54,598 nt of DNA from Armatimonadota bacterium (lineage in GTDB: Bacteria; Armatimonadota; UBA5829; DTJY01), in the NCBI GenBank assembly GCA_017993055.1, contig JAGONM010000024.1, positions 1 to 54,598 on the forward strand. The letters are read 5' to 3'. Position 1 is the stretch's first letter. The number at the start of each line of letters is the position of its first letter. A program made the position numbers and the translations under genes. Of this stretch, positions 1-54,598 are shown in pieces. A model generated the notes under the pieces. The model was not told the origin of the DNA. It saw only the letters and a program-made list of their open reading frames with translations, and did not search any database.

Positions 1-62
1 TGCATAGTGCCGGGGAGAGCCGGAGTGGCTCTCCCCGGAGTGTGATGGCGCGCGCAGCACGA

Positions 63-3000
63 TTACTGCGCGTCGCCAACCTTGAACCAGTTCATCTTCA
101 TGATGTTGTAGTCGGTCACATTCACGACGCCGTCGCCGTTGATGTCCGCGAACAGGTCTACCGTAGACATCCAGGCGCCCTTCAGCACCGAGTAGTCCAG
201 GACGTTGACCGAGTTCGAGTCGTTGATGTCGCCGCCGAGCAGCGTGAAGCAGTAGTCGGCCCCAATGTAGTAGTAACCAGCGTCCGTGAATGCGTTTCCG
301 GTCGCTGGATTGATCTGCAACAGGTGCTTCGTACGGAGACTCCACGCGGTCTTGGCGCTCAGGTTTGCTATGTTAGCCGGAACGTCAGTCAGAGTGACGT
401 CGCTACCCTTGGCCGTCCCACTCGCATTGCTGAACAGGAGAGAGGGTGTCCATGTCTTGAGCACCGTGCCGGCGGAGTCGGTGGCTGTGAAGACCACACT
501 CCGGGTGACGGAGTACGAGGTAGACGATAACGTCGCGAACTTCACCCAGGAGGATTTCCCGCCGATGGTGAGTTGGTTGACGTTGACGTAGATCCAGTCC
601 GTGAGTATCTGCATGTTCCCCGCGCTGTCCATCACCGTTACCGTGACCTCGTGGACGCCGTTGACCATAGTCGCGGGCACGAAGCAGGTCATGCCCTCGG
701 GGCAGGGCACCAATGGCGGGGCAGCAGGGTTATTGCAGCTGACTATCGCCGGGCAGGTGTAGACCCCTCCTCCATCATCGGCAACGGAGCCTGCCCAGAC
801 ACCGAGACCGTCTACCGCAACCGTGACGGCAGAGATACCTGCGGTGGCATCAGTCGCAGTAACGGTGAAGATGATGCCCGGTGCGACTGGATCTGGCGCA
901 GCGCCACCGCCGCGAAGGGTGACTGGACTCGTCGCTATGGCGCTGCCCGTCAGCACATTGGCGCCGCCCTGAGTCGCCGTAAACGACGCTCCTGGGTCTG
1001 TCTTGTCCAGGTAGAAGTTCGTGCTGGCGGATGCCGAGTTCCCGGCCTTGTCGTATGCCGTCACCTGGGCGCTGTGAGTCCCGTCGGACATGCCTGACAC
1101 GTCGAGGGCGTAGATGCTGGTTGCCGTGAACGGAGCACCTCCGTCTATCGAGAGCTCGTAGTAGTCAATGCCCGCGAGGGCATCTTCCGCCGTGAAGATC
1201 AGATTGACGGTGTTCACGTTCGTCCAGCTCGCCGGGTCGGCGCTGATCGCCACATCGTGCGGCGCGGTGCCGTCGATGACGACGTCCACGCTGTCGCTCT
1301 TTATCGGGCTGATCAACCCCCCGCCGGTAACCGCAAACCAGGTCTTCTCCACGTCGGTGGCACCATCTGGTCTGAAGACCATATTGGTTGTGCCTTCGGT
1401 GCCGGTGGGTGTCAACGTGATGATCGCCGTGGTTGCGTCGGCATCCGTGCCGCCGACCAGGTCGAACCTGACTCCGACTGCCACATCCAGATCGCCGTCC
1501 GTGTTCCAGACGTTCCAGATCAAGTTCGTCCAGTCGCCGCCGCCGGGGGCGACACTCACTGCCCCGGGCGCGCCGCTGAAGTAGGCCGAGTCGAACGCAA
1601 GGAATGCCTGCACTGCGTCAACCGGCTGCTGCAGGTTCTCGACGTTCATGTTGATGACGCACGTCTCCGTCGGCTTGATGTAGATGCTCGCCGGAGTCGG
1701 CTCGAGGTAGAGGTGATTCGGCTCTATCTGAGCATCTTCGAACAGCCCGACGTAGTCCGCCGAGTCGAATGTGATCACGGGATCCCTGACCATGCGGGTC
1801 TGTGTCGCATAGGTCGTGTTGCCGACTGTGTCGCCCCAGATCAGCGCAATGCCGTATCCGTTCGTCAGCGTCGGGTTGCCCGCGATGTTCATGTCGCTGA
1901 AGGCTTCTCCCCACGCGCCCCATCCCAGTGCAGGGCTTCGCTGGTAGTCGTACATCCCGGCGATCGTGTAGTTCTTTATGTCGCCCCACGTCATCGTCGT
2001 GAACGGATCGCCGTACACGTTCGTGAAGCCGTTGTGCTCGTATACGGCTACCACGGTCGAATCGGGTATCGAGGGCGAGGTCAGATCAACGGTCATCCGG
2101 CTCCAGTCGGCGTCCAGAACGGTGATCCCGCCGACCACCGTTATTCCAAGAGAGGTAGGGGCGAAGATTCCGTACTTGCCGTTGCCGTCGGTCATGAAGT
2201 AGTTGATGGTCGGATATCCCCCCAGGGAATGCTTGAAGTCGAACACAAGCTTGATATCCTTCAGTGCCTTGCCGACGGCGACGTTTGTGGCCGCGAAGGT
2301 CCGCGAGCCGTCTCGCCATCCGTTCGGGCCGAGCCCCCCGGTCGCCAGAACGTCTGGCGCGGCACCGTTGTTTTGGTACCAGTACCAGCCGCCGGCATTC
2401 CGAGGCTGCTTATGGTACCCCAACTCTGTGCCGTCGTCGCTGATGTCGAACTGGTTCACGCCGTGGGCTGTCGCAACCTTCCATGCGGCCGACTTGGTAC
2501 TCAGCGATATGTTCGACACGGAGAAAGTCGTGTTCGACGTCCCGCTCATGCCGATCTGCGGGCCCCAGAAGGCGGCGTAGTCGCCGCCGTAGGACGTGCC
2601 CATGATCATGTTCTTGACCTGCTCGAATGTGCCGCTCTTCGCAGGGTCATACGCTGACCACGACCCGCCGGGCGGGCGCGTGCGGTAATCAGCGTGAGTC
2701 TTGAGATCGAAGGTGTAATCGTAGCTGCCGCCGGCTCCGCTCCAACTCATCGGTGACAAGAGGACCAGCACGCTGCTGCCCGGGCCGCCCGTCGGGCTCA
2801 GATACAGGCTCCCGTAGATAGTGCCTGGCGGGTTGTTCATGCCGTACACCTTGTAGCCGCCCCCGATGATGTCGGCAATGCTCAGGTGGTAGGTCTGCGT
2901 GTTGAGTCGCGCGAAGACTGAGGCTTCGTCCTCCGCCCAGGCCGCGACGTACGCACTTCCGATGCCTACGCTGGCACTTCCCGCTACGAAGTAGTCAGCC

Positions 3001-3089
3001 GGATTGCTGAAATCCCAGTTGTACACGTCAGCCTGTAAGGCCGGGCACATGACAAGCAATCCGAGCACTGCAAGTAGTAGATAACGCAT
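63..3089 (-). CDS. Secreted multidomain protein with cohesin-like, Ig-like and C-terminal dockerin type I modules
   Basis: A signal peptide (MRYLLLAVLGLLVMCPALQA) starts this roughly 1000-residue protein. The N-terminal half (about residues 25-460) is beta-rich and not recognised. A cohesin-like stretch follows at about 470-605, then Ig-like/bacterial surface repeats at about 610-850 with motifs such as DGTHSAQVTAYDKAGN. The C-terminus (about 950-1005) has two calcium-loop repeats, DINDSNSVNVLD and DINGDGVVNVTD, typical of a dockerin type I domain. The protein is probably exported and held in a surface complex or anchored through the dockerin. Two in-frame ATGs exist, at 3101 and 3089. An AAAGG directly touches the first ATG, so the second is the better-spaced start. 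The catalytic role, if any, is unknown. No other dockerin or cohesin gene lies in the window. Confidence 0.8.
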   Translation of the reverse strand: MRYLLLAVLGLLVMCPALQADVYNWDFSNPADYFVAGSASVGIGSAYVAAWAEDEASVFARLNTQTYHLSIADIIGGGYKVYGMNNPPGTIYGSLYLSPTGGPGSSVLVLLSPMSWSGAGGSYDYTFDLKTHADYRTRPPGGSWSAYDPAKSGTFEQVKNMIMGTSYGGDYAAFWGPQIGMSGTSNTTFSVSNISLSTKSAAWKVATAHGVNQFDISDDGTELGYHKQPRNAGGWYWYQNNGAAPDVLATGGLGPNGWRDGSRTFAATNVAVGKALKDIKLVFDFKHSLGGYPTINYFMTDGNGKYGIFAPTSLGITVVGGITVLDADWSRMTVDLTSPSIPDSTVVAVYEHNGFTNVYGDPFTTMTWGDIKNYTIAGMYDYQRSPALGWGAWGEAFSDMNIAGNPTLTNGYGIALIWGDTVGNTTYATQTRMVRDPVITFDSADYVGLFEDAQIEPNHLYLEPTPASIYIKPTETCVINMNVENLQQPVDAVQAFLAFDSAYFSGAPGAVSVAPGGGDWTNLIWNVWNTDGDLDVAVGVRFDLVGGTDADATTAIITLTPTGTEGTTNMVFRPDGATDVEKTWFAVTGGGLISPIKSDSVDVVIDGTAPHDVAISADPASWTNVNTVNLIFTAEDALAGIDYYELSIDGGAPFTATSIYALDVSGMSDGTHSAQVTAYDKAGNSASASTNFYLDKTDPGASFTATQGGANVLTGSAIATSPVTLRGGGAAPDPVAPGIIFTVTATDATAGISAVTVAVDGLGVWAGSVADDGGGVYTCPAIVSCNNPAAPPLVPCPEGMTCFVPATMVNGVHEVTVTVMDSAGNMQILTDWIYVNVNQLTIGGKSSWVKFATLSSTSYSVTRSVVFTATDSAGTVLKTWTPSLLFSNASGTAKGSDVTLTDVPANIANLSAKTAWSLRTKHLLQINPATGNAFTDAGYYYIGADYCFTLLGGDINDSNSVNVLDYSVLKGAWMSTVDLFADINGDGVVNVTDYNIMKMNWFKVGDAQ

Positions 3090-3101
3090 TTCGCTTCTCA
3101 T

Positions 3102-4208
3102 CCTTTCCCGTCGTCAGTGCGAGGCCTTTGACTGCACAGCGCTCGCATCAGATATCGTATCCCGAGAGACAGAAGGCCGCCGCGAGATGAGTCGGCTCGG
3201 TCCGGGGACCCAAGAACGACCCACCGAGGTCGCAACGTGCATTCCGTAACCAACCTCGCTCTCACTTGCCGCAAAGCTCGAAAGCATCACCTCCGTTGAT
3301 ACAGCGAATGGGTAGCCGGATCCACCGAGACGGTCAGTCGCTGGAACCGCCGCGCTACCCGTTGCCGTGAATCGCCATCAACGTGATTTACAGTCCGTGA
3401 TCCCTTGGCGAATCGTAGACGTACGCGTTACGGTCTCGCGGACGTCGGAAACCCCTCTCAGGACGCACCCCGCCGATCCGTGGTGAGGCTGGCCGGCAAG
3501 CCGAACTCCCCGCGGTGCAAAAGCGCCCGGAAGGCGGCATCCGTCCCGAAACTTCATATTCTGATGGCTTGGTACTGGTCGGTAGAGGGCATCGCGGTTG
3601 TAAGTCGTCTCGTGGAGAGCAGCGGTGGTGCATCCGCCCGCCCGAGACCCGCGGTAGCCGGTACCGATGGTGCTGGGGATCGCAACGATCTGCGTCGTTT
3701 GCCCGAGTTTTCTGTGGCCCCGCTGGAAATCCGATGGACGCTACGTCTGCCCGTGCGACACTTCGGAGGAGTTATCACATGTTCACAGCGATGTCACAGA
3801 TGCAGTGTTACCTCTAAGCGTGGGTGCGATAGTATTGCTGGCTGACAGTAACGAACCTATTCTAGACCCGAGCCGGCTATTTGTCAAGAGGGTTTTGAAA
3901 AACCGGTACATTTACCAGGTCAGTCTCAAATACCGTTGCTGTGGTGCGCCACAGTACTCGGCTAGTTAGTTCTAGCTATGTCAGCTATTAGCGCTGGCAA
4001 TATTGACTGCTCGGCAGGTCAGGCAACCCTGGCAATAATACTAGTTTTGAGGTTCATGACCACGAAATGACTTGACTAAAACGTCAGTCTGGGGTAGACT
4101 GACATGGATAGCCACCAGTGGGTGGTGGCGCGTCAAGGGCAGGGCGCAAATAGTAGGGCCTGCAGACGGCCCGCATCTATACCGGGTTTTGGCACTGTAG
4201 AAACATAC
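3102..4208. other. Long intergenic region without a supported gene
   Basis: About 1.1 kb separates the dockerin gene from the PEP-CTERM genes. I find no ORF here with a start, ribosome site and recognisable protein. The short ORFs in both strands look like GC-rich chance frames. From about 3830 the base composition becomes more AT-rich. That part contains two direct copies of CTGGCAATA (3994-4002 and 4029-4037) and regulatory-looking palindromes listed separately. It is most simply the shared upstream regulatory region of the downstream PEP-CTERM pair. Confidence 0.55.
4072..4103 (+). promoter_or_regulatory. Perfect palindrome with overlapping sigma-70-like boxes; candidate activator or operator site
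   Basis: GTCAGTCT (4083-4090) and AGACTGAC (4096-4103) form a perfect 8-bp inverted repeat around 5 bases. TTGACT at 4072-4077 and TAGACT at 4095-4100, 17 bases apart, resemble -35/-10 boxes that overlap the palindrome. Relative to the predicted sigma-54 start at about 4234, the palindrome lies about 130-150 bases upstream. That is a usual place for a sigma-54 activator binding site. It could instead be a repressor operator on a sigma-70 promoter. The sequence alone does not decide. Confidence 0.55.
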
Positions 4209-4223
4209 GGCACGATTCTTGCA
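4209..4223 (+). promoter_or_regulatory. Sigma-54 (-24/-12) promoter for the PEP-CTERM genes
   Basis: The sequence GGCACG-ATTC-TTGCA matches the RpoN consensus (TGGCACG-N4-TTGCW), with the invariant GG at 4209-4210 and GC at 4221-4222. These are exactly 12 bases apart, as required. The only mismatch in the core is C instead of T before GG. The predicted transcript start is near 4234, about 60 bases before the ATG at 4296. PEP-CTERM proteins in several bacteria are known to be controlled by RpoN with the PrsK/PrsR system, so the match fits the gene it serves. Confidence 0.65.
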
Positions 4224-4295
4224 GTGCAATACTGACGTGTGAACAACGCAGGTCTTAGAAACCCCGGGATTCCAAAAAGGAGGGATCAGAGGAAG

Positions 4296-4976
4296 ATGGC
4301 AACACGCGTATTCTTGGCAATGGTGATTGTCTGCTGTGTACTATCGGTCGCAGTAGCGGATGATCTGGCTCCACCGGTGTGGCGTGGCCAGCCGGGCAGC
4401 ACGTTCCAGGCCTGGGAGTTCGGCACCGGCGAGAACCCGGCATATCCTAGCGCGCTCAACAACCCGTACGGCACTCCGTGTGCGGTGATTGACTATGATC
4501 CTCCGTTCGGCACGGGCTGGATCGAAGGGACTGAGTGGTCGGACGTCTACGGTTCGAAGAGGGGTTGGTGGGACATCGGCACTGGCTCGATCACCATTAC
4601 CATCCCAAACACCGTGAACACCGCGCCTGATACATACAAGGATATCAGGATTCAGATCACGTACTGGCAGGATATCAGCGACGCTCCATCGGTCAACGTT
4701 CTCCCGGGCGGGGTCCATATAGGTGAGACTCAGCACTCCCTGGTCGAGGCTGGTCCCACGGGTGGAGGATGGTATTCCATGCTCGCTGACTGGCGGCTTG
4801 TTCCCAATCCCAGTTGCGAAACCATCATTATCGCTGCGGATCCCATGTGGGGCAGTATGATAGATGAAGTCGTGGTTGACACTATCTGCACGGCGGTCCC
4901 CGAACCGGGAAGCTTGGCCGTGTTGGCGACTGGTGTGCTGGGCTTGGCCGGATTGGCGTTTAGGCGCAGGTCATAG
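4296..4976 (+). CDS. PEP-CTERM sorting domain protein
   Basis: This is an exported protein of 226 residues. It starts with a signal peptide (MATRVFLAMVIVCCVLSVAVA) and ends in a classic PEP-CTERM tripartite tail. The tail is VPEPGS, a hydrophobic helix, then an arginine cluster (RRRS). Such proteins are cut and sorted by an exosortase and usually serve in extracellular polymer or biofilm matrix. The middle is tryptophan- and glycine-rich and likely a beta-sandwich; I do not recognise a catalytic motif. The ATG at 4296 is chosen because GAGG and an upstream AGGAGG precede it and it gives a clean signal peptide; the longer frame from 4239 does not. It is followed at 5060 by a second PEP-CTERM gene, probably co-regulated. 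No exosortase gene lies in the window. Confidence 0.85.
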   Translation: MATRVFLAMVIVCCVLSVAVADDLAPPVWRGQPGSTFQAWEFGTGENPAYPSALNNPYGTPCAVIDYDPPFGTGWIEGTEWSDVYGSKRGWWDIGTGSITITIPNTVNTAPDTYKDIRIQITYWQDISDAPSVNVLPGGVHIGETQHSLVEAGPTGGGWYSMLADWRLVPNPSCETIIIAADPMWGSMIDEVVVDTICTAVPEPGSLAVLATGVLGLAGLAFRRRS

Positions 4977-4999
4977 ACCTGGAACTCGATGATCTCAGG

Positions 5000-5033
5000 G
5001 TGGCCGCGGTATCCGTGTGGAAACTGCGGCCAC
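5000..5033 (+). terminator. Hairpin between the two PEP-CTERM genes
   Basis: An 11-bp stem with one G-T pair forms between 5000-5010 and 5023-5033 (outer arms GTGGCCGC and GCGGCCAC) around a 12-base loop, 24 bases after the stop codon. No strong T tract follows, so it may be a weak terminator, an attenuator or an mRNA-stabilising hairpin that sets different levels for the two genes. Confidence 0.5.
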
Positions 5034-5059
5034 ATTCATCTTAGGCCATTGATGAGGTA

Positions 5060-6205
5060 ATGAAGAGAACAGCTCTTGTTCGAAAAGCCAACATTTCGGC
5101 CCTTCTCTTGATTCTGCTTCTGGCACTGCCATCTGCGGTTTCGCCGTCCGTCCAATATCGTATCGAGGACCTGGGCGACCTTGGCGGGGGTTTCGCCAGG
5201 GCCAGGTCGGCCAACACCGACGGGGTGATTGTCGGAGAGTCACTCATTGACGCTCCAACTCAGGTTGAGAGGGCGTTCATCTGGATTGACGGCAACATGT
5301 GGGACCTCGGCACTCTCGGTGGAAGCAGAAGTCGTGCTCTGGCTGTCAACGAGCACGGAACGGCAGTCGGGTGGGCGCAGGATTCCGCCGGACTGTCGTG
5401 GGCTGCATATTGGGACTCCGCGGGCGCTCACGCCCTGCCAGGCCTAGGCGGGTCCGGAGGTAGCGCGTGGGCTGTGAACAGCGCAGGGAGCATTGTCGGG
5501 AGTGCATATGCGAGCCCAGGGGTCTACCATGCGGCGCTGTGGGATACTGACTCCATCCAGGATCTCGGGACGCTTGGCGGTGTCTACAGCGTGGCCTATG
5601 GGATCAACTCCAAGGGGGGAATCGCCGGCGCTGCCGACAACGGAGCCGGTCAACAGCGAGCGTGCATCTGGACTGAGACCGGCCCGATGGATATAGGAGC
5701 GCTGTCCGGCGGGAAATGGGATACCGCGAGGGCGATCAACGACAGCGGCGCCGTGATACTCTGGGGCATTCCCTACGCCGAGACGGCGAAGCGGGCGGGG
5801 TTCTGGAGCGGCATGACTGGTGATCATGTGGTGGACCTGGGTACATTCGGCGGCAAGGAAAGTTGGGCGTACGGGCTCAACAATCACGGTTGCGTGGTTG
5901 GCTGGGCCGGTCTGGCCTCAGGGATCTACCATGCATACGCATATCAGGGCGGAGTAATGACGGATCTCGGCACTCTGGGCGGGCAGTTCAGTTCAGCGAA
6001 CGGCGTTTCCGATGACGGTGTGATCGTGGGCTGGGCTCACGATACACTGGGCCGCACGCACGCCGTCAGATGGGTGCCGGTCCCTGAGCCGTCGGGGGTG
6101 ATCACCATGTTTGCTTCGCTAGCGCTTCTGGCTTGCGTAGCGGTCGCCGCCCATGCAGGCGCGCGGCGGAGATCTTCGCGGAGTTGCAGGCTCATCAGGC
6201 CTTGA
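5060..6205 (+). CDS. HAF-repeat extracellular protein with PEP-CTERM tail
   Basis: The protein has 381 residues with an N-terminal signal peptide. Most of it is made of seven repeats of about 45-52 residues, each beginning with a DLGTLGG-like motif and followed by a short segment ending in (I/V)VG. This is the HAF extracellular repeat, expected to form a beta-propeller-like fold. The C-terminus is PEP-CTERM-like: VPEPSG, a hydrophobic segment, then an arginine-rich end. It lies 83 bases after the first PEP-CTERM gene with GAGG before its ATG, so the two may share the sigma-54 promoter. Its stop codon overlaps the -35 box of the tRNA promoter. Function beyond surface location is not known. Confidence 0.85.
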   Translation: MKRTALVRKANISALLLILLLALPSAVSPSVQYRIEDLGDLGGGFARARSANTDGVIVGESLIDAPTQVERAFIWIDGNMWDLGTLGGSRSRALAVNEHGTAVGWAQDSAGLSWAAYWDSAGAHALPGLGGSGGSAWAVNSAGSIVGSAYASPGVYHAALWDTDSIQDLGTLGGVYSVAYGINSKGGIAGAADNGAGQQRACIWTETGPMDIGALSGGKWDTARAINDSGAVILWGIPYAETAKRAGFWSGMTGDHVVDLGTFGGKESWAYGLNNHGCVVGWAGLASGIYHAYAYQGGVMTDLGTLGGQFSSANGVSDDGVIVGWAHDTLGRTHAVRWVPVPEPSGVITMFASLALLACVAVAAHAGARRRSSRSCRLIRP

Positions 6206-6230
6206 CACGGACTGGCCCGGGTGTTAGAAT
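6202..6230 (+). promoter_or_regulatory. Sigma-70 promoter of tRNA-Pro
   Basis: TTGACA (6202-6207, perfect -35) and TAGAAT (6225-6230, five of six) are separated by 17 bases. The predicted start is about 6237, a few bases before the mature tRNA at 6246. The -35 box includes the TGA stop codon of the preceding gene. Confidence 0.75.
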
Positions 6231-6245
6231 CCCTACATAACCTAT

Positions 6246-6322
6246 CGGGGCGTAGCGCAGCTTGGTAGCGCACCTGTATGGGGTGCAGGTGGTCGCAGGT
6301 TCAAATCCTGTCGCCCCGACCA
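6246..6322 (+). tRNA. tRNA-Pro (anticodon GGG)
   Basis: This is a full cloverleaf of 77 bases. The acceptor stem is CGGGGCG/CGCCCCG, the D stem GCGC/GCGC, the anticodon stem CCTGT/GCAGG, and the T stem GCAGG/CCTGT. The loop at 6278-6284 has U33, anticodon GGG at 6280-6282 and G37, as expected for proline tRNA. The discriminator A and CCA (6320-6322) are encoded. It reads CCC and CCU codons. It stands alone with its own promoter and terminator. Confidence 0.96.
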
Positions 6323-6324
6323 TT

Positions 6325-6353
6325 GGCCATCTCTCTCCGGGGAGGTGGCCTTT
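6325..6353 (+). terminator. Rho-independent terminator after tRNA-Pro
   Basis: A 9-bp stem with one G-T pair (6325-6333 with 6342-6350, GGCCATCTC/GAGGTGGCC) is followed by TTT, directly after the tRNA CCA end. Confidence 0.75.
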
Positions 6354-6432
6354 GCTCAACTGCCGCAGGTAATGCGCGGCGTCTCACCGCGGGATGGTCT
6401 TCGCTTGTCACTCTGCTTTTCGAGGAAAACCA

Positions 6433-6461
6433 TTGCAGAGCTGTGTAAGTTGTGTTATGCT
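6433..6461 (+). promoter_or_regulatory. Promoter for the small membrane protein gene
   Basis: TTGCAG (6433-6438), a 17-base spacer, and TATGCT (6456-6461) with a TG extension one base upstream. The predicted start is near 6468, giving a leader of about 65 bases before the ATG at 6532. Confidence 0.55.
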
Positions 6462-6531
6462 TATTGTCGGGCAGCACCCGAGGCGAGCACGTCCGGCGCC
6501 AAGGTCAGTGAAGACTAAGCACGGTGGACTC

Positions 6532-6711
6532 ATGTCGAATGCGCTCTGGATGATCCTGTTGTTCGTCGGAATAGCCGTTGGGGGCACGACGCTTGCGGTA
6601 GAGAGGATCTTCGACCTCGGCCGTACTCCGTTGCTCGACGGACTCGTTGTCGCCTCGATCGCGCTTGTGCTCATATCGTTCATCCCCTTCATATCGAAGC
6701 TTCGCGACTGA
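6532..6711 (+). CDS. Small two-helix membrane protein of unknown function
   Basis: This 59-residue protein starts MSNALWMILLFVGIAVGG. It has two predicted membrane helices at about residues 5-22 and 36-55, joined by a short loop (VERIFDLGRTPLLDG), and ends KLRD. The open frame continues upstream to 6394. That extension is arginine- and proline-rich without hydrophobic pattern, so the ATG at 6532 is preferred although its ribosome site (GGTGG) is weak. No family is recognised. Its position after a separate promoter supports it as a real gene. It runs convergent with the isomerase-like gene, whose stop is only 5 bases away. Confidence 0.55.
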   Translation: MSNALWMILLFVGIAVGGTTLAVERIFDLGRTPLLDGLVVASIALVLISFIPFISKLRD

Positions 6712-6716
6712 CCGCG

Positions 6717-7586
6717 CTAGAGTATCGTGCGGAAGTAATCGGCATCCGACCTCAGCACCGCGGGCCATTTCTCCCGAGGAAATTTCCCAAGCGACTCGTC
6801 CTCTAGGCAGAGGTCCCGGCTGTACCCCGCGCCCTTCAGAATCTCGACGACGCGTCCGTGATCCACATCTCCCTCCCGCATGGGAGACACGTACTTGCTG
6901 TACTCCAGGCCGATCTCACGCTGTATCTCCCGAAGTCCTACGGGATAGCTGATGTTCTTCGCGTGTGTGTGCTTGCAGCAGGGGGCAAACCGCTCGATGA
7001 TCTCGTAGACTCGAGACAGAGGGTGTCCATACCAGTAGAAGTTGCCTGTATCCAGTGTGAGACCGAGTCTCTGCGACCTCACGGCTTCGAACACGGCGTC
7101 CAGGAACTCGGGCCGGTTTCCCTGGAAACCGTGGTTTTCAATCCCCATTTCCACGTCGGAGGCCGACGTTTCATCGAGCACTCGGGACATCGCCTTGGCA
7201 AAAACCTCAATATTCGTCTCTGGCGGAGTCTCCTCCTCGCCGTGCATCATGGCGTCAATGCGGACCGCCGGGATGCCAAGGGCATCGGCCGCCCTGATAG
7301 CTGCAATCGTCCAGTCTATTTCGAAATCCAAGTCGGGATTCGCGAAGTTGTTTGCCATGAGAAAGGCCGGCACCCGGATGCCGTTCTCGGAGAGCTGCTT
7401 TCGAAGCGTGTCTATCCCTTGCGGCGTATCCAGTCTGATCCGTTCGTCGCCGGACGCACCGATACGGCGGACCGAGCAATTCCGGTCGAACTCGAGTTCT
7501 ACTGCGTCGAATCCGAGGGCGTCTAGCCCTTCCTTGATTGAATGCCATCCGGCGAGAATGATATGGTCGCGAGCCGACGGGTACAT
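6717..7586 (-). CDS. Sugar phosphate isomerase/epimerase-like TIM-barrel protein
   Basis: The protein has 289 residues in the xylose-isomerase-like TIM-barrel superfamily (AP endonuclease 2 fold). Visible motifs are GIENHGFQG (about residue 145), LTLDTGNFYWYG (about 178) and CKHTHAKNI (about 207), which carry the acidic and histidine metal ligands of this fold. Members isomerise or epimerise free or phosphorylated sugars, inositols or sugar acids, but the substrate cannot be read from the sequence. The start at 7586 is chosen because GAGGAG sits six bases before it. A promoter at 7618-7646 drives it, divergent from the antiporter gene. Confidence 0.8.
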   Translation of the reverse strand: MYPSARDHIILAGWHSIKEGLDALGFDAVELEFDRNCSVRRIGASGDERIRLDTPQGIDTLRKQLSENGIRVPAFLMANNFANPDLDFEIDWTIAAIRAADALGIPAVRIDAMMHGEEETPPETNIEVFAKAMSRVLDETSASDVEMGIENHGFQGNRPEFLDAVFEAVRSQRLGLTLDTGNFYWYGHPLSRVYEIIERFAPCCKHTHAKNISYPVGLREIQREIGLEYSKYVSPMREGDVDHGRVVEILKGAGYSRDLCLEDESLGKFPREKWPAVLRSDADYFRTIL

Positions 7587-7617
7587 GGTATGCTCCTCAG
7601 GTGGAATGCCTGGTCCG

Positions 7618-7646
7618 AGTATAGAGCGGCCCCGACGGCGAGTCAA
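7618..7646 (-). promoter_or_regulatory. Sigma-70 promoter for the isomerase-like gene
   Basis: Reading the minus strand, TTGACT (7641-7646) and TATACT (7618-7623) are separated by 17 bases. It is arranged back to back with the plus-strand promoter at 7677-7706. Confidence 0.7.
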
Positions 7647-7676
7647 GTTGAGTCCGAGTGCTGGCGAGAGTCATCT

Positions 7677-7706
7677 TTGACTGTGAGTCAGCTGTGCAGG
7701 TATAAT
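7677..7706 (+). promoter_or_regulatory. Sigma-70 promoter with palindrome at -35, for the antiporter gene
   Basis: TTGACT (7677-7682), an 18-base spacer and a perfect TATAAT (7701-7706). The -35 is part of a palindrome TGACT-GTG-AGTCA (7678-7690) that could be an operator. The leader to the ATG at 7781 would be about 68 bases. Confidence 0.7.
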
Positions 7707-7780
7707 GTCCGCGCGCGGAACCAAGCTTTGCGCCCGGGGTGTCTTGTCCCGAGCATTCCCTAGAGCCAACATCGTCTGAT

Positions 7781-10150
7781 ATGCTCGCTGAGTTCTTGTC
7801 AAACCCTAACAACGAGTTCACCGCCTTGCTTCTGCTGGCGGCGGTCCTTGGGGCTTTCGCCTTGCGCCTGCGCCAACCGCTCATCGTTGCCTTTATCGCT
7901 CTCGGCATTCTCGCCGGCCCTTCCGGATTGCGGCTTGCGAACGATACCCAACCCATTCATCTGCTCGCCGAACTTGGCCTCTCGCTGCTTCTCTTCGTGG
8001 TAGGTCTGCGCCTCGATGTCGGTCTCATTCGCAGCATGGGGAAAGTCGCCCTAGCCACAGGGTTGGGCCAAGTGGTCTTCACCACGGCACTGGGGTATGC
8101 AATCTGCATCGCCCTCGGATTTGCGCCGATCTCGGCTCTGTATATCGCCATAGCCCTCACTTTCTCGAGTACCATCATCATCGTCAAGTTGCTCTCGGAC
8201 AAGCGGGAGACCGATTCGCTGCACGGTCGGATCGGCATCGGTCTGCTGATCGTGCAGGACCTGGTTGTGGTGCTGGTGATGATCGGGCTCACGGCATTCG
8301 GCCGGGACAACGGCCATATGGCGCTTACCCTGCTGGTTGTTCTTGGGAAGGGCATGGCCCTGCTGGCCGGCTTGGGCCTGCTCATGGTCGCGGTGCTCCC
8401 GAGACTGTTGGGAGTACTGGCCAGGTCCGCGGAACTGCTTGTACTTTTCGCGATAGCATGGGCGGTCGGCCTGGCTAGTCTAAGTGATGCGATGGGATTC
8501 AGCACGGAGGTCGGTGCCTTTCTTGCCGGAGTCTCTCTCGCTTCCACCAGCTACCGCGAGATCCTGGGGGCAAGGCTGGTAAGCCTTCGGGACTTCTTGC
8601 TGCTCTTCTTCTTTGTTGATCTCGGGATACGGCTGGATCTGGCATCGCTCGGAGAGCAGGTGTATGCAGCGATTCCGCTCTCCATTTTCGTGCTGATCGG
8701 CAATCCGCTGATAATGATGGTGATAGTCGGTCTCTTGGGATACCGGAAGCGAACTGGTTTCATGTCGGGGATTCTAATCGCTCAGATCAGCGAGTTCTCG
8801 CTCATTTTGGCTGCGCTCGGACTTGAGCTCGGGCATATCGGCGAGGACGTTGTGGGTCTGATCACTCTGGTGGGCCTGGTAACGATAGGTCTCTCTACGT
8901 ACATGATAATCTATTCAGAAGCGCTGTACGAGTGGCTGTCCCCGTATCTTGATGTCTTCCAGAGGAAACAGCCGAGGCGCGAGTTGGAAGTAGGGGACGC
9001 GCACGGCTTCACATGCTGCGACGCAGACGTGATCCTATATGGACTCGGGCGCTACGGATCGGAGATAGCAGGGCACCTGGTTGATGCCGGGCGGACAGTG
9101 CTGGGGGTTGACTTCGACCCGCAGGCAGTGAAGAACTGGAACGCTAGGGGGGGTATGGCATGGTATGGCGATGCAGAGGACCCGGAGTTTCCGGCATCCC
9201 TGCCGTTGCTGAGTGCGAAATGGGTCGTAAGTTCGGTCCCTGACCGCGTGATCAACCGTTCCCTTATGCACTCACTCAGGCAGCACGGTTTCAACGGAAG
9301 CGTGGCGGTGACAACGCACAGGGCGGATGAGGAGTTGCCGGCCTACTCGGAGGCGGATCTCGTGTTTGTCCCGTTTACGGATGCGGCATTCCACGCGGTG
9401 GAACGCATCGCGGAAGCGGATGAAGAGCAAAGGAGGCGCAGGTTGGAAAAGACCATTGCAGGCATATCGAACCACTATATCGTCTGCGGATACGGTCGTA
9501 TGGGCCAGCAGATCGTCAAGGACTTCCGCAGGTCGGGAATGCCTCACGTCGTAGTGGAGTCGAACCCGATCCAGTTGCCAAAGCTGATCGATCACGACGT
9601 TCCCTATGTGGAAGGAAACGCGAGCGAGGACCCGGTTCTGCGCGCGGCGGGGATCGAACGCGCGAGGGGACTCATAGCCGTTGCGGCATCCGATGAGGAG
9701 AACGTATTCATCGTTCTAACTGCGCGCGGCATGAACCAGGGGCTCTACATCGTCGCACGCTCGATCCTGGAGGAGAACGAGGACAAACTGCGAAGGGCAG
9801 GGGCGAATCGAGTCATGTCGCCGTATATCTTTGGCGGGCATCGGATGGCATCCGCGGCGCTCACTCCTCGCGCCATGGACTTTCTCGACTTCATGATGCA
9901 CAGCGATCAGGACGATGTGGAACTTGGTGATGTGACAGTCTCCGCGGAATCCGTTCTTGCCGGACGCACGATCAGAGACAGCGGGCTTCGCCAGAGCGCG
10001 GGGGTTCTGGTCCTGGGCGTCAAGAGACAGGGAAGTGACAAGTATCATTGTCCGGAGGCGGATTTCGAGATTTCGGTCGGAGACGCGTTGGTGGTCATGG
10101 GCTCGGCCGAGGAGATAGACAGGGCCGAGCGCCTCGCTTCCGGGAAGTAG
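7781..10150 (+). CDS. KefB/RosB-type monovalent cation:proton antiporter with two RCK domains
   Basis: This 789-residue integral membrane protein belongs to the CPA2 antiporter family. The first ~390 residues form about 12 membrane helices of the Na+/H+ exchanger fold. Two RCK/TrkA-N nucleotide-binding domains follow, with Rossmann signatures YGLGRYGSEIAG (about residue 420) and CGYGRMGQQIV (about 568). A TrkA-C ligand-binding domain ends the protein (about 705-789). It probably exchanges K+ or Na+ for protons under control of a nucleotide bound to the RCK domains. Two tandem RCK domains in one chain are longer than the single KTN domain of E. coli KefB. A GTG at 7739 would add 14 residues without a ribosome site, so the ATG at 7781 is preferred. 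Confidence 0.9.
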   Translation: MLAEFLSNPNNEFTALLLLAAVLGAFALRLRQPLIVAFIALGILAGPSGLRLANDTQPIHLLAELGLSLLLFVVGLRLDVGLIRSMGKVALATGLGQVVFTTALGYAICIALGFAPISALYIAIALTFSSTIIIVKLLSDKRETDSLHGRIGIGLLIVQDLVVVLVMIGLTAFGRDNGHMALTLLVVLGKGMALLAGLGLLMVAVLPRLLGVLARSAELLVLFAIAWAVGLASLSDAMGFSTEVGAFLAGVSLASTSYREILGARLVSLRDFLLLFFFVDLGIRLDLASLGEQVYAAIPLSIFVLIGNPLIMMVIVGLLGYRKRTGFMSGILIAQISEFSLILAALGLELGHIGEDVVGLITLVGLVTIGLSTYMIIYSEALYEWLSPYLDVFQRKQPRRELEVGDAHGFTCCDADVILYGLGRYGSEIAGHLVDAGRTVLGVDFDPQAVKNWNARGGMAWYGDAEDPEFPASLPLLSAKWVVSSVPDRVINRSLMHSLRQHGFNGSVAVTTHRADEELPAYSEADLVFVPFTDAAFHAVERIAEADEEQRRRRLEKTIAGISNHYIVCGYGRMGQQIVKDFRRSGMPHVVVESNPIQLPKLIDHDVPYVEGNASEDPVLRAAGIERARGLIAVAASDEENVFIVLTARGMNQGLYIVARSILEENEDKLRRAGANRVMSPYIFGGHRMASAALTPRAMDFLDFMMHSDQDDVELGDVTVSAESVLAGRTIRDSGLRQSAGVLVLGVKRQGSDKYHCPEADFEISVGDALVVMGSAEEIDRAERLASGK

Positions 10151-10181
10151 GCCGCCTATGCGGCAGTGGGAGGTCGCGATA

Positions 10182-11396
10182 TTGAAGAGCTTGTTTTCAG
10201 TGGTTACGTTGCTAGTGCTCACGCGCACATTCTGCCTCGCTGCCGATGCTCCTAGGGTCGGGGAGGAGGTCAGCGTCAGTGAGTTCGGTGCGGTCGGCGA
10301 TGGAGTGGCCGACGAGACCGCCGCGATCAGAAAGGCCATCGAAGCGGCAGGCACGGGCGGAACTGTGAAGTTCCCACCCGGACGGTATCTAATCTCCGGC
10401 ACGCTGGAAATCGAGGGTGTCGCGCTGGTGGGCAGCATCGCCGGCGGGTTTCCGGCGGACTGGGACGTGATGCCGTGCATCATCGTGACGCACACAGGCG
10501 GCCCGGCAATCAGGTGCGGCCACGCCGCTAGTGTTCACGGGCTCGTGCTGAGGTACGAAGGAGTCAACTGGGAAGCCCCGGTCAAGTACCCGCCGACGAT
10601 CCTTCTCTCCGGCGTCGGCATCTCGATAAGCAACGTCAAGACCTGGGGCGCGTACGACGCGATCATCGCCGATGGGAAGTCGAACATAGGGCGCGTGAAC
10701 CTGGAGAACCTCTTCCTCGCGGAAGTGGTCAACACAGGTGTCTTCCTCACCCAGGCCTACGATATCCCGACGATGCGCAATGTCGAGGTATTCTGCACGA
10801 ACAAGCGCTTTCTGAACCAGGGTGTAGGATTCAAACTCGGACGGCTCGATGAGTTCCACGCGTCGAACTGCTTCGTAATCGGCGCGCAGATCGGATTTCA
10901 GTTCATCGAGCATGAGTCGGCGATCGGCAAGGGCAGCACCGACGGTGGGCTGTCGAACTGCTCGACTGATTTCTGCGGATTCGGGTATGTTGTGGAGTCG
11001 GGTGCGAGGCTGCGGGTGACCAACGGCAGCTACCTGAACCACGCGACGGCGTTCAAGATCGCGCATCCGGGTGCCTGCGTGATCGTCCACGGTGCGATCA
11101 TACAGGGCAACGGATATCATATCGTGGACATATCCGACTGCGGGAATGTGATGTTCAGCGCGTGCCGATTTCAGAAGGCCTTCGAAAACCCGAAAGCCTG
11201 GGGTGCGTATATCACGGGCGGCAAGAACATCATCATCAACGGCTGCACGTTCGATGCGTTTGGGCCCGGAGTCTACCTCGGCGGCACGGCCCAGAAAGTA
11301 ACCGTTTCCTCGAACCTGTTCGAGGCTGAAAAGTTCGAGAAGGTAGAGAACAAGCTAGCGAAGACCGCAGGGACGGTTCTATCGGCGAATCAGTGA
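10182..11396 (+). CDS. Secreted right-handed beta-helix protein, pectate-lyase-3 type
   Basis: A signal peptide (KSLFSVVTLLVLTRTFCLAADA) precedes the hallmark N-terminal motif FGAVGDGVADETAAIRKAI and FPPGRYLISGTL. This motif is shared by pectate-lyase-3, GH28-like and phage tail-spike beta-helix proteins. The rest consists of short beta-strand rungs rich in N, G and S. It probably binds or cleaves polysaccharide outside the cell; the catalytic residues cannot be assigned. An ATG at 10158 has no ribosome site. A TTG at 10182 has GGGAGG eight bases upstream and begins the signal peptide directly, so TTG is preferred. It starts 31 bases after the antiporter stop. Confidence 0.75.
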   Translation: MKSLFSVVTLLVLTRTFCLAADAPRVGEEVSVSEFGAVGDGVADETAAIRKAIEAAGTGGTVKFPPGRYLISGTLEIEGVALVGSIAGGFPADWDVMPCIIVTHTGGPAIRCGHAASVHGLVLRYEGVNWEAPVKYPPTILLSGVGISISNVKTWGAYDAIIADGKSNIGRVNLENLFLAEVVNTGVFLTQAYDIPTMRNVEVFCTNKRFLNQGVGFKLGRLDEFHASNCFVIGAQIGFQFIEHESAIGKGSTDGGLSNCSTDFCGFGYVVESGARLRVTNGSYLNHATAFKIAHPGACVIVHGAIIQGNGYHIVDISDCGNVMFSACRFQKAFENPKAWGAYITGGKNIIINGCTFDAFGPGVYLGGTAQKVTVSSNLFEAEKFEKVENKLAKTAGTVLSANQ

Positions 11397-11474
11397 GTCC
11401 TCTGTCGTTGCGAAACGTAGACTGCGAGTAGAGTCCCCGGGCACGTCTCTGCAGGTGGGGCCGACGATCTGCCT

Positions 11475-13334
11475 CTAGTCCTTGTCGGCGGTGAACTCCA
11501 AGAGCGTCACCCCGTTTGCCTCGAGTCGGAACGTGTGGCAGAATTGGCCCGACCTCCCGACCGGGAACGTCTCTGCGGTTTCCAATCCGCGGCGGTCGGC
11601 GTTGTTCCAGATGTTGCTGTGCTCCTTGTCCATGAGATATCGCCTGCAGACGCCGCCTTGTATCTCCTTTGGCAAGTTGTTCAGCAGGAGCCTGATATCT
11701 CTCCGGACGCCGTATCTCTGAGCGAAGTTAAGAATCAGCACCGTCACGCACCTTGTTTTCGGGTGGAAGGAAGCGATTCCGGCAAGCTCATCGTCATTCC
11801 CTGAGAGCGCGATCCTCTGAGGGGCGAGCATGTTGAACATCCTGCACACATTTGCCGCCGGTTTGGGCCGGTTGTCCTTGAGGAACATTCCCCACGATCC
11901 GGCGAACCGATCGTCCCAGTCCTTCGCCAGGAAGTAGCACGCCTTGTCGATACCCCCGGGGATCATGCCGCGCGCCGCGGATGCCGCCGCCCATGCCGCG
12001 CCGATCTCGTTGTCGTACGGTCGGTCGTGCCACCAGGCATAGCTCCACTCGGTCAGAATGAACTCCTTCACCTGCTTCTTCACTCGTGGATAGTCCTGGA
12101 GGTATCTGCGCGTCGTCTCCGCCTCATCCCTGATGGTCTGCCAGGGGTGGAAGTACTCGTGCCAGGTAATAAAGTCGAGCGGTATCCCCGTTTCTTCACA
12201 GTGAGCCATCAGCCCGCGCAGGAAGTCCTCTCCCCGGATGAACGCCGTGCCTTTGTCTGCGTTCCAGGGACCCGCCGCGTTGCACGGACCTCCGACCCAT
12301 GCATTCGGGTCCGCCCGCTTCACCCCTCGAGCGCACGCATCGTAGAGCTTAAGGTAAGTCTGCAACAGGTCCTCACCGGGCGACGGGACGATCCAGCCCG
12401 CGTTCGATTCGTTCCAGACCTCCCAGTACTTCACGTAAGCCTTCCGCTGGACGTTGCACCGCCGGACCGCCGCGTAGACGAAATCCTCCCACTCCTGCCA
12501 GTCCCTGGGGCGAGCGTGACGGTCGCTGTTCGGAAAGGCTTCCAGCGCCTCAGGCATATACGAGATGCAGAGGATCGGTTCGGCGGGGATGCTGCGGATG
12601 AAGTCGACCCTCCGATCGAAGTCCTCCCAGTCGTAGTAGATCGTGCCGTCGTCTCGCTTCTTTGCGACGTTGGTCAGCACGTTGTCCATGCGGATCCACT
12701 TGACGCCCGTGTCGCGGAACCTCGCCGCAGTCTCAGGAGAGTAATCCGGGAGGCCCGCGCCCTGGGACAATCCCCCGAACGGCTGGAGTAGCTTCCCGAG
12801 CCGTTTCTCGCAGTCCACCGTGATCTGGAAGGGCTCGTTAACTCGCGCCGAGTCGAGGAACACGATATCGGACTCATTGAGTTCGCCCTCGCCCTCCGCA
12901 TCGTCCGTCAGGCCCATGAACGCGCGAACCGCCACCCACACGCGTCGCCCCGGGCGCCCGTGTTCAGCGAGGAGAATCATGCCCGCATGGTCGTTGTCGT
13001 AGCGCGACTGCAGCTTCCCGTTGACATAGATCTCCCCGCCGCCGGGGGTGTTCCACTTCATGCCAACAGGAAGACCTGCGGTCGGCTCTCCCTCCAGCGT
13101 CTCGGGGATGGTCACGATCCCCCTGAACCAGGCGTATCCCCGACACCGCCACTTGTGCCCGCACCGGACGGTCTCCCAGGCCGAATCGTCGAAGAGCAAC
13201 GCGTGCGCCCCGGACTGATCACCCGCGTGGAATCTCCAGAGCAGTTCCCGGCCGGGGTTCACGGATTGGGCACTCGCAGGACAGGACAAGCCGACAAGCA
13301 CGATGACGACCAGAAGGGTCCGTATCAGTCCCAT
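11475..13334 (-). CDS. Secreted GH39-like glycoside hydrolase with N-terminal galactose-binding-like domain
   Basis: The protein has 619 residues, with signal peptide MGLIRTLLVVIVLVGLSCPASA. Residues about 25-150 resemble the jelly-roll sugar-binding domain of GH2 enzymes (DDSAWETVRCGHKW, YVNGKL). Residues about 190-500 form a clan GH-A TIM barrel. The likely acid/base is E309 in VWNES and the likely nucleophile is E429 in ILTEWSYAW. Their separation of 120 residues fits GH39 xylosidase/iduronidase-type enzymes. The C-terminal ~100 residues look like a beta-sandwich. The chosen start has AAGGAG seven bases upstream; the longer frame to 13364 adds a non-hydrophobic extension. Substrate is unknown. 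Confidence 0.8.
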   Translation of the reverse strand: MGLIRTLLVVIVLVGLSCPASAQSVNPGRELLWRFHAGDQSGAHALLFDDSAWETVRCGHKWRCRGYAWFRGIVTIPETLEGEPTAGLPVGMKWNTPGGGEIYVNGKLQSRYDNDHAGMILLAEHGRPGRRVWVAVRAFMGLTDDAEGEGELNESDIVFLDSARVNEPFQITVDCEKRLGKLLQPFGGLSQGAGLPDYSPETAARFRDTGVKWIRMDNVLTNVAKKRDDGTIYYDWEDFDRRVDFIRSIPAEPILCISYMPEALEAFPNSDRHARPRDWQEWEDFVYAAVRRCNVQRKAYVKYWEVWNESNAGWIVPSPGEDLLQTYLKLYDACARGVKRADPNAWVGGPCNAAGPWNADKGTAFIRGEDFLRGLMAHCEETGIPLDFITWHEYFHPWQTIRDEAETTRRYLQDYPRVKKQVKEFILTEWSYAWWHDRPYDNEIGAAWAAASAARGMIPGGIDKACYFLAKDWDDRFAGSWGMFLKDNRPKPAANVCRMFNMLAPQRIALSGNDDELAGIASFHPKTRCVTVLILNFAQRYGVRRDIRLLLNNLPKEIQGGVCRRYLMDKEHSNIWNNADRRGLETAETFPVGRSGQFCHTFRLEANGVTLLEFTADKD

Positions 13335-13372
13335 GAGTACACTCCTTGCGTTGTGCGTGGCCACAACGAACC

Positions 13373-13402
13373 TTGACCGGGCGACCGTTGGGTTATTATA
13401 CT
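13373..13402 (+). promoter_or_regulatory. Promoter predicting a leaderless mRNA for the 13410 membrane protein
   Basis: TTGACC (13373-13378), an 18-base spacer and TATACT (13397-13402) end just seven bases before the ATG at 13410. Transcription would therefore begin at or next to the start codon. On the opposite strand TATAAT occupies 13395-13400, so the -10 boxes for the two divergent genes may overlap. I see no good -35 for the minus-strand one. Confidence 0.65.
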
Positions 13403-13409
13403 CGGTTTC

Positions 13410-15368
13410 ATGGAGAATGGGATAGAGATGAACCAGCCGCGGCGCCTCGCGCCCCGATACCGTGCCATAGTTCTCGGGGCGATGCTCGTGCCCGTCAACG
13501 TCTACTTCCTGCTCTACATGGAGGTAGGCTTTCGGAACATGAGCAACGCCGGCGCCGGTCCGTATCCCTCGACGATCTCTCTATTCGCGAATACCGTCCT
13601 CTTTCTCATCGTCCTGACCCTCCTGAACGGCCTCATCGCCCGGTGGTTTGATACTGCACTGGAGCGCGGCGAACTGCTCGTCATCTATGCGATGCTCACC
13701 ATCTCGACGGCGATCGTAAGCATTGACTTCCTCGATGTCCTGGTTCCGATGATGACGTACCCCTTCCGGTTCGCCACCGCCGAGAACCGCTGGGCGCAGA
13801 TCATACTCCCGCACATTCCGAGTTGGATCAGCGTGAGCGATCCGGATGCCGTGCGCGGATGGTACGAGGGTCACACTGCACTCGACTGGGCAATCATCCG
13901 ACACTGGTTGGTCCCGATCGGGGTCTGGTCCAGTGTAATCCTGACCATGCTGGCGGTGATGTACTGCATCAACACGCTCGTCAGGCAGCAGTGGATGGAG
14001 AGCGAGAAGCTGCTCTTCCCGATCGTAGAACTGCCACTCCAGATCACCGAGCCAAACCGGCGCATCTTCCGAAGCAGGCTGATGTGGGCGGGGTTTGCAG
14101 TCGCCGGCGGAATCTCCATCCTGAACGGCATGCAGCTCTTCTATCCGTCGCTCCCTGCGCTCAATGTGAAGATGTGGGACGTATCGCCGCTGATGCCCGG
14201 ACGCCCGTGGAGCGCGATCGGCTGGACTCCGATCTCGTTCTACCCCTACGGCATAGGGCTCAGCTTTCTGCTTCCGCTGGACATGCTCTTCTCGTGTTGG
14301 TTCTTCTACGTCTCGTGGAGGGTGATCCGCATCGTGGGGGATGTGTACGGCGTGTACGAGTCTACGCCGACGTTTCCTTTCATGGACCAACAGGCGCTGG
14401 GCTCGTACTACCTTGTCGCTGTGTTCGCGCTCTGGTCCGCGAGGAGACACCTGGCCAGAATCTTCAGGGCCGCCTTCCGAGGACAGCACGACCCGGACGA
14501 GGCGAACGGTCCGATGCGCTATCGAACGGCGTTCCTCGGGATAGCAGTCGGCCTGATCGTGCTGACGTGGTTCTTCCAGGTCATCGGCATGGGATGGTAC
14601 GTTGCAGCCGCAGTGGTGGTGATGTACTTCTTTCTCGCGCTCGCAATCGCCAAGATGCACGCCGAGTTCGGGCCCCCTGCGCACGATCTACACGGCATCG
14701 GACCGGAGATCGTGCTCATCGGCGCACTCGGCCCGGCCGCGTTCAACCCTCAGCAGCTCACGGCGATGAACTGGCTGTTCTGGTTCAACCGCGCCTACCG
14801 CAGTATCCCCATCGCTTACCAACTCGACGCCTTCAAGCTGGCACACCGGACTGATACGCCGCAGAGGTACATGGCAATCGCGCTCGGTCTCGCATCGGTC
14901 GCCGCGGTGGTCAGCGGGTTTTGGATCTTCCTGCACTTCGGGTACACCAGGGGCGCGTCGGTGGGGATGGCGGGGCACATACCGTATTTTGGGATGCAGG
15001 CGTACTCCTGGCGGCTGCACAGTTGGCTCGTCGTTCCGAAGCCGCCCGATATCCCGGCGACGCTTGCGATCGGATGGGGGATGGCTTTCGCCTACTTCCT
15101 CTACTTCATGAAGCTGCGGGTCGGATGGTGGCCGTTTCACCCGCTCGGGTTCGCGATCTCGACCAGCTATTCGATCGGTACGCTCTGGCTTCCGATGTTC
15201 ATCGCGTGGCTTGCGAAGTTCCTCACGCTGCGCTACGGCGGGATGAAGATGTACAAGACGGCGATGGACTTCTTCATTGGCCTGCTGCTCGGCGATTTCA
15301 TCATCGGGTGCCTCTGGCCGATGGTGGGGTGGGTGCTCAACGCCCCAACGTACAGCTTTATGCAGTGA
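13410..15368 (+). CDS. Large polytopic membrane protein, DUF6785/DUF6784-like
   Basis: This 652-residue protein has about 12-14 hydrophobic helices spread along its length and almost no soluble domain. Examples are near residues 21-37, 60-80, 90-108, 170-192, 372-392 and 395-415. Conserved-looking loops include MTYPFRFATAENRWAQIILPHIPSW and KMHAEFGPPAHDL. The length and pattern match the DUF6785/DUF6784 membrane proteins found beside carbohydrate genes in Planctomycetota and Armatimonadota. Their function is unknown, and a transporter role is inference. It sits between a GH39-like enzyme and a radical SAM gene. A second ATG at 13428 has GGGATAGAG before it, but the leaderless layout favours 13410. 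Confidence 0.75.
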   Translation: MENGIEMNQPRRLAPRYRAIVLGAMLVPVNVYFLLYMEVGFRNMSNAGAGPYPSTISLFANTVLFLIVLTLLNGLIARWFDTALERGELLVIYAMLTISTAIVSIDFLDVLVPMMTYPFRFATAENRWAQIILPHIPSWISVSDPDAVRGWYEGHTALDWAIIRHWLVPIGVWSSVILTMLAVMYCINTLVRQQWMESEKLLFPIVELPLQITEPNRRIFRSRLMWAGFAVAGGISILNGMQLFYPSLPALNVKMWDVSPLMPGRPWSAIGWTPISFYPYGIGLSFLLPLDMLFSCWFFYVSWRVIRIVGDVYGVYESTPTFPFMDQQALGSYYLVAVFALWSARRHLARIFRAAFRGQHDPDEANGPMRYRTAFLGIAVGLIVLTWFFQVIGMGWYVAAAVVVMYFFLALAIAKMHAEFGPPAHDLHGIGPEIVLIGALGPAAFNPQQLTAMNWLFWFNRAYRSIPIAYQLDAFKLAHRTDTPQRYMAIALGLASVAAVVSGFWIFLHFGYTRGASVGMAGHIPYFGMQAYSWRLHSWLVVPKPPDIPATLAIGWGMAFAYFLYFMKLRVGWWPFHPLGFAISTSYSIGTLWLPMFIAWLAKFLTLRYGGMKMYKTAMDFFIGLLLGDFIIGCLWPMVGWVLNAPTYSFMQ

Positions 15369-15431
15369 GGTTTGCATCCTCAGCCCCGATAATGTATCCT
15401 TGAAGGGAATCCCCGACGAAAGAGGTCACCC

Positions 15432-16376
15432 ATGGAAGGCATTCTGGTAGCAACGTACCGCTGCAACGCGCGGTGTCACATGTGCAACACCTGGCAGTTC
15501 CCATCCACGCCCGAGCAGGAGATGGACCCCAAGTACTACGAGAAGTTTCCCCAGTTGGAGTTTCTCAACATCACCGGCGGTGAGCCGTTCCTGCGCGACG
15601 AACTGGAGGATATCGTCAAGATCGTCAAGAAGAAGGCGAAGCGCATCTGCATCAGCACGAACGGGTACTATACCGACAGGATCGTCGCCCTCGCCGAGAA
15701 GTTTAACGGCGACATCGGCATCCGCATCTCGCTCGAGGGGCTCCCCTCCGCGAACGACGAGCTCCGCGGCCTCGAGGACGGCTTCGACCACGGGCTCCGT
15801 ACCCTCCTGACACTCAAGCGGATGGGGATGAAGGACATCGGATTCGGCATCACGATCTCGGACAGGAACTCCGCGGACGTCCTGGAACTGTACGAACTCG
15901 CGAAGCACCTCGACGTCGAGTTCGCGACCGCCGTCGTCCACAACACCTACTACTTCCACAAGATGGACAACGAGATCACCAAGCAGGACGAGATCGCGGA
16001 GAACGTCCGCAAGCTCATCCGCGAACTATTCAAGAGCAAGAAGCCGAAAAATTGGTTTCGCGCGTACTTCAACCACGGGATCATCAACTACGTCTACGGG
16101 GGCGACCGCCTCCTCCCGTGCAACATGGGTCAGGACATATTCCTCTGCGAGCCGTGGGGAGACATCAAGCCGTGCAACGCTCTGGACGAGGTCATGGGCA
16201 ACATCAAGGATCAGACCTTCGAGGAGATCTGGAACAGCCCCCGGGCGGAGGAGGTCCGCAAGATGGCGCGAAACTGCGGGAAGAACTGCTGGATGATCGG
16301 CAGCGTCGCGCCTGAGATCAAGAAGCGGAAGCTCGAAATCGGCAAGTGGATCCTGAAGAACAAGGCTAACTACTAG
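15432..16376 (+). CDS. Radical SAM protein with SPASM-like C-terminal cysteines
   Basis: The protein has 314 residues. The [4Fe-4S]-SAM motif CNARCHMC uses C11, C15 and C18, and NITGGEPFLRDE at about residues 50-61 is the SAM-binding GGE segment. The C-terminal part has CNMGQDIFLCEPWGDIKPCN (about 217-236) and later cysteines in CGKNC. These suggest extra iron-sulfur clusters as in SPASM/twitch maturases. Such enzymes modify peptides, proteins or cofactors by radical chemistry; the substrate is not evident and no small precursor peptide is visible nearby. AAAGAGG lies six bases before the ATG. A 355-base gap with a tandem repeat follows. Confidence 0.85.
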   Translation: MEGILVATYRCNARCHMCNTWQFPSTPEQEMDPKYYEKFPQLEFLNITGGEPFLRDELEDIVKIVKKKAKRICISTNGYYTDRIVALAEKFNGDIGIRISLEGLPSANDELRGLEDGFDHGLRTLLTLKRMGMKDIGFGITISDRNSADVLELYELAKHLDVEFATAVVHNTYYFHKMDNEITKQDEIAENVRKLIRELFKSKKPKNWFRAYFNHGIINYVYGGDRLLPCNMGQDIFLCEPWGDIKPCNALDEVMGNIKDQTFEEIWNSPRAEEVRKMARNCGKNCWMIGSVAPEIKKRKLEIGKWILKNKANY

Positions 16377-16481
16377 ACGCATCTCCCCTTACCGCTGCGC
16401 AGCCAGTGCCGGCCGAATCAGGCCTGCTCCTACCCCGGGAAGGTGGTGCCAGTTCCGTCTGTGTTCTTCCCGCAGCCGCTT

Positions 16482-16660
16482 GGGGACGTTTCCATAGCGA
16501 ACGGGGACGTTTCCATAGCGAATGGGGACGTTTCCATAGCGAACGGGGACGTTTCCATGGCGAACGGGGACGTTTCCATGGCGAATGGGGACGTTTCTAT
16601 GCCGAATGGGGACGTTTCTATGCCGAATGGGGACGTTTCCATGCCGAATGGGGACGATCG
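16482..16660. repeat. Tandem array of a 21-bp unit upstream of surE
   Basis: Eight complete 21-bp units (16482-16649) and a partial ninth begin with GGGGACGTTTC. Each ends in a short variable part (CATAGCGAA, CATGGCGAA or TATGCCGAA). Variants occur in blocks, as expected from unit duplication: three of the first type, two of the second, three of the third. Because 21 is a multiple of three, every frame on both strands is a heptapeptide repeat and several stay open. None has a plausible start and ribosome site, so I treat the array as non-coding. It ends 54 bases before the extended -10 of surE. Confidence 0.9.
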
Positions 16661-16713
16661 CCAAGCGTTGAAGGCCGATCTCGAGCCGGCACTTACCCGC
16701 TTCCGCTCGGAAG

Positions 16714-16722
16714 TGCTATAAT
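16714..16722 (+). promoter_or_regulatory. Extended -10 promoter of surE, predicting a leaderless mRNA
   Basis: TG-C-TATAAT is a perfect extended -10 element. It ends eight bases before the surE ATG at 16731, and no Shine-Dalgarno sequence could fit. The -35 region has no clear TTGACA, which is usual for extended -10 promoters. Confidence 0.7.
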
Positions 16723-16730
16723 GGCGCGTC

Positions 16731-17531
16731 ATGAACGAACACGGCGGGCCGAACATCCTCATCACCAACGACGACGGGATTCATGCGGAGGGCATCCTGG
16801 CGCTGAAGCGGGCGCTCGACCCGCTGGGAAACGTGATTGTCGTCGCCCCTGACCGCCCGAGGAGCGCCTCCGGCCACTCCATCACGCTCCACAAGCCTTT
16901 GCGCGTCAACCGCGTGCGGCTGCCCGACGGCTCTGCAGGTTACTCCACGAACGGCACCCCGTCAGACTGCGTGACCCTGGGGATACTCGACATCCTGGAG
17001 GGGCAGGCGGCGCTCGTCGTCTCCGGTGTCAACCGCGGGCCGAACCTGGGGTGGGACCTCACGTACTCCGGGACGGTGTCTGCGGCAATGGAGGGGGCGA
17101 TCATGGGGGTGCCTTCGCTCGCGGTCTCGGTCGCATCCTACGACGAGCATGCGTCGTTCGACTACGCGGCGGAGTTAAGCGCGCATCTGGCTGAGTTGAT
17201 GCTTCGCCATTCGCTTCCGGCCGAGACCCTGCTGAACGTGAACGTGCCGAACCTGCCGCGCGACGAGATTTCGGGTATAGAAGTGACGACGCAGGGGCGC
17301 AGGCGTTACGCGGGGCGGATTGACAAGCGCACCGACCCGCAGGGGCGCACATACTATTGGATCGGCGGGGACGTGGTTCCGGAGGAACTCGAGCCGGGGA
17401 CGGACGGTCGGGCGGTGGCGGACGGCAAGGTATCGGTCACGCCGGTGCACCTGGATCTCACGGGCTACGGCGCACTGGACGAGGTGCGGGCATGGGGCAT
17501 CGAGGCGGACGACGGCCGCGTCGGCGGTTAG
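16731..17531 (+). CDS. surE: 5'/3'-nucleotidase SurE
   Basis: The protein has 266 residues, typical for SurE, a metal-dependent nucleoside monophosphate phosphatase. The metal-binding TNDDG motif holds D14 and D15. It is followed by DRPRSASGHSIT, NGTPSDCVTLG and SGVNRGPNLG, with the metal-binding asparagine in the last. GTVSAAMEGAIMGVPSLAVS is the usual SurE dimer core. In the cell it dephosphorylates nucleotides and polyphosphate under stress. It begins immediately after its extended -10 promoter and heads a run with two amidohydrolase-like genes (46-base gap). Confidence 0.95.
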   Translation: MNEHGGPNILITNDDGIHAEGILALKRALDPLGNVIVVAPDRPRSASGHSITLHKPLRVNRVRLPDGSAGYSTNGTPSDCVTLGILDILEGQAALVVSGVNRGPNLGWDLTYSGTVSAAMEGAIMGVPSLAVSVASYDEHASFDYAAELSAHLAELMLRHSLPAETLLNVNVPNLPRDEISGIEVTTQGRRRYAGRIDKRTDPQGRTYYWIGGDVVPEELEPGTDGRAVADGKVSVTPVHLDLTGYGALDEVRAWGIEADDGRVGG

Positions 17532-17576
17532 CGATCCGGCTCGGATCGCCTGCCGCGGGAAGAAGGGACGAGGGAC

Positions 17577-18302
17577 ATGGAACACCAGATCATTGACGCG
17601 AACACCATCATCGGGGTGCATCCGACGCATCATCTCGACCTGTCCTCGGAGCGGCTGCTCAGGGACATGGAGGCGTACAAGATCGAGATGGGGCTGACGC
17701 TCTCGACGGTCGGGATCTTCAGCGATCACGTGAAGGGGAACGAGGAGACGCTCGAACTGGCGAAGGCGGAGAAGAGGCTCGTGCCGGTGGCGACGGTAAA
17801 CCCGGCGCGCTACTTCGGGACGGGCGAGGACCTGCGAGCGTTGCGCGGGGCGGGCTTTCCGATCTGCAGGCTGTACCCTGACGAGCAGGGGTGGCCGGTT
17901 GACTCGGCGGCGGTCATACACGTGGTGACCCAGCTTGCCGCGCAGAAACTGCCCGTTATGATAAACGCGGAGGGGGCGGGCGACGCGTCGAGGATATCGC
18001 GGCTGATGGCGAACTACCCGGCGCCCGTGATCCTTTGCGGGATCAGCGGCGCGAACCTGAGCGAAGCGCTGGCGCTGTCGGCGTCGCGGAACATCATGGT
18101 GGAGACGCACGAGCTTCACGTGCCCGGCGCGCTGGAGTCGCTGGCGGAGCGGCTGGGGGCGGAGCGCATCGTATTCGGATCGGGTGCGCCGAGGCGTTCG
18201 ATCGCGGCGTCGCTTTATTACGTAATGTATTCCGAGATGTCGGACGAGCAGAAGCAACTCGTGCTCGGGGGGAACATCAAGCGGGTGCTGGAGGCGGCAT
18301 AG
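17577..18302 (+). CDS. Amidohydrolase-related TIM-barrel protein lacking the usual HxH metal motif
   Basis: The protein has 241 residues with overall similarity to amidohydrolase family 2. The N-terminal strand normally carries DxHxHxG; here it reads IIDANTIIGVHPTHH, so the first two metal histidines are missing from their place. Later barrel strands remain recognisable (MINAEG, VETHELHVPG, IVFGSGAP). It may be a non-metal or regulatory member, or use the shifted HPTHH histidines. The ATG follows GAGGGAC. The next gene, a paralog, starts at the base after its stop codon, so the products may form a heteromer. Confidence 0.7.
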   Translation: MEHQIIDANTIIGVHPTHHLDLSSERLLRDMEAYKIEMGLTLSTVGIFSDHVKGNEETLELAKAEKRLVPVATVNPARYFGTGEDLRALRGAGFPICRLYPDEQGWPVDSAAVIHVVTQLAAQKLPVMINAEGAGDASRISRLMANYPAPVILCGISGANLSEALALSASRNIMVETHELHVPGALESLAERLGAERIVFGSGAPRRSIAASLYYVMYSEMSDEQKQLVLGGNIKRVLEAA

Positions 18303-19040
18303 ATGGCGATAGACATCAGGGTAAACTACACGGACACGGACGCAGTGGGGAGGGCCTTCGGCACTGAGGGCCTGGTGAAGGCTATGGACCGCTACAAGAT
18401 CGAGGCGGCGGTGCTCACGTCTCGGCTGGCGGTGGAATGCGACTTCCGGCGGGGCAACGAGGAGCTGCATCAGGTATTGAAGGGCGACGAGCGGCTCTAC
18501 GGGTACTTCGTTGCGAACCCGAACTACCCAGGGGAGACGGTGGAGATGATGCGGGAGCGCATGAACTCGCCTAAGTTCCTGGCGGCGGCGCTCTACTTCG
18601 GCTCGACGAAACCTTACCCGAACGCGGAGGACTTCGACGAGATACTGAACGGCTTCAGGCGGTTCGGCAAGCCGGGATTCATCCACACGACGGACCAGCA
18701 GTCGGTGGATGCGGCGGAGGAGATCGCGCAGGCGTTCCCCGGGATACAATTCATTCTCGGCGGGATGGGCGGGGCGGACTGGAAACGGGCGGTGAACGCG
18801 GCCGACCGAAGGGTGAACATCTTCCTGGAGACTTCCGGGTCGTACGATGCGGAGAAGATCGCCTATGCGGTGGAGAAGGTGGGAGCGCATCGGATACTCT
18901 TCGGCAGCGACCAGCCGTTCGCGGACCCGGCGGCGATGCTGGCGCTCATAAAGAGCAGCGGCATCAGCGAGGAGTCCATGGCGAAGATCGCCGGGCAGAA
19001 CGCGCGGAGCGTTTTTGAGGAGATGGGGAACAAGGGTTAG
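18303..19040 (+). CDS. Amidohydrolase-related TIM-barrel protein, paralog of the upstream gene
   Basis: The protein has 245 residues with the same layout as the preceding gene. The N-terminal strand is IDIRVNYTDTDAVG, where the DxHxH motif has become DIRVN, so the metal histidines are absent. The C-terminal ILFGSDQPFADP segment keeps the aspartate typical of family 2 amidohydrolases, and FIHTTDQQSVD and FLETSGSYD mark the other barrel strands. It is translationally coupled to the upstream paralog (TAGATG). Either the pair works together with divided active-site residues or both are degenerate binding proteins; this is inference. Confidence 0.7.
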   Translation: MAIDIRVNYTDTDAVGRAFGTEGLVKAMDRYKIEAAVLTSRLAVECDFRRGNEELHQVLKGDERLYGYFVANPNYPGETVEMMRERMNSPKFLAAALYFGSTKPYPNAEDFDEILNGFRRFGKPGFIHTTDQQSVDAAEEIAQAFPGIQFILGGMGGADWKRAVNAADRRVNIFLETSGSYDAEKIAYAVEKVGAHRILFGSDQPFADPAAMLALIKSSGISEESMAKIAGQNARSVFEEMGNKG

Positions 19041-19106
19041 GACTTCATCCTCGTCCATCCTTCTCTTCCTCGGACCGACACGCAACTTGCGGAGGGAGCG
19101 TCAAAG

Positions 19107-21875
19107 GTGAACAAGTTCCTGGCGATCGTCGTGCTCTTGGTTCTGCTCGTCGTCCCCTCGGCGGGGGAGAACCTCCGCATTCTCGCACAGTGGGAGTTCA
19201 CCGAGGCGGGGAACTTCGGCGGCTGGGCGCCTGGGAACGGCATCGAAGGCGCGGAGGTCCGTGACGGGTGCCTGGTGGGGAAGACCGTTTGGCGCGATCC
19301 CCTGATTACCGGGCCGTCGGTGAGCCTCCCCGCGAAGCCTAGCCAGTACGTTGAAATACGGATGAAGTCCTCGGCGGACGGGTGGGGGGAGCTCTTCTAC
19401 ACGAACACCACGGAGCAGCCTTACGGCGGCTTCCGCCCGGAGAAGATGCAGCGCATCGAGTATAAGGCGGGCGACTTCCGCGTCTACCGCATCTACCCCT
19501 TCTGGCAGAGCGAGAAGCTGATCCTTCGGCTGCGCCTTGATCCACCGGAGGACGCGGACTTTGCGCTCGACTACATCAGGGTTATAGAGGTTGATTCGGG
19601 CCTGACGACGCGCGCATTCTTCGACTTCACGAGACTCGATCAGAGGTGGGTATCTCATCAGCCCTACGGCTCGATCGACGATGAGTGGATGCTGCTCGGC
19701 GGTGATGAGGAGATCGTGCTCTTCTCGCCGAGACTCGACTTCGACGCGGAGGACTGCTCCTGGCTCTCACTGCAGGCGCAGTTCTTCGGGGTCGAGCACG
19801 TCACGCTCCAGTGGGTGACCGACGACCTCCCTGGAGTGCAGTCGCTGGTCATCCGCCCTGGGGAATATCGGTCCCTGCGGGTATACAACATCCGGGCGGA
19901 GGAGATTCCCGAGTGGACGGGGCGCATCCGCCGGTTCGTGCTAAGAGTCCCGCCCTGTGAAGGCAAGGGGATCTCCGTCGGCTTCGTGGGCGCATCTGAC
20001 AAGCCGATGGGACCCGCGCAGATCGAGGTGACGCGCTTCGGTGCCCGGGACGCGATCAACCGCATGGGTAAGACCGCTGTCGTGCAGGCGATGCTGACGA
20101 ACAGTGGCGGGGAGACGGCGCGTGAAGTCGAGGCGACCCTGCGCCTGCCTGAGAGGGGAGTTCAACTCGTCCTGTCGCCGGACTCCGCGCACGCGACGAT
20201 AGAAGGTTCGGCGCGGCAAAAGATCGCACGCCTGGGTGCGGGAGAAACCCGGGCGCTGGAATGGGAAGTGAATGCGCGAGGGGAGGGCGAGCTTCGGGCG
20301 CGGATTCACGTTACTGCGGCGAACGCGGGAGTGACCTCGGACGAGGCGGTCCTCCGCTGGCATCCGGCGGTCCACGTCCAGAACGCATCGTACGTCCCTG
20401 AGCCGAAGCCGGTTCGCGGAGAGTTCGAGGTGGGCGTGTACTACTATCCGGGGTGGCCGAGCTACACGAAATGGAGCGTGCTAGATGACTTCCCGGAGCG
20501 GCGCCCGATCCTGGGGTATTACCATGAAGGCGACCCTGAAGTCGCAGATTGGCACATCAAGTGGATGCTGGAGCACGGGATTACTTTCATCATTTATGAC
20601 TGGTACTGGTCGGCGGGCTCGCGCCATCTCGAGCACGCGATTCACGAAGGGCTGTTCAACGCGAGATATCGAGAAGTGATTAAGTTCTGCCTCCTGTGGG
20701 CAAACCACAATCCGGAAGGAACCTCCTCGGCGGAGGACATGGTCAATGTGACCAACTACTGGCTGGACAACTACTTCCTCCTCGAGAACTACGTGAAAGT
20801 TGACGGGAAGCCCGTCGTGGTGATCTTCTCGCCCCTTCGCCTGACGGACGACATGGGTGTCGAAGGAGTCAGGGCGGCATTCGAGAAGTCGCGTCAGATG
20901 GCAAGGGCGTGCGGCCTCGAAGGCATTTACTTCGTAGCCTGCTCATATCCGGGGCGCGGCGGACTCGAAGTGCTGGAGAGGGAAGGCTACGATGCGGTAT
21001 CCGGGTACAACTACCCGAGCGCCGGCGACAACGGGCAGCTTGTGGCTCCGTATGCGGACATGGTGAGCGGTTACTCGGAGTTCTGGAAGTCTATCCAGGA
21101 CAATACGTCGCTTAGATACATCCCGGTGACGGAGCCGGGCTGGGATGCGCGGCCCTGGCACGGACCGGACACGCGTGTTCGCACGGGGAAGTCGCCGGTG
21201 CTGTTCGAGCGGATGCTTCGGAACGCCAAAGGGTTTGTTGAGGAACGCAGTCCCGATGCTCGGGAGAAGATCGTGATCATCGAGGCGTGGAACGAGTTTG
21301 GCGAAGGCGACTACATCGAACCGCATCAGGAGTGGGCTTTTGAATACTTGGACGCGGTGCGGGCAGTCTTTGCACAGGCCGACGAACCGCACGAAGATAT
21401 CATTCCGTCGGACGTAGGACTCGGACCGTATGACCTGCGAAAACCACTTCCCGTCACCTCCTGGCAGTTCGACGATCCGAAGCACGCAGGGTGGGATGCT
21501 ACTCAGCATCTGGGGGAATCACGCGTCGAGGATGGAATCCTCCGGGCGGTTTCCACCGGACCCGACCCGGCACTCTACGGCGAGCTTACGGAACTCGACT
21601 CCCGTAGGTTCGGCATAGTCGAGGTCGGGATGCGGGTAGACAAGGGAAGAACGGGCCAGCTATTCTGGGCCCAGCGTGCCAGGGGGTTTAGCGAAGCCTT
21701 GAGCCTCAAGTTCGACCTGAGCGCGGACGGCGAGTTCCATGTATACAGACTCGATGTCGGGTCAGTAGCCACGTGGAAAGGGGAGATCAACCGTTTGAGG
21801 CTCGATCCGACGGATGAGCAGGGAGCGCGCGTTGAAGTGGACTACTTGAGCATGGTCGAGGGAAGGAATCAATGA
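19107..21875 (+). CDS. Secreted GH99/WbsX-like enzyme with flanking beta-sandwich domains
   Basis: The protein has 922 residues, with signal peptide NKFLAIVVLLVLLVVPSAG. The N-terminal ~300 residues look like two carbohydrate-binding-like beta-sandwiches. An Ig-like segment follows (about 310-420), then a WbsX/GH99-like TIM barrel (about 440-760). The barrel starts GVYYYPGW, then ITFIIYDWYW, KPVVVIFSP, DAVSGYNYP and VIIEAWNEFGEGDYIEP, where the EAWNE acidic residues are typical catalytic candidates. A last beta domain ends the chain. Enzymes of this type act on mannan-like or cell-surface glycans. The start is GTG with GGAGGGAG eight bases upstream. The stop codon overlaps the next start (ATGA). 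Confidence 0.8.
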   Translation: MNKFLAIVVLLVLLVVPSAGENLRILAQWEFTEAGNFGGWAPGNGIEGAEVRDGCLVGKTVWRDPLITGPSVSLPAKPSQYVEIRMKSSADGWGELFYTNTTEQPYGGFRPEKMQRIEYKAGDFRVYRIYPFWQSEKLILRLRLDPPEDADFALDYIRVIEVDSGLTTRAFFDFTRLDQRWVSHQPYGSIDDEWMLLGGDEEIVLFSPRLDFDAEDCSWLSLQAQFFGVEHVTLQWVTDDLPGVQSLVIRPGEYRSLRVYNIRAEEIPEWTGRIRRFVLRVPPCEGKGISVGFVGASDKPMGPAQIEVTRFGARDAINRMGKTAVVQAMLTNSGGETAREVEATLRLPERGVQLVLSPDSAHATIEGSARQKIARLGAGETRALEWEVNARGEGELRARIHVTAANAGVTSDEAVLRWHPAVHVQNASYVPEPKPVRGEFEVGVYYYPGWPSYTKWSVLDDFPERRPILGYYHEGDPEVADWHIKWMLEHGITFIIYDWYWSAGSRHLEHAIHEGLFNARYREVIKFCLLWANHNPEGTSSAEDMVNVTNYWLDNYFLLENYVKVDGKPVVVIFSPLRLTDDMGVEGVRAAFEKSRQMARACGLEGIYFVACSYPGRGGLEVLEREGYDAVSGYNYPSAGDNGQLVAPYADMVSGYSEFWKSIQDNTSLRYIPVTEPGWDARPWHGPDTRVRTGKSPVLFERMLRNAKGFVEERSPDAREKIVIIEAWNEFGEGDYIEPHQEWAFEYLDAVRAVFAQADEPHEDIIPSDVGLGPYDLRKPLPVTSWQFDDPKHAGWDATQHLGESRVEDGILRAVSTGPDPALYGELTELDSRRFGIVEVGMRVDKGRTGQLFWAQRARGFSEALSLKFDLSADGEFHVYRLDVGSVATWKGEINRLRLDPTDEQGARVEVDYLSMVEGRNQ

Positions 21876-23002
21876 GCGATATGAGAGAGTTTCCAAGATT
21901 CTGCGTCCTGGGCGCCGGCCACGGCGGCACCGCCATGGCGGCGCATCTTTCATTGATGAGCTTCAGTGTGAGCCTTTATAACAGGAACCCTGAAAGGTTG
22001 GGTCCCATACAGGCCCAGGGAGGAATCGAACTAATCGCAGACGGCGGCGATCTCCCCAGGGGGATGGCCAAGATCGACGTGGTCTCGGACAACATCGAGG
22101 AGGCTTTGAAGGGTGCCGATGTGTTGATGGTCGTGGTGCCCGCGACAGGGCATTCTTTCATGGCGGAGCAGATGGCGCCGCATCTCGTCGATGGACAGAT
22201 GATCGTGCTGCACCCCGGGCGCACCGGTGGTGCGTTGGAGGTCCACAGCATCCTCCGCGAGCACGAGGTGACCGCAGATGTCATCGTGGCCGAGGCACAG
22301 ACCTTCATCTATGCGGCGCGGTCGATGAACCCGGGGCAGACGAAGATATTCCGCGTAAAGAACAACATTCCCATCGCGGCGATCCCGGCGCATCGTACAC
22401 CGGAGGTCATCAAGGCGCTAAGGCACGCGTATCCTCAATTCGTGCCCGGCGACAACGTGATGAAGACTAGCCTGGACAACATCGGAGCGATCTTCCACCC
22501 CGCGGTGACAGTGCTCAACGGTGCGCGGATCGAGAGCACTCACGGCGATTTCGACTACTACACCGAGGGCATTACCCCGACCATGTCGCTGATCCTGGAG
22601 GACATGGACCGGGAGCGAGTCGCAGTCGCGGAGGCGCTTGGCTTCCGTTGTATGAGCGCGCGGGAGTGGCTGTACGTAGCCTACGATGCGGCAGGCCCGA
22701 CTCTCTACGAAGCTATGCGGGCTAACCGCGGCTACGACGGCATCAAGGCACCCAAGACGCTATATACTCGGTACATCAGCGAGGACATCCCGATGAGCCT
22801 CGTACCGATAGCATCGATCGGCGATATGGTCGGAGTGCCGACACCGACTACCAAGGCTATCATACATCTGGGCTCACTGCTGCACCAGTGCGACTACTGG
22901 GCGCAGGGCCGCACGGCCGAGCGCCTCGGGCTTAGCGGGCTCACTCTCAAACAGGTGCGGCGGTTGGTGCTGGAGGGTGAACTCACGGAAGGTCCCGCAT
23001 GA
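21872..23002 (+). CDS. NAD(P)-dependent octopine/nopaline (opine) dehydrogenase-like protein
   Basis: The protein has 376 residues. The Rossmann motif VLGAGHGGTAMAAHL (GxGxxG at residues 14-19) binds NAD(P). The C-terminal helical domain, with a histidine in IGAIFHPAVTVLNGARIE, resembles the octopine/nopaline dehydrogenase catalytic domain. Family members reductively join an amino acid to a 2-oxo acid or run the reverse reaction. Here its partners are a B12-binding mutase-like protein and a sugar kinase, so the true substrate is likely different and not known. The start overlaps the upstream stop by four bases and its stop overlaps the next start, so it belongs to one operon from about 19.1 to 26.1 kb. 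Confidence 0.8.
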   Translation: MSDMREFPRFCVLGAGHGGTAMAAHLSLMSFSVSLYNRNPERLGPIQAQGGIELIADGGDLPRGMAKIDVVSDNIEEALKGADVLMVVVPATGHSFMAEQMAPHLVDGQMIVLHPGRTGGALEVHSILREHEVTADVIVAEAQTFIYAARSMNPGQTKIFRVKNNIPIAAIPAHRTPEVIKALRHAYPQFVPGDNVMKTSLDNIGAIFHPAVTVLNGARIESTHGDFDYYTEGITPTMSLILEDMDRERVAVAEALGFRCMSAREWLYVAYDAAGPTLYEAMRANRGYDGIKAPKTLYTRYISEDIPMSLVPIASIGDMVGVPTPTTKAIIHLGSLLHQCDYWAQGRTAERLGLSGLTLKQVRRLVLEGELTEGPA

Positions 23003-24672
23003 GCAAGAAGCTGATCGCTGGGGCGCTCGGCAACTGTGTCCACGTTGCTGGCGTCGTGAACTTCCTCCGCTTGGCGGAGAGCATCGGTTGGGAGACGGTC
23101 TTTCTCGGGCCGGCTGTCTCAGTTGAGAGATTCGCTCAGGCGATAGAGGAGCATCGCCCGGACGTGGCGGGCGTCAGCTTTCGGCTGACCCCTGAGGTGG
23201 CGTCCGGGCTCTTCGCTGAGTTCAAGGACCACCTTGTTAAGAGGAACCTCCAGGGGACGAGGCTCGTCTTCGGCGGCACTCCCCCCGTTTGCCGGATTGC
23301 CAAGGCGTCCGGCATCTTCGAGAGAGCGTTCGACGGTTTGGAACTTCCCGAAGAGGTCATCGGGTACCTCAAAGGAAGCGACCTGTCCGACGATCAGGAG
23401 GACTTCGGCTCGACGCAGATAGAGCGTCTGGACAAGAAGAAACCCTATCCTCTGTTGCGGCACCACTTCGGCAGACCGACTATGGAACAGACGGTCGAAG
23501 GCATCCGCAAGATTGCGGAGTCCCGCACAGTAGATGTCATTTCAATAGGACCGGACCAGAATGCGCAGGAGAGCTTCTTTCGGCCTGAGGAAATGGATCC
23601 GACGCTGGACGGAGCAGGAGGTGTTCCGATCCGGTCGGCGGATGACCTGAGGGCAATCTACGAGGCGTCCCGGTGCGGGAACTTCCCACTCCTTCGCATC
23701 TACAGCGGGACCCGCGACTTGATCAAATGGGCTGAACTTGCGCTGGAAACCATAAACAACGCATGGGCCGCGATCCCTCTCTGCTGGTACAGCACGCTTG
23801 ACGGACGCTCGCCTCGCAGCCCTGAGGAGGCCATACGCGAGAACCAGGAGGCGATGGCCTGGTATGCCGAGCGAGGAATTCCTGTCGAGGTCAATGAGTC
23901 TCACCACTGGAGCCTTCGCGATGCCCACGACGCACTGGCTGTCGCGATGGCCTACCTGGCCGCCTACAACGCGAAAGCGATGGGGGTCGCGTATTACATC
24001 GCGCAGTATATGTTCAACACGCCGCCCAATACCGGTGGGGCCATGGACCTGGCAAAGATGCTCGCGAAAGCTGAGTTGATCGAGTCTCTTCACGACGATG
24101 GGTTCCGTTCGATGCGCCAGGTTCGCGCTGGTCTCACGAGTCTCTCCCCGGATATGGACACTGCAAAGGGGCAGCTCGCGGCGTCCGCGGTCCTCGCGCT
24201 CGGCATCAAGCCGCACATCATGCATGTCGTGGGCTTCTCGGAGGGAGATCATGTTGCGACTGCAGATGACGTCATCGAAAGCTGCAAGATCGTAAGGGGT
24301 GTGCTCAAGAACTGCCTGTTCGGTATGCCCGAGGGGGCTCTGGATCCACACGTCGTTGAGCGGAGGGATCAACTGAAGCAGGAGGCGATGCAGATTGTGG
24401 AAGCTATTCGCGCGGCAGGAAAAGGCTGCGGTGCGGATGCACTCACGTCGCCAGAGAATCTTGCGATGGTGATAAGATCTGGCATCCTGGACGCGCCCCA
24501 CCTGAAGGGCAACAAGTTCGCCGCCGGCCTCTTGGAGACTCGAATGATCGACGGAGCCGTATATGCAGTCGAGCCTGGCACCGATCGCATTCTGAGTGAG
24601 AGGGATCGTCTTCACGCGCTCTTGCCGCCTGATCCGAACAAGGCTTCCTTGCGAGGTACTTCATGTACGTAG
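22999..24672 (+). CDS. B12-binding domain fused to a mutase-like TIM barrel
   Basis: The protein has 557 residues. Residues 1-100 form a cobalamin-binding Rossmann domain with CVHVAG (H15, the base-off axial ligand), SFRL (S60-L63) and FGG (92-93). This corresponds to the DxHxxG...SxL...GG signature with the aspartate replaced by cysteine. Residues about 130-520 look like the large barrel of glutamate-mutase E or related carbon-skeleton mutases (DVISIGPDQNAQES, CWYSTLDGRSPRSP, VNESHHWSLRDAHD). Known glutamate mutases keep these parts on separate chains with the B12 part apart, so the N-terminal fusion is noteworthy. The reaction is unknown; rearrangement of an amino or sugar acid is inference. 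It overlaps both neighbours. Confidence 0.7.
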   Translation: MSKKLIAGALGNCVHVAGVVNFLRLAESIGWETVFLGPAVSVERFAQAIEEHRPDVAGVSFRLTPEVASGLFAEFKDHLVKRNLQGTRLVFGGTPPVCRIAKASGIFERAFDGLELPEEVIGYLKGSDLSDDQEDFGSTQIERLDKKKPYPLLRHHFGRPTMEQTVEGIRKIAESRTVDVISIGPDQNAQESFFRPEEMDPTLDGAGGVPIRSADDLRAIYEASRCGNFPLLRIYSGTRDLIKWAELALETINNAWAAIPLCWYSTLDGRSPRSPEEAIRENQEAMAWYAERGIPVEVNESHHWSLRDAHDALAVAMAYLAAYNAKAMGVAYYIAQYMFNTPPNTGGAMDLAKMLAKAELIESLHDDGFRSMRQVRAGLTSLSPDMDTAKGQLAASAVLALGIKPHIMHVVGFSEGDHVATADDVIESCKIVRGVLKNCLFGMPEGALDPHVVERRDQLKQEAMQIVEAIRAAGKGCGADALTSPENLAMVIRSGILDAPHLKGNKFAAGLLETRMIDGAVYAVEPGTDRILSERDRLHALLPPDPNKASLRGTSCT

Positions 24673-26117
24673 CGGGCATAGATGTAGGGACACAGGGAGT
24701 CCGAGTGGTCGTATGTGACGCGAACGGGGACGTTGCGGCGCAGGTGTCCCGCAGGTTTGCGGTCCCGGATCAGGTCGAACTTTTGCCCCCCGGATGGTCG
24801 GAGCAGAACCCGACGGATTGGTGGGAAGCCTGCAGAGAGAGCCTGCAGGATATCACGGGTCAACTGCACGAGAAGGGCTTCTCAGCGAAGGATATCTACG
24901 CTGTCGCTGTGGACTCGACTTCGGGGACGCTGGTCGCGGTTGACTCCGCCTGCAGGCCGCTTCGCGCCGCGATCATGTACAATGACACCCGCGCGGCTTC
25001 CGAGGCACTAGAGTGTAACTCCGCGGGAGCCGACCTGACCGAGCGGATGGGATACTCGTTCTCGAGTGGATTCACGTTGCCTAAGATCGTCTGGGTGCGC
25101 CGCAACGAACCCGAGATCTTCGAGAAGGCTGTCTTCATCCACGCCGCAGACTATATAGTTGGCATGATGACCGGAAGTGCGGGCATCTCTGATACCTCAA
25201 ATGCGCTGAAGACGGGATACGATCTGTTGGAAGGCCGATGGCCGCCGTTCCTGGAGTCGGCACTGGGTATTCCGTCAGGCAAGCTGCCGGAGGTAGTGAA
25301 GCCGGGCACGGTGATCGGAGAGGTGAGCACTGAGTGTTCGAGAAGCACTGGTCTCTTCGAAGGAACGCCCGTAGTGGCGGGAGTGACCGATGGTACGGCT
25401 GGATTCTTCGCATCAGGGGCTGTGAAGGTCGGCGATTGGAGCAGTACGCTCGGGACTACGCTGGTGATTCGGGGGGTGTCCAGCAACTTGATCAAGGACG
25501 CACAGGGGCGGATATACTGCCATGCGCACCCCGAGGGCTCGTGGCTCCCTGGAGGCGCGAGCAACTCCGGGGCCGAGTGCCTTGAGAAACTGTTCCATGG
25601 ACGGAATCTATCCGAGCTGAATGCGTATGTCCCTCAGTATTCGCCTACCGCGCTGCTGGTCTACCCCCTCGTTCGCAGAGGAGAGCGCCTTCCGTTCGTC
25701 AATCCGGAAGCCGAAGGCTTCATCATCGGGGAGCCGCGAGACAGTCGGGAGCTGTACGCGGGCTACCTAGAGGGTGTGGCGTACGTGGAACGCTGGTGTT
25801 ATGAGCTGCTTGCGGACCTGGGGGCGGAGGTCGGTGACACTGTCTACGCGACGGGAGGCGGCGCCCGCAGCCCGGAATGGCTGCAGGTTCGGGCTGACCT
25901 TCTTCAGAAGCGAATGGTGCGCCCGGTCTCGACAGAATGCGCAATCGGCGCCGCCGTCGTGGCGGCCTCGAGGACACTCTACGACGGCCTTGAATCGGCG
26001 GTCGTCGGCATGGCTCGGCCCGGAATGGAAGTGGAGCCGGATCCCAGGCGTCGAGACATCTACGAGCAGTGCTACCGCGCCTTCCGCGGCGCATGCAGCC
26101 ACAAGGGTTACGAGTAG
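24663..26117 (+). CDS. FGGY-family carbohydrate kinase, xylulokinase-like
   Basis: The protein has 484 residues, typical for FGGY kinases. The phosphate-1 motif is IDVGTQGVRVVV at the N-terminus, followed by VAVDSTSGTLVAVD and the YNDTRA substrate loop. Further on are GVTDGTAGFFASGAVKVGDWSSTLGTT and ATGGGARSPEWLQVRADLL, the second nucleotide-binding element. It phosphorylates a sugar or polyol with ATP. The catalytic aspartate is in GVTDGT. The start codon lies inside the end of the upstream B12 gene (10-base overlap), which ties the two products to one pathway. The natural substrate cannot be told from the sequence. Confidence 0.88.
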   Translation: MYVAGIDVGTQGVRVVVCDANGDVAAQVSRRFAVPDQVELLPPGWSEQNPTDWWEACRESLQDITGQLHEKGFSAKDIYAVAVDSTSGTLVAVDSACRPLRAAIMYNDTRAASEALECNSAGADLTERMGYSFSSGFTLPKIVWVRRNEPEIFEKAVFIHAADYIVGMMTGSAGISDTSNALKTGYDLLEGRWPPFLESALGIPSGKLPEVVKPGTVIGEVSTECSRSTGLFEGTPVVAGVTDGTAGFFASGAVKVGDWSSTLGTTLVIRGVSSNLIKDAQGRIYCHAHPEGSWLPGGASNSGAECLEKLFHGRNLSELNAYVPQYSPTALLVYPLVRRGERLPFVNPEAEGFIIGEPRDSRELYAGYLEGVAYVERWCYELLADLGAEVGDTVYATGGGARSPEWLQVRADLLQKRMVRPVSTECAIGAAVVAASRTLYDGLESAVVGMARPGMEVEPDPRRRDIYEQCYRAFRGACSHKGYE

Positions 26118-26206
26118 GTGCGTGTCCAGAGGATTGTATACCCGGCGCCGCGGTGATGCGTCTAATGACCGGGGTGTGAGGCCTCGGAGAAATACAGGAG
26201 GTATGA

Positions 26207-27001
26207 ATGATGCGATTGGTTATGATGTTTGGTCTGGCTTGCCTGTTGACCTGTGCGGTGTTCGCGGCCGATGAGCCTGCGCAGTCTGCCCAGGGGACAA
26301 AGGTGATCATCCAGTTTGAGGATGTTGACGCCGCGGACGCGCTGGTGGCGCTTTCGCAGAAGGCGCAGATTACTATTCTTGGCGACGCGACCGTAAAGGG
26401 CAAGGTGAGTGGGAATTTCATCAACGAGGTTCCGATCGAGGATGTACTCAACACCATCTGTAAGCCAAACAATCTCGAATGGTACAGTGCACGTGTCAGC
26501 ATCGCTCCGAACGAGCGGCCAAATGCGCAGAGAATTCTAGCGCTGATAGATGCACTGAAAGGGCTTGGCAACACGAGTCTGATCGTCCAGAATCCGCTGA
26601 AGAAACAGGATACGGTCTTCATTGCGGCAGCAGAGGCAGGATCCGTGGACTTTGGCCCGCTATCCGATTCTTTGAAGCTGAGACCTATCTACGTTGTACG
26701 GGCGGTTCCTCAGCCGGTGGGTCCGAACGCTCCGCAGGCGAGCGCGCTCGGTCAGCCGCCGGCGGAGGTATCAGCCGCCGCCAGCCAGGTGTGGAACTAC
26801 TTCTCGCAGATGCAACCGCAGACACAGATGCAGGTCATGCGGGAGCTGGGGCGCATGGTGTTTCAGAATATCCCCCGCGAACAGATGGACCAGATGAGAG
26901 AGCAGTGGCGACAGAACAACCCCGACCGCGGTGACCGCGGCAGCTGGGGGGGCCGTGATGGTCAGCGCGGGGAAGGGGGTCCTCCCCGACCGCCGCAGTA
27001 G
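26207..27001 (+). CDS. Secreted protein with a secretin/TonB short N-terminal (STN)-like domain
   Basis: The protein has 264 residues, with a signal peptide ending CAVFA. Residues about 30-100 resemble the STN or secretin N0 domain: FEDVDAADALVALSQKAQITIL, then GKVSGNFINEVPIEDVLNTIC. That domain usually precedes a beta-barrel or secretin, which is absent here. The rest is a Q/P/A-rich region, a short helix-rich part (MQVMRELGRMVFQNIPREQM) and a glycine/arginine-rich tail (RGDRGSWGGRDG). It may be a free periplasmic partner of a secretin, or a scaffold. AGGAGG lies five bases before the ATG. A strong terminator follows. Confidence 0.7.
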   Translation: MMRLVMMFGLACLLTCAVFAADEPAQSAQGTKVIIQFEDVDAADALVALSQKAQITILGDATVKGKVSGNFINEVPIEDVLNTICKPNNLEWYSARVSIAPNERPNAQRILALIDALKGLGNTSLIVQNPLKKQDTVFIAAAEAGSVDFGPLSDSLKLRPIYVVRAVPQPVGPNAPQASALGQPPAEVSAAASQVWNYFSQMQPQTQMQVMRELGRMVFQNIPREQMDQMREQWRQNNPDRGDRGSWGGRDGQRGEGGPPRPPQ

Positions 27002-27032
27002 TAGTGCGGTACTCGCCTGATCGCTCCCTGCG

Positions 27033-27073
27033 GAAGCACGACCAGAGCGTCACGCCCTGGTCGTGCTTCTTTC
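27033..27073 (+). terminator. Rho-independent terminator
   Basis: A perfect 13-bp stem (GAAGCACGACCAG at 27033-27045 with CTGGTCGTGCTTC at 27057-27069) has an 11-base loop and is followed by TTT. It closes the unit ending with the STN-like gene. Confidence 0.85.
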
Positions 27074-27170
27074 GTTGGCAGGGAGGGCGTATAGCTAGCG
27101 GCATTGAACTCAGCCATGACGTGCATTCGCAGACGTCCTGTGGCACTCTACTGCGGAAAGGAGTAATCAG

Positions 27171-27947
27171 ATGCGCATCGGGTTCATCTGTGACCTGACT
27201 GAGGATGATTTTCGATTCGCCAGCGAGAACGGGTTCAGATGCGTCGAATGGAACGGCAGCGACAACATTGACTTCCTTCCTATGGCCCCGGAACTGGCCA
27301 GGTATTCGAGGGAATATGGCGTTCCGTTCAACATGATCGGCCTCTTCGGCAGGAACTACATCTCCGATGATCCTGAGGAGCGGGCGCGGCACCTCTCGGA
27401 TGCCAAGAAGACGATTGACTTCTGCGAGGCGATAGGATCACCTCTTTTCGTAACCGGAGGAGGCCATCCGGAGAACAGATCGCTCGCCGAGAACGTCAGC
27501 CGCGCCGCCGATCATCTGGGGAAGCTGATTGAGTACGGTGAGCCCAGAGGTGTTCGAGTCGCCCTGTACAACTGCCACTGGGGCAACTTCGCCGTCGCTC
27601 CGGATGCCTGGGATATGTTGATGCCCGCGCTCCCTAGACTCGGCATCAAGTACGATCCATCGCATGCCATCGGGGACGGTCGGGACTACCTGGTGGAACT
27701 GCGGGACTGGGGCACGAGGGTCTACCATGTCCACGCGAAGGGCTCGCTTGCCATCGGGGGCAAGCGATTTCCCGACCCGATGCCGGGCATGGACGAAACG
27801 AACTGGGGCGCCATGTTTGCAGTCCTCTACGAGCAGAACTATCCGGGTGACGTGAACATCGAACCACACTCTGGCGACTGGGTGGGCGTCCGGCGGCGAG
27901 CCGGCCTCCTGTTCTCGAAACGCTATCTGGAGCAATTCGTTATCTAG
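27171..27947 (+). CDS. Sugar phosphate isomerase/epimerase-like TIM-barrel protein
   Basis: The protein has 258 residues of the same superfamily as the gene at 6717-7586 but not closely alike. MRIGFICDLTEDDFRFASENGFRCVEW is the opening strand. VALYNCHWGNFAV, IKYDPSHAIGDGRD and VYHVHAKGS carry the metal-binding residues, and VNIEPHSGDW is the last strand. AAGGAG lies seven bases before the ATG. It starts a three-gene run with a VOC-fold and a PHP protein, so its substrate may be a sugar or polyol derivative handled by all three. Confidence 0.8.
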   Translation: MRIGFICDLTEDDFRFASENGFRCVEWNGSDNIDFLPMAPELARYSREYGVPFNMIGLFGRNYISDDPEERARHLSDAKKTIDFCEAIGSPLFVTGGGHPENRSLAENVSRAADHLGKLIEYGEPRGVRVALYNCHWGNFAVAPDAWDMLMPALPRLGIKYDPSHAIGDGRDYLVELRDWGTRVYHVHAKGSLAIGGKRFPDPMPGMDETNWGAMFAVLYEQNYPGDVNIEPHSGDWVGVRRRAGLLFSKRYLEQFVI

Positions 27948-28022
27948 TCGGGAGTGAGCGGCCAAACTGCAAGGCAGATGACGGAACTAATCGTCTCTCG
28001 TTCGACTGCACTGGAGGCTTTC

Positions 28023-28433
28023 ATGCTGAGAGGCCTGACTCATGTGGCCGTATGGGTGACCGACATCGCGCGGGCGCTGGACTTCTACACGCGCATTCCA
28101 GGCGTGCACGAGCATTTCCGGCTGCACAAGGACGACGGCTCCCTGTGGCTGATCTACCTTCGGATAGCTCCTTACCAGTTCGTCGAGTTGTTCCCGCGAG
28201 CCACCGGGTCCTATGTGCAGCCTACGCACGCGGGATACTCTCACTTCTGCATAGAGACCGACGACATCCGGACGCTCCACGGCGAACTGGTCGCGAACGG
28301 GATTACCCCGGATTCCGAGCCTAGGATGGGCGCCGACGGCTCGTGGCAGTTCTGGATTCACGATCCCGACGGCAATCCGATCGAGTTTCAGCAGTTCGTC
28401 GACGGCTCGCTGCATCACGGACGTCGGCAATGA
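28023..28433 (+). CDS. VOC-family (glyoxalase fold) protein
   Basis: The protein has 136 residues with paired beta-alpha-beta-beta-beta motifs: LTHVAVWVTDIARALDFYTRIPG at the N-terminus and AGYSHFCIETDDIRTLHGEL in the second half, ending FWIHDPDGNPIEFQQF. The metal ligands of this fold are H in LTHVAV, E in VELFPRA, H in YSHFCI and E in IEFQ. Members include lyases, isomerases and dioxygenases; the reaction is not evident. GGAGG lies five bases before the ATG at 28023. Its stop overlaps the next start (ATGA). Confidence 0.8.
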   Translation: MLRGLTHVAVWVTDIARALDFYTRIPGVHEHFRLHKDDGSLWLIYLRIAPYQFVELFPRATGSYVQPTHAGYSHFCIETDDIRTLHGELVANGITPDSEPRMGADGSWQFWIHDPDGNPIEFQQFVDGSLHHGRRQ

Positions 28434-29227
28434 TCACTTCATACCACTGTCATTCGCGCTGGAGCGACGGCGAGGGTGAGATCCTTGACTTCGTCCGTGT
28501 GGCCGGCGAGATCGGAATCTCGGAGGTCGGCCTGTCGGATCACTACGTCCTGACTCCTGATCGAAGGCGCAAGGATTGGGCGATGCCGCTCGATGCTCTA
28601 GACGACTACGTCGCAGAGGTGCGGGCAGCGGGCGAGGAGTCTGGGGGAGGGACGGTTGTCAGGCTCGGTATCGAGGCCGACTACATACCGGAGACTGCTG
28701 GCGAGTTGCGCGACATACTCTCCCAACATGCATTCGACTATGTCATCGGCTCGGTACACTCCGTGGACGGCTTTCCGATAGATGGCAGCGCCGCTGACTG
28801 GGAGCCTCTATCCCAGTCAGAGCGGGACGATATTGTGCGAGGATACTGGACTCGACTATGCGAGATGGCCGCGAGTCGCGTATTTGATTTTGCCGGGCAT
28901 CTCGACCTTACAAAGAAGTTCGGATACCGCCCGGTCGCGAATACCTCGCAACGGGTTTCATCGGCCCTTGATGCGCTGGCATCATCGGGCATGGCAGTCG
29001 AACTGAACACGTCTGGATGGTACGTCCCGGCGGGCGAGCAGTACCCGTCATCCGAGATTCTCGCAGGGTGCTTTGTGCGAGGTATTCCCGTTCTTGTGAC
29101 GGCCGATGCGCACACTCCGTGCAACGTTGATCGCGACCTCGCCCGCGGCCATTCACTTCTGCGAGGTATCGGGTATCGGGAGCTGTCCTGCTTTGCAGGA
29201 CGCGTTCGAGGCAACTATGCGCTCTAG
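28430..29227 (+). CDS. PHP-domain phosphoesterase, histidinol-phosphatase-like
   Basis: The protein has 265 residues. The metal-binding PHP motifs are YHCHSRWSDGEG (residues about 5-16), GLSDHYVLTP, GIEADYIPE, VIGSVHSVDG, AGHLDLTKKFG and VTADAHTP. This order matches HisJ-type histidinol phosphatases, trinuclear metal phosphoesterases. No other histidine biosynthesis gene is near, so it may act on a sugar phosphate instead. The four-base overlap with the VOC gene indicates coupled translation. Confidence 0.82.
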   Translation: MITSYHCHSRWSDGEGEILDFVRVAGEIGISEVGLSDHYVLTPDRRRKDWAMPLDALDDYVAEVRAAGEESGGGTVVRLGIEADYIPETAGELRDILSQHAFDYVIGSVHSVDGFPIDGSAADWEPLSQSERDDIVRGYWTRLCEMAASRVFDFAGHLDLTKKFGYRPVANTSQRVSSALDALASSGMAVELNTSGWYVPAGEQYPSSEILAGCFVRGIPVLVTADAHTPCNVDRDLARGHSLLRGIGYRELSCFAGRVRGNYAL

Positions 29228-29495
29228 ACCGGCGGATCGTAACCGACGATATGAAAACGTTTGCAGAGACTCTTCGGGCATTGGGAGGATTTTCCATCGC
29301 ATATAGCGAATAGTTCGTGCGAGAAAGTCAAGAATCGTGATGCACACGGAGATTCGCAATAGATCGCCGTACATATCTGAATGGTGTGCCTGCCGGAACC
29401 ATATCAGTATCGCAGCCGTATAAACTAGTGTTTGCGCTGATGGATTGGCCCCGTGCAGTCGAGGGATTTTCTCTTTTTCGGGGCGACCTTCGAAC
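29228..29495. other. Intergenic stretch without a supported gene
   Basis: About 270 bases follow the PHP gene before the next promoter. Composition is more AT-rich than the coding sequence. I see no ORF with a ribosome site, no RNA gene and no convincing terminator. Confidence 0.5.
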
Positions 29496-29524
29496 TTGTG
29501 TTCGCCAGTTGTTTGTGCTATAAT
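29496..29524 (+). promoter_or_regulatory. Extended -10 promoter for the small acidic protein gene
   Basis: TTGTGT (29496-29501), a 17-base spacer and TATAAT (29519-29524) preceded by TGC. The leader to the ATG at 29621 would be about 90 bases. Confidence 0.65.
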
Positions 29525-29620
29525 ACAGGGCGTCCTGTTTGCAGTGCAAGTCACGATCGGGTCGGAGGCCTCGCATTGCCAGCGACTGGCAACCGATACC
29601 CTGAAAAGGATCGCATCAAA

Positions 29621-29941
29621 ATGAGCATGACGAGAGACGCATACGCGAAAGAAGTGTTGAGAGTCGCAGAGGCAGCACTGTACGGAGGAGAATCCGTGCT
29701 GTGTCCGCACGAGGGATGCCAGGAACGTTTGTCCATCGTCAAACAGGGCGTCTTGAGCACCAGGTCAATCAGCTGTCCGGTGCACGGCCACATATTCCAG
29801 GAACAGAGGGTGGAGCCGTTTAGCAAGTTGGAGTGGCACGAGGCACCTGAAACTGTGGATGACGACGATGACGAGTGTTTCGAGGAGAGAGATCTCATCG
29901 AGTCGGAGTATGCCTCGTTCGAGGTCTTGGTGAACGACTAG
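29621..29941 (+). CDS. Small acidic protein with a possible zinc-binding cysteine/histidine pair set
   Basis: The protein has 106 residues. CPHEGC (about residues 28-33) and CPVHGH (about 52-57) could together bind a zinc ion like a zinc ribbon. The C-terminal third is strongly acidic (DDDDDECFEERD). No family is recognised. The ATG at 29621 has AAAAGGA about 12 bases upstream; the open frame upstream to 29453 crosses the promoter, so it is not translated. It has its own promoter and a strong hairpin after the stop, so it is a free-standing gene. Confidence 0.65.
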   Translation: MSMTRDAYAKEVLRVAEAALYGGESVLCPHEGCQERLSIVKQGVLSTRSISCPVHGHIFQEQRVEPFSKLEWHEAPETVDDDDDECFEERDLIESEYASFEVLVND

Positions 29942-29971
29942 CTTGTTGTCATCGGATCGGCGCAGAAGGAG

Positions 29972-30004
29972 GACAGCCCGCTCCCCCTGAGGGAGCGGGC
30001 TGTC
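29972..30004. terminator. Strong bidirectional hairpin between convergent genes
   Basis: A perfect 14-bp stem (GACAGCCCGCTCCC at 29972-29985 with its complement at 29991-30004) has a 5-base loop. It lies between the plus-strand gene ending at 29941 and the minus-strand gene ending at 30011. No long T tract is present on either side. Confidence 0.75.
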
Positions 30005-30010
30005 GGCGTC

Positions 30011-31462
30011 TCAGATATCCACGAGTCTTACGCTCAGGGATATCTCACGGAAGCGGTTGCGCCACGTTAGCTTCGGCTCCAGGCAGTGGAAACGCTTGGC
30101 TACGGAGACTAGCGTATCGAATACGGAGTCGTTTCTGACGTCATATCGTAGTCCCAAGTCCAAGGAGACGCCGCCTACGGGATATCGCAGTCTTGCGGCG
30201 AGTTCTTCCTGGATCTCCACGGGATCGAACTCGAACGGGGTCGCGCCGCTTACGGCGTGCGTCAGATAAGTCAACGCGATGTAAGAGTCCGGCCCGAGCC
30301 GATGCTCGGCGGCAAGCTGACCCCCAATGCTCATATAGTCATCACCTGTCCCGTACCGGGAATAGCGGGCCATCATGGCAGGCATCGCTCTTGTCGTGTC
30401 GGAGAGACGAATGGGACCTATCCATACCAGAGCCCGCAAATCGGCTCGGGAAGACCCTCTACCTGAAGGCTCCTCGGCAAAGTATCCCAGTCCCGCTTCC
30501 GCGATAACGCCTATGCCGGACCGCGCTTCGCGCGCCTTGAGAGGATCCAGCAAGTCACCCGAGAGCGTGATGGAGTTCTCCGGGCGTTGGCGGAGACCGG
30601 GGTCTCCGGCGGCGCGGAGCTGCCACGTAAGTTCGGGGAGTCTAGAGACCAGAACATCAGATCGTCTTCCCGCATAGTGCGGTTCCAGATATGCGGCTCG
30701 CAACCCAAAAGGTGTGCCGGCAACATCCGGAAGCATCAGGCTGCCTTGAAGGAACTGTCGAGTTGAGATGCGAAGCGTCATGCGACCGGTCGAAGAACGC
30801 CCGCCCGCGATGTCAATGGCATGCTCGGTATAGAAGCCATACCGTCCAGTGAAGCCGACCGAGGGGAGTTGCAGACCCGCAGTGTCCCGATCTCTCAGCA
30901 AGAGGCTGTACTTCGGGATACTGAAGAGCGTGTTGCCGAAGGCGACCATCCTCAATCTCCGCGCCGAGAGCCTGTTCCCGGGTTGGATTCGCAACTCACC
31001 CGCCGAGAGATAGTAGTGCGGTGACTCCTGATCGCAGGTGGTGAATCGGGTTTTCTTGAGGAGATAGCCTTCCGGGCTCGACACCAACTCCTCCCCGCGG
31101 AACAAGAAACCCTCGATGGACGCACTTGCATCGCGAAAGCTACCGATCCTGGTTCGGTAGTTGTATACCAGACCGTGGCCTGTGATAATGCGCTCGCCTT
31201 GGGTAAAGACCACCTGTCCCTCTGCGTCGAACGCACCCGTTACGAAACTTCCGCCTACGGAGTCCGCCGTGACGGTAGTCTCCCCGTACACAACCCTAGC
31301 ATCTCCGTCGGCGCGGAATGCCTTTGAGTCGAAGTCGAACTCCTGGTACTCACCGGTAACCTGAACATCCAGGAATTCGGGACTGGGCGACAAGTCGGCG
31401 GCCTGCAACGGGGAGAGAAACGCGGTAATCAGGAGTACTATGATTCGAACCGCCGTGTTCAA
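30011..31462 (-). CDS. LptD/OstA-like outer-membrane protein
   Basis: The protein has about 483 residues, with a hydrophobic signal-like start (IIVLLITAFLSPLQA). Residues about 25-150 contain the OstA/LptA-like repeat pattern (AFRADGDARVVYGETTVTADSV, GHGLVYNYRTRIGSFRDAS). The rest is alternating beta-strand sequence typical of an outer-membrane barrel, ending in LSVRLVDI. It resembles LPS-assembly proteins but is shorter than LptD of proteobacteria (about 780 residues). Its presence supports a diderm envelope. The best start is TTG at 31462, 14 bases after the herA stop; the longer frame to 31729 only overlaps herA. It is the last gene of the nurA-herA operon. Confidence 0.7.
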   Translation of the reverse strand: MNTAVRIIVLLITAFLSPLQAADLSPSPEFLDVQVTGEYQEFDFDSKAFRADGDARVVYGETTVTADSVGGSFVTGAFDAEGQVVFTQGERIITGHGLVYNYRTRIGSFRDASASIEGFLFRGEELVSSPEGYLLKKTRFTTCDQESPHYYLSAGELRIQPGNRLSARRLRMVAFGNTLFSIPKYSLLLRDRDTAGLQLPSVGFTGRYGFYTEHAIDIAGGRSSTGRMTLRISTRQFLQGSLMLPDVAGTPFGLRAAYLEPHYAGRRSDVLVSRLPELTWQLRAAGDPGLRQRPENSITLSGDLLDPLKAREARSGIGVIAEAGLGYFAEEPSGRGSSRADLRALVWIGPIRLSDTTRAMPAMMARYSRYGTGDDYMSIGGQLAAEHRLGPDSYIALTYLTHAVSGATPFEFDPVEIQEELAARLRYPVGGVSLDLGLRYDVRNDSVFDTLVSVAKRFHCLEPKLTWRNRFREISLSVRLVDI

Positions 31463-31476
31463 ATGCTTATTCCACT

Positions 31477-33123
31477 CTAGGCAAAGTCGATGTCCATCTC
31501 TCGCGCGGCCTGCTCGGCCCGCTTCCCGCCATCCGGATGGCCCATGCTGCGCCGGAAATCCTGGTCGTCGTACATGCGGGTCTTCACAACGACCGGCATC
31601 GGGACCGCGTGCCCGATCACAAGAGCCTGCTGCTTGCTGTCCAGGCTCGCCAGGACGCTCCTCAGGCCCCCCGCGCCGCTGACCCCGGTCATCACCGCGT
31701 CTATGTCCTTCTCGTCGTTCAGCAGGCATGTGATGCGCGTGCCGACCTGTGACAGTACCTCGGCATCGATCCCCGACGGTCGCTGATCGACGACCAGCAG
31801 CGTCACGCTATACTTTCGCATCTCTCGCGCGATTGTCCCGAAGATCGTCTGGCCAGCAACCGAAGGGCTCAGGAACTTGTGCGCCTCTTCGATGGTGATC
31901 ACCAGCGGCAGAGGCTTCGGGCGGTCTCCCCCGAGCGATTCCTCCGTCTTCTCGACGTACTTTCCGTGGATACGCCTCGTCAGGATATTGGCCACGAGCA
32001 TGTACCTCAGCGGCTGGGTATGCTGGCCGAACTCCAGGACGACGTGTTTGCCGCCGTCGAGGTAACTCATGATCTGCTTGACGGCATCGACGTCGATCGT
32101 GTCCTTTGAGTCGTCGATGAGGAACGACTTACAGCTCTCCGCCAATACTCGCAGTTTCCTCTGAAGGGCAGACAGCGCGCCTTGGTGGACATTGTTGTGC
32201 TCGCAGAAATCGTCGATGTCGTCGCGTTCCATCTCCATGAGCTTGCTCAGCCAGCGATCCTCAAACCGGCCCACGAGCGCGTAGCCCGTTTCTACCGCCG
32301 TTGAGGACAGGTTCAGATCGTGCTGGAGCAAGACGATATCGTCCACCGTCACCTGGCTGTAGGGAATCTTCACCTCAAAGTCGATCGGCGCTCCCCTCCG
32401 GCGAGACGAGTCCGGGTCGAGCGAGAAGACCGCCACCTGGTCGCGGAAGTACTGCTTCAGTCCGCGCACCTCGGCCCGGTCGCCTTCGACGGTTCCCTTC
32501 CAGCCGTACTCGCTGTGCATGTCGAATACGAGGTTCGCGGCCTTGCGGTTCTTGATGATTCCGCAGAGCATGATGCGCGTCAGGAAGGTCTTGCCCGTGC
32601 CTGACTTGCCGAAGATGCCGTTGCTCCGTTCGACGAACCGTTCGAGGTTGATGCACACCGGCGTCTCCTCCATGTCCAGAGGGGTGCCGATGTTGAAGAA
32701 CCTGACGTTCTCGTTCTCGTCACCGAAGATCCGGTTGACATCCTGTCCCGTTGCGGGGAGCACCGGACTGAAGTGGCCGGGGATCGTCTTTACGGGCAAC
32801 AGGTCCGACTCCAGGTCGTTCTTCGGCACCATCAGCATCGGTCGAAGGGAGATGGTTCCGTAGGTAGTTGTACCGCTCAGTATACAGCGCATCAGTTCGT
32901 CGCTTCGGCCCGGCGGATTGTCGAGCAGTCCGCGAGCCGAGGTGCTGAGCGTCACGTCCGTGATCATCGAGAAGAAGCGGAACTTCTCGCCCTCTACAAC
33001 GACGAACTTCCCCGCCCGCACGTCCTCAACGCTGTTCCCCGCATCGAGCTTCATCTCCAGGCCTTCGACCAGCGACCCCTGGACTATCTGTCCGATCTCG
33101 CTGGGGGACATGACTTGATCCAT
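31477..33123 (-). CDS. herA: HerA-like hexameric ATPase/translocase
   Basis: The protein has 548 residues. An N-terminal HAS-barrel-like region (about 1-150) is followed by a RecA/FtsK-type motor. Walker A is GKSGTGKT (172-179), then FDMHSEYGW. Walker B is LVITIEEAH (about residue 410) and a sensor region is TLLVVDQRPSG. HerA proteins form rings that work with the NurA nuclease to resect DNA ends. Here a NurA-like gene lies two genes upstream in the same operon. AGGAGG precedes the ATG by nine bases, and the start follows the previous stop directly. Bacterial HerA also appears in anti-phage systems, but a repair role fits the NurA partner better. Confidence 0.88.
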   Translation of the reverse strand: MDQVMSPSEIGQIVQGSLVEGLEMKLDAGNSVEDVRAGKFVVVEGEKFRFFSMITDVTLSTSARGLLDNPPGRSDELMRCILSGTTTYGTISLRPMLMVPKNDLESDLLPVKTIPGHFSPVLPATGQDVNRIFGDENENVRFFNIGTPLDMEETPVCINLERFVERSNGIFGKSGTGKTFLTRIMLCGIIKNRKAANLVFDMHSEYGWKGTVEGDRAEVRGLKQYFRDQVAVFSLDPDSSRRRGAPIDFEVKIPYSQVTVDDIVLLQHDLNLSSTAVETGYALVGRFEDRWLSKLMEMERDDIDDFCEHNNVHQGALSALQRKLRVLAESCKSFLIDDSKDTIDVDAVKQIMSYLDGGKHVVLEFGQHTQPLRYMLVANILTRRIHGKYVEKTEESLGGDRPKPLPLVITIEEAHKFLSPSVAGQTIFGTIAREMRKYSVTLLVVDQRPSGIDAEVLSQVGTRITCLLNDEKDIDAVMTGVSGAGGLRSVLASLDSKQQALVIGHAVPMPVVVKTRMYDDQDFRRSMGHPDGGKRAEQAAREMDIDFA

Positions 33124-33861
33124 CTATCGAATCCTCCTGACGATCGCACGCAACCGCTCGTAGTCGTCCCGCAGGAGGCTGGCCAGCTCCTTGCCGGCGT
33201 TCACGATGAAATCGCGATCTCCGTTCCGCGCGGCAAGGGCCTCACGAATGCACGCCGCGACCATTTCGTCACACGGCGCGTTGTGGAAGCCCACCAAGGT
33301 GCGGAGGAAGTCCGTGCGGTCAGTGAAGCGTGCGATCTCCTCTGCGTTGCACTCGAACACCTGCGTGTGGATTCTGGGGGGCAGGGAAGGGAGGTACTGC
33401 CTGATGGAGTTCCCGTGCGCGTACCCAACGATCGCTGCCTGGAACTTGGTCATAAGCAGCCACTCCGCAAGCTGAGGCTGTTCGCGGGCGAGTTCGTCCT
33501 CTGCCTTCCAGTATGCACGGGGCTGCTTGCCAGTTTCGGTGCTCGTCGTCGTTGCGCTGTAGACGACTGCGAAGATCGCCGGCTGAAGGGTGGTAGACGT
33601 GTCGATATCCCCCCCGGCCATAACCGCGTCGTAGTCTGCGCTGAACGATCCCTCGGCTGCCCGGAACGCGAACGGATCGTCGGGATCGGAGGCCGGAGTC
33701 TCTTGCACGACCGGCGTCATGTCATCCATCCCTGTATCCATCAGGATCTTGACGAAGCTGCCGAACCTGGGCGGTGCGTGAAGAGTATAGCTCTCGGCCG
33801 TAAACTCGGATGTACTCGCCTCGATGATCTCGCCGATAAACTCGTGTTCGTCCGTCATCAT
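33124..33861 (-). CDS. Conserved-looking protein between nurA and herA, function unknown
   Basis: The protein has 245 residues. The N-terminal stretch FIGEIIEASTSEFTAESYTL followed by PPRFGSFVKI resembles a HAS-barrel pattern like that of HerA, which could let it dock onto the HerA ring; this is inference. The rest is mostly helical with no catalytic motif (ECNAEEIARFTDRTDFLRTLVGFHN, LRDDYERLRAIVRRIR). It is set within the operon with 5 bases before and none after, so its product very likely works with NurA and HerA as an adaptor or regulator. Confidence 0.65.
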   Translation of the reverse strand: MMTDEHEFIGEIIEASTSEFTAESYTLHAPPRFGSFVKILMDTGMDDMTPVVQETPASDPDDPFAFRAAEGSFSADYDAVMAGGDIDTSTTLQPAIFAVVYSATTTSTETGKQPRAYWKAEDELAREQPQLAEWLLMTKFQAAIVGYAHGNSIRQYLPSLPPRIHTQVFECNAEEIARFTDRTDFLRTLVGFHNAPCDEMVAACIREALAARNGDRDFIVNAGKELASLLRDDYERLRAIVRRIR

Positions 33862-33866
33862 CGCTG

Positions 33867-35033
33867 TCAGTATCCCTTCGATATCCGCTTCAGGCTGCGT
33901 GTCACCGGCGCCCCATGCTTGATCATAGAGCGTTCCAGAATCTCGTAGAAAGCGCGCCGTTCTGGTCCGCGAACCACCGCTTTGTCGTGTGCCTCGCTAA
34001 GTGCAACGGGATATCCTTGACCTTTCCCCGCCTGGTCAGAGCAAACCGAGTGTATCCCATTAAGCAGTCGGGGGCTCTCCGCGACCCAGGTCGGGATCTC
34101 GATTCGAGCGATTTCCATGCCAACGCTCAGGTAGAACGCCCCGATCTTGTGTTCGCCGTATGACTCCAGAATCCTCGATTGGCTCGTGAATACCACGGAG
34201 CGTTCGCCTTGCTTGAGCCGCCTCCCATACACCGCGCGGTCGGTCAGTCGGCCAAGCCGCTCGCAGGGACGATCGGCGATGTCCGGATGCGGGCAGCGGT
34301 CGCAGTTCACGTCGGGCATGTCGCAGAGCATAACGCGCATTGAGTTTGTGAAGTCCCTGCTCCCGGGATCGCTGATGTATCCTGCGATAGGGACGCCGAG
34401 GCTCTTGGCAAGGTCGAACGTGGCAAGGTACTCCTCCAGAACCTTCTCCTTGAAGTCCGGCGGCTCGTTCTCGAGGGACCAGCGAATAAGGCTGCCGTCC
34501 ATGAGCGCGACCACCGGCACACCCGTATCCGCGGCGGCGCGGATCGCATGGAGCATCTCCAGACCCTCGGCCGATGCTCGACGTATGGCGAGAAGCTTCT
34601 CGGCCACAGGAACCTTTCGTCCACCGTATTCCTCGAATATGTCCTGTTCCTTGTAGCAGAGCTTCGGAAACGAGCGGAACGTTGGCCGTTCCGGGACTCC
34701 GTAATAGAGCGTGACGCTCGAGGTGTTGATCAGAAAGCAGTAAGAAACCTCATGCTTGTCGGGGGCAATCTGAGATCCGTCAACCGCGACGACCGCGTGA
34801 GGCATCGGGAGATCGGGGCAGGGGAATGCGCGGTCTGGTGGTTCTTGGAAGTTCGAAAGCAGCCATGACGTGCGGGCCTCTCGGATTCGATGCTTCGCGC
34901 TGTCCGGATCGGATGCCATTCTCCGAATGACACCGTCGGCTGCATGGATCTGCTCTTCGGCTCCACGAGCGGACTCCGCACTCTCCCTTCCGAAAGCATC
35001 TATGTCGTGGAGAATCTTCTCGAGTTCAAGCAT
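33867..35033 (-). CDS. nurA: NurA-like DNA end-resection nuclease
   Basis: The protein has 388 residues. VVAVDGSQI at about residue 82 is the NurA motif with the first catalytic aspartate. VVALMDGSLIRW (about 173) carries the second conserved aspartate, and HKIGAFYLSVG with IEIPTWVA are later core strands. NurA is an RNaseH-like 5'-3' exonuclease/endonuclease that needs HerA for processive resection. It is the first gene of the operon nurA - unknown - herA - lptD-like. Its promoter is at 35062-35091, divergent from rpiB. No clear ribosome site is seen. Confidence 0.85.
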   Translation of the reverse strand: MLELEKILHDIDAFGRESAESARGAEEQIHAADGVIRRMASDPDSAKHRIREARTSWLLSNFQEPPDRAFPCPDLPMPHAVVAVDGSQIAPDKHEVSYCFLINTSSVTLYYGVPERPTFRSFPKLCYKEQDIFEEYGGRKVPVAEKLLAIRRASAEGLEMLHAIRAAADTGVPVVALMDGSLIRWSLENEPPDFKEKVLEEYLATFDLAKSLGVPIAGYISDPGSRDFTNSMRVMLCDMPDVNCDRCPHPDIADRPCERLGRLTDRAVYGRRLKQGERSVVFTSQSRILESYGEHKIGAFYLSVGMEIARIEIPTWVAESPRLLNGIHSVCSDQAGKGQGYPVALSEAHDKAVVRGPERRAFYEILERSMIKHGAPVTRSLKRISKGY

Positions 35034-35061
35034 TGAGGCGATCCATGCCGAATGATGCCTG

Positions 35062-35091
35062 ATGATACCAACCTTCCCGATGCCTTGTCAA
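35062..35091 (-). promoter_or_regulatory. Promoter of the nurA-herA operon
   Basis: On the minus strand, perfect TTGACA (35086-35091) and TATCAT (35062-35067) are 18 bases apart, about 28 bases before the nurA ATG. Confidence 0.65.
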
Positions 35092-35116
35092 CGCGGCATG
35101 GAGTCAGCCCGTGCGC

Positions 35117-35146
35117 TTTACAAGCGGTTTCCGCGCATAGTATAAT
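35117..35146 (+). promoter_or_regulatory. rpiB promoter, predicting a leaderless mRNA
   Basis: TTTACA (35117-35122), 18 bases, and perfect TATAAT (35141-35146) end seven bases before the rpiB ATG at 35154. No Shine-Dalgarno can fit in the intervening bases. Confidence 0.75.
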
Positions 35147-35153
35147 CCCGTGT

Positions 35154-35618
35154 ATGAGAATCGCCATCGGATCAGATCATGCCGGTTATCGCCTGAAGAC
35201 CGAGATACTGCGCCACTTGAGCGATCAGAACGCGGACGTCACCGATTTCGGCGCACACGACGAGTCGCGCGTAGACTATCCGGATATCGGTCTGGCAGTG
35301 GCTGACTCGGTGGTTTCGGGCACGTTCGACGTCGGCATCCTGGTCTGTGGTACGGGAGTGGGAATGAGCATCGCCGCAAACAAGGTTCGTGGCATCCGAG
35401 CCGCATTGTGCGGTGATACGTACTCCGCAAGAATGTCGCGTCTGCACAACGACGCGAATGTGCTGACGCTCGGCGAACGCGTCACCGGCGTCGGTCTCGC
35501 TCTCGACATCGTTGACACGTGGCTGACAACCGAGTATCCAGCCGAGGAACGTCATGGCGGCCGTGTCCGCAAAATGATGGCAATCGAGCGAAGAGACAAT
35601 GAGGGAGGATGCGAATAG
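35154..35618 (+). CDS. rpiB: Ribose-5-phosphate isomerase B
   Basis: The protein has 154 residues, the usual RpiB size. [14 protein letters not shown] at the N-terminus is the RpiB signature, with D8 and H9 at the active site. [26 protein letters not shown] holds the catalytic cysteine and the anion hole, and [12 protein letters not shown] follows. It interconverts ribose 5-phosphate and ribulose 5-phosphate in the pentose phosphate pathway. The frame is open from 35052, but only the ATG at 35154 gives the family N-terminus, and it follows its -10 box directly. Its stop overlaps the GTG start of glyA, a common pairing of these two genes. Confidence 0.95.
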
Positions 35619-36892
35619 TGCGGACGTTGGAGTTGCGGCTCAAGTGCCCGTCTTTCACAGCTAGCTTGACGGAGGCTGACCCCGAAATAGCTCAGGCCAT
35701 CGAACTCGAGAAGGCCCGCGAGAACGACAAGTTGGAGATGATCGCCTCTGAAAACTTCGTCAGCCGCGCAGTCCTCGAAGCCCAGGGTAGCATCCTCACT
35801 AACAAGTATGCTGAGGGCTACCCCGGCAAGCGATACTACGGCGGCTGCGAGCACGTGGACATAGTGGAGAACCTTGCTATCCAGCGGGCGAAGAAGCTTT
35901 TCGGCGCCGATCATGCCAACGTCCAGCCGCATTCCGGCTCCCAGGCGAACATGGCCGTGTACTTCGCTACGATGGAGCCGGGCGATACCTACATGGCGAT
36001 GAACCTCGACCACGGCGGGCATCTGACTCACGGCAGGTCCGTGAACTTCTCCGGCAAGCTCTACAATGTTGTCCCGTACGGTGTGGATCGGGAGACTGAG
36101 CTGATTGACTACGACGAGATGGCTCGACTCGCCCGCGAGCACAAGCCGAAAGTGATCGTCGGCGGCGCCACAGTCTATCCGCGCATCATTGACTTCCCGC
36201 GCATGCGCGAGATAGCGGATGATGTCGGCGCGCACCTTATGGTGGACATGGCTCATATCGCCGGGCTCGTGGCCGCCGAGGAACATCCCTCACCCGTACC
36301 CTACGCGGATTTCGTATCTTCTACTACTCATAAGACGCTGCGCGGGCCGAGAGCGGGCATGGTCCTCTGCAGGTCCGACCACGCCGAGCGTCTCGACAAG
36401 GCGGTCTTCCCCGGCATGCAGGGCGGACCGCTCTGCCACGTTGTTGCCGCCAAGGCAGTCTGTTTCAGGGAGGCAATGACGCCCGAGTTCAAGTCGTATC
36501 AGCGGCAGATTCGTCTGAACGCAGCCGCTCTTGCCGATACGCTGATGGCGAACGGTGTCAAGCTGGTCGCAGACGGCACGGATAATCATCTGATACTGGT
36601 CAACCTCGTTCCGCTGGGGATCAATGGCAGAGTGGCGCAGACGGCCCTTGACGATGCCGGCATCACGACCAACAGAAACACCATCCCGTTCGATCCGGAG
36701 AAACCGTATATCGGCAGCGGCATTCGCATAGGCACCCCCGCTCTGACGACTCGAGGTATGTCCGAGCCGCAAATGCACGTGATTGCGCAACTGATCCACC
36801 GAGTGCTGAACCATATTGACGACGAGACAGTTCGCCGAGAGGTTAGGGGAGTGGTGGGAGAGCTATGCACCGAGTTCCCACTGTACGGGTGA
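35618..36892 (+). CDS. glyA: Serine hydroxymethyltransferase
   Basis: The protein has about 424 residues. Family motifs are [19 protein letters not shown] near the N-terminus, then [56 protein letters not shown] (PLP-binding lysine in THK) and [13 protein letters not shown]. It converts serine and tetrahydrofolate to glycine and methylene-THF. A GTG at 35618 overlapping the rpiB stop has GGGAGG nine bases upstream; an ATG at 35609 touches the same ribosome site and is less likely. The N-terminus is about 15 residues longer than usual. Confidence 0.94.
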
Positions 36893-36897
36893 TTACG

Positions 36898-37410
36898 ATG
36901 AGTGAGAGCGAGCGGCACCGTCCAGGGTGGGATCAGTATTTTCTCGAGATTGCGCATGTCGTAGCAAAACGCTCGACGTGCGAGCGTCGTCAGATAGGTG
37001 CGGTGATCGTCCGCGACCGGCGGATTCTGACCACGGGATACAATGGGGCTCCTTCGGGACTCGGTCATTGTCTCGAAGTCGGGTGCCTGCGCGACCAACT
37101 AGGTATCGCATCCGGTACACGAACGGAAATGTGCCGGGCTCTTCACTCCGAAATGAACGCCATCATCCAGGCCGCCCAGCACGGTGTCTCCACGAAGGGT
37201 GCTACCTTGTACTGCACCCATCAGCCGTGCAGTGTTTGTGCCCGCATGCTGATCAACGCGGGCATAACGCGGATAGTCTACACGGGGCCCTATCCTGACG
37301 AGTTCTCCATGCAGCTTCTGAGGGAAGCGGGCATCGAGATAGCGATAGTAGACGGCGACTCCACACACTGCTGTGTACAATCGGGCCGTGTGGAAACACG
37401 AGATCAATGA
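36898..37410 (+). CDS. Deoxycytidylate deaminase (ComEB/dCMP deaminase family)
   Basis: The protein has 170 residues. The zinc site is formed by HSEMNAI (histidine and catalytic glutamate) and PCSVCARML (two cysteines). [21 protein letters not shown] is the substrate-binding strand of the family. It deaminates dCMP to dUMP to feed thymidylate synthesis, which needs the methylene-THF made by the adjacent GlyA. The ATG at 36898 is six bases after the glyA stop. Its stop overlaps the next ATG (ATGA). Confidence 0.9.
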
Positions 37411-38372
37411 ACTTCCAAGTACTGGCATTCCTGCTCGCGCTTGCCCTGTCGTTCGCTCTAACTCCTCGCGTGAGGAGGCTGGCTACACGGCTCAACGTCA
37501 TCGCAGTCCCGGGCGGGCGGCGCATTCACGGTAGGCCGGTGCCGCTGTGGGGAGGTCTCGCGATCTACGCCGGGTTCGCCATCGCCGTCACTGTCGTCCT
37601 GAATGTAGGCAACCATTGGATCCCGGATCTGAAACTGGATACCCGGATGTTCGGCATTCTAGTTGCGGGAGCAATAGTGGCGACTATTGGTATGATTGAC
37701 GATGTTAAAGAACTATCGGCTCCTGTTCAGATTCTCGGCATCGTCGGAGCGGCAGTAGTACTCATGGGCTTCGGCGTAAAGATCGAGTTGGTCTCCAATC
37801 CGTTTCGAGAGGGGATGATCGCACTCTCCTGGTTGACGGCACCCGTAACCATTCTGTGGATCTTCGGCCTGACGAAAACCGTGGACTTGATGGATGGCCT
37901 CGACGGTCTGGCGGCCGGAATCGGCGCCATTGCCGCGGGATGTCTCGCATTCATGGCGTATCTCTCCACCCAGCCTGCGGTCGCCTTGATGGCTGCGTCC
38001 CTGAGCGGGGCGTGCATCGGTTTTCTGCGTTTCAATTTCAATCCCGCGAAGATTTTCATGGGCACGACCGGTAGCCAGTTCATCGGTTTCGCGCTGGCGG
38101 CTCTATCCATCATCGGTGCGTTCAAGGTAGCGGTGGCGGCTGCGGTCGCGCTTCCGATACTGGTCTTCGGAGTTCCGATATTTGATGCGGTGTTCGTGGT
38201 GTGGAAGCGATGGCGAAACCGTCTCCCCCTGCACAGGCCGGATCACAGCCATCTGCACTACAGGCTGATGCAGCGAGGTTTCACTCACAAACAGACTGTC
38301 CTGCTCATATACGGGATATGTCTAGCGTTGGGGATCACTGCGCTTGCGATCTTCTTCATCGCGAGGAGCTGA
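37407..38372 (+). CDS. Undecaprenyl-phosphate N-acetylhexosamine-1-phosphate transferase (WecA/TagO type)
   Basis: This 321-residue polytopic protein has about 10-11 membrane helices. Catalytic MraY/WecA motifs are MIDDVKEL (about residue 94), [14 protein letters not shown] (about 159), [15 protein letters not shown], and [11 protein letters not shown] (about 276), the histidine-rich cytosolic loop. It links GlcNAc-1-P to the lipid carrier as the first step of O-antigen, teichoic-acid-like or exopolysaccharide synthesis. It is coupled to the upstream deaminase by overlapping stop and start. It is followed by wecB, a common envelope-polymer pairing. Confidence 0.92.
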
Positions 38373-38415
38373 GCGGTTCATCCTGCGACGTGCACCTGAG
38401 GCAACTGGAGGCAGC

Positions 38416-39540
38416 ATGCCGATAAAGGTAATGGCAATATGTGGCACTCGGCCTGACGCGGTCAAGACTGCGCCGGTCATTCACGAACTCCGAAAGTTCC
38501 CTGATCGGATAAAGCTCGTGGTGGCGGTCACTGGTCAGCACCGCGAAATGCTCCATCAGGTGCTGGAGGTCTTTGACATCAAGCCAGACTACGATCTGGA
38601 CATAATGAAACCAAAGCAGACACTGGGGGAGATCACGACCCGGGTTCTGCAGGGTCTCCAGGGTATCATAGAGAAGGAGCAGCCGGATATAGTCCTGGTG
38701 CAGGGTGATACCAGCACTACTTTTGTTGCGGCACTAGCAGCATTCTACCACAAGGTGGCGGTTGGGCACATCGAGGCAGGCCTTCGAACTGACAACAAGT
38801 ACGATCCGTTTCCAGAGGAGATGAATCGTCGGTTGACGACCGTTCTGGCCGACCTTCATTTCGCGCCCACACCGGCTGCCCGAGAGAACCTGCTGGCCGA
38901 GGGCGTCCCGTCTAGCCGAATCTACGTTACAGGGAACACCGTCATAGATGCTCTGCTCTCGGTTGCGGAGAGACCGTGGACCTTCGACGACCCGTTTCTC
39001 TCGAGGGTCGGGACGGACGGGCGGCGGATGATCCTGGTCACCGCGCACAGGCGTGAGAACTGGGGAGAGCCGATGCAGAATATCTGCGACGCTATCAGGG
39101 CTATCGTGGCGACTTTCGACGACACGGAGGTAGTGTTCGCGCTACACAAGAACCCGATTGTTCGCGAGACGGTCTTCCCCGCGCTCGAGGGCGCGGAACG
39201 GGTGCATCTGATCGAGCCGCCGGACTATGTACCGTTCGTCCACCTGATTAAGAAAGCGCATATCGTTCTTACGGATTCCGGTGGGGTGCAGGAGGAGGCG
39301 CCATCACTGGGGAAGCCGGTGCTTGTCATGAGAAAGACCACGGAACGCCCCGAGGGGGTGGAAGCCGGCACCGCCACGCTGATCGGTACGGAGACCGACA
39401 GGGTATTCGAGGCGACGGCGAAACTCTTGCGGGACTCAAGTGCGTACAATGCGATGGCGAAGGCGGTCAACCCTTACGGGGACGGAAGCGCGTCGATGCG
39501 AATAAGGGAAGCTCTTTTCAGCTTCTTCGGCTTGGACTGA
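38416..39540 (+). CDS. wecB: UDP-N-acetylglucosamine 2-epimerase
   Basis: The protein has 374 residues. Diagnostic motifs are MAICGTRPDAVKTAPVIHEL at the N-terminus, QHREMLHQVLEVFDI, VQGDTSTTFVAALAAF, VGHIEAGLRT, PEEMNRRLTTVLADLHFAPT, VTAHRRENWG and DSGGVQEEAPSLGKPVLVMR. It makes UDP-ManNAc for cell-surface polymers, in line with its wecA/tagO-like neighbour. GGAGG precedes the ATG at 38416. The frame is open upstream to 38344, but that part overlaps the previous gene and lacks family similarity. Confidence 0.95.
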   Translation: MPIKVMAICGTRPDAVKTAPVIHELRKFPDRIKLVVAVTGQHREMLHQVLEVFDIKPDYDLDIMKPKQTLGEITTRVLQGLQGIIEKEQPDIVLVQGDTSTTFVAALAAFYHKVAVGHIEAGLRTDNKYDPFPEEMNRRLTTVLADLHFAPTPAARENLLAEGVPSSRIYVTGNTVIDALLSVAERPWTFDDPFLSRVGTDGRRMILVTAHRRENWGEPMQNICDAIRAIVATFDDTEVVFALHKNPIVRETVFPALEGAERVHLIEPPDYVPFVHLIKKAHIVLTDSGGVQEEAPSLGKPVLVMRKTTERPEGVEAGTATLIGTETDRVFEATAKLLRDSSAYNAMAKAVNPYGDGSASMRIREALFSFFGLD

Positions 39541-39547
39541 GGATGGA

Positions 39548-40690
39548 ATGGAAGCGAAGACCCGCGTGGAAAGTGTGTTCGAACTGATCTGGGGGGTCGG
39601 GTTGCGGCTCGTGCTCCTGCTCGGTGTCGGCTACTTCGTGTATCGGGTCAGGGCGGTCATCGTCGCCGTCCTGCTCGCGGCGACTCTCACCTATGCGATA
39701 CTCCCGCTCGTGGACATCCTGTGCAGGCATCGGGTCCGTGGAATCAGGCGCAGGACTCAACGACTGATCGCTACGATTCTTGTTTTTGTCGTACTGATCA
39801 GCCTGGGCATCAGCACGATGCTGGCATTCTTCGGCCACCTGGAGATGGAGGTCACAGGCATCAAGGCGAGCTTCGCAAGCTATGTGGCGCAGATAGACCA
39901 GATGATGCTCAGCATCAGGGAATGGCACTCCACGCTCTCCCCGGATTTCCAGAGGTTGCTGAGTTCCGACAGCCTGGACAAGATGCAGGATAAGGTCATC
40001 GCCTTCTCGTCCTCTCTGTTCAAGCGAACGCTCGACTGGCTAAGCCATGTGGCTGAGGTATTCTTGATCCCGGTGCTGGCCTTCTATTTCACGCTCGACA
40101 GCCGTTCACTGAAGCGCGAGTTCGTCGCGCTCGCGCCGAGGCGCGCGCGACGTGAAGCACTGGCGATTCTACATGAAGTCAGCAGTGTGATGCGGAGCTA
40201 TGTGATCGGTCAGATCATTCTGTGTCTAATCGCGGGGCTCGTCGTCGCCGCGGTCCTCAGCTTCGTCGGCATGGAGTACGTGCTGCTACTAAGCATATTG
40301 TCAGCGATCACTCGCGCGATACCGATCGTCGGGCCAATCGTGGCTGGCGTGGTAATCGTACTCCTAGCCACTATCAAGTCGCCGATGCTGGGGTTGTATA
40401 TGTTCGTCTTCTTCACGACTCTGCATTTCCTCGAGAGCAAATTCATAATGCCCAAGCTCATAGGACATCGAATGCAACTACATCCTGCGCTCGTCATCAT
40501 CGTTCTGCTGATCGGCGCCGAGTTCTTCGGCATTCTTGGGATGTTCCTGGCCGCTCCAGCGGCCGCGATAGTGCGCACCTTGATTCGATACTACATCATC
40601 AAGCCCAAAGAACTGAGAGTCTGGGGACTGACGAACTCTAACTCCGCTTCGGCCCCCGAATCTCTGTTGCGAACCGCTGACAAGGTGTAG
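39548..40690 (+). CDS. AI-2E family (PerM-like) transporter
   Basis: The protein has 380 residues with 7-8 membrane helices: a pair near the N-terminus, a soluble amphipathic stretch (about 100-165) and a C-terminal bundle. The family hallmark RAIPIVGPIVAGVVIVLLA (about residue 257) and LESKFIMPKLIGHRMQLHP are clear. Members export small molecules or act as Na+/H+ antiporters; the substrate here is not known. GAGG lies before the ATG seven bases after the wecB stop. Confidence 0.88.
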   Translation: MEAKTRVESVFELIWGVGLRLVLLLGVGYFVYRVRAVIVAVLLAATLTYAILPLVDILCRHRVRGIRRRTQRLIATILVFVVLISLGISTMLAFFGHLEMEVTGIKASFASYVAQIDQMMLSIREWHSTLSPDFQRLLSSDSLDKMQDKVIAFSSSLFKRTLDWLSHVAEVFLIPVLAFYFTLDSRSLKREFVALAPRRARREALAILHEVSSVMRSYVIGQIILCLIAGLVVAAVLSFVGMEYVLLLSILSAITRAIPIVGPIVAGVVIVLLATIKSPMLGLYMFVFFTTLHFLESKFIMPKLIGHRMQLHPALVIIVLLIGAEFFGILGMFLAAPAAAIVRTLIRYYIIKPKELRVWGLTNSNSASAPESLLRTADKV

Positions 40691-40718
40691 GCGGAGCCTA
40701 GGACTTACAGGTTGACAA

Positions 40719-41543
40719 GTGGACCTACTACAGGCAATCATCCTCGGGACCGTTCAGGGACTGACGGAGTTCATCCCCATCAGCAGTTCAGCACACCTCA
40801 TAGTCATACCGTGGCTTCTCGGATGGGAGTCCTTCGGCCTCACCTTCGATGTCGCGCTCCATCTCGGCACGCTGTTGGCGTTGCTCGCCTATTTCTGGCG
40901 GGACTGGTACGGAATGATCCGGGACTCCCTGAGCGCGACCAAGCTCGGCAGGTGGCTGGGCATGAAGCGCTCGACCGGGACCATGCTGCTCTGGCCGATC
41001 GTGATCGCCACTGTTCCTGCCGCACTTGCCGGGAAGTTCCTCGAAGAGACCGTCGAGAACCGTGTCCGTTCTAGCTTCCTCCTCGTCGCTGTCGTTACAA
41101 TCGGTCTCGGGATATTCCTACTGCTGGCCGACAGGTACGGGGCGAAGAGGCGCGCGGCTGAGTCGGTCACCGTCTGGGACTGGTTGATTATCGGAGTCGC
41201 ACAGGCCCTTGCGATTATTCCGGGGGTTTCGCGTTCGGGTGTTACCATCACGGCGGGAATGGCTTGCGGTCTGCAGAGGGATGCCTCAGCGCGGTTCTCG
41301 TTCCTCCTCGGAGCGCCGATCATTCTCGGAGCGGCGGTGTACCAAGTACCGAGTGTTTTGCGGAACGGGCTGGGTTCATCAGAGCTGCTGCCGTTTGTCG
41401 TGGGTATCGCATCATCGGCAATCGTAGGCTATCTTTGCATCGGCTTCCTGATGTCATACCTGCGAACGCGGAGTGCCGCGCTCTTTGTGGTGTACAGATT
41501 CGTTTTCGGCAGCATGGTGATCGCGTTCACTCTAATCCGATAG
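40719..41543 (+). CDS. uppP: Undecaprenyl-diphosphatase (BacA/UppP)
   Basis: The protein has 274 residues with eight predicted membrane helices. The active-site motifs are GTVQGLTEFIPISSSAHLIV and IPGVSRSGVTITAGM. It recycles undecaprenyl pyrophosphate to the monophosphate carrier used by the WecA/TagO-like enzyme upstream, and confers bacitracin tolerance. The start is a GTG at 40719, 28 bases after the permease stop. A strong terminator follows. Confidence 0.94.
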   Translation: MDLLQAIILGTVQGLTEFIPISSSAHLIVIPWLLGWESFGLTFDVALHLGTLLALLAYFWRDWYGMIRDSLSATKLGRWLGMKRSTGTMLLWPIVIATVPAALAGKFLEETVENRVRSSFLLVAVVTIGLGIFLLLADRYGAKRRAAESVTVWDWLIIGVAQALAIIPGVSRSGVTITAGMACGLQRDASARFSFLLGAPIILGAAVYQVPSVLRNGLGSSELLPFVVGIASSAIVGYLCIGFLMSYLRTRSAALFVVYRFVFGSMVIAFTLIR

Positions 41544-41557
41544 ATCGACGATTCCAA

Positions 41558-41600
41558 GCATAAACGCCCCCGATCAAATCCCGGTCGGGGGCGTTTATGC
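41558..41600. terminator. Strong bidirectional terminator between uppP and dnaN
   Basis: A perfect 16-bp stem (41558-41573 with 41585-41600, core AAACGCCCCCGA) has an 11-base loop. Stem ends rich in A and T give T-rich stretches on both strands (TTTAT). It serves the convergent uppP and dnaN genes. Confidence 0.88.
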
Positions 41601-41630
41601 TAGTAGAATAGGCCGATCGCTCTGCGGACG

Positions 41631-42731
41631 CTATATGATCTGCATCGGCATGACGACGTAAAGATAGTCGTCCTTCCCGACTTGCTTGATCAGTCCCGCA
41701 CTCAACGGTCCGGAAAGCTCCATCGCGATTCCCTCGGTGTCCACGACGCTTAGGTATTCCATCAGATACTTTGCATTGAAGGCTATCTCAATGTCCTCGC
41801 CTTCCTTTACAATCTCAATCTCGTCGTAGGCCTTGCCGACATCACCGCTCTCGGCGGTCACAGTCAGGCGGTCACCCTCGGTGCGGAGCACCACTCGATT
41901 TGCGTTCTCACGGGCGACGATAGAAGCCCTGCGGACGGCAGACAGCAGCATCTCGGCCGGCATGATGAGCTTCTTCTCCGTCTGTTGCGGGATTATGCGC
42001 TCGTAGTTGGGAAACTGTCCTTCGATCAGCCTAGAGACAACTGACACGCCGTTCACGTCGAACTTTATCTGGTTCTCCGAGATCGCTACCGATACTGGCG
42101 TGTCCTCATCCTCCAGCATGCGGCCAACCTCGCTCAAGGCGCGACCGGGTACGATAGCCGTGGCCTCACCCGACGCGTTCGCAACCTGGGACGTCCGCAA
42201 TGCGAGACGATGCCCGTCACTTCCGACCAGTCGGATCTCATCACCCTGAAGCTGCAGAAGTATCCCCGTCAAGATCGCTCTGGACTCATCCGGTGACACC
42301 GCGATGATCGCCTGCTTGATCATGTCGCGCAACGCGGCCTGGGTGATCTCGAAGCTGTGCTCGTCTGGAACTTCGGGCAGGGCTGGAAACTCCTCCGGCG
42401 GGAGGCCGTAGATCGTGTAGTCAGAGTTCTGGCACTTCACGTTGACTGCGTTCTGCTCGTCCACCGACAGAACGATATCCAGTTCCGGCAGAGTCGTAAG
42501 GAACTCCGCAATCACTCTGGCCGGAACCGTCAGCGAGCCCTCTTCCTCAATGGTCGCGGGGATAGTGGACTCAATGCCCATCTCAAGGTCGAAAGACATC
42601 AGCCTCAGCTTGCCGTCCTCGGTCCTGATGAGCACGTTGTTAAGAATGGGCAGAGAACTGCGTCCGGCAACCGCCCGGCTGACGGTCTGGACGCCGTGAT
42701 GAAGCTCGTTCCTCGAGCAGATGGCTTTCAT
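41631..42731 (-). CDS. dnaN: DNA polymerase III sliding clamp (beta subunit)
   Basis: The protein has 366 residues, the usual clamp length, with three repeats of the clamp fold. Motifs include MKAICSRNELHHGVQTVSRAV at the N-terminus, the SLPILNNVLI segment, VGSDGHRLAL, EGQFPNYERIIP and the C-terminal YLYVVMPMQ. It tethers DNA polymerase III to DNA. GGAGG lies eight bases before the ATG; the open frame upstream to 43175 is not coding. It has its own promoter and stands between uppP and the flx genes, with no dnaA or recF in sight. Confidence 0.95.
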   Translation of the reverse strand: MKAICSRNELHHGVQTVSRAVAGRSSLPILNNVLIRTEDGKLRLMSFDLEMGIESTIPATIEEEGSLTVPARVIAEFLTTLPELDIVLSVDEQNAVNVKCQNSDYTIYGLPPEEFPALPEVPDEHSFEITQAALRDMIKQAIIAVSPDESRAILTGILLQLQGDEIRLVGSDGHRLALRTSQVANASGEATAIVPGRALSEVGRMLEDEDTPVSVAISENQIKFDVNGVSVVSRLIEGQFPNYERIIPQQTEKKLIMPAEMLLSAVRRASIVARENANRVVLRTEGDRLTVTAESGDVGKAYDEIEIVKEGEDIEIAFNAKYLMEYLSVVDTEGIAMELSGPLSAGLIKQVGKDDYLYVVMPMQII

Positions 42732-42806
42732 GCCGCAAACCTCCGTGAAGTCGTGGTGTTGACTCACAATCCCGATCGAATACCCGATGCAGGATTCAAC
42801 CGGAAG

Positions 42807-42836
42807 AGTATAGCACAGTGCGTGAAGCCGGTTCAA
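42807..42836 (-). promoter_or_regulatory. dnaN promoter
   Basis: On the minus strand, TTGAAC (42831-42836), 18 bases, then TATACT (42807-42812) preceded by TGC. The -35 overlaps the stop codon of flxA. The leader is about 70 bases. Confidence 0.7.
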
Positions 42837-43663
42837 TACTCCGGCGGAAGATCCTTGAGCTGTGCGTTGGAGAAGACCGGGCCGTCGGTGCAGACGTAGT
42901 ACCGGCCGATGTTGCAGCGGCCGCACTTTCCAATCCCGCACTTCATCTTCATTTCGAGCGTCGTAAAGATTTGCTCGTCCTCGAAACCCAGTTCCTTGAG
43001 GTTCGGCAGCACAAACTTGATCATGATCGGCGGGCCGCAGGTGATCGCGACTGCGTTCTCGGGCGACGGCTTCAGGTCCATGAGGTAGGCAGGCACGAAG
43101 CCGACGTTCTTGTCCCAGCCTTCCTCTTCCTTGTCGATAGTGAGGAACAGTTCCGCATCCGACGACCCCCGCCACTCGTCGAACTCATATTTGAACGAGA
43201 GGTCGCCGGTGGAGCGGGCGCCGTAGATGATGTTGATCTTGCCGTAATCCTGCCTGTTGTCGAGGCAGAAATTGAGCAGCGACCTCAGAGGGGCCATTCC
43301 TATTCCGCCACCGACGAACCAGAGATTCTTGCCCTTCATCCTCTCGTAGGGAAACCAGTTACCTAGAGGAGCGCGGATTCCCACGGTTGTGCCTTCGCTC
43401 ATCTCGTGGAGCGCCGCTGTGACCGATCCGACCTTCTTGACGGAGAACTCCACGAACCCCTTACGGGTTGGAGTCGAGGTGAGGCAGAAAGTCGCTTCGC
43501 CAACGCCGAACGCGGAGACGATCTGGAACTGCCCGGGCTCATAGGTGAAGCTCTCCCGGTACTCTTCATCGTCGAAAACAGCTCGAAACGTCTTAGTGTC
43601 CCAGGTCTCCTCGATCACCTTCTCGATTGTCGCCAGTTTCGGCACATATGGATTATCGCACAT
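42833..43663 (-). CDS. flxA: FAD/NAD(P)-binding oxidoreductase subunit of the Flx-Hdr complex (FlxA-like)
   Basis: The protein has 276 residues. A ferredoxin-reductase-type FAD domain (YEPGQFQIVSAFG, then FCLTSTPTRKGFVEFSVKKVG) is followed by an NAD(P) domain (LWFVGGGIGMAPLRSLL, AITCGPPIMIKFV). The C-terminal [2Fe-2S] site is CGIGKCGRC plus a later cysteine in YYVCTDGP. It resembles the electron-transfer subunits of sulfhydrogenase and dihydroorotate dehydrogenase B. In FlxABCD-HdrABC it is thought to oxidise NADH and pass electrons into the complex. It is the last gene of the operon. The ATG at 43663 lies eight bases after the flxB stop. Confidence 0.85.
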   Translation of the reverse strand: MCDNPYVPKLATIEKVIEETWDTKTFRAVFDDEEYRESFTYEPGQFQIVSAFGVGEATFCLTSTPTRKGFVEFSVKKVGSVTAALHEMSEGTTVGIRAPLGNWFPYERMKGKNLWFVGGGIGMAPLRSLLNFCLDNRQDYGKINIIYGARSTGDLSFKYEFDEWRGSSDAELFLTIDKEEEGWDKNVGFVPAYLMDLKPSPENAVAITCGPPIMIKFVLPNLKELGFEDEQIFTTLEMKMKCGIGKCGRCNIGRYYVCTDGPVFSNAQLKDLPPEY

Positions 43664-43671
43664 TGGTCGTT

Positions 43672-44682
43672 CTACGCCTCGATCTCTGTGATGACCTGCC
43701 GTATGTCTATGTTTACCGGGCAGGTGGAGATACACCGCCCGCAACCGACGCATCCGAGTATCCCATAGCGCTCGGGGGAGTATTTGAACTTGTGGAAGAC
43801 GCGCTGCCTGGTTCGTTCCCTTCTCGAAGGTCTCGGATTGTGCCCGTGGCCCATGAGGGTGAACTTGTCGAACTGGCAGTTGTCCCAGCAGCGGAAACGC
43901 GTGCCCTTCCGGCCCTGTGCGCATTCCATGATGTCGAAGCAGTGACAGGTCGGGCAGAGGAACGTGCATGCCCCGCATCCGATACACTTCTCCGCGAGCC
44001 TGGTCCACATGGCGTCGTCCCAGTCGTACGACTGAGACGCGGCCGCGTGATCCACCGCGGCCGGGAGCTTCGACAGAACGGACTGCCTCAAAGTCTCGAT
44101 TGCCTGTCTGTCGGCATCGGTCGCTGCGGTGAAATGGGATGAGCCAAGGAGTGCCTCGCCTTCTGGTGTGAGCGCTTCGGCATAGTACTTGTCGCCGAGA
44201 TCATATAGGAAGGCGTCCGTGTTGATCGGATTCGCCAGGAAATCGCCGACCTCAGTGCAAAAACACGCCCACGACGGCTTGTCGCAGAACACTCCGACGA
44301 TGAAGGTGTGCTCGCGCCGATCGAAGTACGGAACATCCACCGGCTCGACGTTGGAGTAGACCGCATCTACGTACTTTAGGGCAGCCGCATCGCATGCCCG
44401 CGCGCCGAAGATCAGGCGATTCTTCTTGATGCTCTCCGGCGCCGTTACTTCTGCGCCAAGGCCTTCGAGTTTGTACTCGAATAGCGTCTCGGTCTCCGGA
44501 GTGAAGCACTCGCGTAGACCGCTCTTCGACGGCGTCGGGCCTAGGTCAATCAGCGAAGGATCGCTCACAGATCTGAACCGTGTGACGCCGTCTTCGGTTA
44601 CCGGCGCGATCACCTCGTACTCATCCGCCAGGCCCTTCAGCCAAGCTGCGATATCTTGTTTAAGAATAACTCTAGGCTCCAC
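43672..44682 (-). CDS. flxB: 4Fe-4S dicluster subunit (FlxB-like)
   Basis: The protein has 336 residues. The N-terminal ~210 residues match the hydrogenase/sulfur reductase subunit A type (IFGARACDAAALKYVDAVY, FIVGVFCDKPSWACFC). Two cluster motifs follow: CIGCGACTFLCPTCHCFD (about 230) and CVGCGRCISTCPVNI (about 315). It should carry electrons between FlxA and the rest of the complex. The start is a GTG at 44682 with AAGGTG upstream, 11 bases after the flxC stop; an upstream frame to 44709 would overlap flxC. Confidence 0.82.
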   Translation of the reverse strand: MEPRVILKQDIAAWLKGLADEYEVIAPVTEDGVTRFRSVSDPSLIDLGPTPSKSGLRECFTPETETLFEYKLEGLGAEVTAPESIKKNRLIFGARACDAAALKYVDAVYSNVEPVDVPYFDRREHTFIVGVFCDKPSWACFCTEVGDFLANPINTDAFLYDLGDKYYAEALTPEGEALLGSSHFTAATDADRQAIETLRQSVLSKLPAAVDHAAASQSYDWDDAMWTRLAEKCIGCGACTFLCPTCHCFDIMECAQGRKGTRFRCWDNCQFDKFTLMGHGHNPRPSRRERTRQRVFHKFKYSPERYGILGCVGCGRCISTCPVNIDIRQVITEIEA

Positions 44683-44693
44683 GGTTGTACACC

Positions 44694-45647
44694 TTACTCT
44701 TCCGGACACGGGTCGGGGTCGTCATCTCTCCACGCGCCAAGTATCGGCAGCCCTTCAGGACTCTGGCCGGGTGAGTCCCCAAACATGTCGGCGACATCCA
44801 TGTCAATCTTCTTGTTCAGCAGCGAGAGCGGGATGCCCATCGGGCAGGCGCGCTCGCACTCGCCACAACCGATGCATCGGCCCGCGAGGTGCATCGCCCG
44901 AGTCATGTGGAAGAACCAGTTCGTCGTCGGGTCGGTCGAACGGGTCAACCACATCTGGCCGAGCTTGTCGGTGAAGCACTCCTTGCAGTAGCATGCGGGG
45001 CAGGCTTGACGGCACGCATAGCACCGTATGCAGTTCGTGAAGTGCTTCCCCCAAAACTCCCGGCGCTCGGACGGCGACATCTTCTCATACTCCTCGACTG
45101 AGGTCTTGGAGTCGGTAATCGGCGTTCGAGCGGGCTGCTCGCCGATCTTGATGTCCGCGATCGCCGGATCGCCGAGCGTGCAGGAGAGGCACTTGGCGAG
45201 GAACGCCTTCTCCCTGGGTATGCTCACCTCGCCCGATCCGCTGGTCACCTTGATGCCGTCGTTCACCCACTCGACCGACTTCACGTCGGCAAGATCGATC
45301 TCTGCCAGCGCGTCGAGGTTCAGTACGCCGGGGCAGGGGACGACGATGGTCTTCACATCCTCGCGCTCGATCTGGTTCTCCTTCAGCAGTTCGACGACCG
45401 ACTTCGCGTCGCAGGGCTTGACGACAACGGCGACCTTGCCCTGCTTTACGGCTTGGGGCAGATAGACGGCGAGGTTGTTCACGCACGTCGGATTCCACAC
45501 CAGACGCTCGACGTCCTCCGGCGACCTGGCCCACAGGGGCGCGCAACTGAACGGCGCAGTCCCCGCTTCGTATCCGATGATGATATCGGACTGCCCGCCT
45601 TCCAGTAGCTCTCTCGCTCTGTCTCTGAGCTGCACTTCGAACTCCAT
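44694..45647 (-). CDS. flxC: 4Fe-4S dicluster subunit, F420-hydrogenase-beta-like (FlxC-like)
   Basis: The protein has 317 residues. The first half has VAVVVKPCDAKSVVELLKENQI and TIVVPCPGVLN, typical of the FrhB/FdhB-like fold. A CLSCTLGDP segment follows. Ferredoxin-type motifs are CIRCYACRQACPACYCKECF (about 217) and CIGCGECERACPMGIP (about 267). The ATG at 45647 overlaps the flxD stop (TGATG), so the two are translationally coupled. Role: iron-sulfur relay in the NADH-oxidising module. Confidence 0.82.
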   Translation of the reverse strand: MEFEVQLRDRARELLEGGQSDIIIGYEAGTAPFSCAPLWARSPEDVERLVWNPTCVNNLAVYLPQAVKQGKVAVVVKPCDAKSVVELLKENQIEREDVKTIVVPCPGVLNLDALAEIDLADVKSVEWVNDGIKVTSGSGEVSIPREKAFLAKCLSCTLGDPAIADIKIGEQPARTPITDSKTSVEEYEKMSPSERREFWGKHFTNCIRCYACRQACPACYCKECFTDKLGQMWLTRSTDPTTNWFFHMTRAMHLAGRCIGCGECERACPMGIPLSLLNKKIDMDVADMFGDSPGQSPEGLPILGAWRDDDPDPCPEE

Positions 45648-46111
45648 CACCCTACCGCTCCAACGCCTTTGAACGGGCCGACCTTCCTGACCTGCTCGGT
45701 GAACTGCTCCACGACCTCGGCGAACTTCTGGCCCTCGGCCGCGGAGATCCAGTCGAAGTGGAACCGCTCCGGCTCGATCCCCATGAACTCAAGCATCCGC
45801 TGGAAGAGCATGATGCGCCGCCGGGCGTAGTAGTTGCCCTTCGCATAGTGACAGTCGCCGGGATGACAACCCGAGACCAACACACCGTCGAATCCGCGCT
45901 CAAACGCCTTCATCACGAACTGTGGATCGATGCGTCCGGAGCACGGTACCTTGACGACGCGCATGTTCGGCGCGTATTTCAGCCTGCTCGACCCGGCGAG
46001 GTCCGCGCCGGCATACGTACACCAGTTGCAGAGGAATCCGATGATCTTCGGCTCCCATTCCCTTGGCGGCTCCTTCGCCTTAACCTCTTCGATTACGGTA
46101 CTGTCTGACAT
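45647..46111 (-). CDS. flxD: MvhD-like [2Fe-2S] protein linking the Flx module to HdrA (FlxD)
   Basis: The protein has 154 residues, the MvhD (delta subunit) family. The cysteine set is IGFLCNWCTYAGADLAG, VPCSGRIDP and GCHPGDCHYAKGN, the full pattern that binds the [2Fe-2S] cluster. In methanogens and Flx-Hdr bacteria it passes electrons from the hydrogenase or Flx module to HdrA. It lies nine bases after hdrA and overlaps flxC. Confidence 0.92.
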   Translation of the reverse strand: MSDSTVIEEVKAKEPPREWEPKIIGFLCNWCTYAGADLAGSSRLKYAPNMRVVKVPCSGRIDPQFVMKAFERGFDGVLVSGCHPGDCHYAKGNYYARRRIMLFQRMLEFMGIEPERFHFDWISAAEGQKFAEVVEQFTEQVRKVGPFKGVGAVG

Positions 46112-46120
46112 GTGTTCCGC

Positions 46121-48103
46121 CTATTCCGCAAACGCAAGCGCATCAATCTCCGACAGAATCTGGTTGTCCTTGAAGCCCCTCAGCTGAATGGACGACGACC
46201 GGCATGCAGCAACGCAGGTGCCGCATCCATGGCAGAGGCCCTCGTTGACGGCGGCCACCGTCCTGATCGGATTGCCCGCGCGGTCGCAAATCGTCTTCTC
46301 CTCAATCGCGGTATACGGGCAGACCTCCTTGCAGAGCAGGCAGCCCACGCAAGTATCTTCGTTCACCTCCGCGACAGTCGGTTCGGACTCGATGTACTCT
46401 TTCGAGAAGAGCCCGAGCACTTTCGCCGCCGCGCCGGACGCCTGCGCGACGGAATCCGGGATGTCCTTCGGGTACTGACACGCCCCCGCGAGATAGACCC
46501 CGGAGGTGAGGACCTCCACGGGCTTCAGCTTCGGATGCGCCTCGCTGAACCAGTTGTACTCGTCGGTCGAGATGCCGAGCCTGCGCGCGAGGTCCTTGGC
46601 ATCGGGCTGGGCCTCCATCGCGGAGGCGAGGACCACCATGTCCGCCTCGATCTCCACCGGCCTGCCCGCAAGGGTGTCGGTCCCGCGCACGATCAGCTTG
46701 TCGCCCAGGGGATAGACCTTCGAAACGCGTCCTCGGACGTAGATAGCGCCGTACTTGTCAATGGCGCGGCGCACGAACTCCTCGTAGCCCTTGCCGTTCG
46801 CGCGGATGTCCATGTAGAAGACGTAGGCCTGCGCGTCGTGGTTCTTCTCCTTCAGGAGAAGGGCGTGCTTCGCGTTGTACATGCAGCAGACCTTCGAGCA
46901 ATAGGGGTAGCCGTGCTCGTCATCGCGCGAGCCGATGCAGGATATGAATACGACGCTCTTGGGCACCTTTCCATCGGACGGGCGAACGAGCTTGCCGTCG
47001 GTGGGGCCGGAGGCGTTGATAAGGCGCTCGAACTGGAGCCCCGTGATGACGTCCGGGTACCTGCCGTAACCGAGGTTGCCATATGCGGCGGGGTCCCAGA
47101 CCTCGAAGCCGGTCGCCGCGACGATCGCGCCATAGCGGTCGTTGACGATCTCATCCTCCTGCTCATACACGACGGCGTCCGAGGGACAGATCTTCTTGCA
47201 CACGCCGCACTTCCCTTCCTGCTGGAAATAGCGGCAGGCGGCGCGGTCAATCACGGGAACGTTCGGGACGGCCTGGGGGAAGGGGACGTAGATCGCCTTG
47301 CGCTGCCCGAGCCCGCACTCGAACTCCGAGGGAAGCTTGACAGGGCACTTCTCATAGCAGACTCCGCATCCGGTACACTTCTCCATGTCAACGCTACGCG
47401 CCCGACGGCGGATGGTCACGTCGAAGTTGCCCACGAACCCCGAGACGCTCTCCACCTCCGCGAAGGTCATGATCTCGATGTTCGGGTGCGACGCGCAGTC
47501 CACCATCTTAGGCGTCAGGATGCACGCGGCACAGTCGAGGGTGGGGAAGGTCTTGTCGTACTGAGCCATGCGACCGCCGATGGAAGGCGTCTTCTCGACG
47601 AGGGTAACCTTGTACCCCGCGTCGGCGATGTCGAGAGCGGCCTGGATCCCCGCGACGCCGCCCCCGATCACCAGGGCTTTCTTTGTAAGAGGGATCTGTT
47701 GCCGGAAGAGCGCCTCGTTACGGGCCACCTTAGCCACGGCCATCGCCGTCAAATCTATCGCCTTCTCCGTAGCCGCGTCTTTGTCCTCGTGAACCCAGGA
47801 GCAGTGCTCCCGTATGTTCGCCATCTCGAAGAAGAACGGGTTCAACCCCGCCTCGCCTATGCATCTCTGGAACGTCGGCTCGTGCAACCGAGGCGAGCAC
47901 GAGGCCACCACGACCCGATCCAGCTTGTGCTCCTCGATCGCCTGCTTGATCAGGTTCTGTCCCGGCTCCGAGCACATGTATTTGTAGTCGGTCGCGTAGA
48001 CTACCGACGGCATCTTCTTCGCCGCCTCGGCTACCTTCGCGACGTCCACGGTTTTCGCTATGTTCGATCCGCACCAGCAGACGAATACGCCGACTCTTGC
48101 CAT
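46121..48103 (-). CDS. hdrA: Heterodisulfide reductase subunit A, electron-bifurcating flavoprotein
   Basis: The protein has 660 residues, as in methanogen HdrA. The N-terminal part has VFVCWCGSNIA. The FAD Rossmann motif is VIGGGVAGIQAALDIADAG (about 147). Cysteine clusters follow at CTGCGVCYEKCP (about 240), CGVCKKICP (about 297), CVGCLLCKEVCP (about 595) and CHGCGTCVAAC (about 632). HdrA holds the bifurcating FAD and sends electrons to HdrBC and to ferredoxin. The longer frame would start with TTG at 48109; the ATG at 48103 is preferred and has AAAGG upstream. It begins 21 bases after hicB with no promoter between. Confidence 0.93.
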   Translation of the reverse strand: MARVGVFVCWCGSNIAKTVDVAKVAEAAKKMPSVVYATDYKYMCSEPGQNLIKQAIEEHKLDRVVVASCSPRLHEPTFQRCIGEAGLNPFFFEMANIREHCSWVHEDKDAATEKAIDLTAMAVAKVARNEALFRQQIPLTKKALVIGGGVAGIQAALDIADAGYKVTLVEKTPSIGGRMAQYDKTFPTLDCAACILTPKMVDCASHPNIEIMTFAEVESVSGFVGNFDVTIRRRARSVDMEKCTGCGVCYEKCPVKLPSEFECGLGQRKAIYVPFPQAVPNVPVIDRAACRYFQQEGKCGVCKKICPSDAVVYEQEDEIVNDRYGAIVAATGFEVWDPAAYGNLGYGRYPDVITGLQFERLINASGPTDGKLVRPSDGKVPKSVVFISCIGSRDDEHGYPYCSKVCCMYNAKHALLLKEKNHDAQAYVFYMDIRANGKGYEEFVRRAIDKYGAIYVRGRVSKVYPLGDKLIVRGTDTLAGRPVEIEADMVVLASAMEAQPDAKDLARRLGISTDEYNWFSEAHPKLKPVEVLTSGVYLAGACQYPKDIPDSVAQASGAAAKVLGLFSKEYIESEPTVAEVNEDTCVGCLLCKEVCPYTAIEEKTICDRAGNPIRTVAAVNEGLCHGCGTCVAACRSSSIQLRGFKDNQILSEIDALAFAE

Positions 48104-48124
48104 CCCCAATGACCTTTCAGATAT

Positions 48125-48343
48125 CTATGCCGCCACGCGCACGTGCGTTATCAGCAGCTTCTCTTCCCCGCACACCTCTTGCCCCTCCTCGCGCAGGCAC
48201 CCCAGGTGGCATTCGATCGCGTCCTTCGTGTTCTCGATCGCTTCCTCGACCGTCTCGCCCTGCGACAGGCATCCCGACAGCGCCGGCACCTCCGTCCAGT
48301 AGCCGCCCTCCTCAGCAGGGTGGATGATCACCGTGTATTCCAT
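48125..48343 (-). CDS. hicB: HicB-family antitoxin
   Basis: The protein has 72 residues with the short HicB partial RNase-H fold: YTVIIHPAEEGGYWTEVPALSGCLSQGETVEEAIENTKDAIECHL. It neutralises the HicA RNase. It is too short for a separate C-terminal DNA-binding domain, so autoregulation by HicB is doubtful. It starts three bases after the hicA stop, and both lie in the same direction inside the hdr operon, between hdrB and hdrA. Confidence 0.9.
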   Translation of the reverse strand: MEYTVIIHPAEEGGYWTEVPALSGCLSQGETVEEAIENTKDAIECHLGCLREEGQEVCGEEKLLITHVRVAA

Positions 48344-48346
48344 CTC

Positions 48347-48568
48347 TTACCCCCTCAGGAATCCGAGGAATTGGTCAACCGTCAGTCCCGCCTTTCGGAT
48401 CGCCGCCTGTAACAGGCCGACCTTGACCTCTCCGTGCCCGGGTACCGTTATCAACTGCCCGTTCGGCATCTTTATGTTCACGTGACTGCCCTTCCCGGGC
48501 CGCTTCATGCCTCCCGCCTTCTCCAGCGCCTTGATGATCTCTTCGCTCCGCAGCCCCCTCGGAATCAT
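48347..48568 (-). CDS. hicA: HicA-family mRNA interferase toxin
   Basis: The protein has 73 residues with the double-stranded-RNA-binding-like HicA fold. The catalytic histidine is H29 in GKGSHVNIKMPNG, followed by ITVPGHGEVKVGLLQAAIRKAGL. It cleaves mRNA when not bound by HicB. The start is six bases after the hdrB stop, with GGCGGAG directly upstream, so it is expressed from the hdr operon rather than its own promoter. Confidence 0.9.
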   Translation of the reverse strand: MIPRGLRSEEIIKALEKAGGMKRPGKGSHVNIKMPNGQLITVPGHGEVKVGLLQAAIRKAGLTVDQFLGFLRG

Positions 48569-48574
48569 CTCCGC

Positions 48575-49441
48575 CTACTCAGCGCCTATCCCGGAGAGGA
48601 CCCGCGTCGGATCCACCATCAGCCGCTTGAGCCCCAGGTCCGCCTCCGCGACCCCGAACGCTACCCCCATCAGCTGCGTGAAGTAGAAGACCGGCAGGTC
48701 GAACTTCTCGCCGTACTTCGCCTCCGCCTGAGCCTGCCGCGTGTCCAGGTTCGCCTGACACAGGGGGCACGCCGCCACGATGCAGTTCGCCCCCGACCGT
48801 TTCGCCATCGAGAGGATCCCCTGCGCCAGCTTCACCACGATGTCCGAGCGCGACAGAGCGAGACTCGCCCCGCAGCACTCGTTTCGGAACGGCCACTCGA
48901 CCGGCTCCGCGCCGATCGCCGCCATCAGCCCGTCCATCGAGGTCGGGTTCTCCGGGTCGTCGAAGCATGCCACCTTCGGAGGGCGGATCAGCAGGCAGCC
49001 GTAGTAGCATGCCGGCCGCAACCCCGCCAGTTCCCGCTTCACGCGCGCCCGTATCTCCTCCGACGGCACCGCCGACAGCGCCTCCAGCATCGAGAGGATG
49101 CCGATCTTCCCCTCATACGCGAGGCCCGTCTTCTCCGCCACGGATTTCACCAGCCCCGGGTCGTCCTTCGCCAGGTGATCCGCCGCCTTCAGCCGGCTGA
49201 AACACGCCGCGCACGGCGCAACCACGTCGAGCCCCATCTCTTCCGCCTTCGCCAGATCGCGAAGCGGCAGGGCCAGCCCCAGTTCCTTGTTCGTCGCGTG
49301 CCCCGACGTCGCCCCGCAGCAGTTCCAGTCCGGGATCTCCTCCAGTTCGATGCCCAGCTCCCGGCAGACCGCCCGCGTCGAGAGGTCGTATTCCTTCGAT
49401 GTCGAGTGCAGCGAGCACCCCGGATAGTATGCGTACTTCAT
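48575..49441 (-). CDS. hdrB: Heterodisulfide reductase subunit B (CCG-domain protein)
   Basis: The protein has 288 residues with two CCG domains. The first runs from YPGCSL through NCCGATSGH to CAACFSRL. The second runs from YYGCLL through NECCGASLAL to CPLCQANL. These hold the two non-cubane [4Fe-4S] clusters at which heterodisulfides, or here possibly DsrC-like or other thiol partners, are reduced. It works with HdrC and HdrA. It starts 15 bases after the hdrC stop. Confidence 0.93.
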   Translation of the reverse strand: MKYAYYPGCSLHSTSKEYDLSTRAVCRELGIELEEIPDWNCCGATSGHATNKELGLALPLRDLAKAEEMGLDVVAPCAACFSRLKAADHLAKDDPGLVKSVAEKTGLAYEGKIGILSMLEALSAVPSEEIRARVKRELAGLRPACYYGCLLIRPPKVACFDDPENPTSMDGLMAAIGAEPVEWPFRNECCGASLALSRSDIVVKLAQGILSMAKRSGANCIVAACPLCQANLDTRQAQAEAKYGEKFDLPVFYFTQLMGVAFGVAEADLGLKRLMVDPTRVLSGIGAE

Positions 49442-49456
49442 CGTATCCCCTGACCT

Positions 49457-50020
49457 CTATCCCTTCGTCCCCTTGAACACCCGCTTGATCTCCCGCATCC
49501 CTCGTATCGCCTTCGGGACGAGCACCAGCTTCCCTTTCAAAAACATCTTCGCGCCCAAAATCAGGTCCGAGAAGAGGTCCAGGCTCCTCAGCTTGTATTC
49601 CCCCAGCATGCTGACCTCGTGCACCCGGCCCATCCGCTCCACCGACCGCAGGAACGTCTGGTGGAACGTCTTCACCTTCGGTTCGGGGCAGGCGATCCCC
49701 CGTCGGATGGATATCTCCCTCAATGCATCGTTTATCCGGCTGATCTCTATCCCCCGGGGGCACCGTGTCGCGCAGGTCTCGCACCCTACGCACAGCCAGA
49801 TCATCGAAGACCCCAGGACCTCCCGATCCAACCCAAGCTGAACCAGCCGGCTCACCTGGTTCGGCATGATGTCCGCCGCGTATGCCACCGGGCACCCGCC
49901 CGTGCACTCCCCGCACTGGTAGCACGACTTTATGTTCTGGCCGCTCAGCTCCTCCACCTCGGCGAGGAACGACCGGTCGTCCGTTATCAGCGTTCTTTCT
50001 TCCATCAGGGCCTCAGGCAT
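49457..50020 (-). CDS. hdrC: Heterodisulfide reductase subunit C (two [4Fe-4S] clusters)
   Basis: The protein has 187 residues, typical of HdrC. The ferredoxin motifs are CYQCGECTGGCPVAY (about residue 35) and CVGCETCATRCPRGI (about 77), followed by a helical tail. It relays electrons from HdrA to HdrB. It is the first gene of the nine-gene operon; AGGAG lies seven bases before the ATG. The upstream leader contains a palindromic repeat element and the promoter has a Rex-like operator. Confidence 0.92.
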   Translation of the reverse strand: MPEALMEERTLITDDRSFLAEVEELSGQNIKSCYQCGECTGGCPVAYAADIMPNQVSRLVQLGLDREVLGSSMIWLCVGCETCATRCPRGIEISRINDALREISIRRGIACPEPKVKTFHQTFLRSVERMGRVHEVSMLGEYKLRSLDLFSDLILGAKMFLKGKLVLVPKAIRGMREIKRVFKGTKG

Positions 50021-50052
50021 CAGGTGTCTCCTGTCGCGTCGCAGCAGAGCCG

Positions 50053-50213
50053 CCTCTCGTTACGGCTGCGCCTACTCGAGGCTCACGGGGTTTCGAACGA
50101 GGCACAAGGGGTTCACGCCTTCCCGCACCAAAACCGACCTCCTCAAGCCAAGTACCGACCTCCTCAAGCCGAGTACCGATCTCCTCGAGTAGCCCGAAGG
50201 GCGTACCGAGAGG
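50053..50213. repeat. Composite repeat element in the hdr operon leader (L arm, tandem units, R arm)
   Basis: This 161-bp element is bounded by inverted arms. The L arm (50053-50081) starts CCTCTCGTTACG and ends CTACTCGAGG. The R arm (50183-50213) is the reverse pattern, with one base change (CGTACCGAGAGG). Inside are one clear and one degenerate 21-bp unit of the GAGGCTCACGGGG type (from 50078) and two of the CTCCTCAAGCC type (50139-50180). It lies between the hdr promoter (50245-50273) and hdrC, so it is transcribed as part of the 5' leader and can fold into long hairpins. Confidence 0.8.
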
Positions 50214-50244
50214 TCCTCCCGCCCCCGTCACGCTGCACGCAGGC

Positions 50245-50273
50245 ATTATAGCACTTTGTGCCAAATGTCACAA
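50245..50273 (-). promoter_or_regulatory. hdr/flx operon promoter overlapped by a Rex-like operator
   Basis: On the minus strand, TTGTGA (50268-50273), 17 bases, then TATAAT (50245-50250) preceded by TGC. An 18-bp palindrome, TTGTGCCAAATGTCACAA (50256-50273), covers the -35 and half of the spacer. It matches the Rex consensus TTGTGAA-N4-TTCACAA at 11 of 14 fixed positions and has the exact length. Rex represses NADH-linked genes when NADH is low, which suits an NADH-oxidising Flx-Hdr complex. The leader would be about 218 bases. Confidence 0.65.
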
Positions 50274-50458
50274 TGTAGGCCCGGGACGACTTCCCCGAGC
50301 CTCATATCCCATTTATCCACCCGCCGTCCGCATTCCTCCTGCCCCCACGCGCAAAAAAGGGGCAGGGCCCATGCACTCGGCCCCGCCCCAGTCACGGAGA
50401 TCACTAACGACTTCCTTGTCTCATGTCTCGCGCTTCCTGCTTCGAGCTTCTCCTTCGC

Positions 50459-51118
50459 CTACGCCGCCAGGTCGCCCCGTGCCGCGATCGTCTCCGCCGC
50501 CGACGGGGCGGAGAGGTCCTGCGCCGTCGTGCCCCTGTACCGTACCACGTACGTGTAGTCCGTCGCCGGCCCCGTCACGTAGTCGTAGTGCGGCGACTTC
50601 GTCGCCGACGCCACCAGCGTGTACTCTTCATCGTCCGACCGTTTCCGGTAGATGTTGCCCGCCTTCACTCCCTCCGGTTTCCCGTTCCGATTCTCCTGTT
50701 GAGGGTTCGGTCCCCAGTGTATTGTGATCACTCCCACGCGTGACTCCAGGAATACCTCCGGCACCATCTCCTCTATCGGCGTCGCCTGCTGCGCTATTGA
50801 CTGAGGCCTCAGCCCCAACAGCGTGCGAAGCTGGTCCGTCATCCCCGGATGGTTGTTTATCCGGCGTACAAGCGGCCTCAGAATCTCCTCGCTCGTCTTT
50901 CTCGATCCCTTCTTCGCCTCGCTTGCCGCGCGGGCCAGCCCCGACTGAAGGCCGTACGCCTCAAGCCGAGTGATAAAGTCGTCCTTCGCCTCCGAAATCG
51001 GCACCAGGTCGTCGGTAACCAGTCCAACTGCAGCCAGGTTTACCTCCAGAATATTGACGAAGTTGATCAGCCATGCCTCATAGACTTCGTCGTTGACGGG
51101 AATGTAGTTCTTTGCCAT
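50459..51118 (-). CDS. Hypothetical protein with a C-terminal fibronectin-III-like segment
   Basis: The protein has 219 residues. It starts MAKNYIPVNDEVYEAWLINFV, a helical N-terminal domain (about 1-110) of a type I associate with uncharacterised proteins beginning MAKNYIP. A beta-rich C-terminal part (about 130-205: GVITIHWGP, GNIYRKRSDDEEYTLVA, DYTYVVRYRG) looks fibronectin-III-like. There is no signal peptide. AGGAGG lies nine bases before the ATG. It is flanked on both sides by 21-bp repeat regions. No function can be assigned. Confidence 0.75.
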   Translation of the reverse strand: MAKNYIPVNDEVYEAWLINFVNILEVNLAAVGLVTDDLVPISEAKDDFITRLEAYGLQSGLARAASEAKKGSRKTSEEILRPLVRRINNHPGMTDQLRTLLGLRPQSIAQQATPIEEMVPEVFLESRVGVITIHWGPNPQQENRNGKPEGVKAGNIYRKRSDDEEYTLVASATKSPHYDYVTGPATDYTYVVRYRGTTAQDLSAPSAAETIAARGDLAA

Positions 51119-51159
51119 ACGTCAATGCCTCCTTGTGTCATGATGCGCCGTGCCGCCGA

Positions 51160-51305
51160 TGACGGGCTCCATCCCCGCAGGGACGAGCCTCATCCCGCGA
51201 GGGTCCGGCGCCGTCACCGCAGGGACAAGCCCCGTTCCGCGAGGGTCGGGCCTCATTCCTCGAGGGATAAGCTCCGTCCCTCGAGGGAGGGGCCGCGTTC
51301 CGCGG
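51160..51305. repeat. Degenerate 21-bp tandem array, third unit type
   Basis: Seven degenerate 21-bp units follow each other, each opening with GG or TG and closing with CCGCAG, CGCGAG or CTCGAG. The unit differs from those of the neighbouring composite elements but keeps the same period and the same CTCGAG-like junctions. On the minus strand the array reads as heptapeptide repeats (RGMRPDP-like) without a start or ribosome site. Confidence 0.75.
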
Positions 51306-51439
51306 CTCGAAAAGCCCGGCTCGTGCGCGGCGGGCTCCCCCGCACCATTGCGCGGCCCGCCTTCTAATATGTATTGTGGCATTCCGCCGGGAGTCTCTTT
51401 ACCCCCGCGCGGCAGGGCAGGGCAGAGCGGAATACCGAC

Positions 51440-51735
51440 CTCCTCGAGCTTAAGACCCTTCTCCTTGAGCCAAGTACCGATCTCCTTGAGCCAAGTACCG
51501 ATCTCCTCGAGCCAAGGACCGACCTCCTCGAGTAGCCCGAAGGGCGTAACGAGAGGCCTGACCACCACCCTCGTGCCGGAGCCGCCTCTCGTTACGGCTC
51601 CGCCTACTCGAGGCTCACGGGGTCTGTGAGGAGCAGCACGGGGTTTGGGAGGAGGCTCACGGGGTTTGGGAGGAGCAGCACGGGGTTTGGGAGGAGCCTC
51701 ACGGGGTCTGTGAGGAGTTACACGAGCCCGGGGAG
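51440..51735. repeat. Composite repeat module 1: A units, R arm, spacer, L arm, B units
   Basis: Four A units of 21 bp (CTCCTCGAGCCAAG-type, 51440-51523) run into the R arm (51526-51556). A 28-base spacer (GACCACCACCCTCGTGCCGG core) leads to the L arm (51585-51613), then six B units of 21 bp (GAGGCTCACGGGG-type, 51610-51735). The R-spacer-L part is an 88-bp imperfect palindrome: CGTAACGAGAGG pairs with CCTCTCGTTACG, and CCTCGAGTAG pairs with CTACTCGAGG. Confidence 0.85.
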
Positions 51736-51796
51736 GTGATGGCCGTGGTCGCCGTCGAAATGCCTCCGAAACAGAACGTTTGGAGCAGAGACCGAT

Positions 51797-51850
51797 CTCT
51801 CTGAGCCAAAGACCGACCTCCTCGAGTAGCCCGAAGGGCGTAACGAGAGG
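51797..51850. repeat. A unit and R arm upstream of the GIY-YIG gene
   Basis: One A unit (51797-51817) and an R arm (51820-51850) end 31 bases before the GIY-YIG start. Together with the L arm at 51585 this bounds a 266-bp element (51585-51850) with inverted ends. The unrelated filler at about 51736-51790 shows that the inside of the element can vary. Confidence 0.75.
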
Positions 51851-51880
51851 TGCACTATCCTCTCTTCTAAGGAGAACATG

Positions 51881-52291
51881 ATGGGGCAGCCCTTCTACGT
51901 CTACATGCTCTTGTGCGCGGACGGCACATACTATGTCGGCCACACGGATGATATGGAGAACCGCCTCGCCGAGCACCAGCACGGAGGCAAGTGCGTCTAT
52001 ACCAGTCGGAGGCGGCCGGTCCGGCTTGTCTGGTGCGAGAGTCTGCCCACGCGTGATGAGGCCAAGATTGCCGAGCGAAGAGTAAAGAAGTGGAGTCAGG
52101 CGAAGAAATCGGCCCTGATCAGGGGTGACTTCGCCGGACTCAGTGAGGCGGCGAAGAAACGCGACTGGGAGGGCCACAAACAGCGCCTGGCTGCGCGCTC
52201 CGATTCAAAGACCAACGCCCTCAAGTCCGAGACTGATCTCCTCGAGCCGAGTACCGATCTCCTCGAGCCGAGTACCGATCTCCTCGAGTAG
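51881..52291 (+). CDS. GIY-YIG nuclease family protein with a repeat-derived C-terminus
   Basis: The protein has 136 residues. The GIY-YIG core is FYVYMLLCADGTYYVGHTDDMENRLAEHQHG (residues about 5-35) with the catalytic tyrosines and arginine, then YTSRRRPVRLVW and EAKIAERRVKKWSQAKK. This is the small UPF0213/YhbQ-like type. From about residue 117 the chain is made of the 21-bp A unit: the heptapeptide DLLEPST repeats twice and the stop is the TAG in the R arm. AAGGAG precedes tandem ATGs at 51878 and 51881; the second has better spacing. It sits inside the repeat cluster and may be linked to the spread or maintenance of the repeats; this is inference. Confidence 0.82.
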   Translation: MGQPFYVYMLLCADGTYYVGHTDDMENRLAEHQHGGKCVYTSRRRPVRLVWCESLPTRDEAKIAERRVKKWSQAKKSALIRGDFAGLSEAAKKRDWEGHKQRLAARSDSKTNALKSETDLLEPSTDLLEPSTDLLE

Positions 52292-52449
52292 CCCGAAGGG
52301 CGTAACGAGAGGCCCGACCACCACCCTCGTGCCGGAGCCGCCTCTCGTTACGGCTCCGCCTACTCGAGGCTCACGGGGTTGGGCAGAAGGCTCACGGGGT
52401 TTGGGAAGAGGCTCACGGGGTTTGGGAGGGGCCTCACGGGGTTGGGCAA
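52238..52449. repeat. Composite repeat module 2, overlapping the GIY-YIG 3' end
   Basis: Two A units (52238-52279), R arm (52282-52312), 28-base spacer nearly identical to module 1, L arm (52341-52369) and four B units (52366-52449). The L arm here and the R arm at 52513-52543 bound a 203-bp element whose inner linker (about 52464-52489, core ACGCCTTCCCGC) is shared with the 50053-50213 copy. Confidence 0.85.
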
Positions 52450-52489
52450 AAGGGGAAGAGGGACTACGCCTTCCCGCGCCAAGGCCGAT

Positions 52490-52543
52490 CTCCTCGAGCC
52501 AAGTACCGACCTCCTCGAGTAGCCCGAAGGGCGTAACGAGAGG
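52490..52543. repeat. A unit and R arm closing the 203-bp element
   Basis: One A unit (52490-52510) and an R arm (52513-52543). The bases after this R arm (CCTCCTGCTTCCGTCA) resemble those after the R arm at 50213 and differ from the 28-base spacer seen in R-L modules, so there are two kinds of outer junction. Confidence 0.75.
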
Positions 52544-52552
52544 CCCTCCTGC

Positions 52553-52806
52553 TTCCGTCAGCCAAGTACCGATCTCTCTGAGCCAAGTACCGATCTCCTC
52601 GAGTAGCCCGAAGGGCGTAACGAGAGGCCCGACCACCACCCTCGTGCCGGAGCCGCCTCTCGTTACGGCTCCGCCTACTCGAGGCTCACGGGGTTTGGGA
52701 AGAGGCTCACGGGGTTTGGGAAGAGGCTCACGGGGTTTGGGAAGAGGCTCACGGGGTTTGGGAAGAGGCTCACGGGGTTTGGGAAGAGGCTCACGGGGTT
52801 TGGGAG
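52553..52806. repeat. Composite repeat module 3 with six identical B units
   Basis: Two A units (52553-52594), R arm (52597-52627), 28-base spacer identical to module 2, L arm (52656-52684), and six B units of 21 bp (52681-52806) that are almost base-for-base identical. That identity points to recent expansion. The array ends about 100 bases before the ribokinase ribosome site. Confidence 0.88.
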
Positions 52807-52916
52807 GAGGCGAAGGGGGGTCAAGCTTCCGGGAAGGGAGACGCGCGCGAGGCGGGGAAATCATAGGCGTCGGCGCGACGAGACCGCGCCGCCCGAAGAC
52901 CGCGCAGGAGGCCGAT

Positions 52917-53828
52917 ATGCCCAGGATAGTCGTCGTCGGATCGAGCAACACGGACATGGTCGTCAAGACTGAGCGCCTTCCCGCGCCGGGGGAGACCGTC
53001 ACCGGGGGGACGTTCGCCCGCGTGCCCGGGGGGAAGGGCGCGAACCAGGCGGTGGCGGCGGCGAGGCTCGGGGCGGGGGTAGTCTTCGTCGGCAAGGTCG
53101 GCATGGACCTGAACGGAGACGAGGCCGTCCGAGGGCTGGAGCGGGAGGGGATCGCGGCGGGCTTCGTCGCGCGGGACCCGAAGGCCGCGTCGGGCGTGGC
53201 GCTCATCTTCGTTGACCGATCGGGAGAGAACATGATCGCGGTGGCCCCCGGCGCGAATGCGTCGCTCTCCCCGGAAGACGTGGAACGGGCCGCCGGCGAG
53301 ATAGCTGGGGCCGACGCGCTCGTGGTCCAGCTCGAGGTGCCGATAGAAGCCGTCGAGCGCGCGGTGAGGATCGCCCGGGAGGCGGGAGTGCGCGTCATAC
53401 TCAATCCCGCGCCGGCGCGCCCTGTGCCGGCGGAGCTTCTCTCGGAGGTGGACGTGCTCACCCCGAACGAATCGGAGGCGCGCATGCTGCTCGGCCTCGG
53501 CGCGGATGAGGCGGCAGACGATCCGGCGCTTCTCGGGCGGCTTCTGACGGCGGGATGCGGGGCCGTCATCCTCACGATGGGGGCGCGCGGGGCGCTGATG
53601 GTGACTGCCGACGATGCGACAAGGATCGCCCCTCACGCGGTAGACGCTGTTGACGCGACGGCGGCGGGCGACGCATTCACCGGGGCGCTTGCGGTTGGGC
53701 TGTCCGAGGGCATGACACTCGGGGCGGCGGCCGACTTCGCGGGCGCGGCGGCTGCCCTGTCGGTGACGAGGCTGGGCGCGCAGGGGTCACTGGCGGGCAG
53801 GGCGGAGGTGGAGGCGCTTCTCCGTTGA
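52917..53828 (+). CDS. rbsK: Ribokinase (PfkB family)
   Basis: The protein has 303 residues, standard ribokinase length. VVVGSSNTDMVV opens the fold, PGGKGANQAVAAARLG is PfkB signature 1, and NPAPARP and LTPNESEA are ribokinase-specific. VDATAAGDAFTGALA carries the catalytic aspartate and anion hole. It makes ribose 5-phosphate, the substrate of RpiB encoded at 35.2 kb. AGGAGG lies five bases before the ATG. The same frame is open far upstream, but only through the repeats. Confidence 0.92.
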   Translation: MPRIVVVGSSNTDMVVKTERLPAPGETVTGGTFARVPGGKGANQAVAAARLGAGVVFVGKVGMDLNGDEAVRGLEREGIAAGFVARDPKAASGVALIFVDRSGENMIAVAPGANASLSPEDVERAAGEIAGADALVVQLEVPIEAVERAVRIAREAGVRVILNPAPARPVPAELLSEVDVLTPNESEARMLLGLGADEAADDPALLGRLLTAGCGAVILTMGARGALMVTADDATRIAPHAVDAVDATAAGDAFTGALAVGLSEGMTLGAAADFAGAAAALSVTRLGAQGSLAGRAEVEALLR

Positions 53829-53850
53829 ACCGATGAGGCGAAACGGGCTA

Positions 53851-53879
53851 TTGACCTGCTTGCGCGATTGGTGTAACAT
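53851..53879 (+). promoter_or_regulatory. Promoter of the parvulin gene
   Basis: TTGACC (53851-53856), 17 bases, TAACAT (53874-53879), about 33 bases before the ATG at 53913. Confidence 0.55.
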
Positions 53880-53912
53880 ATTGCGGGATTCAGCTTCGAA
53901 AGGAGACGCTCT

Positions 53913-54598
53913 ATGCTTTCTAGAACCGTAATAATGACACTGGTGGTCGGGATCTTGCTGTCCGCCCTGCCCGCGATGGCGCTCAACATGAGCGGGGCGC
54001 CGGACGTGGTGGCGGAAGTGAACGGCGAGAAGATCACGAAGCAGGCCCTTGGGGATGTATTGTTCGACTGGAACGCAGTGATGGTGCTGGAGGAACTGAT
54101 AGACCAGCGCATCGTTGGGCAGGAAGCGCGTAAGGCGGGGATAGTGATCACCGCCGATCAGATCAAGGCGAAGATCGAGGAGATCAAGACGCGCATTCCG
54201 CCGGGACAGACGTTTGACGAGGCGCTGAAGGGCATCGGCATGACGCCGGGGCACTTCTTTGCGCGGGTGAAGTTCGATCTTCAGATGAGAGAGATCGTCA
54301 AGCGCCAGGTAAAGGTCACCGACGACGACCTGGCGGGCTTCATCAAGGCAAGCCACATCCTTGTTCGCATTCCATACACGGCTGACGAAGCCGAAAAGGC
54401 GAAGAAGGAAGAAGAAGCAAAGGCCAAGATAGAGAAGATAGCCGCCGAGATAAAGGCAGGGAAGTCCTTCGCTGATGCGGCAAAGGAGTACAGCGACGAC
54501 ACGGCCAACAAGGAGAAGGGCGGAGACCTTGGTTTCTTCGGGAAGCAGTATATGGCGAAGGAATTCGAGGATGCGGCATTCGCATTGAAGGCCGGCGA
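53913..54598 (+). CDS. Exported parvulin-type peptidyl-prolyl isomerase (3' end cut by the window)
   Basis: At least 228 residues are visible. A signal peptide (VIMTLVVGILLSALPAMA) is followed by a SurA/PrsA-like N-terminal chaperone region (VVAEVNGEKITKQALGDV, LIDQRIVGQEARKAGI). The parvulin domain begins at ASHILVRIPYTADEAEKAKKEEE and continues with KSFADAAKEYSDDTANKEKGGDLGFFGK, where the sequence ends. It should help fold exported or outer-membrane proteins. AAAGGAGA lies a few bases before the ATG. The C-terminus is outside the window. Confidence 0.9.
   Translation, partial: MLSRTVIMTLVVGILLSALPAMALNMSGAPDVVAEVNGEKITKQALGDVLFDWNAVMVLEELIDQRIVGQEARKAGIVITADQIKAKIEEIKTRIPPGQTFDEALKGIGMTPGHFFARVKFDLQMREIVKRQVKVTDDDLAGFIKASHILVRIPYTADEAEKAKKEEEAKAKIEKIAAEIKAGKSFADAAKEYSDDTANKEKGGDLGFFGKQYMAKEFEDAAFALKAG

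Follow-up and report, generated by a model that had tools for sequence, protein, structure and literature searches.

REP sequences are among the commonest repeats of bacterial genomes. In the REP and REPIN systems that are paired with RAYTs (TnpA-REP, HUH tyrosine transposases), REPtrons included, short imperfect hairpins form inverted doublets and are scattered in numerous copies, a small enzyme gene is flanked by the same hairpins, and a genome can hold several families, each with its own enzyme; in these respects they are like the system described here. The CGTC-tagged REPs, which include dRS3 of Neisseria, form a superfamily that has been stated not to be associated with transposase genes (Di Nocera et al. 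2013, PMC3733652), and the small GIY-YIG proteins of COG2827 are common and of unknown role (PMC1839093). No paper joining GIY-YIG enzymes with REPs was found in the open-access literature searched.

The window analyzed here is a stretch of 54,598 nucleotides from an Armatimonadota bacterium (contig JAGONM010000024.1, assembly GCA_017993055.1), in which a gene for a solitary GIY-YIG nuclease lies within a cluster of hairpin arms and 21-bp tandem units. Model R1, cited as evidence in the following list, is a covariance model derived from the window arms together with dispersed arms.

50052..50083, + strand: L arm (hairpin); model R1 match, sequence
50181..50214, - strand: R arm (hairpin), differing by one base from the other R arms; model R1 match
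51524..51557, - strand: R arm (hairpin); model R1 match
51584..51615, + strand: L arm (hairpin); model R1 match
51818..51851, - strand: R arm (hairpin), just 5' of the GIY-YIG gene; model R1 match
51878..52291, + strand: type I solitary GIY-YIG nuclease ORF, 137 aa; PF01541 E 2.3e-16, ORF
52280..52313, - strand: R arm (hairpin), immediately 3' of the GIY-YIG gene, whose stop codon it contains; model R1 match
52340..52371, + strand: L arm (hairpin); model R1 match
52511..52544, - strand: R arm (hairpin); model R1 match
52595..52628, - strand: R arm (hairpin); model R1 match
52655..52686, + strand: L arm (hairpin); model R1 match
50052..50214, no strand: L...R doublet with A-type units inside; +- pair, with the polarity of most dispersed copies
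51584..51851, no strand: L...R doublet enlarged by 21-bp units of the B and A types; direct repeats, model R1 matches
52340..52544, no strand: L...R doublet with B-type and A-type units; direct repeats, +- pair
51431..51526, no strand: A-type 21-bp tandem units, resembling the inner flank seen in dispersed arms; direct repeats
52229..52282, no strand: A-type 21-bp units that make up the 3' end of the GIY-YIG ORF; ORF, direct repeats
52687..52808, no strand: B-type 21-bp tandem units (GGCTCACGGGGTTTGGGAAGA); sequence, direct repeats

All 10 arms, six R and four L, were confirmed in the window. An initial annotation, made from the sequence alone, had placed R arms at 50183, 51526, 51820, 52282, 52513 and 52597 and L arms at 50053, 51585, 52341 and 52656, and these assignments held, with a single-base departure in the R arm at 50183 (CGTACCGAG). 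Its description of a palindrome of R arm, 28-base spacer and L arm occurring three times (51526-51613, 52282-52369 and 52597-52684) was likewise upheld, as was the placement of A-type 21-bp units on the R side and B-type units on the L side, both being direct repeats. The palindrome folds far better than its shuffled counterparts (z -5.8). Dispersed arms carry on their inner flank a sequence (CTCGAGGAGAACGG or CTCGAGGAGATCGG in reverse reading) that the A-type units (CCGATCTCCTCGAG...) match. What failed was the claim that R-spacer-L is the repeat unit. Outside the window, 19 of 22 neighboring pairs are L(+)...R(-) doublets, with an internal distance of 32-36 bp in 12 of the 19, and from this polarity elsewhere in the genome it follows that the element is L...R with the 21-bp units inside. 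The R-L palindrome was thus rejected as the mobile unit and is read as the junction between tandem copies in a cluster that has grown by tandem duplication.

With respect to the source genome as a whole, pattern and model searches, on which all copy counts rest, gave 64 arm copies in 29 clusters with model R1, the window cluster of 10 arms being the largest. Every window arm matches R1 with an E value of about 1e-8 or lower, which is not independent proof because those arms helped to build the model; the real test is provided by the 54 matches outside the window's ten. The 64 arms, at about 30-44 nt, meet the REP/REPIN criterion of multi-copy palindromes of 20-40 nt in inverted doublets. Each hairpin consists of an outer stem, an invariant unpaired GA/GA step (GAG...CGA) and an inner stem that is variable yet paired. 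In the covariation analysis 98.4% of cells are paired, and four pairs show double changes. GTAG REPs are marked by an unpaired GTAG tag at the stem's foot; GAGTAG precedes the inner stem in the window arms, but the outer stem runs beyond it, with covariation, and the CGTC/TGTC tag with an 8-9 bp stem that marks CGTC REPs is absent from these arms. Most dispersed copies in this genome do not adjoin a GIY-YIG gene, which fits the expectation for non-autonomous derivatives.

The GIY-YIG domain of the window ORF spans 51893-52108, and PF01541 is the sole Pfam match of the protein, which meets the criteria for a GIY-YIG nuclease (GIY and YIG motifs, central Arg, Glu). Residues Y4, Y14, G16, R24, H28 and E61 are invariant across 20 relatives. 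The C-terminal end of the ORF crosses the A-type 21-bp units, which are read as PSTDLLE repeats, and terminates where the following R arm supplies a TAG. The nuclease is under purifying selection (median dN/dS 0.25). Membership in the RAYT/REPtron group, defined by an HUH Y1 transposase flanked by REPs, is not met, since PF01541 is all that the protein matches in Pfam. The source genome does contain a RAYT-like (Y1_Tnp) gene away from the window cluster. This gene is flanked by its own, unrelated GTAG-type repeats and by no window-family arms, the nearest of which lies about 13.7 kb off, and a RAYT is accordingly disfavored as the mover of the window family.

Close relatives of the window nuclease (type I) occur in many phyla, and a second GIY-YIG clade (type II) was examined alongside them; relatives were scanned with the type I alignment, an alignment of all GIY-YIG types being too diverse for scanning. 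A TCGA-core hairpin (GAG...CGA) was found within 400 bp at 71 of 80 type I genome-contig loci, and at 9 of 11 in the phylum, and a GTCAT-type hairpin at none of the 80 and none of the 11. Type II genes show the reverse pattern, with GTCAT-type (CGTC-type) hairpins (GTCAT plus a stem of 5 bp or more) at 23/36 loci and TCGA-core hairpins at 0/36; locus L022 was counted as type II on the basis of its sequence. Controls for the TCGA core were near background (far flanks 10/80, UvrC 3/21, ParE 2/30). At type I loci the core has a median distance from the domain of 36 bp upstream and 80 bp downstream, and where it occurs on both sides the flanks are inverted in 55/69. In two genomes every copy of one core pattern genome-wide (6/6 and 5/5) adjoins the gene. 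A validation set of other loci from 31 named genomes was searched with patterns fixed beforehand; L304 and L305, which are identical to L214 and L200, were left out of the new-locus count. The TCGA core was present in 8/8 new type I loci and GTCAT in 0/8, GTCAT was present in 22/30 type II loci, and neither hairpin type was seen at the YhbQ-like loci of this set (0/8). On a tree of 194 domains, the hairpin labels require 21 changes, compared with a shuffled mean of 84. Repeat type thus tracks GIY-YIG clade.

The initial annotation had suggested, by analogy with REPs and RAYTs, a non-autonomous repeat family tied to a GIY-YIG enzyme, to be refuted if the genome held no further copies or if copies were placed at random relative to GIY-YIG genes. 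Neither was the case: there are 54 more copies, and identical 14-mers flank both sides of small GIY-YIG genes at 35/62 loci versus 0/21 for UvrC and 2/30 for ParE. The tie is strongly supported, and movement of the repeats by the enzyme is still an inference.

The same annotation had called for orthologous sites with and without the element to be compared, and both were found in one genus. For the window locus itself no orthologous empty site was found, its flanking genes being non-adjacent in available relatives, and the more densely sampled genus was used. One orthologous site could be followed in 30 cases, of which 9 were empty, 19 filled and 2 relics. Filled sites span 450-651 bp and contain the gene plus hairpins; empty sites span 7-76 bp and have a hairpin in 0/9, so gene and hairpins were gained or lost together. 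They are present or absent at this site as one block. Insertion and loss are not fully separated because the target-site duplication is undefined. Across 61 genomes of the genus, those that have the gene show a median hairpin count of 41, compared with 2 in those that lack it (Mann-Whitney 6e-8). An independent-pairs test gave about 2.4 contrasts for and 0.1 against, which is too few contrasts.

These observations are best explained, in our view, if a REP-like hairpin family and its cognate solitary GIY-YIG nuclease have their home locus in the window cluster, although there is no biochemical evidence. It is also probable that such nucleases act like RAYTs in moving hairpin pairs, with binding, cleavage and mobilization all inferred. 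The basic element would be a pair of inverted hairpins; autonomous copies would carry the nuclease gene beside or between them, and gene-less pairs would be dispersed derivatives. The nuclease may recognize an extruded or single-stranded hairpin via the invariant GA/GA step and cut at or near it, after which host repair would place the pair at new sites by copying or moving it, and the gene might or might not travel along. The tandem duplications and 21-bp arrays may likewise stem from successive rounds of cutting and repair at the home locus. The model builds on features that are shown, namely the hairpin structure, the doublet arrangement, dispersal, clade-specific pairing, the joint presence or absence of gene and hairpins at an orthologous site, and purifying selection on the nuclease; that the enzyme binds and cuts, and by what path copies travel, is inference.

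Several observations limit the model. The window family proper is paired with one GIY-YIG gene in one genome, and any generalization depends on the broader TCGA-core family. The TCGA core is absent at 9/80 type I loci, and by this test GTCAT hairpins are missing from roughly one type II locus in three. Some genomes in which no type I gene was detected also have many hairpins (290 core matches in G140, 51 model matches in G119 and 71 in G233), which could reflect gene loss or assembly gaps, though this is unproven. A bolder reading, which we regard as no more secure than its negation, is that solitary GIY-YIG nucleases, which have no relation to HUH transposases, constitute a novel class of autonomous mobile element and are the missing enzymes behind TCGA-core and CGTC-type REPs in many phyla, each clade reading its own hairpin code. 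As a separate observation, another GIY-YIG clade is found at the 3' ends of tRNAs, where the end is duplicated.

One alternative is that the hairpins are independent and serve as a landing pad, with solitary GIY-YIG genes inserting in or beside them as a target in the manner of free-standing homing endonucleases. GIY-YIG enzymes do include homing endonucleases, some insertion sequences target REPs (PMC1525189), gene-less hairpins exist in G140 and G119, and the tRNA-associated clade with its duplicated end would suit this idea. We nonetheless consider it unlikely: no hairpin was present at any of the nine empty orthologous sites, all copies of the core pattern adjoin the gene in two genomes, and the hairpins that surround the gene are inverted in most cases. 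Similarly improbable is a host role in which the nuclease trims or resolves hairpins while their spread is due to a different transposase, for instance a RAYT in trans. Branched or damaged DNA is the substrate of GIY-YIG proteins like Slx1 and UvrC, and the window genome does have a RAYT-like gene; that gene, however, has its own GTAG repeats, with the nearest window-family arm about 13.7 kb away, and a housekeeping role predicts neither that gene and hairpins are together present or absent at a given site nor that each clade has one hairpin type.

The remaining possibility, a local accident in which the array arose by tandem duplication, the GIY-YIG gene is a bystander and the hairpins are terminators, draws on the clear expansion of the window cluster through tandem duplication. 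It is very hard to reconcile with 64 arms in 29 clusters, with an association that recurs in several phyla relative to controls, or with hairpins that occur upstream of the gene and not just downstream.

Returning to the model of a nuclease paired with its own hairpins, GIY-YIG homing endonucleases (I-TevI, I-BmoI and free-standing forms) share the catalytic domain and a selfish-looking distribution. Unlike them, the present genes show no intron, intein or extra DNA-binding domain, have hairpin flanks and occur as copies at non-orthologous sites. Homing endonucleases, whether intron- or intein-encoded or free-standing, cut the uninterrupted allele; empty alleles do exist here, and any cutting of them by the nuclease would be conjecture. 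The small UPF0213/YhbQ-like GIY-YIG proteins (PDB 1zg2, 1ywl) have the same domain by sequence (E 6e-22) and a similar size, and differ in lacking flanking hairpins at all eight loci tested. Relative to REP/RAYT systems, the differences are an enzyme of the GIY-YIG type (PF01541), unrelated to HUH tyrosine transposases, an invariant GA/GA internal mismatch in the window-family hairpin, and the distinct repeat family of the source genome's own RAYT-like gene. CGTC-tagged REPs differ from the window family, which is of the other, TCGA-core kind, and resemble the type II hairpins (GTCAT plus stem), as judged on tag and stem only. CGTC REPs without a known transposase and COG2827 proteins without a known role are gaps that fit one another clade by clade, and the association suggests that these enzymes spread a repeat class for which no enzyme has been reported, with mobilization itself inferred. 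If the nucleases do mobilize hairpins, a new class of element, together with small hairpin-reading nucleases of several specificities, becomes testable.

All ten arms claimed by the initial annotation were found in the window (10/10), as were the three palindromes in which it joined an R arm to an L arm across 28 bases (R-28-L), and these fold strongly (z -5.8). The R arm reads CCTC-GA-GTAGCCCGAAGGGCGTAAC-GA-GAGG; the L arms carry this sequence in the opposite orientation with a differing inner loop. Amid the arms lies a gene for a 137-aa product whose sole Pfam match is GIY-YIG (E 2.3e-16) and whose closest relatives with a solved structure are two UPF0213 proteins, 1zg2 and 1ywl. Among the residues that its relatives conserve are the tyrosines and glycine of GIY/YIG, the central Arg and the Glu. 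The final residues of this ORF are encoded by A-type 21-bp units, and the TAG of the R arm that follows serves as its stop codon. The features concerned are as follows (positions on the forward strand).

48125-48568: HicA/HicB toxin-antitoxin pair, with heterodisulfide-reductase-like genes on either side
51165-51290: third 21-bp array, of GGCTCCATCCCCGCAGGGACGA type with inner palindromes, differing from the A and B units
51878-52291: GIY-YIG nuclease gene

The hairpin family is dispersed across the window genome, where a covariance model located 64 arms in 29 clusters, the largest being that of the window (10 arms). When 19 distinct arms, taken from the window and from eight further contigs, were aligned, the proposed hairpin left 98.4% of cells paired, with 4 pairs changed on both sides; sliding the partner by 1-3 columns reduced pairing to 31-46%. 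As the structure was drawn from these same 19 sequences, pairing above the slid versions is expected, and more weight rests on the double changes. All 19 arms have the same unpaired TC/TC step, without variation; it reads GA/GA on the opposite strand. Of the 22 pairs of neighbouring arms outside the window cluster, 19 form plus-minus doublets, 12 of these with 32-36 bp between arms, the same layout as that of REPINs. Because these doublets are mostly plus-minus, the mobile-looking unit is reread as L...R, not as the R-28-L unit first proposed, although the palindromes themselves exist. Judging from the doublet layout, the R-28-L junction is a leftover of tandem L...R copies, with the 21-bp arrays falling inside the unit; by sequence match, A-type units resemble the inner flank of dispersed arms. 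Contig C70 carries four window-family arms ~230 bp apart (L022:3188-3906), 1.5 kb from its type II GIY-YIG gene.

PF01541 matches four proteins in this genome, one UvrC-like and three small. Each small GIY-YIG gene has its own repeat family: the window family for the window gene, GAGTGC...TATCGAAGG repeats around that on contig C30, and GTCATGCTGAAC/GTTCAGCATGAC repeats around that on C70.

A controlled comparison across 151 genomes of the phylum covered 63 small GIY-YIG, 21 UvrC and 30 ParE loci. Within the 400 bp adjoining small GIY-YIG genes, repeated 14-mers account for 19.8% of the sequence, as against 1.4% farther out than 800 bp, 1.5% beside the UvrC controls and 1.4% beside ParE. An identical 14-mer occurs on both flanks of 35/62 small GIY-YIG genes, versus 0/21 for UvrC (Fisher, 9e-7) and 2/30 for ParE (1.8e-6). 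Contig ends are often no more than ~500 bp away from small GIY-YIG genes, as though assemblies break at the genes' repeats; draft-genome surveys will undercount these genes. Two genomes belonging to the class have a type II gene <1 kb from the homologue of the iron-sulfur gene bordering the window cluster (G020:C19:7577-8445, G107:C31:21472-22196), by chance or through a common insertion spot.

Hairpin type follows GIY-YIG clade. Scanning 84,980 species genomes for type I, the clade of the window nuclease, gave 80 loci in Alpha-, Beta- and Gammaproteobacteria, Chloroflexi, Actinobacteria, Planctomycetes, Dependentiae and others, 55 of which carry a two-sided identical 14-mer. A TCGA core lies nearby in 71/80, plus 9/11 in the phylum, and GTCAT hairpins in none; type II loci showed GTCAT hairpins in 23/36 and the TCGA core in none (first set). 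The search expressions had been composed after some loci had been seen, and were then kept fixed for other GIY-YIG loci from 31 named genomes. The core was recovered at 8/8 new type I loci; type II loci gave GTCAT in 22/30 and the core in 3/30, and neither was found at YhbQ-like loci (0/8). On a tree of 194 domains, hairpin labels required 21 changes versus 84 when shuffled; this tree rests on few columns and kinship itself clusters labels, yet each label spans several host phyla.

The typical type I flank is CCGTTCGTCCT-GA-GCTTGTC-GA-AGGACGAACGG. Longer forms, such as CCT-GA-GTAGCCCACAGGGCGCATC-GA-AGG at locus L218, closely resemble the window arms, and the window family is therefore placed, by inspection, as a branch of a TCGA-core superfamily. 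Among 101 type I loci, 69 have a core on both sides, and in 55 of these the flanks are inverted, with the nearest upstream core in plus and the nearest downstream core in minus orientation; median distances from the domain are 36 bp upstream and 80 bp downstream. The window breaks this geometry, as both arms nearest its gene share one orientation.

Genes of a further clade, type III, lie directly downstream of a tRNA gene for Ala or Val (L073, L075, L078, L081, L087, L068, L104, L122). At most type III loci the tRNA 3' end is directly repeated (~20-50 bp) past the GIY-YIG gene, as though the gene had entered at the tRNA 3' end with no integrase. In one Methylomicrobium genome (G169), a further pair of GIY-YIG genes ~1.6-1.7 kb apart occurs three times (L330, L336, L337); two copies share identical spacing, possibly a recently copied segment.

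Presence and absence of the whole block were shown in Sphingomonas, where the S. endophytica locus L182 was sought in 61 genomes of the genus. The 30 loci with both flanks are the best-matching ones, and their proportions are not frequencies. Nine are empty, with flanks 7-76 bp apart and no core; 19 are filled, with 450-651 bp including the type I gene; two are relics, one of 234 bp without the gene and one of 243 bp with only the gene's 3' part and one hairpin. Site state changes six times on the flank tree, three changes being forced by well-supported branches, and gain versus loss is unsettled. Other genomes carry the type I gene elsewhere. With a median dN/dS of 0.25, the gene evolves under purifying selection. 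The median CCGTTCGNNCTGAG count is 41 in the 33 genomes with the gene versus 2 in the 28 without (Mann-Whitney 6e-8), the reversed pattern giving counts of 0-3; independent contrasts are too few for a phylogenetic test. G208, sister of the intact-locus genome G234, retains 32 hairpins with a gene relic.

Beyond this genus, every CTGAGCNNGTCGAAG copy in two genomes of the window's phylum adjoins a type I gene. Counter-examples are G140, with 290 copies and no small GIY-YIG gene found, and G119, with 51 arms and no type I gene found. The G119 hairpin, a related form (CCCTCGATACG...CTACTCGGG), has many of its 51 copies at contig ends (L386, L392 and others).

With respect to mechanism, the nuclease may read the hairpin via the GA/GA step and cut there, and repair after cutting would spread or duplicate the unit; all three steps are inferred, without binding or cleavage data. 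The main rival, that the gene inserted into pre-existing hairpins, is weakened by the empty orthologous sites, which lack hairpins. A RAYT was also considered as mover. The genome has two Y1_Tnp matches, the clearer being a RAYT-like Y1 transposase on contig C10 (L418, G000:C10:50282-50623) embedded in an array of GTAGCCGCGACTTCAGTCGCC repeats, a fourth family, and other short palindromes. Such GTAG repeats beside a RAYT are predicted by the literature (PMC3733652), so this locus serves as a positive control. A covariance model search found no window-family arms at this gene, the nearest lying ~13.7 kb off; this distance and the RAYT's own GTAG repeats argue against it as mover of the window family.

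Copying through break repair is our best guess for the route. GIY-YIG enzymes cleave by hydrolysis, without a covalent tyrosine link, and the route must therefore be unlike RAYT strand transfer. Within the open-access literature searched, no paper links GIY-YIG enzymes to REPs. The function of the GIY-YIG/hairpin system is so far untested; if mobilisation were shown, it would constitute a new class. The system works in the manner of REP/RAYT without being such a system, as the defining HUH enzyme, looked for at the window locus, is absent from it.
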